From positions 1 to 34,577 of the forward strand of contig PXAT01000064.1 in the NCBI GenBank assembly GCA_003565775.1: DNA of 34,577 nt. The letters are read 5' to 3'. The notes below the pieces were generated by a model. The model did not search any database and was not told where the DNA came from. It saw nothing but the letters and a program-made list of their open reading frames with translations. A program made the translations under genes and the position numbers. Of the stretch, positions 1 to 34,577 are shown in pieces. Source of the stretch: Ectothiorhodospiraceae bacterium. GTDB taxonomy: Bacteria > Pseudomonadota > Gammaproteobacteria > Nitrococcales > Aquisalimonadaceae. Within the stretch, counting starts at the first letter, position 1; every line of letters starts with the position of its first letter.

Positions 1-206
1 ATGAAACGCTCGCCGGTGATTTCCGCGACGGTGTTGATCAGGGCGGTGATGTCCGCATCCTTCAGATTGAGCGTGACCCCGCCGGCACCATCGGTCACGA
101 CCGGCTCTTCGGCCCAGACGGCAGGCTGCTGGAGCGCGACGGTAAGCAGCAGTGCGGCTGCCAGGCTGGCCAGTCGTCGGCTGGTCGGTGGACGCTGCTT
201 CAACAT
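1..206 (-). CDS. gspD: Type II secretion secretin GspD, N-terminal part (runs off the window start)
   Basis: Only the first 68 codons are inside the window. The protein starts with a basic stretch and a hydrophobic signal peptide (about residues 10-32, ending ..AVWA before acidic residues). It then enters the secretin N0 domain, seen as LNLKDADITALINTVAEITG, which is typical of GspD. By family knowledge GspD forms the outer-membrane secretin ring of the type II secretion system and contacts GspC in the periplasm. It lies 22 bases downstream of gspC on the same strand, the usual gspC-gspD order, so the two are probably co-transcribed. A purine-rich GAGAGAG precedes the ATG at 206. The rest of the gene and operon lie outside the window. 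Confidence 0.9.
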   Translation of the reverse strand, partial: MLKQRPPTSRRLASLAAALLLTVALQQPAVWAEEPVVTDGAGGVTLNLKDADITALINTVAEITGERF

Positions 207-228
207 GGTCCGGCTCTCTCTAGGGTGA

Positions 229-1125
229 TTATTGCGTAAAGTCGATGGTCAGCGTCTGCGGCGCACCGTCCCGCAGGATCTGCAATTCCACCTGATCCGA
301 GCGGGCGGCGCTACGCAATGCGCGCATGCCCGCCTCGGGGCTGTCCAGCATGGTTCCGTCCAGCGCAGTCACGATGTCCCCGTCCTGCAGCCCGGCCTGT
401 TCCATCAGTCCCTGTTCCTCGCCCGGGCTCAGACGAAAGCCGACAAATCTGTCGCCGTCGGTTTCCGGCTCCATCTGAACGAAACGCGCCATGCTGCCCG
501 GATTGCGCAACAGCTGGCGGCGCGTGTCGCCGAGATTCCCGTCGCCGTCGCCGTTGGTTGCGGCCTCCGGTTCATCGATATCCGGCAACTCCGGCGCCGC
601 GTGGGCCAACTCGATCCGTTCCTCGGGCAGGGTCAGAATTTCGTGGCGACCGTTGCGCAGCAGAACCACGCGGTCGACGTCGATGGCGTCGATGGTGACG
701 CCGCCGGACAGTCGGTCGCCGACACGATAGAGATCCTCGTCACTGCCGTCGGCGGCGATGATGGCAAGGGCACGGTCCTGCTGTTCGCTATGGAACAGTC
801 CGCGCAGGGACAGGTTGAGCCGGGTTCGAGGCGCATCCTTCGGGATCTCCCTGGCCTGTTCGCGACTGGCGGCCGGCCCGAGGAGCTGCATTGCGGCCAC
901 GCTGGCGCCGATATTCTGCTGACGATCCGTGCGCCCGTTCATCGCAACGTCGCCGCGGGCTGGCGCGGCGGTTACCGTCGGCGTGTCAGTCGTCACCTGC
1001 CACACGATGCGGGCGGCCGTGTCGGCAATCAGGATCACCAGGATCACGGCCGCGAGCAGCGCCAGAAGGCGAAATGCGCGACGGCGCGACGCGGAGCCGG
1101 TGATGGTTTCGAGTGCAGCGTTCAT
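229..1125 (-). CDS. gspC: Type II secretion inner-membrane protein GspC
   Basis: The 298-residue protein has a short cytoplasmic N-terminus with RRR at 14-16 and one transmembrane segment at about 18-34. A periplasmic homology region follows (about 100-180, including LRGLFHSEQQDRALAIIA). After a Gly/Asp-rich linker there is a C-terminal PDZ domain (about 228-298, with GLMEQAGLQDGDIVTALDG). This is the standard GspC layout and length. GspC links the inner-membrane assembly platform to the secretin GspD, and the PDZ domain has been linked to substrate recognition in known systems. It is the first gene of the partial gsp operon and is read away from trxA. Its own promoter must lie in 1126-1300, but I could not place it with confidence. 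Confidence 0.92.
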   Translation of the reverse strand: MNAALETITGSASRRRAFRLLALLAAVILVILIADTAARIVWQVTTDTPTVTAAPARGDVAMNGRTDRQQNIGASVAAMQLLGPAASREQAREIPKDAPRTRLNLSLRGLFHSEQQDRALAIIAADGSDEDLYRVGDRLSGGVTIDAIDVDRVVLLRNGRHEILTLPEERIELAHAAPELPDIDEPEAATNGDGDGNLGDTRRQLLRNPGSMARFVQMEPETDGDRFVGFRLSPGEEQGLMEQAGLQDGDIVTALDGTMLDSPEAGMRALRSAARSDQVELQILRDGAPQTLTIDFTQ

Positions 1126-1310
1126 CAGATCCAGAATAGTGCCATCGGCGAGTGGTGGTTACATCACGGTAGTACGAAAGGATGACATCATTCACGCGAG
1201 GTAACGCTGCGATGTTCGCAGAATCGTGGTTTTCGAGGAGAGGCTCTCCTGCGACGAGGTGCAGTTTCCACGTTGTGCGGGCCGACCGGGGCGGGTCCTG
1301 CGACTCGCGC

Positions 1311-1433
1311 CACATTCCCCCGGTTTCTGCGTTGCGCTGTTCGACCGCAGCATGCCTGCGGCGCAGCGCAGCGCGCCTTGCCTCGGAGAAAATGCGGACT
1401 CCAACGCAGGCGTGCGAATACTTCGGCGTTTCC
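1311..1433. repeat. Truncated copy of the GGAAACRCTGA hairpin element (one terminus visible)
   Basis: This copy lies in the 481-base gap between gspC and trxA. Read on the minus strand from 1433 it starts GGAAACGCCGAAGTATTCGC and continues with the same arm as the copies at 30236 and 19166 (…GGAGTCCGCATTTTCTCCG…, then GC-rich inverted segments). The terminus abuts TTAA (1434-1437). I see no matching second terminus on the left, so the copy looks truncated. The rest of the gap (1126-1310 and 1438-1539) shows no gene; a short inverted repeat GGAGAG-G-CTCTCC sits near 1238-1250. Confidence 0.7.
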
Positions 1434-1539
1434 TTAATTGACACGCCCCGATCAAGGCATTATTGTCGCAGCATATTCCATTTGCACGCGAAGTCCGTGC
1501 ACCCGCATGGCCCCCTTCGATTTCGTCATTTCCAATGCG

Positions 1540-1568
1540 ATGACATTCGGGCGATATCGCCAGAATAT
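1540..1568 (+). promoter_or_regulatory. Possible trxA promoter with a 12-bp palindrome in the spacer
   Basis: ATGACA (1540-1545) and GAATAT (1563-1568) are 17 bases apart, a fair -35 and a weak -10. The spacer holds the perfect palindrome GGCGATATCGCC (1550-1561), which could be an operator. A GGAGG ribosome binding site follows upstream of the GTG at 1607. This is a pattern match only. Confidence 0.35.
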
Positions 1569-1606
1569 TTCACAATTCCTGCAATGAACTGGAGGCAACC
1601 CCAGCC

Positions 1607-1933
1607 GTGAGCGGAGAGATTATTCACGTGAGTGACAGCACCTTCGAGGAACAGGTGTTGAAGTCCGACAATCCGGTCCTGGTCGATTACTGGGCGGAAT
1701 GGTGCGGCCCCTGCAAGATGATCGCACCGATTCTGGACGAAGTGGCGAAGGATTACGGTGGCAAGCTCACCATTGCCAAGCTGAATATCGATGAGAATCC
1801 GGAAACCCCGCCGAAGTTCGGTATTCGCGGGATTCCCACCCTGATGCTGTTCCGCAACGGTTCAGTGGAAGCGACCAAGGTCGGGGCCCTGTCGAAATCC
1901 CAGTTGACGGCTTTCCTCGACAGTAATCTGTAG
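1607..1933 (+). CDS. trxA: Thioredoxin 1
   Basis: The protein has 108 residues, the usual thioredoxin length. It carries the redox active site W32-C33-G34-P35-C36, the buried Asp27, and the cis-proline loop in [11 protein letters not shown]. It reduces disulfides in cytoplasmic proteins and is itself recycled by NADPH-dependent thioredoxin reductase. The start is GTG, preceded by GGAGG about 11 bases upstream; no better in-frame start lies nearby. It is followed 300 bases later by rho on the same strand, the trxA-rho neighbourhood found in E. coli and many other gammaproteobacteria. Confidence 0.97.
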
Positions 1934-2233
1934 GGCATGGTCCTGCGGGTTGGGTGGTTGAACGCCGACCCGCGCAACACCGGGCATTCAGGACAGAACG
2001 GCAGGCGGGCGACGACTCGCCGCCGGAATCAGGGACCTGACCGGTCTGCCCGGCGACGTGAACAGGCATTGCGGGTCCCGGACCCGAATTGCGGGGCTAA
2101 TCCCGCACAACCCGGAAGGAGCGTCCCGTCCAAGAAGGATGCGACTTCCCGATATTCCATCCAAGGCTGATCGCTCGGCGACGGGGGCCACCCTGTCGAC
2201 GGCAAGGCCGTTCATGCAAGTGAAGTCATCGAC
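1934..2233 (+). promoter_or_regulatory. trxA-rho intergenic region / rho leader with three hairpins
   Basis: This 300-base stretch holds no convincing gene. Directly after trxA is an imperfect 9-bp stem (1945-1953 with 1965-1973) without a T-tract, so it would be a poor intrinsic terminator. Two further dyads follow: CGGGTCC-C-GGACCCG (2072-2086) and TGCGGG-loop-CCCGCA (2090-2107). In E. coli the rho leader takes part in Rho autoregulation. That this leader does the same is an inference from its position and structure. No strong ribosome binding site precedes the rho ATG. Confidence 0.4.
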
Positions 2234-3490
2234 ATGAATCTGACCGAGTTGAAGCAAATGCCGGCGGCCGAGCTCGCCGAGTTGTCCCAGGCCTTCGGCA
2301 TCGACGGCGTTGCCCGGTCCCGCAAGCAGGACATGATCTTCGCCATCCTCAAGGCGCATGCCAAGAAGGGCGAGGACATCCACGGCGACGGCGTCCTGGA
2401 GATCCTGCAGGACGGTTTCGGTTTTCTGCGTTCCGCCGACAGTTCGTATCTGGCCGGACCGGACGACATCTACGTGTCCCCCAGTCAGATTCGTCGCTTC
2501 AGCCTGCGTACCGGTGACACCATCGCCGGCAAGATCCGGCCGCCGAAAGAGGGCGAGCGCTACTTCGCGCTGCTCAAGGTCAACGAGATCAACTTCGAGG
2601 CACCGGAGTCGGCCAAGCACAAGGTGCTGTTCGAGAATCTGACGCCGCTGTTCGCCAAGGAACGGTTCGTACTCGAGCGCGGCAACGGCAGCACCGAAGA
2701 TCTGACGGCCCGTGTCATCGACATGTGCGCGCCGATCGGCAAGGGCCAGCGCGGCCTGCTGGTGTCGCCGCCCAAGGCCGGCAAGACAATGATGCTTCAG
2801 AATATTGCGCAGAGCATCGCCTCCAATAATCCGGAGGCTTACATGATCGTGCTGCTGATCGACGAGCGGCCCGAGGAAGTCACCGAAATGCAGCGCTCGG
2901 TGCGCGGCGAGGTGGTCTCCAGCACCTTCGACGAGCCGGCCAGCCGCCACGTGCAGGTTGCCGAAATGGTGATCGAGAAAGCCAAGCGGCTGGTCGAGCA
3001 CAAGAAGGACGTGGTGATCCTGCTCGATTCCATTACCCGCCTGGCGCGTGCCTACAACACCGTGGTGCCTTCCTCCGGCAAGGTGCTGACCGGTGGTGTG
3101 GACGCCAATGCGCTGCACCGGCCGAAGCGGTTTTTCGGCGCCGCACGCAACATCGAGGAAGGCGGCAGCCTCACCATCATCGCGACTGCGCTGGTGGAGA
3201 CCGGGTCACGCATGGATGACGTGATCTATGAGGAATTCAAGGGCACCGGCAACATGGAAATCCATCTTGATCGCCGGATTGCCGAAAAGCGCATCTTCCC
3301 TTCCATCAACATCAACCGCTCCGGCACCCGCCGCGAGGAGTTGCTGATCAAGCCCGACGAGCTGCAGAAGATCTGGATCCTGCGCAAGGTGCTGCATTCC
3401 ATGGACGAACTGGCCGCGATCGAGTTCGTGCTCGACAAGCTCAAGGATACGAAAGTGAACGCGGAATTCTTCGAGTCGATGAAGCGGTAG
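2234..3490 (+). CDS. rho: Transcription termination factor Rho
   Basis: The 418-residue protein is one residue shorter than E. coli Rho and keeps the same numbering at key sites. Domains in order: an N-terminal helical domain (1-47); an RNA-binding cold-shock-like domain (about 50-120, with [20 protein letters not shown]); a linker; and a RecA-type ATPase. The Walker A motif PPKAGKT contains K181 and K184, the catalytic Glu is E211 (LLIDERPEE), and Walker B ends at D265 ([10 protein letters not shown]). The hexamer loads on untranslated C-rich RNA and translocates to release RNA polymerase. The gene follows trxA after a 300-base leader. The 3' end is followed within 8 bases by a heptad repeat tract and then convergent purC. 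Confidence 0.98.
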
Positions 3491-3498
3491 GCATCGAA

Positions 3499-3533
3499 TT
3501 TCGAGGTTCCGGGTCTCAGGCTCAAGGTTGCAG
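3499..3533. repeat. Degenerate 7-base-period tract after the rho stop
   Basis: Five consecutive heptads can be read: TTTCGAG, GTTCCGG, GTCTCAG, GCTCAAG, GTTGCAG. They match the GTTYSAG-type units found after thyA, lgt and lrgB. A further related stretch (CCTGAAACCTG, 3543-3553) leads to the convergent purC stop. There is no clear intrinsic terminator between rho and purC. Confidence 0.6.
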
Positions 3534-3554
3534 GAAACAAGCACCTGAAACCTG

Positions 3555-4451
3555 CTAAGCGCCGATCAGGCGCTTCTGCGCTTCCCGATACTTCTCCGCC
3601 GTCCGTTCGACGATGTCCTTCGGCAGGGTCGGGCCCGGAGCGGTCTTGTCCCAGTCCAGGGTTTCCAGGTAATCCCGCACGAACTGCTTGTCGAAGCTGG
3701 GCGGCGATTCGCCGATGCGGTACTGATCGGCGGGCCAGAAACGGGATGAGTCCGGTGTCAGGGCTTCGTCGATCAGGGTCAGCCGGTCAGAGGCATCCAG
3801 ACCGAATTCGAATTTGGTGTCGGCGATCAGAATGCCGCGCGTGGCTGCATAGGCCGCCGCCTCGCGATAAAGCTGCAGCGTGACGTCACGGACCTGCTCG
3901 GCCAGGTCCCGCCCGAGTTGTTCCACCGTCTGTTCGAAACTGACGTTCTCGTCGTGATCGCCGACCTCGGCCTTGGTCGACGGTGTGTAGATCGGTTCCG
4001 GCAATTGCTGCGCCTGCTGCAGGCCTGCCGGCAGCGCGATGCCGCAGACGCGGCCATCCTGCTGGTAGTCCTTCCAGCCGGAGCCGATCAGATAGCCGCG
4101 CGCGATCGCCTCCACCGGCAACGGCCGCAGGCGTTTCACGATCACGGCGCGTCCGTTGACCTGAGCCCGCTCGTCCGCATCCGGCAGCACCTCCTCCAGC
4201 GTCAGGCCCGCCAGATGGTTGGGCACGATGTCGCCGAGCCGCTTGAACCAGAAGCCGGATACCGCAGTGAGGACCGCACCCTTGCCGGGAATCGGATCCG
4301 GGAGAATCACATCGAAAGCGGACAGGCGGTCGGTGGTGACAATCAGCAGGTGGTCGTCGCCCACGGCATAGATGTCACGAACCTTGCCGCGCTGAATCAG
4401 CGGCAGGCTGGTCAGGGAACTCTCGAACAGGGCTTGCGGTGCAGCTTGCAT
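3555..4451 (-). CDS. purC: SAICAR synthase (phosphoribosylaminoimidazole-succinocarboxamide synthase), long form
   Basis: This enzyme joins CAIR and aspartate with ATP to make SAICAR in purine synthesis. The 298-residue protein shows the ATP/substrate-binding N-terminus ([20 protein letters not shown], then [18 protein letters not shown]), [13 protein letters not shown], and the C-terminal signatures [11 protein letters not shown] and [14 protein letters not shown]. It belongs to the longer SAICAR synthase type (about 300 residues, as in yeast Ade1) rather than the roughly 237-residue E. coli type. It is the last gene of the minus-strand run, 44 bases after sulP, and converges with rho. The other purine genes in the window, purH and purD, are 25 kb away. 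Confidence 0.96.
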
Positions 4452-4495
4452 GGCGATGACTTCACGCTCTTCGGAAACAGGCGCAGCAGTATACG

Positions 4496-6214
4496 TCAGC
4501 CATGCTCGCCGGAACGAACCGATGGTCGGTCGGGGCTGTGCAGCCGACTGACCGCCTCCTCGGGGGTGAGAAACACCTGCCCCGGCTGCATCTGTTCCAG
4601 CAGGCCGGAGTGCCGGATCCGCGCCATCACCGGCCCCTTGACCTCCGCCAGATGCAGCTCCAGCCCGGCCTCGTGCAGGTTCTCCACCAGCATTTCCAGG
4701 GTTTCCAGCGCACTGTGATCAATCCGGTTGACCGCGCTGAAGATCAGCACCACGTGCCGCAGGTCGGGTCGGTCGGCGACATTATGGGCCACGACCTGCT
4801 CCAGCGTTGCGGTATTGGCGAAGTACAGCGATTCGTCGATCCGCAGCAGCAACAGATCCGACCAGGTATCGACATCGTAGTGATCGACATTGCGGTAATG
4901 GCTGCTGCCCGGGATGCGACCGACCACGGCGCAGTGGGGATGGCCGGTGCGCCAGAGGAAGATGGCCACCGACAGCAGCAGGCCGGCCAGCAGGCCGAGT
5001 TCGATATCGATCAGGACCACGCCGAAAAAAGTCACCAGAAGTGCCGCGGCATCAGCGCGATCGAACCGCCAGGTGCGACGCAGTGCCTCCAGATTGATCA
5101 GCGGGAACACGACGACCATGATGACCGCGGCCAGTGCCGCCAGCGGCAGGTAGCGGAACAGCGGTGCCAGCACCAGTGCCGTCAGGGCCACGAGCGCTGC
5201 AGTGACAATGCCGGCGAGCTGGGTGCGGGCGCCGGCGTCGAAGTTGGCGGTCGAGCGGCCGAAGGTCCCGGAGACCGGCATCGTGCCGGACAGGGCCGCG
5301 CCGGCATTGGCCACGCCCAGCGCCAGCAGTTCGCGGTTCGAGTCGATCCGCTGGCGCCGTCGCCAGGCCAGCATGCGGGCCACGGAAGCGCTTTCGACAA
5401 AGGCGACCAGGCTGATGACCAGGGCTGCCGGCAGCAGATCCCGCAAGGAGCCTTGGTCCATGGTCGGCAGGGCGAGTGACGGCAGGCCGCCCGGAATGTC
5501 GCCGACCACGGCGACACCCCGGTCGGGCAGAGCCAGCAGCGCGGTCAGCAGCGTGGCGCCGAGTACCACGACCAACGGCGCCGCACGAGACACGAACAGG
5601 CTGCTCCGGCCACTCAGTCCGCCACGTGCCAGAAGCCGTTGCAGCGGTGAGCGCGACAGCACCAGCAACAGCAGGCAGCCGGCCCCGAGGAACAGTGTCG
5701 GCACATGCGGGATCCAGGTGCCGGCCGCTTTCCCGCTGCCTGTCAGTTGCGGTACCTGGCTCAGGATGATGACCACCGCTGCCCCGCTGGTGAACCCCGA
5801 AAGCACCGGATGACTGAGGAAGCTGGTCAGTTCGCCCATCCGCAGCAAAGCCATCAGCAGCAGAATGCCGGCACACAACACGGACAGCATGATCGCACCG
5901 CTGACCCACGCCGCGTCGCCGGGACTCAGGCCCTGTCCGGCGAGCGCATTGGCCACCAGCAGTGCGACAACCGAGCCCGGACCCACAGCCAGCGTCCGGC
6001 TGCTGCCGAGAAAGGCATACAGCAATGGTGGCAGGATCCCGGCATACAGCCCGAGCATCGGTGGCAGGCCGGCGAGCATGGCGAGCGCCATTCCCTGCGG
6101 CACCAGCAGCACGGCGGTGATCAGCCCGGCGAGCAGGTCATCCTGTAACACCTGGCCGCGGGATTCGCGGACCCAGTGCGGCAGAGAGGGGCGGAATTTC
6201 GGTAATCCGGCCAT
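4496..6214 (-). CDS. SulP-family anion transporter with STAS domain
   Basis: The 572-residue membrane protein starts with a cytoplasmic segment, then the SulP core of many hydrophobic helices (about 27-420). The family hallmark near the first helices is seen as [21 protein letters not shown] cytoplasmic STAS domain follows at about 435-555 ([19 protein letters not shown] … [14 protein letters not shown]). SulP proteins move sulfate, bicarbonate or other anions, usually with Na+ or H+. The substrate cannot be read from sequence, and no carbonic anhydrase or sulfate-assimilation gene lies beside it. It sits 28 bases after phr and 44 before purC on the same strand, so it may share a transcript, but nothing ties its function to them. 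Confidence 0.92.
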
Positions 6215-6242
6215 GCGCGTCCTGCGTCGCTGGGGAATCGGT

Positions 6243-7664
6243 TCAGGCTGACTTGATCACGCCATAGGCGTCCAGTGCCTGCCTGCGAGAGTCTGCCAGA
6301 TCGACGATCGGATGCGGATAATCGTCGCCCAGCCGCACCCGTGCCTGGCGCAGTACATCGGCCGGCGCCTGCCAGGGGGCGTGGATGTGTTTTGCCGGCA
6401 GTCGCTTCAGTTCAGGCACCCAGCGGCGGACGTAGTCGCCTTCCGGGTCGAAGCGCTCGCCCTGGCGCACCGGGTTGAAGATCCGGAAATAGGGTGCGGC
6501 ATCGGCGCCGCTGCCCTGGATCCATTGCCAGCCCATACTGTTGCTGGCGAGGTCGGCATCCACCAGCGTGTCCCAGAACCAAGCTTCGCCGCGCTGCCAG
6601 GGAACACGCAGATTCTTGGTCAGCAGCGAGCCGACCACCATGCGCACCCGATTGTGCATCCAGCCCGTTGCCCAGAGCTGGCGCATGCCGGCATCGACGA
6701 TCGGGATGCCGGTCTGGCCCCGTTGCCAGGCCCGCAGCAGCGTTTCCTGGTCGTCGGCCCACGGAAAGTGCCGGAAGCGCTGGTCCAGCGGTTCATCCGG
6801 CATCTGCGGGTTCTGGAACAGCAGATGGTGGGCGAATTCGCGCCAGCCGATTTCCGAGAGAAAGCTGTTGCGGTCGTCATCGGCCGGCATCGTTTCAGCA
6901 GCGGCGGCGACCTGGCGGGGGCCGATCTCGCCGAAATGCAGATGCGGCGACAGACCGGAAGTGCCGTCCACGGCCGGCAGATCCCGCCGTTCGTCATAAC
7001 CGGCCAGCCGTTCTTTCAGAAAGTCCTGCAGCCGTTGCCAGGCGCCGGCCTCGCCCGGCTGCCAGCTCGCCGCGAGCCCCTCGTCCCAACGAATCCGTGG
7101 CAACAGGCCGAGCGCAGCAGGCCGTTCCCCGTCAGGCCATGCCGATGGTACCGGCACCGTTTCCGGTCGTTCCCGGGGGGTGGCGAAAGCGGTCCTGCCT
7201 GCCGCGCGCCAGAAGGGGGTGAACGCACGGTAAGGGCCGCCGCTCTGGTTTTTCACCATCCAGGGCTCGCGCAGCAGGGCCGCATTGTGGCTCTCGGCGG
7301 TGAGGCCCGCCTCACGCAGGGCCTGCTTGATGGTGCTGTCACGGTCGCGCAGCGCAGGCTCGTATAGCCGGTTCCAGTGCACCGCCTCGGCGCCGGTCTC
7401 CGCGACCAGTTGCCGAAGCAGGGCGAGACTGTCGTCGCCGCGGCGGATGACCAGCCGTGAGCCGCGCTTCTCCAGTTGCTCTGCAAGGGCCTCCAGCGAG
7501 TGGTGTAGCCACCAGCGGCTGGCGGCGCCGGCGCGCCAGTGGCCCTCTTCGTCAGGGCAGTGCAGGTAGACGGGGATGACGGCGGCGTGGGCACAGGCGG
7601 CGAGCAGGGCGGGGTTGTCCGTCAGGCGCAGATCGCGCCGGAACCAGATCAGGGCCGGCTTCAT
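6243..7664 (-). CDS. phr: Deoxyribodipyrimidine photolyase (cryptochrome/photolyase family)
   Basis: The 473-residue protein has the N-terminal antenna domain (LIWFRRDLRLTDNPAL) and the C-terminal FAD-binding helical domain (EIGWREFAHHLLFQNP, QTGIPIVDAGMRQLWATGWM, HNRVRMVVGSLLTKNL, DADLASNSMGWQW, PYFRIFNPVRQGERFD). These match class I CPD photolyases such as E. coli PhrB (472 aa). The enzyme uses blue/near-UV light to split cyclobutane pyrimidine dimers. Its ATG overlaps the stop of the upstream MerR-type gene (ATGA at 7661-7664), so translation is probably coupled and the two genes form one unit. A cryptochrome-like role cannot be fully excluded, but the conserved repair-type motifs favour photolyase. 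Confidence 0.95.
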   Translation of the reverse strand: MKPALIWFRRDLRLTDNPALLAACAHAAVIPVYLHCPDEEGHWRAGAASRWWLHHSLEALAEQLEKRGSRLVIRRGDDSLALLRQLVAETGAEAVHWNRLYEPALRDRDSTIKQALREAGLTAESHNAALLREPWMVKNQSGGPYRAFTPFWRAAGRTAFATPRERPETVPVPSAWPDGERPAALGLLPRIRWDEGLAASWQPGEAGAWQRLQDFLKERLAGYDERRDLPAVDGTSGLSPHLHFGEIGPRQVAAAAETMPADDDRNSFLSEIGWREFAHHLLFQNPQMPDEPLDQRFRHFPWADDQETLLRAWQRGQTGIPIVDAGMRQLWATGWMHNRVRMVVGSLLTKNLRVPWQRGEAWFWDTLVDADLASNSMGWQWIQGSGADAAPYFRIFNPVRQGERFDPEGDYVRRWVPELKRLPAKHIHAPWQAPADVLRQARVRLGDDYPHPIVDLADSRRQALDAYGVIKSA

Positions 7665-8578
7665 CCGCTACTCCGCGCGGCCCCCGCGCGAGCCGGCGGC
7701 AGCCGGCGACCGATGGCGCGCAGAGCGGTCTGCGGATCGGAAATCGGGATGCTGTTGCTGGCCGGCACATCGTTCCAGTTCGCGGCTTCGTCCAGCAGGA
7801 AAACCGGACAGGGCAGGTCGGCCATGAGCTCCAGCAGCCCGCGCGGCGGCCGCCGGCTGTGGCTGGACAGGACCAGTCCGGCGCAATGGGACGCCCGTAC
7901 TGCTTCGGCGAGCGGACCGCTGGCGACATCGGCACCGAGCAGAACCACCCGATAGCCAGTGGCCTGCGCCTCGACGCATAGCAGCAGCAGCGAGATATCG
8001 TCGGATTCGCCGGCGGGACAGGCGGTCAGCAGGATCGGTCCCTGGCCGCGTGCCCCGTGATGCAGGAAGCGGGACCCGAGACGGTTGCGCAGCGTTGCCT
8101 GCAGCAGATGGCGATGAGCCAGTACCAGCTCGTTTTCCTGGCCCTCGGCAGCCAGCTGGGCGAGCAACGGACGGGCCAGTCGTTCAAGCACGGCTTCCAC
8201 CGGAAACAGGCTCAGGGTGTCGCCGCAGGCGGCGTCGATGACGTGCTCGTCAAAGGTTTCCAGGGCCCGGCGCCAGTTGTTCAGATGTCGCTGCCAACTG
8301 TCGGTCTCGCCGGAAACGTCTTCGGCTGAAGCGGCTCCGCCGCTGCCGTCGTCATCCTCTTCCAGCACCTGCCGGGCCTGACTGATCGGAATCCCCCGCT
8401 CGAGCAGTACCAGGATGTGCTGAATGCGCCCGACGTCGTCTTCCGTGTAGAGGCGGTGCCCTTTGGCGGTGCGCTGCGGACGGATCAGGCCGTATCGACG
8501 TTCCCACGCCCGCAGGGTCACCGGATTCACGCCCGTCATGGCGGAAATGGTTCGGATGGGATACAGGCCCTTGCTCAA
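7661..8578 (-). CDS. MerR-family regulator with degenerate B12-binding-like domain (LitR/CarH/BluR-like)
   Basis: The 305-residue protein has an N-terminal MerR winged helix (about 5-72: ISAMTGVNPVTLRAWERRYG, then PQRTAKGHRLYTEDD), an acidic linker, a helical bundle (about 95-170) and a Rossmann-like cobalamin-binding fold (about 180-290, with LLTACPAGESDDISLLLL and VVLLGADVA). In Thermus CarH the B12 ligands are a Glu-His pair and a lower axial His in the E-x-H motif. By hand alignment H157 is kept, but the preceding Glu is Arg156 and the lower His is Asp193. The protein therefore probably does not bind B12 in the CarH way and resembles class II LitR or E. coli BluR/MlrA. The start is TTG at 8578 with GAGGAG 8 bases upstream. 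It is translationally coupled to phr, so regulation of light repair is the likely role. Confidence 0.88.
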   Translation of the reverse strand: MSKGLYPIRTISAMTGVNPVTLRAWERRYGLIRPQRTAKGHRLYTEDDVGRIQHILVLLERGIPISQARQVLEEDDDGSGGAASAEDVSGETDSWQRHLNNWRRALETFDEHVIDAACGDTLSLFPVEAVLERLARPLLAQLAAEGQENELVLAHRHLLQATLRNRLGSRFLHHGARGQGPILLTACPAGESDDISLLLLCVEAQATGYRVVLLGADVASGPLAEAVRASHCAGLVLSSHSRRPPRGLLELMADLPCPVFLLDEAANWNDVPASNSIPISDPQTALRAIGRRLPPARAGAARSSG

Positions 8579-8636
8579 AACCCAGACTCCTCGATGGCAC
8601 CCCGAGGAAGCTCTGACTTCTCGGGACGCATCCGCG

Positions 8637-8652
8637 TGTATAGGTACTGTAT
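8637..8652 (-). promoter_or_regulatory. 11-bp direct repeat, candidate operator for the MerR-phr unit
   Basis: On the minus strand ATACA occurs twice exactly 11 bases apart (TGTAT at 8637-8641 and 8648-8652 on the plus strand), about 60 bases before the TTG start. CarH-type regulators are known to bind 11-bp direct repeats with an nTnnACAn-type half-site, and one of the two units fits that pattern. There is no clear separate -35/-10. Autoregulation is inferred. Confidence 0.4.
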
Positions 8653-8676
8653 CAGTTTCACTTTCGCCGCACCGGA

Positions 8677-9180
8677 TTAATTCCGCTCTCCGCAGCGGAT
8701 GCGATCCAGCACCTCATACCGCAGCGGGTAGGGGGACATGTCACCGGCCGGGACCGCCCGGGATTCGGTTACGGTCCAGTCTGCCGGGTCGAACGCGGGG
8801 AAGAAGGTGTCGCCGGGAATCGTCGCCTCGACCCAGGTCAGATACAGACGATCCGCACGCGGCAGAAAGGCGGTATAAAGATCGGCGCCGCCAATCACCA
8901 TGATCTCGTCGGCCCCGTCGCAGGCGGCCAGCGCCGCCTCGATATCGTGCACCACCGCACAACCCTCGGCCCGGAACGCCTTATTGCGCGTCAGCACGAT
9001 ATTCAGGCGTCCCGGCAGCGGGCGTCCGATGGATTCATGGTTACGCCGACCCATGATGATCGGCTTGCCCATGGTGATCGTCCGGAAATAGCGCAATTCT
9101 GACGGGATTCGCCAGGGCAGATCACCATCACGACCGATCACGCGGTCGGGCGTCAGGGCGGCAATCAAAGATATGAGCAT
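8677..9180 (-). CDS. folA: Dihydrofolate reductase
   Basis: DHFR reduces dihydrofolate to tetrahydrofolate with NADPH. This restores the cofactor oxidised by ThyA, whose gene lies directly upstream. The 167-residue protein shows MLISLIAALTPDRVIG, the catalytic loop LPWRIPSEL, IIMGRRNHESIGRPLPGR, EIMVIGGADLY and GDTFFP. The acidic catalytic position (E. coli D27) is Glu28 here, which is less usual in bacteria. The position normally holding Trp, Phe or Tyr in GR-x-x-x-ESIG is His. The ATG at 9180 was chosen because it gives the family's normal N-terminus; an in-frame TTG lies 12 bases upstream, and neither has a good ribosome binding site. Confidence 0.95.
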   Translation of the reverse strand: MLISLIAALTPDRVIGRDGDLPWRIPSELRYFRTITMGKPIIMGRRNHESIGRPLPGRLNIVLTRNKAFRAEGCAVVHDIEAALAACDGADEIMVIGGADLYTAFLPRADRLYLTWVEATIPGDTFFPAFDPADWTVTESRAVPAGDMSPYPLRYEVLDRIRCGERN

Positions 9181-9214
9181 GCGATCGGTCAACGTTTAAC
9201 GTTCATGGTTTCAA

Positions 9215-9242
9215 GGAAGCGCTGATTCACGCCCGCGTTTCC
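9215..9242. repeat. 28-base relic of the hairpin element flanked by perfect TCAA repeats
   Basis: GGAAGCGCTGA at the left and GCGTTTCC at the right are the two termini of the dispersed element with the interior missing. Four-base direct repeats TCAA lie immediately outside (9211-9214 and 9243-9246), as a target-site duplication would. It lies between thyA and folA. Confidence 0.55.
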
Positions 9243-9256
9243 TCAACACAATCTCT

Positions 9257-9298
9257 GAACCTCGAACCTCGAACCTCGAACCTCGAACCTCGAACCTC
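9257..9298. repeat. Perfect tandem heptamer, six copies of GAACCTC
   Basis: Six uninterrupted 7-base copies occupy 42 bases immediately 3' of thyA. The thyA stop codon (TGA, complement of 9297-9299) is inside the last unit. On the thyA strand the unit reads GTTCGAG, matching the degenerate heptads after rho, lgt and lrgB. Perfect copies suggest recent expansion and possible length variation between strains. Confidence 0.9.
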
Positions 9299-10091
9299 AC
9301 ACCGCCACCTTCGCCTTGATGTGCGGATGGTACTGGTAGCCGTCGAGGCGGAAGTCGTCGAAGCGGAAGGCGAACAGGTCGTCGATCGTCGGATTCAGGT
9401 GCATGGTCGGCAGCGGGTAGGGTTCGCGCGACAGTTGCAGGTCGGCCTGCTCCAGGTGGTTCATGTAGAGGTGCGCGTCGCCCAGGGTATGCACGAAATC
9501 ACCCGGTTCCAGATCGCAGACCTGCGCCAGCATCAGGGTCAGCAGGGCGTAGGACGCGATGTTGAAGGGCACGCCGAGAAAGATGTCCGCGCTGCGCTGG
9601 TAGAGCTGACAGGACAGCTTGCCGTCGGCCACGTGGAACTGGAACAGCGTGTGGCAGGGTGGCAGGGCCATGGCCTCGACCTCGGCCGGATTCCACGCCG
9701 AGACGATGTGCCGCCGCGAGTCCGGGTTGCGACGCAGGCCGTCCACCAGGCGCTGGATCTGGTCGATGCGCGTGCCGTCGGGGGCCGGCCAGGATCGCCA
9801 CTGCACGCCATAGACCGGGCCCAGTTCGCCGTTCTCGTCGGCCCATTCGTCCCAGATGCTGACGCCGTTTTCCTTGAGGTAGGCGATATTGCTGTCGCCG
9901 CGCAGGAACCAGAGCAGCTCGTGGATCACCGACTTGAGATGGACCCGCTTGGTGGTGACCAGCGGAAAACCGTCACGTAGCGGAAAACGCATCTGATAGC
10001 CGAATACCGACAGCGTGCCGGTGCCGGTGCGGTCGTCCTTGCGGGCGCCATGTTCCCGAACATGGCGCATCAGATCGAGGTACTGTTTCAT
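9297..10091 (-). CDS. thyA: Thymidylate synthase
   Basis: The protein has 264 residues, exactly the E. coli ThyA length. It methylates dUMP to dTMP using methylenetetrahydrofolate. Motifs seen: [34 protein letters not shown], the catalytic C146 in [30 protein letters not shown] and the C-terminal KVAV-type end. Its ATG shares one base with the stop of lgt (TGATG, 10089-10093), so the two are coupled, as lgt-thyA is in many gammaproteobacteria. folA follows on the same strand after a gap filled with repeats. Confidence 0.98.
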
Positions 10092-10885
10092 CAGGTTTCA
10101 GGTTTCAGGTTGCGACGGTAAGCCAGCGCGATCAGCGCCAGGCCGGCCAGCACCATGGGCAGCGACAGAAGCTGGCCCATGGTCAGCCAGTCAAACGCCA
10201 GGTAGCCGATATGCGCGTCCGGGATGCGGACGAACTCGACGATGATCCGTACCGAGCCGTAGACGGTCAGGAACAGCCCGGAGACGGCCATGGTCGGGCG
10301 CGGCTTGCGCGAGAACAGCCACAGCACCGTGAACAGCAGCACGCCCTCCAGCAGGAACTGATAGAGCTGTGATGGGTGCCGCGGTTCCATGCCGAGCGGC
10401 GGGTAGATCATACCCCAGGGCAGATTGGTGGTGTGGCCCCAGAGTTCGCCGTTGATGAAGTTGCCAATACGCCCGAGACCGAGCCCCAGCGGCACCAGTG
10501 GGGCGACAAAATCCATCAGTTCGAAGAAGGTGCAGCCCAGCTTGCGCGCATACAAAGCGCAGGCGAGCAGCACGCCGATCAGCCCGCCGTGGAAGGACAT
10601 GCCGCCCTGCCAGACGCGGATCAGACGTAGCGGATCGTCGGCCACCGCTGCCAGATCGTAGAACAGGATGTAGCCGAGGCGGCCGCCGGCGATGACCCCG
10701 ACCGCAACATAGATCAGCAGATCCTCCATCTGCTTCGGCTGTACCGGCGTCCAGGCATGCCGCGAGCGGCTGCGGCCCAGCAGGTAGGCGCCGAGGAAAC
10801 CCAGGCCGTACATCAGGCCGTACCAGTGCACGGCCAGCGGGCCGAGCTGGAACGCCACCGGGTCGATATCGGGATACATCAACAT
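10091..10885 (-). CDS. lgt: Phosphatidylglycerol-prolipoprotein diacylglyceryl transferase
   Basis: Lgt adds the diacylglyceryl group to the lipobox cysteine of prolipoproteins in the inner membrane, the first step of lipoprotein maturation. The 264-residue protein has about seven hydrophobic helices and the family signature [17 protein letters not shown]. The conserved [10 protein letters not shown] lies in the segment holding the catalytic His region, and C-terminal [19 protein letters not shown] is also conserved. An alternative ATG two codons downstream is possible. It lies 44 bases after rlmI, and its stop overlaps the thyA start by one base. Its C-terminal codons fall within the heptad repeat, so the tail sequence may have been shaped by it. 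Confidence 0.96.
10092..10115. repeat. Heptad repeats covering the end of lgt
   Basis: GTTTCAG occurs twice in a row (10095-10101, 10102-10108), followed by GTTGCGA. On the coding strand this is a run of CTGAAAC units that encodes the last residues of Lgt (…NLKPET) and its stop. The unit belongs to the same 7-base family as the tracts after thyA and rho. Confidence 0.65.
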
Positions 10886-10929
10886 GCTGCGCGTGTGTCC
10901 TTATTCCGCCGGCGTTGGCCGGAGTGGTG

Positions 10930-12141
10930 TCAGGGTGACGTCCAGGCCGGCAGCAGCCGGCAGGTCATGCATTTCAGGTAGCGCGTTTCGGGCATGGCCG
11001 CGTGCATCGGATGGTCCGCCGCCTGGTGGCCGCGCTCCACCAGTTGCAGGCTGCGGTCCAGGTGACGTGCCGCCCCCAGTGCTTCCTGCAACAGGGCATC
11101 TTCACTGACGTGCGAGGAACAGGAGGCGGAGAACAGAATTCCCTGCTTTTCCAGCACCTGCATTGCCAGCCCGTTCAGGCGACGATAGCCGGCCAGACCG
11201 TTGCGCAGGTCCTTGCGACGCTTGACGAAAGCAGGCGGATCGAGGATGACCACGTCGAACTTCTGTCGATCCGTGCGCAGCGCCTGCAGCACTTCGAAGG
11301 CATCCCCCTCGATCGTGGTCAGACGCTCCTCGACCCGGTTGAGCTCGGCGTTGAGGGTGGTCTGGTCCAGGGCTTCCGAGGAGCTGTCCACGCAGCTCGC
11401 ACTGGCGGCCCCGGCGGCCAGAGCCTGCAAGCCCCAGCCACCGGCGTAACTGCAGACGTCCAGTACCCGGGCTCCGGCCACATAGTCGGGCAGGCGCGCC
11501 CGGTTGGCACGGTGATCGTAGAACCAGCCGGTCTTCTGGCCACCCAGGGTGGGGACGCGGAAATGGCAGCCGTTTTCCTCCACCTCCAGGTGTCCCGGAT
11601 CGTCGCCGGCGACCCATGCGGTATAGCTGTCGAGCCCTTCGAGTTCACGCAGGCCACTGTCGGCGCGCAGCAGGATCTGCTTCGGTGCGACCACTGCCTG
11701 CAGGGCGTCAACCAGCGGCTCGCGCAGTTGCTCCATGCCGGCGGTATTGATCTGCATCACGCAGACATCGCCGTAGCGATCCACCACCAGGCCCGGAAGA
11801 CCGTCGCCCTCGCCGTGGACCAGTCGGTAAAACGGACCCGGGAACAGGCGTTCGCGCAGATCGAGGGCCAGCCGGAGCCGTTCCTCCAGCATCGCCTGAT
11901 CGGGCAGGCGCTTGCTGTCCCGGCTCATCAGGCGGCCGCAGATCAGCGAATGCGGATTGACATAACCGCTGCCGATGGCCCGGCCCGCATGTTCCCTGAA
12001 CACGGCGGGAGCCCCGGGCGGCAGATCGCGAATCGGCGAGCGATTGGTGTCGACCTCGTTGCTGAAGATCCACAGGTGGCCACCGCGCAGGCGTCTTTCT
12101 TCGCCCTTCTTCAGCCATATTTCACAGGCCGCATCGTGCAT
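10930..12141 (-). CDS. rlmI: 23S rRNA m5C1962 methyltransferase RlmI-like
   Basis: The 403-residue protein has an N-terminal PUA domain (LKKGEERRLRGGHLWIFSNE), a central EEHEH-like domain and a C-terminal Rossmann methyltransferase. The SAM motif is VLDVCSYAGGWGLQALAAGA, motif IV is VVILDPPAFVKRR, and the catalytic cysteine lies in SASCSSHV. It resembles E. coli RlmI (396 aa), which methylates C1962 of 23S rRNA. The ATG at 12141 was chosen because GGAG lies 6 bases upstream and the protein then begins at the PUA domain. A longer in-frame start at 12240 would add 33 residues unlike the family. It heads the minus-strand run that includes lgt and thyA. Confidence 0.92.
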   Translation of the reverse strand: MHDAACEIWLKKGEERRLRGGHLWIFSNEVDTNRSPIRDLPPGAPAVFREHAGRAIGSGYVNPHSLICGRLMSRDSKRLPDQAMLEERLRLALDLRERLFPGPFYRLVHGEGDGLPGLVVDRYGDVCVMQINTAGMEQLREPLVDALQAVVAPKQILLRADSGLRELEGLDSYTAWVAGDDPGHLEVEENGCHFRVPTLGGQKTGWFYDHRANRARLPDYVAGARVLDVCSYAGGWGLQALAAGAASASCVDSSSEALDQTTLNAELNRVEERLTTIEGDAFEVLQALRTDRQKFDVVILDPPAFVKRRKDLRNGLAGYRRLNGLAMQVLEKQGILFSASCSSHVSEDALLQEALGAARHLDRSLQLVERGHQAADHPMHAAMPETRYLKCMTCRLLPAWTSP

Positions 12142-12304
12142 GCATGTCTCCGGGCTGGAGGAAGCGCCGTCTTGCTTCCTCTGCTGTTGTGCGTGGGCCG
12201 CGAGGATAAGGCAAGCGTTGCACGATGAACATCCTGCCACCTGTTGTTGGAGAACGTCAGCTTGCAGGCGTAGGCTGCGCCGCTACTATTGCCGCTGTGC
12301 ATTG

Positions 12305-12477
12305 AGAAAACACTGAATCCGTACCCATGCTTCCCTGGTCGCCCGGCCGGTTCGGCCACTGACGGTATTGCGCCATCGGCCCGGTCGTTGTCAGCTACCC
12401 GACCCGGTGCCGCGCCTTGCCAGATGACCAAAACCGGTTTCGGGCGCAGACTCGGGAGTCGATCAGCGTTTTTCTCA
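12305..12477. repeat. Hairpin element copy upstream of the SH3 protein gene
   Basis: Termini are diverged: GAAAACACTGA on the left (12306-12316), and GAAAAACGCTGA read on the minus strand from 12474. Next to the right terminus is the arm shared with 13200 and 30440 (CCGGTTTTGGTCATCTGGCA on the minus strand). It takes up most of the 369-base gap 12142-12510. No gene is seen there. Confidence 0.65.
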
Positions 12478-12510
12478 GTCGGAAATGCCATTTCCCCGGG
12501 GGGATCATCC

Positions 12511-13179
12511 GTGCCGTTTCGTATTCTTGGCCTGCTTTTCTGTGTTTTCCTGATTCTGCCTGCCGGCGTTCACGGCCAGCAGACCCAGTACATTTCCGAT
12601 GAGTTGCAACTGGACATGCGCAGCGGTCCGGGCAACCAGTACCGGATCCAGCAGATGCTTTCTGCCGGCACCGAGGTGCAGGTGCTTAACGAGCGGGATG
12701 GCTGGACCCAGATCCGCCTGTCCGGCGGCCAGGACGGCTGGGTGCTGACACGGATGCTCAGCGATTCTCCCAGCGCGCGTTCGCGGCTCGAGTCGGCCGA
12801 AGGAGGCATGCAGGAAGCGCTCGAGGAAAACGAGGCTCTCAGCACATCCCTTGCCCAGGCGGAGGAGCGCATTGCCGAACTCGACGAGGCGCTGGCTCAG
12901 GCCACGGGACAGCGCGATCAGATGAGCCAGGAGCTCGAGCAGGCATCCCAGGGGCTCGAGTACTACGACGCCAATCAGGAGCTGCGCAAGCAGGTCATCG
13001 ACCTGCGCCGCGAACTCGAGGACATGGCCCAGGAGAACGATCGCCTGCGCGGCCGCAACGACCAGCAGTGGTTCATGGTGGGTGGCATGGTGGCCGGCGC
13101 CGGCATCCTGTTCGGCCTGATCATCCCGCGCATCCGCTGGCGCCGGCAACGCTCGAGCTGGGGTTCGGGCGGGCTTTAA
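12511..13179 (+). CDS. YgiM-like SH3b-domain membrane protein (TIGR04211 type)
   Basis: The 222-residue protein has a signal peptide (about 1-22, hydrophobic ILGLLFCVFLILPAGVHG). A bacterial SH3b domain follows (about 25-90, with DELQLDMRSGPGNQYRI and GWTQIRLSGGQDGWVL), then an Ala/Glu-rich coiled coil (about 95-185). A C-terminal transmembrane helix (MVGGMVAGAGILFGLIIPRI) and a basic tail end it. This is the layout of E. coli YgiM. The family's role is not well defined; an envelope function is inferred from SH3b domains in cell-wall proteins. GTG at 12511 was chosen because it follows GGGGGGA and starts the signal peptide; the upstream in-frame sequence is repeat-derived. The stop codon TAA lies in the TTAA next to a repeat element. 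Confidence 0.85.
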   Translation: MPFRILGLLFCVFLILPAGVHGQQTQYISDELQLDMRSGPGNQYRIQQMLSAGTEVQVLNERDGWTQIRLSGGQDGWVLTRMLSDSPSARSRLESAEGGMQEALEENEALSTSLAQAEERIAELDEALAQATGQRDQMSQELEQASQGLEYYDANQELRKQVIDLRRELEDMAQENDRLRGRNDQQWFMVGGMVAGAGILFGLIIPRIRWRRQRSSWGSGGL

Positions 13180-13669
13180 GGAAACGCTGAAGTATTCCCG
13201 CGTCTGCGCCCGAGACCGGTTTTGGTCATCTGGCAAGGCGCGGTGCCGGTTCGGTAGTGATCCTACCGGGCCGGATTGCTGGACGCTAAATTGGCTGGTT
13301 CCGGGGGGGCGATGCCGGTCGGCCGGATGCCGGCTCCGGAACCGCTGCAAGGGCATTCTGCCCGCTTGACGGCCGCGTCCCTGCGGCCGACATTCCTCCG
13401 CCGACATCCGCCCGCCCGGCTTGATGTGTGTGGCGCACCCGACTGGAATGGCTTCGAGGCCAGCCCGAATCCGGCACTGCGGTTCGTGCCGGGGTAAGGC
13501 ATCCCCCGATTTTGATCTTTCCGGCCCAGAATCCTGTCTTTGACGGAATCGCTGCGTCGCGCCCGCCCATTGTTGTAGTGTGCTGCATTGAGAAAGACTC
13601 GGGGCACGCGCGCGCTCCGGTCCGAAATTCGAAGTGGATCAGGCCGCAGCCGCGGCCGTGGAGTTGCTG
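13180..13669. repeat. Repeat-filled gap between the SH3 gene and argE
   Basis: At 13180 an element terminus GGAAACGCTGAAGTATTC begins directly after TTAA (13176-13179), followed by the arm CCGAGACCGGTTTTGGTCAT and a TACC-rich core (to about 13275). No clear right terminus follows. At 13473-13502 a 30-base stretch matches 19081-19110 with 4 differences. The remaining bases show no gene. An argE ribosome binding site (GGAG) is at 13660-13663. Confidence 0.6.
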
Positions 13670-14845
13670 ATGACCACCGCGCCGCCCGATCTCAGGAAGA
13701 TGCTAACGGAACTGATCGCTATTCCGTCGGTGAGCAGTGTCGATCCGGCGCATGATCAGGGGAATCGTGCCGTGGTCGAGCGGCTGGCCGAGTGGATGGA
13801 GGGCATGGGCTTTGCCTGCGAGTTGCAGGGCGTGCCCGATGCACCGGACAAGGCCAATCTGATTGCCACGCTTGGTCGCGGTGAGGGCGGACTGGTGCTG
13901 GCCGGGCACACCGATACCGTGCCCTATGACGACACCGGCTGGTCATCGGATCCGTTTACCCTGTCGGAACGCGACGGCCGGCTATACGGTCTCGGCACCA
14001 GCGACATGAAGTCCTTTCTCGGCCTGGTGCTGGAGGCGGTGCGTGACCTGAAGGCCGAGGATCTGCATCAGCCGCTAGTGGTGCTGGCGACCGCCGACGA
14101 GGAGAGCGGCATGACCGGCGCCAAGGCCCTGGTCGACAGCCAGCGCCGGCTGGGTCGGCATGCGGTGATCGGCGAGCCGACCAATCTGCGCCCGGTGCAC
14201 ATGCACAAGGGCATCCTCATGGAATCCATCCGCATCCAGGGACGTTCCGGCCATTCCAGCGATCCTTCGCTGGGATGCAGTGCGCTGGAGGGCATGGTCC
14301 GGGTGCTGAATGACATCGTCGCCTTCCGCCAGCAATTGCAGTCGAAGAACGTCGATCCGCGCTTTTCGGTTCCGGTACCGACACTGAACCTCGGACATAT
14401 CCACGGTGGCGATAATCCGAACCGGATCTGCGCCCATTGCGAACTGCAGATCGATATCCGCCCGCTACCCGGCATGGACCTGCAGGAGTTGCGCGAGACC
14501 ATTCGCCAGCGCATCACCCGGGTATTGGGCGAGGATGGCCTGGCGCTGGAAATGCGTTCGCTGTTTCCCGGGTTGCCGCCGATGGAAACGCCGGTTCAGG
14601 CCCGGATCGTGCGTGCTGCCGAGGCGCTGACCGGATCTCAGGCCGAGGCAGTCGCCTTCGGCACCGAAGGTCCTTATCTGCGTGACCTGGGCATGGATGT
14701 GGTGATCCTCGGACCGGGTGATATCGCCCAGGCCCACCAGCCGGACGAGTACCTGGCTGTCGACCGGCTGCAGCCGACCGTGGACATGTTGCGGAAACTG
14801 GTACACCAGTTCTGTCTCACTCCGGCCGAGGAGGAGGCGCCGTGA
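13670..14845 (+). CDS. argE: Acetylornithine deacetylase (M20 peptidase family)
   Basis: ArgE removes the acetyl group from N-acetylornithine in arginine synthesis. The 391-residue protein shows AGHTDTVP with H80, GTSDMKSFLG with D112, ATADEESG with E144/E145, IGEPT with E169, GRSGHSS, and a C-terminal AQAHQPDE. These numbers agree with E. coli ArgE when the ATG at 13670 is used, which also has GGAG 6 bases upstream. A GTG 12 codons earlier is less likely. Its stop overlaps the GTG start of argA by 4 bases (GTGA), so the two are translationally coupled and make acetylated intermediates in one unit. Confidence 0.96.
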   Translation: MTTAPPDLRKMLTELIAIPSVSSVDPAHDQGNRAVVERLAEWMEGMGFACELQGVPDAPDKANLIATLGRGEGGLVLAGHTDTVPYDDTGWSSDPFTLSERDGRLYGLGTSDMKSFLGLVLEAVRDLKAEDLHQPLVVLATADEESGMTGAKALVDSQRRLGRHAVIGEPTNLRPVHMHKGILMESIRIQGRSGHSSDPSLGCSALEGMVRVLNDIVAFRQQLQSKNVDPRFSVPVPTLNLGHIHGGDNPNRICAHCELQIDIRPLPGMDLQELRETIRQRITRVLGEDGLALEMRSLFPGLPPMETPVQARIVRAAEALTGSQAEAVAFGTEGPYLRDLGMDVVILGPGDIAQAHQPDEYLAVDRLQPTVDMLRKLVHQFCLTPAEEEAP

Positions 14846-16164
14846 GTCATCGGCCCGCCGACTTCGTCCACTGGTTCCGGCAGGGCGCTCCGTACATCAA
14901 CGCGCATCGCGGGCGGACCTTCGTCATCAGCGTCGGCGGTGAGGCCACCGGTGACGTCGGCTTTGCCGGCCTGATTCACGATGTGGCGCTGCTCAACAGT
15001 CTCGGCGTCCGGGTGGTGCTGGTGGCTGGTGCCCGTGCGCAGATCGAACAGCGACTGCAACAGCGTGGTCTCGCGATCCGTTATCACCAGGGCCTCCGGG
15101 TGACCGACGACGACGCCCTCGACTGCGTGAAGGAGGCCGCCGGCAGCGTGCGCGTGGAGATCGAGGCGCTCCTGTCGATGGGGCTCGCCAATTCGCCGAT
15201 GGCCGGCTTCCGCGTGCAGGTGGCATCCGGCAATTTCGTGATTGCGCGTCCGGTGGGTGTGCGGGACGGCATCGATTTTCTGCACACAGGCGAAGTGCGT
15301 CGGGTCGACAGCAGTGCCATTCGGCAGCGTCTGGACGACGGCTGTGTCGTGCTGGTGACACCGCTGGGCTATTCCCCCACCGGCGAGGTGTTCAATCTGG
15401 TGGCTGAGGATGCGGCGCTGGCGGTGGCCGGCGCACTGCAGGCGGACAAGCTGCTGTATCTGGCCGACGGCAATCTGTGCGAGGACGATGACGGCGAGCT
15501 GATTCGCGAGATGGATCTGCCGCAGGCCACGGCTCTGGCCGAGAAGCTGGCGCCGGAGTCGGACGCCCGGCGTTTGCTGGACAGCGCGGTTCAGGCCTGC
15601 AGCCGCGGGGTGCAGCGCGTCCATCTGCTGAATCGGGCGCTGGACGGATGCCTGCTGCAGGAGCTGTTTACCCGCGACGGCGTCGGCACACTGGTCTCGG
15701 GTGATCGTTTCGAATCCCTGCGCCGCGCCACCGTCGATGACATCGGCGGCATCCTCGAGCTGATCGAACCGCTGGAGCGCGATGGTGTACTGGTGCGGCG
15801 CTCACGCGAGCAGCTGGAGACCGCAGTCGGGGAATTCACCGTGGTCGAGCGTGATGGCACCATCATTGCCAGTGCCGCCCTGAGCCCGCACCCCGATCAC
15901 CGCGTGGGCGAGCTGGCCTGTTTCGCGATTCATCCGGAGTACCGTGGCTGTCATCGAGGTGACACGCTGCTGCGGCATGTGGAGCGCGAGGCCGAGCGCC
16001 TGGGTCTGACACGTCTGTTCGTGCTGACGACCCGCACCGCGCACTGGTTTCAGGAACGGGGATTCGAACCGGGGAAACTGGACGATCTGCCCACCGAACG
16101 GCGGCAACTCTACAATCTGAAGCGGAATTCGCGGGTGTTCATCAAGGCGCTGGGGAAGCACTGA
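14842..16164 (+). CDS. argA: N-acetylglutamate synthase (amino-acid kinase fold + GNAT)
   Basis: ArgA makes N-acetylglutamate from glutamate and acetyl-CoA, the first step of the arginine pathway, and is usually inhibited by arginine. The 440-residue protein has an amino-acid-kinase-like domain (about 15-275: FVISVGGEATGD, VVLVAGARAQIEQRL, FLHTGEVRRVDSSAIRQRL) and a C-terminal GNAT domain (about 295-438: LACFAIHPEYRGCHRGDTLL, LFVLTTRTAHWFQERGFEP). This is the E. coli-type ArgA (443 aa). It starts with GTG overlapping the argE stop. Its last codons (GKH, stop) resemble the terminus of the dispersed repeat element, which may be chance. Confidence 0.96.
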   Translation: MSHRPADFVHWFRQGAPYINAHRGRTFVISVGGEATGDVGFAGLIHDVALLNSLGVRVVLVAGARAQIEQRLQQRGLAIRYHQGLRVTDDDALDCVKEAAGSVRVEIEALLSMGLANSPMAGFRVQVASGNFVIARPVGVRDGIDFLHTGEVRRVDSSAIRQRLDDGCVVLVTPLGYSPTGEVFNLVAEDAALAVAGALQADKLLYLADGNLCEDDDGELIREMDLPQATALAEKLAPESDARRLLDSAVQACSRGVQRVHLLNRALDGCLLQELFTRDGVGTLVSGDRFESLRRATVDDIGGILELIEPLERDGVLVRRSREQLETAVGEFTVVERDGTIIASAALSPHPDHRVGELACFAIHPEYRGCHRGDTLLRHVEREAERLGLTRLFVLTTRTAHWFQERGFEPGKLDDLPTERRQLYNLKRNSRVFIKALGKH

Positions 16165-16209
16165 CGCATTCGCACCTCGGCGCTGGCGCGCGTCTCCTCA
16201 AGCGTTTCG

Positions 16210-17121
16210 CTAGGGGTGGGGGACAATGAAACCGGTTGTGCCGGTCGTATCGGCAATGCGTTGCCGCATGGTTTCGACCTCCTGCCGGTTTTTCATTGGC
16301 CCGACGCGTAAACGGTAAATCGGGCCCTGGTCATCCCTTGATTCCGCAATGAACGCGTCGACGTCGGCCGCCCGCAACCGATCACGTTCCCGCACGGCGT
16401 TGCTCTGCTGGCGAAAGCTGCCGAGCTGGAGGGCGAAGCCGGGTTCGTCTTCGACCGCTGGCGGCGGTTCATCCCGAGGGGGCGGTTCGTCCGCCGGCGG
16501 TTCCGCGGTTACCTCCGTGCCGGTGACCTCGGTCTCGGGAACTTCCGTCTCGGCCGCCGGCGGCGGCCCCTGCCGCGGGGGCGGCTCGTCCTCGACCGCT
16601 GGTGGCCGCTCCTGCCGTGGAGGTGCCTGGTCCGCCGATAACTCGGCCACCTCCGAACCAGTGATTTGCGAACCGATCTCCTCCGGCACCGGGCCGCGCT
16701 GCATGGCGGGGCTGGCACGGGTCGTGTCGTCGCCACTGTCAGCCTCGGGTTCGGTCTGTTCCGGGGTGATCCGCTGTCGTGCGCCCATGCCGGCCAGCTG
16801 CCCCAGGGCTTCCACTGCGCGCGCGTGGCCTCCGGAGGCGCTCGCCTGGATCCAGCGCAGGGCGGCCTGGTCATTCTGGCTAACGCCCTGACCCTGGTAG
16901 TACATATAGCCGACGGTGTACTGGGCTTCGTGGTTACCGTCTTCCGCCTCGCGCAAGAGCAACTCGAATGCCTGGCTGTAGCGCTCGTCCAGGTAGGCCT
17001 GCTTGCCCCGTTCGAACCGTTCGGCATCGCCCGGCGTGCCGCCCCCGGACGCGGCGCAGCCGAGCAGCAGCGCGAGGCTGCCGGTCAGGACGATCAGTCG
17101 GGCGCCGGATCGGCGATTCAT
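16210..17121 (-). CDS. Lipoprotein with Sel1-type repeat and C-terminal SPOR domain
   Basis: The 303-residue protein starts with a lipoprotein signal (LIVLTGSLALLLGC, lipobox LLGC with the acylated Cys22). A TPR/Sel1-like region follows at about 30-115 (HEAQYTVGYMYYQGQGVSQN, AALRWIQASASGGHARAVEA). The middle is a long Pro/Glu-rich linker with repeated PPPR and PPAVEDEP units. The C-terminus is a SPOR domain (about 225-300: GFALQLGSFRQQSNAVRERD, YRLRVGPMKNRQEVE). SPOR domains bind denuded peptidoglycan at the division septum. A role in cell-wall organisation is inferred. ATG at 17121 is preceded by TGGAG with good spacing; upstream in-frame starts at 17130 and 17166 exist. It is divergent from cpdA. 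Confidence 0.85.
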   Translation of the reverse strand: MNRRSGARLIVLTGSLALLLGCAASGGGTPGDAERFERGKQAYLDERYSQAFELLLREAEDGNHEAQYTVGYMYYQGQGVSQNDQAALRWIQASASGGHARAVEALGQLAGMGARQRITPEQTEPEADSGDDTTRASPAMQRGPVPEEIGSQITGSEVAELSADQAPPRQERPPAVEDEPPPRQGPPPAAETEVPETEVTGTEVTAEPPADEPPPRDEPPPAVEDEPGFALQLGSFRQQSNAVRERDRLRAADVDAFIAESRDDQGPIYRLRVGPMKNRQEVETMRQRIADTTGTTGFIVPHP

Positions 17122-17274
17122 CGCTTTCATCTCCAGGAGATCCTGCGTCTGCACGTTGCGCGTCATTTCGCATCCCGCTGCGGTCGTGTGTTTCTGTGAC
17201 GCCCGGCGCAGACTTCGTCAACCCGCCGACAGTATCGTCTTGCGGAAACCATGGCCAGAGTTCCGAGGGACGGG

Positions 17275-18099
17275 ATGGACCAGACAGGTGGTAAAGCGTC
17301 CGCGCTGTCAGCGCCGATCCGGCTGTTGCAGATTACCGATATGCACCTGTCGGCGGATCCCTCTGCCACCCTTGCCGGGGTGGTGACCGATCGCAGTTGT
17401 CGCGACGTGTTCGCGCTGGCTGCCCGCTACACGCCCACGCCGGATCGGCTACTGCTGACGGGTGACCTGAGTCAGGACGGCAGCAAGGCTTCCTATGGTC
17501 GGGTGAAGGCCTACGCCGAGGCCTTATCGGTGCCGGCTCGCGTGATCCCCGGCAATCACGATGCTCCGGAAATCATGCGCGCCTGTTTCAGCGAAGGCGA
17601 GGTCCTCTGGCTTGATCATGAACTGCTGGGTGACTGGCTTCTGGTGATGCTGAACTCGATGGTGCCCGGGTCGCCGCACGGCCATCTGTCGGAATCCGAA
17701 CTGGAGCGGCTGGACCAGGTGCTGAGAGAGGTTCCTCACCGGCATGCCCTGATCTGCCTGCATCATCAACCGGCTCCGGTGGGCGCGCGCTGGCTGGACG
17801 CCATCGGTGTGGACAACGGTGCTGAACTGGCCGAGCGCCTGGAGGCTCACGACCGGGTGCGCGGCGTGCTCTGCGGTCATGTGCATCAGGAAGTGCACAG
17901 TCGTCTCAAGCATTTTCCGCTGCTTGCCAGTCCGTCAACCTGTATTCAGTTCCGACCGGGTAGCGAGGGCTTCGCGCTGGACGCGCGGGCTCCCGGATAT
18001 CGCTGGCTGACGCTCAGGGCCGATGGCCATATCGAGTCCGGCGTCAATCGGCTGGACACGGTGCCGGCGGAACTCGATCTGGCCAGCGGCGGCTATTGA
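17275..18099 (+). CDS. cpdA: 3',5'-cyclic AMP phosphodiesterase CpdA-like metallophosphoesterase
   Basis: The 274-residue protein matches E. coli CpdA (275 aa) in length and in metal-ligand numbering: D22 and H24 (QITDMHL), D64 (LTGDLSQDG), N94/H95 (IPGNHD), H164 (CLHHQP), H202 and H204 (CGHVHQ). These form the two-metal site of class III cyclic-nucleotide phosphodiesterases. It would hydrolyse cAMP to AMP in the cytoplasm and so lower CRP-type signalling. Other phosphodiesters remain possible. ATG at 17275 has GAGG just upstream; the ATG at 17251 lacks a binding site. It is divergent from the SPOR lipoprotein gene and followed by a coiled-coil protein gene. Confidence 0.9.
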   Translation: MDQTGGKASALSAPIRLLQITDMHLSADPSATLAGVVTDRSCRDVFALAARYTPTPDRLLLTGDLSQDGSKASYGRVKAYAEALSVPARVIPGNHDAPEIMRACFSEGEVLWLDHELLGDWLLVMLNSMVPGSPHGHLSESELERLDQVLREVPHRHALICLHHQPAPVGARWLDAIGVDNGAELAERLEAHDRVRGVLCGHVHQEVHSRLKHFPLLASPSTCIQFRPGSEGFALDARAPGYRWLTLRADGHIESGVNRLDTVPAELDLASGGY

Positions 18100-18177
18100 C
18101 CGCGCACAAAGGGGCTTACCCCGCTATCCTCCCCGGGTCCGTCGATCTGATTCCTTTTGGCCGGGAGACCATGATGC

Positions 18178-19071
18178 ATGGCTGATGAATCCGTCCCCCT
18201 TAACAGCGAGATACGCCGGCTGCGTGAGGAGCTGTCCGCAGCGCGCAAGCGTCTGGAGGCGGAGGAGTCCCGGTTTCAGGCACGCCTCGAGAGCCAGCGG
18301 ACGCGCCTGGAGGCCGACGCCCTGCGGCAGCAGGCGGCCGAAGTCTCGCGGCGGCGCCAGCTGGAGCAGGAGATCACCGCACTGCACGAGCGTCTGGCGG
18401 CGAGCGGCGATGGTGGCGCGGCAACACAGGAAGAGCGGCAGCAGCGGCGTGACGAGCTGGAGCGTGAACTGGTCGTCAGTCAGAAGAATGCCGCCTCGCT
18501 GGAAGAGGAACTGTTGCTGACGCGCCAGGCCCTGAATCTGTCGGAGCGGGCGCGCGCAGCCGCGCGCAGCCGGGCTCTGCGGCTGGCGACGGTATTGCGC
18601 GAACTGCGCCATCAGATCGAAGCCGGCAGCAAGCCGGACCGCTTTCCCGCGGGCAGACACTTCGACGGCAGGCGTCTGGGCCATGGTGATGTGAACGAAA
18701 TCGACATGGACCGCGCCAACGCGGTGCTGCGCGAGGTCGAACGGGCGCTGGACAGACAGGATGCCGATGACGACGAAACCGACGGTGACGGCGACATCGC
18801 CGGACGTCGCACCGACTGGATGCATCAGTTTCTGGACTTCCCCGGTGACGAATCCTTCGAACGTCGGCGTCGGGAGCGCGAGCAGGCACGTGAGCGGGAA
18901 CAGGAGGAGGCATCCTCGGGCGGAGCACCGCAGCCGGTCTCCACGGCCGAGCCGGTGATGCCGTCCCGAGCCGCGGTGGAGCCCCCGCCGCAGCCTCGGG
19001 TCCCGGCATCACGCCCGAAACGGCAGGGGGTTCTGGGCAGACTGCTCCGCGGCTGGCCGTTCCGGCGCTGA
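18178..19071 (+). CDS. Unrecognised coiled-coil protein
   Basis: I do not recognise this family. The 297-residue protein has no signal peptide or membrane segment. Residues about 8-150 are a long charged coiled coil rich in Glu, Arg, Ala and Leu (RRLREELSAARKRLEAEESR). An acidic patch follows (about 196-207, DADDDETDGDGD), then a short conserved-looking stretch TDWMHQFLDFPGD, a Glu/Arg-rich helix and a Pro-rich tail. The basic, aromatic C-terminus (RLLRGWPFRR) could bind membrane or nucleic acid. GGGAG precedes the ATG by about 10 bases, and two closer ATGs are in another frame that stops at once. It follows cpdA by 78 bases. Coding is supported by length and codon pattern. Confidence 0.75.
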   Translation: MADESVPLNSEIRRLREELSAARKRLEAEESRFQARLESQRTRLEADALRQQAAEVSRRRQLEQEITALHERLAASGDGGAATQEERQQRRDELERELVVSQKNAASLEEELLLTRQALNLSERARAAARSRALRLATVLRELRHQIEAGSKPDRFPAGRHFDGRRLGHGDVNEIDMDRANAVLREVERALDRQDADDDETDGDGDIAGRRTDWMHQFLDFPGDESFERRRREREQAREREQEEASSGGAPQPVSTAEPVMPSRAAVEPPPQPRVPASRPKRQGVLGRLLRGWPFRR

Positions 19072-19080
19072 CTCGAAGCA

Positions 19081-19161
19081 GGCACTGCGGTCCGGACCGG
19101 GGTCAGGCATTTTCCTCGCGGGGACGTCGGGCGCAGACGCGGCAATAGATCAGCGCTTTCC
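19081..19161. repeat. Half copy of the dispersed element
   Basis: Positions 19081-19110 match 13473-13502 with 4 differences in 30 bases. The right end reads TCAGCGCTTTCC (19150-19161) before CTGG (19162-19165). Read on the minus strand it is GGAAAGCGCTGA, an element terminus. It directly abuts the complete element at 19166, and the two share the CTGG. Confidence 0.6.
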
Positions 19162-19165
19162 CTGG

Positions 19166-19327
19166 GGAGACACTGAACTTATTCCCGAGCGCCAAGGGGT
19201 TGGCATCGCATTTTCCCCGGCAGCTGCGTTGCGCTGCTTGACCGCAGGGTGACTGCGGCGCGGCGCAGCGCCTTGCCTCGGCAAAAATGCGATGCCAACG
19301 CGAAAGTGCGAATAAATCAGTGTCTCC
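19166..19327. repeat. Complete 162-bp hairpin (MITE-like) element
   Basis: Termini are GGAGACACTGA (19166-19176) and TCAGTGTCTCC (19317-19327). Flanks are CTGG on the left and CTAG on the right. Inside, TTGGCATCGCATTTTCCCCG on the left pairs with the complement of the right arm, making a long hairpin around a GC-rich centre. The right CTAG (19328-19331) contains the rubredoxin stop codon. There is no open reading frame for a transposase. Confidence 0.75.
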
Positions 19328-19498
19328 CTAGACCTCGATCATCTCGAAATCGGATTTCGCGGCGCCGCATTCGGGGCAGACGAAGTCGTCCGGGATGTCT
19401 TTCCAGGCCGTGCCCGGTTTGATGCCTTCCTCCGGCAGACCGTCCTTCTCCTCGTAGATCCAGCCACATACCACGCACATCCAGGACTTGTGTTCCAT
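19328..19498 (-). CDS. Rubredoxin
   Basis: The 56-residue protein has the iron site C8-V-V-C11-G and C41-P-E-C44-G, with the usual W6, Y15 and acidic surface. Rubredoxins carry single electrons, for example to alkane hydroxylases or to oxygen and peroxide reductases. No such partner gene is in the window. ATG at 19498 is chosen because GGAAGGA lies 6 bases upstream; another in-frame ATG 15 bases earlier is weaker. It is divergent from thiE across 114 bases. The stop codon TAG is part of the CTAG next to a repeat element, so the gene's 3' end touches a mobile-looking repeat. Confidence 0.95.
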   Translation of the reverse strand: MEHKSWMCVVCGWIYEEKDGLPEEGIKPGTAWKDIPDDFVCPECGAAKSDFEMIEV

Positions 19499-19612
19499 CG
19501 AAAATCCTTCCACGTTTCGTCAATGAGGGGCGCAATGTAACCCGCAGAAGTATTGATTCCAAAGTGTTGTTAACGTGCGGGAATAGACCAGAGCTTCCTG
19601 AAGGAGACTGCC

Positions 19613-20245
19613 GTGAGCCGCGCCGTGCAAGGTCTGTATGTGATTACCGATGGGTGCAGCCGCGGCGTCGATGCGCTGCTGGCCGCCTGCGAACCGGTCC
19701 TTGCAGCCGGCGCGGGTGTGCTCCAGTACCGGGACAAGACCGACGACCAGGATCGCCGCCGCCGCGAGGCAGTGGCGCTGGCTGCACTTTGCCGCCACCA
19801 CGGCTGTCTGTTCATCGTCAACGACGATCCCGGCCTCGCGCTGCGCAGCGGCGCCGACGGTGTCCACCTCGGCCAGTGGGACAAGTCACTGGATGTGGCG
19901 CGCGAACTGCTCGGGCCATCGGCCGTGATCGGCGTCTCCTGTTACGATTCGCTCGCGCGCGCCCACGAGGCGCAGTCGGCCGGCGCCGATTACCTGGCCT
20001 TCGGCGCGGTGTTTCCATCCACTACCAAGCCCGAGGCGGCGCGCGCGTCGCCGGAACTGCTGCGCGAAGCGCGCAATGTGTTTCCGGACACAGCGCTGGT
20101 CGCCATCGGCGGCATCAGCGCCGACAATGCGGCCGAGGTTGCTGCGACCGGCGTCGATGCGCTGGCGGTCATCAACGGCGTATTCGCAGCGCCGGACCCG
20201 GCGGCAGCCGCGGCCCGTATCCGGGACGCCATTCAGTCACGTTAA
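19613..20245 (+). CDS. thiE: Thiamine-phosphate synthase
   Basis: ThiE couples the thiazole phosphate and HMP pyrophosphate to make thiamine phosphate. The 210-residue TIM-barrel protein shows YVITDG near the N-terminus, VLQYRDK, LFIVNDDPGLAL, ADGVHLGQ, IGVSCYDS, GADYLAFGAVFPSTTK and VAIGGIS, all diagnostic of the family. The start is GTG with GAAGGAG upstream. hemL follows 48 bases later on the same strand. thiE beside hemL is a known gammaproteobacterial arrangement. I saw no TPP riboswitch in the 114 bases upstream. Confidence 0.96.
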   Translation: MSRAVQGLYVITDGCSRGVDALLAACEPVLAAGAGVLQYRDKTDDQDRRRREAVALAALCRHHGCLFIVNDDPGLALRSGADGVHLGQWDKSLDVARELLGPSAVIGVSCYDSLARAHEAQSAGADYLAFGAVFPSTTKPEAARASPELLREARNVFPDTALVAIGGISADNAAEVAATGVDALAVINGVFAAPDPAAAAARIRDAIQSR

Positions 20246-20293
20246 TCCTTAAACGGCGGTCAGTTGTGCCGTCACGGAGGAGATTTGCAGACC

Positions 20294-21574
20294 ATGAAGC
20301 AGTCCACTGCCCTGTTTGCCGAAGCCCAGAAACACATCCCCGGTGGCGTCAATTCACCGGTGCGCGCGTTCCGCGGCGTTGGCGGCACGCCGGTATTCAT
20401 CCGCAGGGCGCAGGGGCCCTATCTGCACGACGAGGATGGCAACCGCTACATCGATTACGTCTGTTCCTGGGGCCCGGCGATCGTCGGGCATGCGCATCCG
20501 GAAGTGGTCGAAGCCGTGTCGAAGGCGGCAGCGAACGGACTCAGCTTCGGCGCGCCGACCGCCGTGGAGACCGAGATGGCCAAGGCGGTGAAGCGGCTGT
20601 TCCCGTCCATGGAACTGCTGCGCATGGTCAATTCCGGTACCGAAGCGACCATGAGCGCGCTGCGTCTCGCCCGTGGTTTCACCGGACGGGACAAGATCGT
20701 CAAGTTCGAGGGCAACTACCATGGCCACGTGGATTCCCTGCTGGTGAAGGCCGGCTCCGGTGCGCTGACCTTCGGCACGCCGACCTCGCCGGGGGTGCCG
20801 GCGGCGGTGGTCGAGCAGACGCTGACCCTGGATTACAACGACGCCGCGCAGGTGCGCCAGGTCTTCGCCGACATCGGTGATGAGATCGCGGCAGTGATCG
20901 TCGAGCCGGTGGCCGGCAACATGAACTGCGTGCCGGGGCAGCCCGCCTTCCTGCAGGCCCTGCGGGATGTCTGCACGGAGCATGGCACCGTGCTGATCTT
21001 CGACGAGGTCATGAGCGGTTTCCGGGCCTCGCTCGGCGGCGCGCAGGCGCATTACGGCATCACGCCGGATCTGACGTGCCTCGGCAAGGTGGTCGGTGGC
21101 GGCATGCCGGTGGGTGCGTTCGGCGGCCGCCGCGACATCATGGAGCAGTTGGCCCCGCTGGGCCCGGTCTATCAGGCGGGCACCCTGTCCGGCAATCCGG
21201 TGGCCATGGCGGCCGGCCTGAAGACCCTGGAGATCATCTGCCGCGACGGTCTGTTCGACACTCTGGCCAGTCGCACCATGGGTCTGGTCCGCGAACTCAA
21301 GCTGACTGCGGATCGCCATGGCGTGCCGCTGCAGGTCAATCAGGTGGGCAGCATGTTCGGTGTGTTCTTCACCGAGGGTGGCCCGGTGACCAGCTTCAAG
21401 GACGTCAGCGCCTGCGATGGCGAGCGCTTCAAGACGGTCTTCCATGCCCTGCTCAAGGACGGCATCTACATGGCACCGTCAGCGTTCGAGGGCGGCTTCA
21501 CGTCGATGACCCACGACGATGCGGTGATGGAGGAAACCGTGGCGGCGTTTGATCGCGTTCTCGGAAACCTCTGA
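20294..21574 (+). CDS. hemL: Glutamate-1-semialdehyde 2,1-aminomutase
   Basis: HemL converts glutamate-1-semialdehyde to 5-aminolevulinate in the C5 route to heme. The 426-residue protein has [61 protein letters not shown], and the PLP lysine K265 in [17 protein letters not shown], at the E. coli number when the ATG at 20294 is used. A GGAGGAG stretch precedes that ATG. An in-frame start 10 codons upstream is unlikely. The stop codon lies at the centre of a perfect 37-base palindrome that probably ends transcription towards the convergent operon. Confidence 0.97.
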
Positions 21575-21629
21575 GGTTTCCGAGAACGCGCCCGGCGCCA
21601 TAACGAAGCCTGCCCGGGCGCCGGGCGCG
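21554..21629. terminator. Composite bidirectional hairpins between hemL and the LON-domain gene
   Basis: CGCGTTCTCGGAAACCTC (21554-21571) is followed by T and then its exact reverse complement (21573-21590), giving a perfect 18-bp stem with no real loop, centred on the hemL stop. A second perfect 13-bp stem pairs CGCGCCCGGCGCC (21587-21599) with 21617-21629 and ends at the stop of the opposing gene. The stems share 21587-21590, so they compete. No T-tract follows, so intrinsic termination is uncertain. Confidence 0.6.
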
Positions 21630-22214
21630 TCACGCTTGCGTGACAAGGTCCGGTAACAGGTGCTTCAGGCCGCGCAGGCGTTCGATCGGGTCGTGCAGTT
21701 CCAGCAGGCGCTGGCGTTCGCCGAGTTCCAGCGGCAGCACCTCGGCGAGGCGGCAGCTCAGCCAGTGGGCCTCACCGCGCCGGTCCTCGACATGCTGATA
21801 GCCCAGGTCGCTGACCTGGAGGATCCGGTCCAGCAAGGCATGGATGGCGGCTGGCTGTTGCGGTGCCGGTTCGGACTCCGGGTCCTGCAGCCGTTCGATG
21901 TGACCGCCGAGCAATCGGTTCCCGGCGACGTCGCTGTCCAGCAGTCGAAAGCGCTGTTCGCCGATGGCGGTTATGCCGAGCAGGCCATCCTGCCGCTGTT
22001 CCCAGTCGACAATGCGCGCCAGGGTGCCGATCTGGAAAGGAATCGCGGGCTGGCCGGCCTCGTTCCCGTCGCGGATCAGGCAGACGCCGAAGCAGACGTT
22101 TTCGCGCAGGCAGTGACGCACCAGGTCGATATAGCGGGTCTCGAAAATCCGGAGTTGCAGCGGTCCGCCGGGGAACAGCACGGTGCGGAGCGGAAAGAGA
22201 TTGATGCGTTCCAC
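21630..22214 (-). CDS. LON substrate-binding (PUA-like) domain protein
   Basis: The 194-residue protein starts INLFPLRTVLFPGGPLQLRI and continues FETRYIDLVRHCLRENVCFG. This is the N-terminal substrate-binding domain of Lon protease without the AAA+ or protease parts. A helical segment follows (RLAEVLPLELGERQRLLELHD). Small stand-alone proteins of this kind are common near bacterial biosynthetic genes; their function is unsettled. The GTG at 22214 has GAGG 8 bases upstream and lies just after the ubiX stop (10-base gap), so it is the last gene of the mpl-ubiX operon. Longer in-frame starts would overlap ubiX. Confidence 0.85.
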   Translation of the reverse strand: MERINLFPLRTVLFPGGPLQLRIFETRYIDLVRHCLRENVCFGVCLIRDGNEAGQPAIPFQIGTLARIVDWEQRQDGLLGITAIGEQRFRLLDSDVAGNRLLGGHIERLQDPESEPAPQQPAAIHALLDRILQVSDLGYQHVEDRRGEAHWLSCRLAEVLPLELGERQRLLELHDPIERLRGLKHLLPDLVTQA

Positions 22215-22224
22215 GGCTCCATCC

Positions 22225-22845
22225 TCATGCAGGTTTGGCGCCCCAGCGGGGCAGCATTGCGTGCTCGACACCCAGATGATCGAGAATCCGGGCAACCACG
22301 AAATCCACCAGCTCCTCGACCGACTGCGGTCGATGATAGAAACCGGGGCTCGGCGGCAGGATGACGGCGCCGCAGCGGCTCAGGCGCAGCATGTTCTCCA
22401 GGTGCAGGGTGGAAAACGGGGTCTCCCGCGGCACCAGGATCAGTTGCCCGCGCTCTTTCAGGATGACGTCGGCGGCACGTTCGATCAGGTTGTCGCTGGT
22501 GCCCGCGGCGATGCTGCCGAGCGTGCCGGTGGTGCAGGGGCAGATCACCATGCGCCGCGGGGCGCCGGAGCCGGATGCCACCGAGGCGGTCCACTCGCTG
22601 CTGCCGAAGATGCTGAGCCGGTCGTCCGGGGCGCCGAAGTGATGGCAGAGGTAGCGTTCCGCCTCGCGGTTGCGACCCGGCAGGGTCAGTTCGGTCTCCA
22701 TGCCGATCACCACCCGGGCCGGATCTGAAATCAGCAGCGCCACCGGATGCCCGGCATTGAGCAGGCATTGCAGCAGGCGCAGACCGTACTGCATGCCGGA
22801 AGCACCGGTCAGCGCGAGGGTGATGCCGTCATTGCGCCAGCTCAT
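22225..22845 (-). CDS. ubiX: Flavin prenyltransferase UbiX
   Basis: UbiX attaches a dimethylallyl group to FMN to make prenylated FMN, the cofactor of UbiD decarboxylases in ubiquinone synthesis. The 206-residue flavoprotein shows the N-terminal [40 protein letters not shown], and [20 protein letters not shown], typical of the family. Its ATG overlaps the mpl stop (ATGA, 22842-22845), so translation is coupled. No ubiD gene is in the window. Confidence 0.96.
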
Positions 22846-24215
22846 GGATGGGCCGCCTCGCGTTGTTCGAGTGCCTGCAACAGGCGCTCATGAATGCCAC
22901 CGAAGCCGCCATTGCTCATGATCAGAATGCGATCGCCCGGTCGGCTGTCGGCCGCCAGGTCGGCGACCAGCATGCTCAGATCATCGCGCGCCAGACCGCG
23001 GCCGTCGGGCATGGCGGCAGCCAGTTCGGTGACCGGCCAGTCGACGCCCGGTCCCTGATACAGCCAGACGCGGTCCGCGGCAGACAGGCTGTCCGGCAGG
23101 CGCTGCCGGTGCGTGCCCAGGCGCATGGTGTTGGAGCGCGGTTCCAGCACGGCAATCAGTCGACCGCCCGGGCCGCCCTGCTCCCGCATCGCGCCCAGTG
23201 TTGCGGCAATCGCTGTCGGATGATGGGCGAAGTCATCGAAAACCTGCACGCCGTTGACCTCGCCGCGCAGTTCCTGTCGCCGGCGCATTCCCCGGAAACC
23301 ACGCAGCGCCTCCAGCCCCGCGGCCAGCGGAACGCCGACATGGCGTGCCGCGAGCAGGGCACCGGCCGCATTGGCGGCGTTGTGGGCGCCGGACATGCCG
23401 CAGTCCAGCGGTGCCTGTTCCAGTCCCAGTCCGTCCAGCGCATGGCCATGCCCGGTGTCCTGCAGACGCAGATCGTTGCCGGCTGCCTGTCCCAGGCGTT
23501 GTACCGGCGTCCAGCAGCCCATGGCCAGGGTGTCGGCAATGCTCGACTGGTCGCCGTTGGCAATGATCAGACCGTCGCCCGGTACCGTGCGCACCAGGTG
23601 ATGAAATTGCCGCTGAATCGAGGCCAGGTCGGGAAAGATGTCGGCGTGGTCATGTTCCAGATTGTTAACGACCAGCGTGCGCGGCCGGAAATGGACGAAC
23701 TTGGACCGCTTGTCGAAGAATGCCGTGTCGTACTCGTCCGCCTCGATCACGAAAAACCGGGTGCCGCCGAGCCGCGCCGACACCGGGAAGTTGCCCGGTG
23801 CGCCGCCGATCAGGAATCCCGGTTCCATTCCCGCGGCCTCGAGCAGCCAGGCCAGCATGCCTGCGGTCGTGGTCTTGCCATGGGTGCCACTGACGGCCAG
23901 AACCCAGCGGTCGTGCAGCACATGCTCGGCCAGCCATTGCGGGCCCGAGGTGTAGGGCAGGCCGCGGTTCAGGACCGCTTCCACCAGGGGGTTGCCGCGG
24001 CTCATGGCATTGCCGACGACGACCATGTCCGGTGGCGGATCGAGCTGATCCGGATCGAAACCCTCGGTGATTCGGATGCCGCCGGCGCGCAGCAGGTCGC
24101 TCATCGGCGGATAGACATTGGCATCGCAGCCGCTGACCGTGTGGCCGGCCTCCCGCGCCAGCAGCGCAAGGCTGCCCATGAAAGTACCGCAGATGCCGAG
24201 AATATGGATGTGCAT
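22842..24215 (-). CDS. mpl: UDP-N-acetylmuramate:L-Ala-gamma-D-Glu-meso-DAP ligase
   Basis: Mpl re-attaches the recovered murein tripeptide to UDP-MurNAc in peptidoglycan recycling. The 457-residue Mur-ligase-fold protein begins [20 protein letters not shown], which distinguishes Mpl from MurC. It has the ATP loop [48 protein letters not shown], and the C-terminal [15 protein letters not shown] and ALEPRSN-type region (VLEPRSNTM). It lies 7 bases after a membrane protein gene and overlaps ubiX, making a four-gene operon. Confidence 0.96.
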
Positions 24216-24222
24216 GGGCGTC

Positions 24223-24720
24223 TCAGCTCACCATGGCGGTGACATTCACCGACAGGAACAGGTAAACCAGAGCCGCCAGCACCCCGCCGACCAGCGGCAG
24301 GTCCAGGGCATTGCGCAGGATGTGTCCGACCACCATCAGCGTCCACAGCAGCACCCCGAGCAACCAGAGTGCTGCCAGCGGCGATATTTCCTCGCTGCTG
24401 CGATCAAGGCCCATGGTGGCCGGTAGCGCGATCAGGGTCAGCAGGGCGTCGGTGCCGAACAGGGCGGTTGCGGTCTGCACGAAGCGATTGCCGAGTTTTC
24501 GCAGTTGCAGGGCGACGCCGACAAACAGCAGCGTGAAGCCGGCAGCGACGGCGATCTGCAGCGCCGGGTTGTCATTGCCCATGATGCCCAGTGCGACCAG
24601 CGACAGGACACAACTCACGGCAATGGCGGCAGCCAGCGCACCGGTGGTGCCCGGCAGATCCTGCGGCCCGCGCTGCAAGCGCAGGATGCCCACCAGCTCC
24701 ATCAGCAATCGGGTATCCAC
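24223..24720 (-). CDS. Unrecognised small integral membrane protein, first gene of the mpl operon
   Basis: The 165-residue protein has about four or five hydrophobic helices (around 27-47, 52-70, 84-103, 111-133, 142-163), broken by LRKLGNRFVQTATALFGTD and the acidic loop DRSSEE. It resembles small multi-pass proteins of the Yip1-like type only in overall shape, and I cannot assign a family. It starts with GTG, preceded by AGAGGA, and lies 7 bases upstream of mpl, so it is very likely co-expressed. A role in envelope or peptidoglycan metabolism is suggested only by that position. Confidence 0.75.
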   Translation of the reverse strand: MDTRLLMELVGILRLQRGPQDLPGTTGALAAAIAVSCVLSLVALGIMGNDNPALQIAVAAGFTLLFVGVALQLRKLGNRFVQTATALFGTDALLTLIALPATMGLDRSSEEISPLAALWLLGVLLWTLMVVGHILRNALDLPLVGGVLAALVYLFLSVNVTAMVS

Positions 24721-24755
24721 GTACCACTATCCTCTCTATGTCCGGCCCTGTCCGG

Positions 24756-24915
24756 GGAAACACGGACTGATTTGCGCGCCTGCGCCGGAGTCCGCACTTT
24801 CCCCGAGGCAGGGCGCACTGCGCAGCGCCGCAGTGACTCTGCGGTCAGGTAGCGCAACGCCGCCATGGGCCAAAAACCGTGTCGGGCGCAGTCGCGGGAC
24901 TCGATCAGTGTTTCC
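24756..24915. repeat. 160-bp hairpin element upstream of ppa
   Basis: Termini are GGAAACACGGACTGA (24756-24770) and TCAGTGTTTCC (24905-24915); flanks are CCGG and CAAG. The left arm is the GGAGTCCGCATTTTC type (diverged) and the right arm the CGGTTTTTGGCCC type, so the copy is chimeric. It fills part of the 434-base gap 24721-25154. No gene is seen in the rest (24916-25088). Confidence 0.7.
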
Positions 24916-25088
24916 CAAGGATACCTGTCTCACCTGCCGGCGCCACCGGCCCGGCTGCCGCAAGAGCGTCAGGTCCCGCAAGACGGGATATGTGGTTCCG
25001 TGCACAGACCCGGGCATGGATCGGTGTTCTTCTCGCGGCATGTGCTGACCGTCGGATTCGACAGGTGCCGCGCCGTATCTCCCGCAGT

Positions 25089-25117
25089 GCGACATAAGCT
25101 GCTGATAAAGGTATAAT
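25089..25117 (+). promoter_or_regulatory. Sigma-70-type promoter of ppa
   Basis: GCGACA (25089-25094) and a perfect TATAAT (25112-25117) are separated by 17 bases. The predicted start, about 25125, lies 30 bases before the ppa ATG. Confidence 0.7.
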
Positions 25118-25154
25118 CGCGACCCTTTTCGACACGCAGCACCGTGGAGGCGCC

Positions 25155-25685
25155 ATGAATATCGACCAGATCCCCGCCGGCAAGAATCTGCCCGAGGAAG
25201 TGAATGTCATCATCGAGATCCCGCAGCACGCCGATCCGGTGAAATACGAGGTGGACAAGGACAGCGGGGCGCTGATGGTGGATCGTTTCATGGCCACGGC
25301 CATGCATTACCCCTGCAATTACGGTTACGTGCCGCACACCCTGTGCGGTGACGGTGATCCCGCCGATGTGCTGGTGGTGGCGCCGTTCCCGCTGATTCCG
25401 GGTTCGGTGATTCGTTGCCGGCCGGTGGGTGTGCTGAAGATGACCGACGAATCCGGTGAAGACGCCAAGCTGCTCGCGGTGCCGATCGACAAGCTCAGTT
25501 CGCTGTACAGCAACGTCAGGGAGCCGGAAGACCTGCCGCAGCTTCTGCTGGATCAGGTCAGCCACTTTTTCCAGCATTACAAGGATCTGGAAAAGGGCAA
25601 GTGGGTCCGGATCGACGGTTGGGAAGGAAGTGACGCTGCGCGTCAGGAACTGGTCGATGCAGTGGCGCGCCACGGCAAGGGCTGA
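25155..25685 (+). CDS. ppa: Inorganic pyrophosphatase
   Basis: The enzyme hydrolyses pyrophosphate and so drives biosynthetic reactions. The 176-residue protein matches E. coli Ppa in length. It shows [25 protein letters not shown], and the metal-binding D66-G-D68-P-A-D71 ([10 protein letters not shown]), followed by [10 protein letters not shown] and [25 protein letters not shown] site precedes the ATG, a strong promoter lies upstream, and a strong terminator follows, so it is probably transcribed alone. Confidence 0.97.
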
Positions 25686-25700
25686 GCCCGTCGCGCAGTG

Positions 25701-25745
25701 GAAAATGACGCCGGGCCGCGGGAACTGCGGGCCGGCGTCATTTTC
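25701..25745. terminator. Strong intrinsic terminator after ppa
   Basis: GAAAATGACGCCGG (25701-25714) pairs perfectly with CCGGCGTCATTTTC (25732-25745). A single G-G mismatch and four more pairs follow, with a 7-base loop. The A-run on one side and the T-run on the other would allow action in both directions. Confidence 0.85.
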
Positions 25746-25828
25746 AGGGCAAATGCTCGCAAAGGAACGATCCTTGCAGATGGTCTGTCGAAGTTTTCGC
25801 GGTGTGTGAAATTGGCCCGCAAACACTG

Positions 25829-25856
25829 TGGACACGCAAATTGAGTTCCCTATAAT
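25829..25856 (+). promoter_or_regulatory. Sigma-70-type promoter of the 108-aa protein / prmA unit
   Basis: TGGACA (25829-25834) and a perfect TATAAT (25851-25856) are 16 bases apart. It follows the ppa terminator by about 80 bases, so it starts a new transcription unit. Confidence 0.65.
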
Positions 25857-26092
25857 TCGCGCATCCGACAATCTGACGCACCAAGGTTTGTCGGTTCGGA
25901 GTTGCATCAGGGCGGGACGCCCCGGGAAAGTCAGGACAGGGACCATCGGATTGGCCCGGTCGAACTTTCCAGTGCGTCGCGGCGGCCAGAGTCTGGCGTT
26001 GCGCGACATGAGGATCGGGCCGGTTGCGCCGGGATGGCGGAACCGGGACATGTTCTCGGAACGATGCAGTACCGACACCGGAGATGGCGCCC
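25857..26092 (+). promoter_or_regulatory. About 230-base untranslated leader, possible structured RNA
   Basis: Between the promoter and the next start codon there is no convincing gene. A 7-bp hairpin CCGACAA/TTGTCGG (25865-25871 with 25888-25894) lies at the predicted 5' end, followed by several GC-rich short repeats. I do not recognise a known riboswitch or small RNA here. It could be a regulatory leader or a separate small RNA. Confidence 0.35.
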
Positions 26093-26419
26093 ATGACGCG
26101 GGTCCTCACCAAGCAGCGACTGGAACGTGAAAACCTGGCTTATCGCTTCACTGGCGGTATCAGTCAGGAAAACCGCGGCCTCGGCTTCCGCCCGGCCTTC
26201 CGGGACGCAGAAGACGGCGCGGTTTATCTTTCCCTGAGAGCGTGCGGAAGCCCCGCGCCGTTCCATTGTCTCGAAGGTCTGCCGCCCGTGCTGGTGGTGG
26301 GTCGTGATGCCGCCGGTGTGCCGATCCTCAAACCGTCGCTGGAAGCGGGCTTCGTGCGTGAGGGTCGCTTCTACACCCGCGACGAGGCGGCAGCCACGAT
26401 GGCGGCGGGTGACGACTGA
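26093..26419 (+). CDS. Unrecognised 108-residue protein upstream of prmA
   Basis: I do not recognise the family. The protein begins MTRVLTKQRLERENLAYRFT, has no signal peptide or membrane segment, and contains a compact-looking middle (PVLVVGRDAAGVPILKPSLE, then AGFVREGRFYTRDEA). ATG at 26093 is chosen because GGAG lies 9 bases upstream; other in-frame ATGs upstream include one at 26084. It lies 25 bases before prmA and behind its own strong promoter, so it is probably expressed together with prmA. Coding is likely from the codon pattern and absence of stops, but not certain. Confidence 0.65.
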   Translation: MTRVLTKQRLERENLAYRFTGGISQENRGLGFRPAFRDAEDGAVYLSLRACGSPAPFHCLEGLPPVLVVGRDAAGVPILKPSLEAGFVREGRFYTRDEAAATMAAGDD

Positions 26420-26444
26420 CCCCGCTTCCGACTACCCTGCCTGA

Positions 26445-27332
26445 ATGGCTTACCTTCAGGTCTTCCTCGAACTCGATGCCAGTGACGCCCAGGCCGCCGA
26501 AGATGTGCTGGTGGAGGGCGGTGCGCTGGCGGTGACTCTGCGTGACCCCGGCGGCGAACCGGTGCTGGAACCGGGGCCGGGTGAGAGCCCGCTATGGCCC
26601 ACGCTGCACCTCTGTGCGCTGTTTCCCGACTCCATGGATACCGCCGCGTTGCGCCGCCGTGCCGCCGCGGCCCTCGGCGAGGCGGTGCTGGCGAGCTGGC
26701 ATCAGGAGGTGCTGGAAGACCAGGTCTGGGAGCGGGTCTGGATGGACGATTTCACGCCGATGCCGTTTGGTGACCGGCTGTGGATCTGTCCCAGCACCCA
26801 CAGTGTGGATACACCCGGTGCGGTCGTCGTTCATCTCGACCCGGGGCTCGCCTTCGGCACCGGAACCCACCCGACCACCGCGCTGTGCCTGCGCTGGCTG
26901 GATGGACAGGATCTGACGGGGCAGCGGATTCTGGATCTGGGCTGCGGCTCCGGCGTGCTTGCAATCGCGGCCCTGCTGCTGGGCGCGGAACAGGCCATCG
27001 GCATCGACAACGATCCCCAGGCCCTGACCGCGAGTCGTGACAACGCCGTGCGCAACAAGGTCGGCGAGCGGCTTTCCCTGCTGGATGCCGAAGCCCCCTG
27101 TGACGGCGGCTTCGATATCGTCGTGGCGAATATCCTGTCCAGCATCCTGATACGCCTGCAGCCGAGGGTCGCGGCCATGCTGCGTCCCGGCGGACGGCTG
27201 GCCCTGTCCGGTATTCTCGACAGCCAGGTGGAGGACGTGGTCGAGGTCTACGCCACCGAGTTCGATCTCGACCCGCCACAGCAGGACGGCGACTGGATGC
27301 TGGTCACCGGTCGCCGCCGGGCCGGTGTCTGA
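26445..27332 (+). CDS. prmA: Ribosomal protein L11 methyltransferase
   Basis: PrmA methylates ribosomal protein L11 with SAM. The 295-residue protein has the N-terminal L11-recognition domain (MAYLQVFLELDASDAQAAED, VWERVWMDDFTPMPFGDRLW) and a Rossmann methyltransferase domain. The latter has LDPGLAFGTGTHPTTALCL, motif I ILDLGCGSGVLAIAALLLGA, and VVANILSSILIRL. Its length equals that of E. coli PrmA (293 aa) within a few residues. The next gene begins close to its stop. In E. coli prmA leads to dusB-fis; here a DUF3426 gene and fis follow, without dusB. Confidence 0.97.
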   Translation: MAYLQVFLELDASDAQAAEDVLVEGGALAVTLRDPGGEPVLEPGPGESPLWPTLHLCALFPDSMDTAALRRRAAAALGEAVLASWHQEVLEDQVWERVWMDDFTPMPFGDRLWICPSTHSVDTPGAVVVHLDPGLAFGTGTHPTTALCLRWLDGQDLTGQRILDLGCGSGVLAIAALLLGAEQAIGIDNDPQALTASRDNAVRNKVGERLSLLDAEAPCDGGFDIVVANILSSILIRLQPRVAAMLRPGGRLALSGILDSQVEDVVEVYATEFDLDPPQQDGDWMLVTGRRRAGV

Positions 27333-27348
27333 TTGGCGAGCTGCCGGC

Positions 27349-28182
27349 ATGTCTCGGGATTCCGTCATGACTCCTGACCAGGCGCGTTACACCCAGTGCC
27401 CGGCCTGCGCCACCTTGTTCCGTGTCGAGACCTTGCCGCGGTCGACGGTGCGCTGCGGATCCTGCAGCCACCTGTTTCTGCCGACCCGGCGTCAGGTGCA
27501 GAATCTGCCATTGGCATTCAAGCCGCTGGTGCCCGAGGCGTTCCGGCTGTCCGGCGCGGCGATCGGGCCCCCGGATCCTCCGCCTGTCGCCACCGACGTG
27601 ACCGCGCCACGTCCGCGTCGGTTACCCCCGCCGCCGCCGGCAGCCGCGGCCGGCAGACCGGCGCCCGTTCGCCGCCGGTCGCGACCGGCATCCCCGGCCT
27701 GGGCGCTGGGTTCTGCCCTGCTGATGGTGGTCCTGCTGGCGCAGGGGCTGATCCTGCAACGCGAGGCGCTGGCCGATCATGAGCCGTTGCGCCCGCTGCT
27801 GGCCGGGCTCTGTGTCCTGGCCGGTTGCGAGTTGCGCCCGGTGCATGATGTTTCTGCCTGGCGCTTGAGCGAGGCGGAATTGCGACGCGATCCGCAACGG
27901 GAAGATGCCCTGCTTGCCACCGCCCGGTTGCAGCATCGGGCCGGGCGCTCACTGGCGCTGCCGCTGCTACAGTTGCAGATACTGGACGCGGGCGGCGGGG
28001 TCGCGCATGAAGGCTGGTTTCACGCCGGCCAGTACGTGGCCGATGCCGATTTCCGTGAGGACTGGTCTGCCGGTTTGCCGGCCGGTGAGGAGTTGCAGGT
28101 GAAGCTCCGCCTGCGCGATCCCGGCATGGTTCCGGATCAGTACCGCTTCCGTTTGCAGGGGCACACATCCGGCTCGCCCTGA
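27349..28182 (+). CDS. Zinc-ribbon and DUF3426 membrane protein
   Basis: The 277-residue protein begins with an MJ0042-type zinc ribbon, C-P-A-C-ATLFRVE and C-G-S-C-SHLFLP (about residues 18-44). A Pro/Ala/Arg-rich linker (RRLPPPPPAAAAGR) follows, then one transmembrane helix (ALGSALLMVVLLAQGLIL). The periplasmic C-terminal domain is of the DUF3426 type (LRPLLAGLCVLAGCELRPVH … FREDWSAGLPAGEELQVKLR). Proteins of this shape are common next to prmA in gammaproteobacteria, and their function is unknown. Start choice is uncertain: ATG at 27349, ATG at 27367, and a GTG at 27325 overlapping prmA are all in frame. Confidence 0.85.
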   Translation: MSRDSVMTPDQARYTQCPACATLFRVETLPRSTVRCGSCSHLFLPTRRQVQNLPLAFKPLVPEAFRLSGAAIGPPDPPPVATDVTAPRPRRLPPPPPAAAAGRPAPVRRRSRPASPAWALGSALLMVVLLAQGLILQREALADHEPLRPLLAGLCVLAGCELRPVHDVSAWRLSEAELRRDPQREDALLATARLQHRAGRSLALPLLQLQILDAGGGVAHEGWFHAGQYVADADFREDWSAGLPAGEELQVKLRLRDPGMVPDQYRFRLQGHTSGSP

Positions 28183-28302
28183 GGTATCATCGACAATCGT
28201 TCGTTTTCGCCCCCCCGCCGCGGGCGATGATCAAGGCGACAGACCTTGGGATTCACAATCTTGTGGCGACTTTCGGGGCCCGGGCACAGACCAAGAAAAG
28301 CC

Positions 28303-28602
28303 ATGACCGAACAATTGACTGCGGAACAGACCGATGCCGCCTGCGGCATGGGCGCGGAGGAGGCGGATAACGTCGGGGCCATCCGGGCTTGTGTCGCCAG
28401 TTCGCTGGACACTTACCTCCGGCAACTCAACGGCCACGACTGTGCCGACCTGCACCAACTGGTGCTGGCAGAAGTCGAGCCGCCGCTGCTGGAGGCGGTG
28501 CTCGCCTACTGCAACGGTAATCAGACCAAGGCCGCGCGGCTGCTCGGTCTGAATCGCGGCACGTTGCGCAAGAAACTCGTGCATTACGGCATCGACCACT
28601 GA
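28303..28602 (+). CDS. fis: DNA-binding protein Fis
   Basis: Fis is a small nucleoid protein that bends DNA and regulates rRNA and many other promoters. The 99-residue protein matches E. coli Fis (98 aa) in length. Its C-terminal helix-turn-helix is clear ([20 protein letters not shown]), preceded by [10 protein letters not shown]. The N-terminal half is diverged, as is usual. It is followed 52 bases later by purH, the common fis-purH-purD order. dusB, which usually precedes fis, is missing; a DUF3426 gene and a 120-base gap take its place. Confidence 0.93.
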
Positions 28603-28654
28603 TCGGCCGCTGTCAGCGGACGGTGCTGTGGTCCCGTTTTCAGAAGGAACTGCC

Positions 28655-30235
28655 ATGACCGCCATCCCCGGCCTGCGCCCTGTCCGGCGCGCCCTGCTCA
28701 GTGTTTCCGACAAGACCGGCGTGACCGATTTCGCGCGCGCCCTGAGCGCCGCGGGCGTGGAGTTGCTGTCCACCGGAGGCACCGCGAAGGCTCTTCGCGA
28801 TGCCGGGCTCTCGGTGACCGATGTCGCCGACTACACCGGTTTTCCCGAGATGATGGACGGCCGCGTCAAGACGCTGCATCCGAAGGTCCACGGTGGCCTG
28901 CTGGGTCGCCGCGGCATCGACGATGCGGTGATGCAGGAGCACGGCATCGGCCCCATCGATCTGCTGGTGGTCAATCTCTACCCGTTCCGCGAGACCGTGG
29001 CGAAGCCCGACTGCACCTTTGACGACGCCGTCGAGAACATCGATATCGGCGGCCCGGCGATGGTCCGTGCGGCGGCCAAGAACCACGAGGGCGTGGCGGT
29101 GGTCACCGATCCCGCCGATTACGCGGCGGTGATCGCGGAAATGGAAACCCACGAGGGACTCGGTTTCGAGCGCCGGCTGGGGCTGGCGGTGAAGGCCTTC
29201 GAACACACCGCCGCCTATGACGGCGCGATCGCCAACTATCTCGGCAGTCTCAACAGCAAGCGCAGGCCGGAAGGGTATTCACGCACCCTGAACCTGCAGT
29301 TCCACAAGGTGCAGGAGATGCGCTACGGCGAGAACCCGCATCAGTCGGCGGCGTTCTATCGTGAAGCCGGCAACAGTGAGCCATCGGTGGCGGGCGCCCG
29401 CCAGTTGCAGGGCAAGGCACTGTCCTACAACAACGTCGCCGATACCGATGCCGCGCTGGAATGCGTGAAGGCGTTCACTGCACCGGCCTGCGTCATCGTC
29501 AAGCATGCCAACCCTTGCGGCGTGGCCGTGGCCGACAGCCAGATCGACGCCTACGATCGCGCTTTCGCCTGTGATCCGACCTCGGCCTTCGGCGGCATCA
29601 TCGCCTTCAACCGGGCGCTGGACGCCGTCACCGCGCGCGCCATCGTCGAACGCCAGTTCGTCGAGGTGATCATTGCTCCGGGGGCGGACGAGGCGGCGCT
29701 GGAAATCGTCTCGGCGAAAAAGAACGTGCGGCTGCTGGTCTGCGAGGCGTGGTCCGCAAGCTGGCCGCTGCGGCAGGACTACAAGCGGGTCACCGGCGGC
29801 CTGCTGGTGCAGGACGCCGATATCGCACGCCTGAGTGACGCCGATCTGCGGGTCGTGACGAAACGGAAGCCGACCACGCAGGAGTTGCACGATCTGCGCT
29901 TCGTCTGGGAGGTGGCCCGCTTCGTCAAGTCGAACGCCATTGTCTATGGCAGCCGGGGCCGGACTGTGGGCATCGGCGCCGGCCAGATGTCCCGGGTCTG
30001 GAGTGCGCGCATCGCCCGCGACAAGGCGCTGGACGCCGGGCTCCGGGTCGAGGGTTCGGTCATGGCCTCGGATGCGTTCTTCCCGTTCCGCGACGGCATC
30101 GACCAGGCCGCCGAAGCCGGCATCGCCGCCGTGATCCAGCCCGGCGGCTCGATCCGCGACCAGGAAGTCATCGCCGCCGCCGACGAGAACGACATGGCGA
30201 TGGTGTTTACCGGGATGCGGCATTTCCGTCACTAG
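28655..30235 (+). CDS. purH: Bifunctional AICAR transformylase / IMP cyclohydrolase
   Basis: PurH carries out the last two steps to IMP. The 526-residue protein has the N-terminal MGS-like cyclohydrolase domain ([54 protein letters not shown]) and the C-terminal transformylase domain ([14 protein letters not shown], the catalytic K-H in [48 protein letters not shown]). ATG at 28655 has AAGGA 6 bases upstream. The stop TAG (30233-30235) is part of the CTAG that borders a 237-bp repeat element, which separates it from purD. Confidence 0.98.
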
Positions 30236-30472
30236 GGAAACGCTGAAGTATTCGCGCGCCTGTGTTGGAGTCCGCATTTTCTCCGAGGCAAGGCGCGCTG
30301 CGCAGCGCCGCAGTCGGGGAAAATGCGGCCCAACCCGAAGGGCCCGGCCGGTTTTGGCCCCTGGCGGCGTTGCGCTGCCGACCCGGTAGAATCACTACCG
30401 AACCGGCATCGCGCCTTGCCAGATGACCAAAACCGGTCTCGGGCGCAGGCGCAGGAAGATTTCAGTGTTTCC
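30236..30472. repeat. Complete 237-bp double-hairpin element between purH and purD
   Basis: Termini are GGAAACGCTGAAGTATTC (30236-30253) and, read on the minus strand from 30472, GGAAACACTGAAATCTTC. Flanks are CTAG (30232-30235) and CTGG (30473-30476). It holds two hairpins in a row: one with GGAGTCCGCATTTTCTCCG pairing with GGGGAAAATGCGG, the other with CCGGTTTTGGCCC pairing with GACCAAAACCGG. It has no coding sequence. It accounts for most of the 315-base purH-purD gap. Confidence 0.8.
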
Positions 30473-30480
30473 CTGGAAGC

Positions 30481-30514
30481 CGTAGGGTGAGTCCGGCGAA
30501 GCCGAACGCACGCG
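30481..30514 (+). repeat. REP-like module, single copy before purD
   Basis: CGTAGGGTGAGTCCGGCG followed by AAGCCGAACGCACGCGGC is a diverged copy of the module found in pairs at 31925-32402. It can fold on itself (GTCCGGCG with CGAAGCCGAAC, imperfect). Confidence 0.6.
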
Positions 30515-30550
30515 GCAGCAGATTACTTCAGTATCGCAACGAGGAAATCG

Positions 30551-31837
30551 ATGAACATCCTGATCATCGGCAACGGTGGCCGTGAGCATGCGCTGGCCTG
30601 GTCCTGCGCCCGGGCCGATCGCGTTGAAACCGTCTATGTGGCGCCGGGCAATGCCGGTACCGCGGTCGAGGCCAAGTGCCGCAATGTGAATATTGGGGCC
30701 ACCGATGTGCCGGCACTCGTCGCGTTCGCCCGCGACAACGGCGTTGATCTCACGATTGTCGGCCCCGAGACGCCGCTGGTGATGGGTGTGGTGGATGCCT
30801 TCCGCGAGGCAGGTCTGCGCTGCTTCGGGCCGGATGCCGGTGCCGCCCAGCTGGAGGGGTCCAAGTCCTTCAGCAAGGATTTCCTTGCCCGTCACGAGAT
30901 TCCCACCGCCGAGTACGCCACCTTTACCGATCCGGCCGAGGCGCGCGCTTACATTATCGAGCGGGGTGCCCCCATCGTGGTCAAGGCCGATGGTCTGGCT
31001 GCCGGCAAGGGCGTGGTTGTCGCGCAGACCGTTGAGGAAGCGCTGGCGGCAGTGGACAGCATGCTCGAGGACAATGCCTTCGGCGATGCCGGCGCACGGG
31101 TCGTGGTCGAGGAATTCCTGACGGGTGAGGAGGCCAGCTTCATCGTCATGGTCGACGGTGAGCATATCCTGCCGCTGGCCAGTTCCCAGGATCACAAGGC
31201 CCGGGACGAGGGCGACACCGGGCCCAATACCGGCGGCATGGGGGCCTATTCGCCGGCGCCGGTGATCAGCCCGGTCATTCATGCGCGCGCGCTGAACGAG
31301 GTGATCGAACCCACGGTGCGAGGAATGGCGGCCGAGGGGCATCCCTATACCGGTTTTCTGTATGCCGGCCTGATGATCGCCGAGGACGGCACACCTAAGG
31401 TGCTGGAATTCAATTGCCGCATGGGCGATCCGGAAACCCAGCCGATCCTGCTGCGCCTGCGCTCGGACATCACCGCCCTGTGCGAGGCGGCGCTGGACGG
31501 CAAGCTGGACCAGGTGCGCTGCGACTGGGAGCCCCGGGCCAGCCTGGGCGTGGTGATGGCGGCCGAAGGCTATCCGGCCGGCTACCGCAAGGGCGACGTC
31601 ATCGAAGGCCTGCCGGCCGCGGACGCCGAAACCGATCGCAAGGTGTTCCATGCCGGCACCGCGCTGGATGACCAGGACCGCATTGTCACCGCCGGCGGCC
31701 GCGTGCTCTGCGTCTGCGCTCTCGGCGAAAGCGTCAGCCTCGCCCGCGACCGCGCCTACCAATGGGTCGATGGCATCCACTGGGACGGCGCCTTCGTCCG
31801 CCGCGACATCGGCCACCGCGCGATAGCAAGGGAATAG
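30551..31837 (+). CDS. purD: Phosphoribosylamine-glycine ligase (GAR synthetase)
   Basis: PurD joins phosphoribosylamine and glycine with ATP, the second step of purine synthesis. The 428-residue ATP-grasp protein starts MNILIIGNGGREHALAWSCA. It then shows DLTIVGPETPLVMGVVDAFR, ESKSFSKDFLARH-type (GSKSFSKDFLARHEIPTAEY), APIVVKADGLAAGKGVVVAQ, EASFIVMVDG, GPNTGGMGAYSPAP, and EFNCRMGDPETQPILLRL. Length agrees with E. coli PurD (429 aa). GAGGAA lies 4 bases upstream of the ATG. A repeat element and a REP-like module lie between it and purH, so co-transcription may be weakened. Confidence 0.98.
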   Translation: MNILIIGNGGREHALAWSCARADRVETVYVAPGNAGTAVEAKCRNVNIGATDVPALVAFARDNGVDLTIVGPETPLVMGVVDAFREAGLRCFGPDAGAAQLEGSKSFSKDFLARHEIPTAEYATFTDPAEARAYIIERGAPIVVKADGLAAGKGVVVAQTVEEALAAVDSMLEDNAFGDAGARVVVEEFLTGEEASFIVMVDGEHILPLASSQDHKARDEGDTGPNTGGMGAYSPAPVISPVIHARALNEVIEPTVRGMAAEGHPYTGFLYAGLMIAEDGTPKVLEFNCRMGDPETQPILLRLRSDITALCEAALDGKLDQVRCDWEPRASLGVVMAAEGYPAGYRKGDVIEGLPAADAETDRKVFHAGTALDDQDRIVTAGGRVLCVCALGESVSLARDRAYQWVDGIHWDGAFVRRDIGHRAIARE

Positions 31838-31924
31838 CGGTTTTCGGACAAGGAAGGGCGGGAATACGGCGAGCCTGTCTTGCCCTCGGCGTTGTATTCG
31901 GAGGTATGGGGAGCCCCGCGGACA

Positions 31925-32020
31925 GATCACACCGCGCGGAACCGCTACGCTTGTTCCGCCCTACGCATTGCAGATTTTGTAGGGTGCATTAAGCGAAGCG
32001 AACGCACGCGGCGTGATCCG
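31925..32020. repeat. Inverted pair of REP-like modules, first pair after purD
   Basis: One module lies on the minus strand (31925-31965, GTAGGGCGGAACAAGCGTAG read in reverse) and one on the plus strand (31979-32020, GTAGGGTGCATTAAGCGAAG), head to head around a 13-base spacer. The outer ends GATCACACCGCG and CGCGGCGTGATC pair, making a large cruciform-like structure. The layout resembles BIMEs in enterobacteria. Confidence 0.75.
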
Positions 32021-32281
32021 TCACCGGAATGCACGTCGATCAGCAGCCCAGGTTCTGTCCGTCCGGAACATGAAGGATCGAAACGCCCGGGCATGACCCT
32101 GCCTTGCAGTGCATGTCTGGAAGGCCATCTTTGTCTATCTCCGGAGTCGATGAAGCTGAGGCCTCAACAAGTCCCTGGGAAAGCTGCTGACGCACTTCTC
32201 CCTGCCTGAGTGACCTCGATTACATTCGCTCCTGCTGTGTCGGCACCACCCACACAGAAATGGCGCCTTCGGCAAACGCCT
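32021..32281. other. Stretch between the two REP pairs with no recognised gene
   Basis: About 260 bases hold no convincing gene on either strand; the open frames are short and have no ribosome binding sites. Slightly lower GC than the neighbours suggests a decayed sequence, but no recognisable gene remnant was seen. Confidence 0.5.
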
Positions 32282-32402
32282 GACACCGCGTGGATTCGCT
32301 GCGCTTAATCCACCCTACGCGGCTACACGGCTGCGTGCGGATGCCGTGATGTTGGGTTTTCGTAGGGCGGATCAAGCGCAGCGGATCCGCGCGGTGTGAT
32401 CC
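32282..32402. repeat. Inverted pair of REP-like modules, second pair
   Basis: A minus-strand module (32282-32319, GTAGGGTGGATTAAGCGCAG in reverse) faces a plus-strand module (32361-32402, GTAGGGCGGATCAAGCGCAG) across about 41 bases. The ends GACACCGCG and CGCGGTGTGATC pair. The modules are close in sequence to the first pair. Confidence 0.75.
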
Positions 32403-32445
32403 GTTATCGAAATGCCCCGGAATCGGCAGCCTCCCCTTGCTCTGT

Positions 32446-32466
32446 CTGAAACCTGAACACTGAAAA
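32446..32466. repeat. Heptad repeats just 3' of lrgB
   Basis: Three successive 7-base units, CTGAAAC, CTGAACA and CTGAAAA, lie a dozen bases beyond the lrgB stop. They are the same units as those at the end of lgt. Confidence 0.5.
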
Positions 32467-32478
32467 CTTTCCCTCCCC

Positions 32479-33195
32479 TCATATCCCTCCCGCCAATAAC
32501 GGCAGAATCACCGCCGTAATCACCCCCGCCATGCTCAATCCCAACCCGGCAAATGCCCCGGCCGTGGCGCTGATGCCGAAGGCCTGCGCCGTGCCGAAGC
32601 CGTGGGCGGCGAGGCCCATGGCGAACCCCTTCACCTTGTCGTCCCGAATCCGGAGCAGGCGGATGATCGGCGGCGCCAGGATGCAGCCCAGGCTGCCGGT
32701 GATCAGCACCAGCGCCGCGGTCAGCGATGGCAGGCCGCCCAGTTTCTCGGTGACACCCATGGCGATCGGCGAGGTCACCGACTTGGGTGCCAGCGACAGC
32801 AGGGTCAGGCGATCCGCACCCATGGCCCAGCCCACCGCAATGGCGCTCAGGGCGGCGGTGCTGGCGCCGACCACGCCGGAGACGATCAGCGGCAGCAGCA
32901 GGCGGCGAATCGCCTGACGGTGGTCGAACAGCGGGATCGCCAGCGCGACGGTGGCCGGACCCAGCATGAAGTGGATGAACTGGGCGCCCTCGAAGTAGGT
33001 GTCGTAGCTGGTGCCGGTCACCAGCAGGATCAGCATCAGGGCGCCCATGGCCAGCAACACCGGATGCAGCACCGGGTTCGAGCCCAGTCGGCGATGCACC
33101 AGAATGGCGCCCTGGAAGACGATAAACGTCGCCGCCAGCCATAACAGCGGCGTGGCGGAGAGGTACACCCAGATGTCGACAATCTCATCCGTCAT
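32479..33195 (-). CDS. lrgB: LrgB/CidB-family membrane protein
   Basis: The 238-residue protein has about six to seven hydrophobic helices and family motifs: LGPATVALAIPLFDHR, LAPKSVTSPIAMGVTEKLGG, HGFGTAQAF. LrgB pairs with LrgA; in Staphylococcus they affect murein hydrolase activity and cell death, and in other bacteria and plants LrgAB-type proteins export glycolate or pyruvate. The substrate here is unknown. Its start overlaps the lrgA stop by 11 bases, so the two are translationally coupled. Confidence 0.93.
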   Translation of the reverse strand: MTDEIVDIWVYLSATPLLWLAATFIVFQGAILVHRRLGSNPVLHPVLLAMGALMLILLVTGTSYDTYFEGAQFIHFMLGPATVALAIPLFDHRQAIRRLLLPLIVSGVVGASTAALSAIAVGWAMGADRLTLLSLAPKSVTSPIAMGVTEKLGGLPSLTAALVLITGSLGCILAPPIIRLLRIRDDKVKGFAMGLAAHGFGTAQAFGISATAGAFAGLGLSMAGVITAVILPLLAGGI

Positions 33196-33556
33196 GGCTA
33201 TCGCTCCGGCGCTTGTCTCGTTCCAGCAACAGGTTGAACAGTAACAAGGTCACCGCAATGGCCAGCTCAGTGCTAATCAGCAACGCCATGCTGATGGCCA
33301 GCCAGTCCCGTCCGATCAGTTCGAAGTGCACCATCAGGCCCACCCCTGCCGGTACGAACAGCAGCGCCAGGTAGCGCAGCAGGGTGTCCGACACCAGGCG
33401 CAGGGAATCCGGTACCGACCCGCGCCACAAAAGGCCTGACAGCAGAATCAGCATGCCCACCACCGGGCCCGGTACCGGCAGATCGATCAGTTGCACGAAG
33501 GTTTCGCCGGCCAGCTGGCAGAGCAGGATCAGACTGATTCCCGACAGTGCATTCAT
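33185..33556 (-). CDS. lrgA: LrgA/CidA-family holin-like membrane protein
   Basis: The 123-residue protein has about four hydrophobic helices, with the family segment LPVPGPVVGMLILLSGLLWR followed by LRYLALLFVPAGVGLMVHFE. LrgA/CidA proteins are holin-like partners of LrgB. GGAG lies 8 bases before the ATG. It is divergent from a porin gene across an AT-richer 255-base gap, which must hold both promoters. Confidence 0.93.
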   Translation of the reverse strand: MNALSGISLILLCQLAGETFVQLIDLPVPGPVVGMLILLSGLLWRGSVPDSLRLVSDTLLRYLALLFVPAGVGLMVHFELIGRDWLAISMALLISTELAIAVTLLLFNLLLERDKRRSDSHDG

Positions 33557-33583
33557 GATGTAGACTCCGTCTTGTGGCTTAAG

Positions 33584-33606
33584 AACAACAGCGATGTTGT
33601 TTTTTT
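33584..33606 (+). terminator. Small hairpin with T-run in the lrgA leader
   Basis: AACAACA (33584-33590), GCGA and TGTTGTT (33595-33601) are followed on the plus strand by TTTTT. It could stop antisense transcription leaving lrgAB towards the porin promoter, or act as a leader hairpin for lrgA on the minus strand. The stem is AT-rich and weak. Confidence 0.35.
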
Positions 33607-33732
33607 ACTTGCCATAGTGTTGCATAGCTGTCACAGTCCGTTGCGAGTGACACAGCGCACTGTCCTGATAGTTGATCAGGTGATGGATGCGGAAAGCACA
33701 GCAAAACGTTGTTATTCATAAGAAAACACGGT

Positions 33733-33749
33733 TTGGCACGCCTTCTGCT
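33733..33749 (+). promoter_or_regulatory. Sigma-54-type promoter upstream of the porin gene
   Basis: TTGGCACG-CCTT-CTGCT fits the -24/-12 consensus (TGGCACG, N4, TTGC), with GG at 33735-33736 and GC at 33747-33748 exactly 10 bases apart. The predicted start, about 33760, lies 50 bases before the ATG. The only mismatch in the core is CTGC for TTGC. Confidence 0.6.
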
Positions 33750-33812
33750 TTGTATGATTGCACCGTTCAGTGACGAGCGGGCACTAAAACCGTACATGGG
33801 GAGGAAAATTCC

Positions 33813-34577
33813 ATGGGTATGAAGAACACAGCACTTGCGGGCGCCGCCCTCACCGCTCTGGCCCTGGCCGCTCCGGCCCAGGCAGACCTGAGCTTCCAGG
33901 CCGGCGACTGGACCGTCGCTTTCGACGGTAACGTCAACACTTTCTACGCGATCACCGATTGCGAGAGCAGCGCCGCCACCATCGAAGGCGGGCTCGCCTG
34001 CACCGACGATCGTGGCTCCAAAGAACACGGCATTCGTACCGGCCTGCTGCCGTCCAAGCTTGGCTTCAGCGCCAGCACCCGCCAGAACGGCTTCGATGTC
34101 GAAGCTTACGTTTCTTACTGGCCTGGTGTGGACAGCAATGACTTCAGCGGTGCTGCTGGCACCCGTTCCGGTGCTCTCGGCCCGGGCGGCGCCAACTTCC
34201 GCCAGGTCTACCTGTCCTTCGGCAACGAAACCATGGGGACTTTCAAGCTGGGTCGTGATCTGGGCGTGTTCGGCTCCGACGCCATCCTGAACGACATGAC
34301 CATCATGGGCATGGGCAGTGTTTCCGATGCCACCATCGGCGGCGGTAACACCTCGCTGGGCCGTATCGGTACCGGTTACATCTACGCCGATTTCAAGGCA
34401 CAGATCCAGTATCAGACCCCTGACTTCAATGGTCTCCAGATGACGGTCGCCGTCTCTGATCCGTTTGAGCCGGGCGGCTTCGCGGCCGACAGCCTTGATG
34501 GCACCACGACCAACAACGATCGTCCTGCTTTCGAAGGCAAGGTCACCTATGACTTCGCCACTGCCGACGGCATGAGC
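33813..34577 (+). CDS. Outer-membrane porin, N-terminal part (runs off the window end)
   Basis: The first 255 codons are present. A signal peptide (MKNTALAGAALTALALAAPA, cleavage after AQA, about residue 24) precedes alternating beta-strand sequence: LSFQAGDWTVAFDGNVNTFY, TGLLPSKLGFSASTRQNGFD, RQVYLSFGNETMGTFKLGRD, GVFGSDAILND. These are typical of trimeric Gram-negative general porins (Porin_4 type). Two cysteines (DCESSAATIEGGLACTDD) may form an external-loop disulfide. GGAGG lies 8 bases before the ATG. It is acidic and Gly/Asp/Ser-rich. The channel's solute cannot be told. An upstream sigma-54-type promoter suggests regulation by nitrogen, carbon or another enhancer-binding signal. Confidence 0.9.
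   Translation, partial: MGMKNTALAGAALTALALAAPAQADLSFQAGDWTVAFDGNVNTFYAITDCESSAATIEGGLACTDDRGSKEHGIRTGLLPSKLGFSASTRQNGFDVEAYVSYWPGVDSNDFSGAAGTRSGALGPGGANFRQVYLSFGNETMGTFKLGRDLGVFGSDAILNDMTIMGMGSVSDATIGGGNTSLGRIGTGYIYADFKAQIQYQTPDFNGLQMTVAVSDPFEPGGFAADSLDGTTTNNDRPAFEGKVTYDFATADGMS

Follow-up and report, generated by a model that had tools for sequence, protein, structure and literature searches.

A family of gene-less hairpin elements with GGAAACRCTGA termini in Methylonatrum and its relatives, best explained as IS5-group MITEs

Introduction

Prokaryotic MITEs are described, in parts of PMC10969869 and (for QMITE1/2 of Coxiella) of PMC5896051, as short elements that are bounded by terminal inverted repeats (TIRs), carry no transposase and occur in tens to hundreds of copies; they form stable stem-loops, and some are located at the 3' ends of genes. 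The target of IS5 is given, in parts of PMC5493358 and PMC10359306, as Py-T-A-Pu (YTAR).

In this study, we analyzed a stretch of 34,577 nucleotides (called the window) from the genome of a congener of Methylonatrum kenyense. Hairpins with the terminus GGAAACRCTGA are dispersed there, which resemble the described MITEs in all of the above respects and are overall best explained as a MITE family of the IS5 group (probability about 0.9). When the literature was searched with the terminus strings, with the genus name, and with MITE or insertion sequence plus the bacterial family, the matches listed included no account of this MITE family; among the matches listed for literature containing the terminus strings, furthermore, there was no insertion-sequence title. 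Four genomes of the genus were compared: namely, the host of the window (G000), Methylonatrum kenyense AMT 1 (G001), the Ectothiorhodospiraceae MAG CSBr16_16 (G002), and another congener (G003).

Results

Copies in the window

With up to two mismatches allowed, GGAAACRCTGA was matched 41 times in the window, compared with 14.0 times expected (100 shuffles, the largest 26). Long repeats also link the sites; 13180-13274 and 30378-30472 are 92% complementary, and the value is 94% for 1356-1436 and 30233-30313. A dispersed hairpin family with these termini, which had been proposed from the letters of the window (hereafter, the sequence-only reading), is hence borne out, and the family profile together with the repeats identifies all six intergenic sites listed in that reading as copies or pieces of one family. 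The features are as follows.

30236..30472, plus strand: best copy, 237 bp (profile 1-270, E 4.2e-71)
30232..30235, no strand: CTAG, target half of this copy; its TAG is the stop codon of the open reading frame (ORF) 28628-30235
30473..30476, no strand: CTGG, second target half flanking the same copy, with one mismatch
1289..1433, minus strand: fragment with a single TIR and hairpin A, TTAA beyond the TIR (profile 1-146 at 1433-1289, E 1e-34)
12306..12473, plus strand: decayed copy with hairpin B alone (profile 139-268 at 12341-12471, E 7.5e-27; TIR pair)
13180..13275, minus strand: fragment with a TIR and part of hairpin B (profile 174-270 at 13275-13180, E 2.6e-28)
19127..19161, plus strand: right-end remnant of a separate copy (profile 237-268 at 19127-19158, E 2.9e-4; repeat comparison)
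19162..19165, no strand: CTGG separating this remnant from the next copy
19166..19327, minus strand: 162-bp copy with hairpin A alone, CTAG at its right (profile 1-144 at 19327-19185, E 7.2e-34; TIR pair)
24756..24915, plus strand: 160-bp short copy with flanks CCGG/CAAG (profile 1-115 at 24756-24870, E 8.3e-26; 224-270 at 24869-24915, E 1e-6)

Only the copy at 30236-30472 matches the full profile. It is composed of a TIR, a shortened hairpin A (about 32 bases are absent relative to the usual form), a small middle hairpin, hairpin B and the other TIR, and its RNA fold reaches -146.3 kcal/mol (z -9.5 against 200 shuffles). We take the upstream ORF 28628-30235 to be purH-like. The copies at 12306-12473, 19166-19327 and 24756-24915 are short forms, and those at 1289-1433 and 13180-13275 are one-ended fragments, the latter located directly 3' of the TAA stop codon of ORF 12289-13179.

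Other repeats were also noticed in the window. A second inverted repeat (31922-31965 and 32361-32404; 44 nt, 91% complementary, CGTAGGGCGGAT type) has several matches in stretches of G001 and G002 and represents a separate dispersed palindrome family. Several copies of the heptamer GAACCTC are arranged in tandem between two genes at 9257-9312, and a 37-bp repeat (13466-13502 and 19074-19110, 84% identical) lies near MITE remnants at both places.

Anatomy and distribution of the family

We gathered 81 distinct complete copies, 78 of which have GG...CC ends, from chosen stretches that do not amount to a full census. The length is 268-272 bp in 66 of the 81, with a transposase gene absent; the size of 160-237 bp in the sequence-only reading is accordingly true of the window copies but not of the usual complete form. 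Mean column identity is 89% in 67 aligned copies. A strand folds into a terminal stem made of both ends, hairpin A, the small middle hairpin, and hairpin B. As had been read from the window, the elements are gene-less with one or two long hairpins, namely two in the usual copy and one in the short copies. What had looked like two interchangeable arms are chiefly the two distinct hairpins of one element; calling the copies chimeric is correct in part, the usual copy having one A and one B hairpin, the short copies a single one, and two of ten sister-genus copies a loop inverted between the arms (see below).

The host genome contains about a hundred copies of this small gene-less mobile element. 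Indeed, exact GGAAACRCTGA was found 94+94 times in the host assembly (0+0 for the reversed control) and 109+108, 97+88 and 12+6 times in the three congeners. Further copies were thus there to be found beyond the window, and BLAST with the 237-bp copy as the query gave 70, 57, 58 and 25 matches in the host and the three congeners. Among nine other genomes of the same bacterial family, the query matched 1 to 53 places in seven and none in two, and it had no match in any of the seven genomes sampled from other families. The exact terminus exceeds its reversed control in several genomes of the bacterial family and in a few outside.

In G019, which belongs to another family of the order, the exact terminus occurs 23+22 times against 1+2 for the reversed control, while the 237-bp query matched nothing; these termini are possibly the same ends around another interior. 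Facing termini just 37-59 bp apart were also observed (G000:C99:3848-3899, G004:C1:588417-588453, G008:C197:64-113, G010:C11:111400-111455 and G011:C135:25760-25818), and these are possible minimal elements, having two ends with almost nothing between.

Target duplication and empty sites

An exact 4-bp duplication flanks 38 of the 78 copies and is absent in 40, and 65 have a duplication with at most one mismatch; random pairing of left and right flanks gives an exact 4-bp match in 21.5%. Duplications of 3 or 5 bp were found in none of the 78. YTAR is present on at least one side of 66 of the 78 copies, with TTAA on both sides of 22 and CTAG on both sides of 12. The resemblance of the targets to those of the IS5 group is therefore confirmed. 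The 4-base targets proposed for the window are another matter: YTAR-type duplications exist in copies elsewhere, but in the window itself no two-ended copy has perfect flanks (CTAG/CTGG at 30236, CTGG/CTAG at 19166, CCGG/CAAG at 24756, and TTGA/CTCA at 12306).

These duplications also bear on the mover. A REP/RAYT-type element with an IS200-like transposase would be palindromic, mostly extragenic and high in copy number, as is this family; the 4-bp target duplications, however, and the ends common to an element with a DDE transposase (described below) make such an origin extremely improbable. REP elements are not known to have such target duplications.

Empty sites are the weakest point of the MITE case. 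Among 73 copies with usable flanks, 12 had both flanks matching another locus. At three of these (L172, L203 and L222), both flanks can be aligned up to 8 bp or less from the junction, and the duplication, the element and the second duplication have exactly 4 bases in their place (a gap of -4), with a flank identity of about 70-90% at the related element-free stretches. L203 and L222, which sit within other repeats and have several overlapping loci as matches, are counted with L172 as three cases rather than thirteen; one of the three clean cases was compared with a paralogous stretch, and the own flanks of L203 show no matching duplication. At L181, the gap is -4 by extrapolation only. As for the remaining two-flank copies, one is an overlap with its own locus, and seven give other gaps because an alignment stops short. 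At the stop codon adjoining the site of the 30236 copy, the sequence is TTAG/CTAA in G001 and G002, both of which lack the element, and the stop in G003 is TGA. The comparison with empty sites, a check raised with the sequence-only reading, has therefore succeeded in part; the element plus 4 bp is absent from stretches related to three loci, but at the window site the comparison extends only up to the stop codon, after which the spacer in G001 and G002 has turned over and does not align. Tandem copies with just 4 target bases between them occur at L140, at L142 and at 19162-19165 of the window.

Other repeats in CSBr16_16, one of which reads GACAGTGGAAGTTTT...GGCCCTGTTGGACC, were seen as landing places of the MITE (flanks of L203 and L222, and L092). 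In the purH-purD type spacer of G001 and G002 (L091 and L092), furthermore, an AT-rich palindromic sequence, TTTTACGTTTA...GGTTTTAGG...CCTAAAACGT, is found where the host has the MITE.

An IS5-family element whose ends are of the MITE type

The full-length IS5-type element with the same termini, for which the sequence-only reading had suggested looking, was found in two relatives of the same bacterial family (G004 and G011), with 18-bp ends of the same type as those of the MITE. In G004, the PF01609/NF033581 transposase gene is present as four identical frames (E 1.5e-101 and 339.5 bits against NF033581, cut-off 140), and the element has the ends GGAAACGCTGATTTATTC and GGAAGCGCTGATCTAATG. The two copies read at both ends are flanked by CTAA/CTAA (L095) and CTAA/CTAG (L049). 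The G011 copy encodes a 95% identical protein and has a left end with two mismatches from that of G004; it is at a contig end, and the left flank is outside the sequence. Beyond the ends, no clear similarity between the MITE and IS interiors was seen by eye.

In the host and three congeners, nonetheless, we found no intact partner transposase; G000, G002 and G003 gave no match, and M. kenyense (G001) has a 47-residue transposase relic with one TGA, which adjoins an end of the same type (two mismatches) beside CTAA. The host has two other PF01609 genes (L042 and L054), and no such ends were seen within the stretches around them. For G001, 30 contigs and 100% completeness are listed, and the assemblies of the host (215 contigs) and of two congeners (about 210 and 290) are fragmented, so that an intact IS copy could be hidden in a gap of these three.

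Stop codons and the possibility of a structured RNA

A stop codon is exactly abutted by 20 of 74 copies. Stop codons, however, make up 42 of the 269 available non-coding YTAR sites (15.6%; binomial p 0.008, with crude gene calling that in the window chose a minus-strand frame over ORF 12289-13179); we do not claim stop-codon targeting, and the placement largely reflects target availability. Since TAA and TAG fit YTAR and TAR is duplicated, insertion at a stop codon leaves the stop of the upstream gene in place. In another two copies, the frame from upstream runs on into the element and stops after 11 bases, at the TGA of the terminus.

Such placement would also fit retention of the copies mainly as a dispersed structured RNA (a terminator, an RNase III site or an mRNA 3'-end hairpin), with pairing under selection in the transcript. 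The consensus structure has 82 pairs, 36 of which are changed on both sides, and 97.6% of cells pair compared with 94.3% in shuffles, which ignore relatedness (0 of 500 reach 97.6%). In mostly Watson-Crick columns, G-U exceeds A-C (123 vs 62 cells; 33 vs 20 columns, p 0.10), as RNA pairing on one strand would have it. Once symmetric mismatched helix positions are included, however, the lean is weak (487 vs 395 cells; 40 vs 27 columns, p 0.14), and in the terminal stem it is reversed (G-U 108 vs A-C 122); the one-strand G-U excess in our first consensus was uninformative because the predicted structure admits G-U but not A-C. Between tandem genes, moreover, 15 copies have the same orientation as the genes and 21 the opposite one (p 0.41), the gene contexts comprise 36 tandem, 14 divergent and 12 convergent cases, and Rfam had no match in the window at the gathering score. 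We therefore make no claim of strand-specific RNA selection, and retention mainly as structured RNA appears unlikely.

Concerted ends

The two 18-bp ends of a copy are more alike than would follow from permutation or from comparison with close relatives. They differ at 1.22 positions on average, and the total is 95 differences compared with 226 after permutation (sd 9.0; 0 of 5000 as low). In 69 copies of 262-272 bp, a copy's own ends differ at 1.12 positions, while the same end differs at 2.33 positions between nearest interior relatives and at 1.65 in pairs with less than 4% interior divergence.

The ends could be linked by descent, with gene conversion between copies shuffling the interiors so that interior relatedness fails to predict the ends. 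Consistent with this, interior and end distances are only moderately correlated (rho 0.33), and where a base is unique to one copy, it is confined to one of the two ends (6 cases, with none at both). Likewise, close Methylonatrum copies change mainly on one side of the inner stems, and below 4.5% divergence none of 55 changed pairs is two-sided (4 outliers among the 67 aligned rows were excluded). Linked descent accounts less well, however, for bases that are rare (present in no more than 8 of 156 ends); these occupy both ends of the same copy in 11 cases, against 0.84 expected if independent, and a single end in 49. Also, 3 to 4 end haplotypes, depending on the segment, are confined to one sampled copy and are present there at both ends, and the two-sided share in the terminal stem stays at about 0.22 even in the closest copies. 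At L141, furthermore, the same rare end variant is present on either side of TTAA, in a copy and in the one next to it, and forms a perfect 40-bp palindrome; this is one case, and the abutting ends differ at L140, L142 and 19162 of the window. Weighing these observations together with the inverted loops below, we regard descent with conversion as a serious candidate that falls somewhat short of an even chance.

Ongoing rewriting of inner stems within Methylonatrum was considered and rejected, as two-sided changes vanish among the closest copies, and any such rewriting inside the genus is old. A swap of end haplotypes between arms was also tried at columns 19, 21 and 24; the cases (A arms, 2 vs 0.5 expected; B arms, 0) are too few.

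Copies in other genera

From G010, a genome of the sister genus, the first ten complete copies were taken at facing pairs of termini, and these have the common ends and strong folds. Seven of them (260-265 bp) are 0.66-0.72 identical to a Methylonatrum copy, compared with 0.61 for shuffled sequence. A further 20 stretches of G010, most of them surrounding a lone terminus, added 3 complete copies, the other 17 having none; in G004, G008 and G011 together, 8 well-formed copies came from 20 stretches. The sister-genus copies thus keep the shape with rewritten stems. Counted over pairs of copies, which are not independent, two-sided stem changes in the seven full G010 copies number 299 against 57 expected if independent, and 259 of these keep the pair; 98 of the 376 one-sided changes do so. 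The two-sided numbers are 32 against 5 expected in three oriented G011 copies and 2722 against 472 in 30 random Methylonatrum copies; two G004 copies have 10 one-sided changes and no two-sided one.

In an anchored test of loop arrangement, in which 15 of 101 candidates could not be called, every copy with loops of the Methylonatrum type (76 of 76) had the common arrangement, as did 8 of the 10 whose loops are of the sister-genus type; the other two (L277 and L282) have one loop inverted each, which speaks against descent with conversion. An all-pairs test of loop inversion is ambiguous because the arms are palindromic.

Discussion

Shared ends, a YTAR target and its duplication, many copies without a gene and three related element-free stretches characterize the hairpins with GGAAACRCTGA termini. 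The sequence-only reading of a MITE-like family has therefore stood, and membership in the class of IS5 MITEs is well supported. We infer that an NF033581-type transposase from a full IS5-family element recognized the terminal inverted repeats of about 18 bp in trans and would thereby have carried the 270-bp element, itself gene-less, into Y-T-A-R tetranucleotides with duplication of 4 bp. The family is apparently stranded in the host; with no intact source found in Methylonatrum, the copies there are probably ageing residents now.

The ends and the hairpins are inverted repeats whose halves co-change more than independent mutation allows. The likeliest cause would be that one arm serves to rewrite the other, through template switching or a cruciform-type correction; linked descent and selection on shape are other possible causes. 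For the ends within the genus, descent with interior conversion and arm rewriting are about as likely. The broader proposal, that each inverted repeat has repeatedly been re-made self-complementary by intramolecular template switching, with two-sided multi-base changes and loop inversion, is tentative and perhaps correct. If it is, shape and length would persist across genera while the stem sequence turns over and the ends evolve in concert, and the family would offer a natural bacterial system for measuring template-switch mutation over hundreds of replicate loci. In any case, the paired ends and stems are a natural data set for separating selection on structure, linked descent and template-switch mutation. 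Many of the intergenic hairpins of Methylonatrum and its relatives are explained by the family, whose copies should be masked before RNAs or terminators are predicted; a stop codon that fits YTAR, furthermore, is a landing place for IS5-type elements that spares the upstream gene.

Compared with known systems, the family shares with the IS5 family (NF033581; the G004/G011 element) the same type of 18-bp end and the 4-bp Y-T-A-R duplication, but is gene-less, usually 268-272 bp long and equipped with two long hairpins. Relatives of the IS on plasmids of Aromatoleum (71.7% protein identity) and Pseudomonas amygdali (61.8%) have similar ends, GGAAGCGCTGATTTATTC beside CTAG and GGAGACGCTGAACAATT beside TTAG, respectively, with one end read in each. 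Coxiella QMITE1 differs in its repeats, which are given as 2-3 nt in PMC5896051, and the parts of PMC10969869 and PMC5896051 cited here make no mention of paired ends varying in concert within a copy. Template-switch evolution, as treated in parts of PMC8794818 and PMC8604942, involves homogenization of arms, multi-base compensatory changes and inversion of the spacer, all of which resemble the sister-genus copies; those parts concern RNA genes (PMC8794818) and yeast coding sequence and inverted repeats (PMC8604942), whereas the present family is a bacterial MITE.
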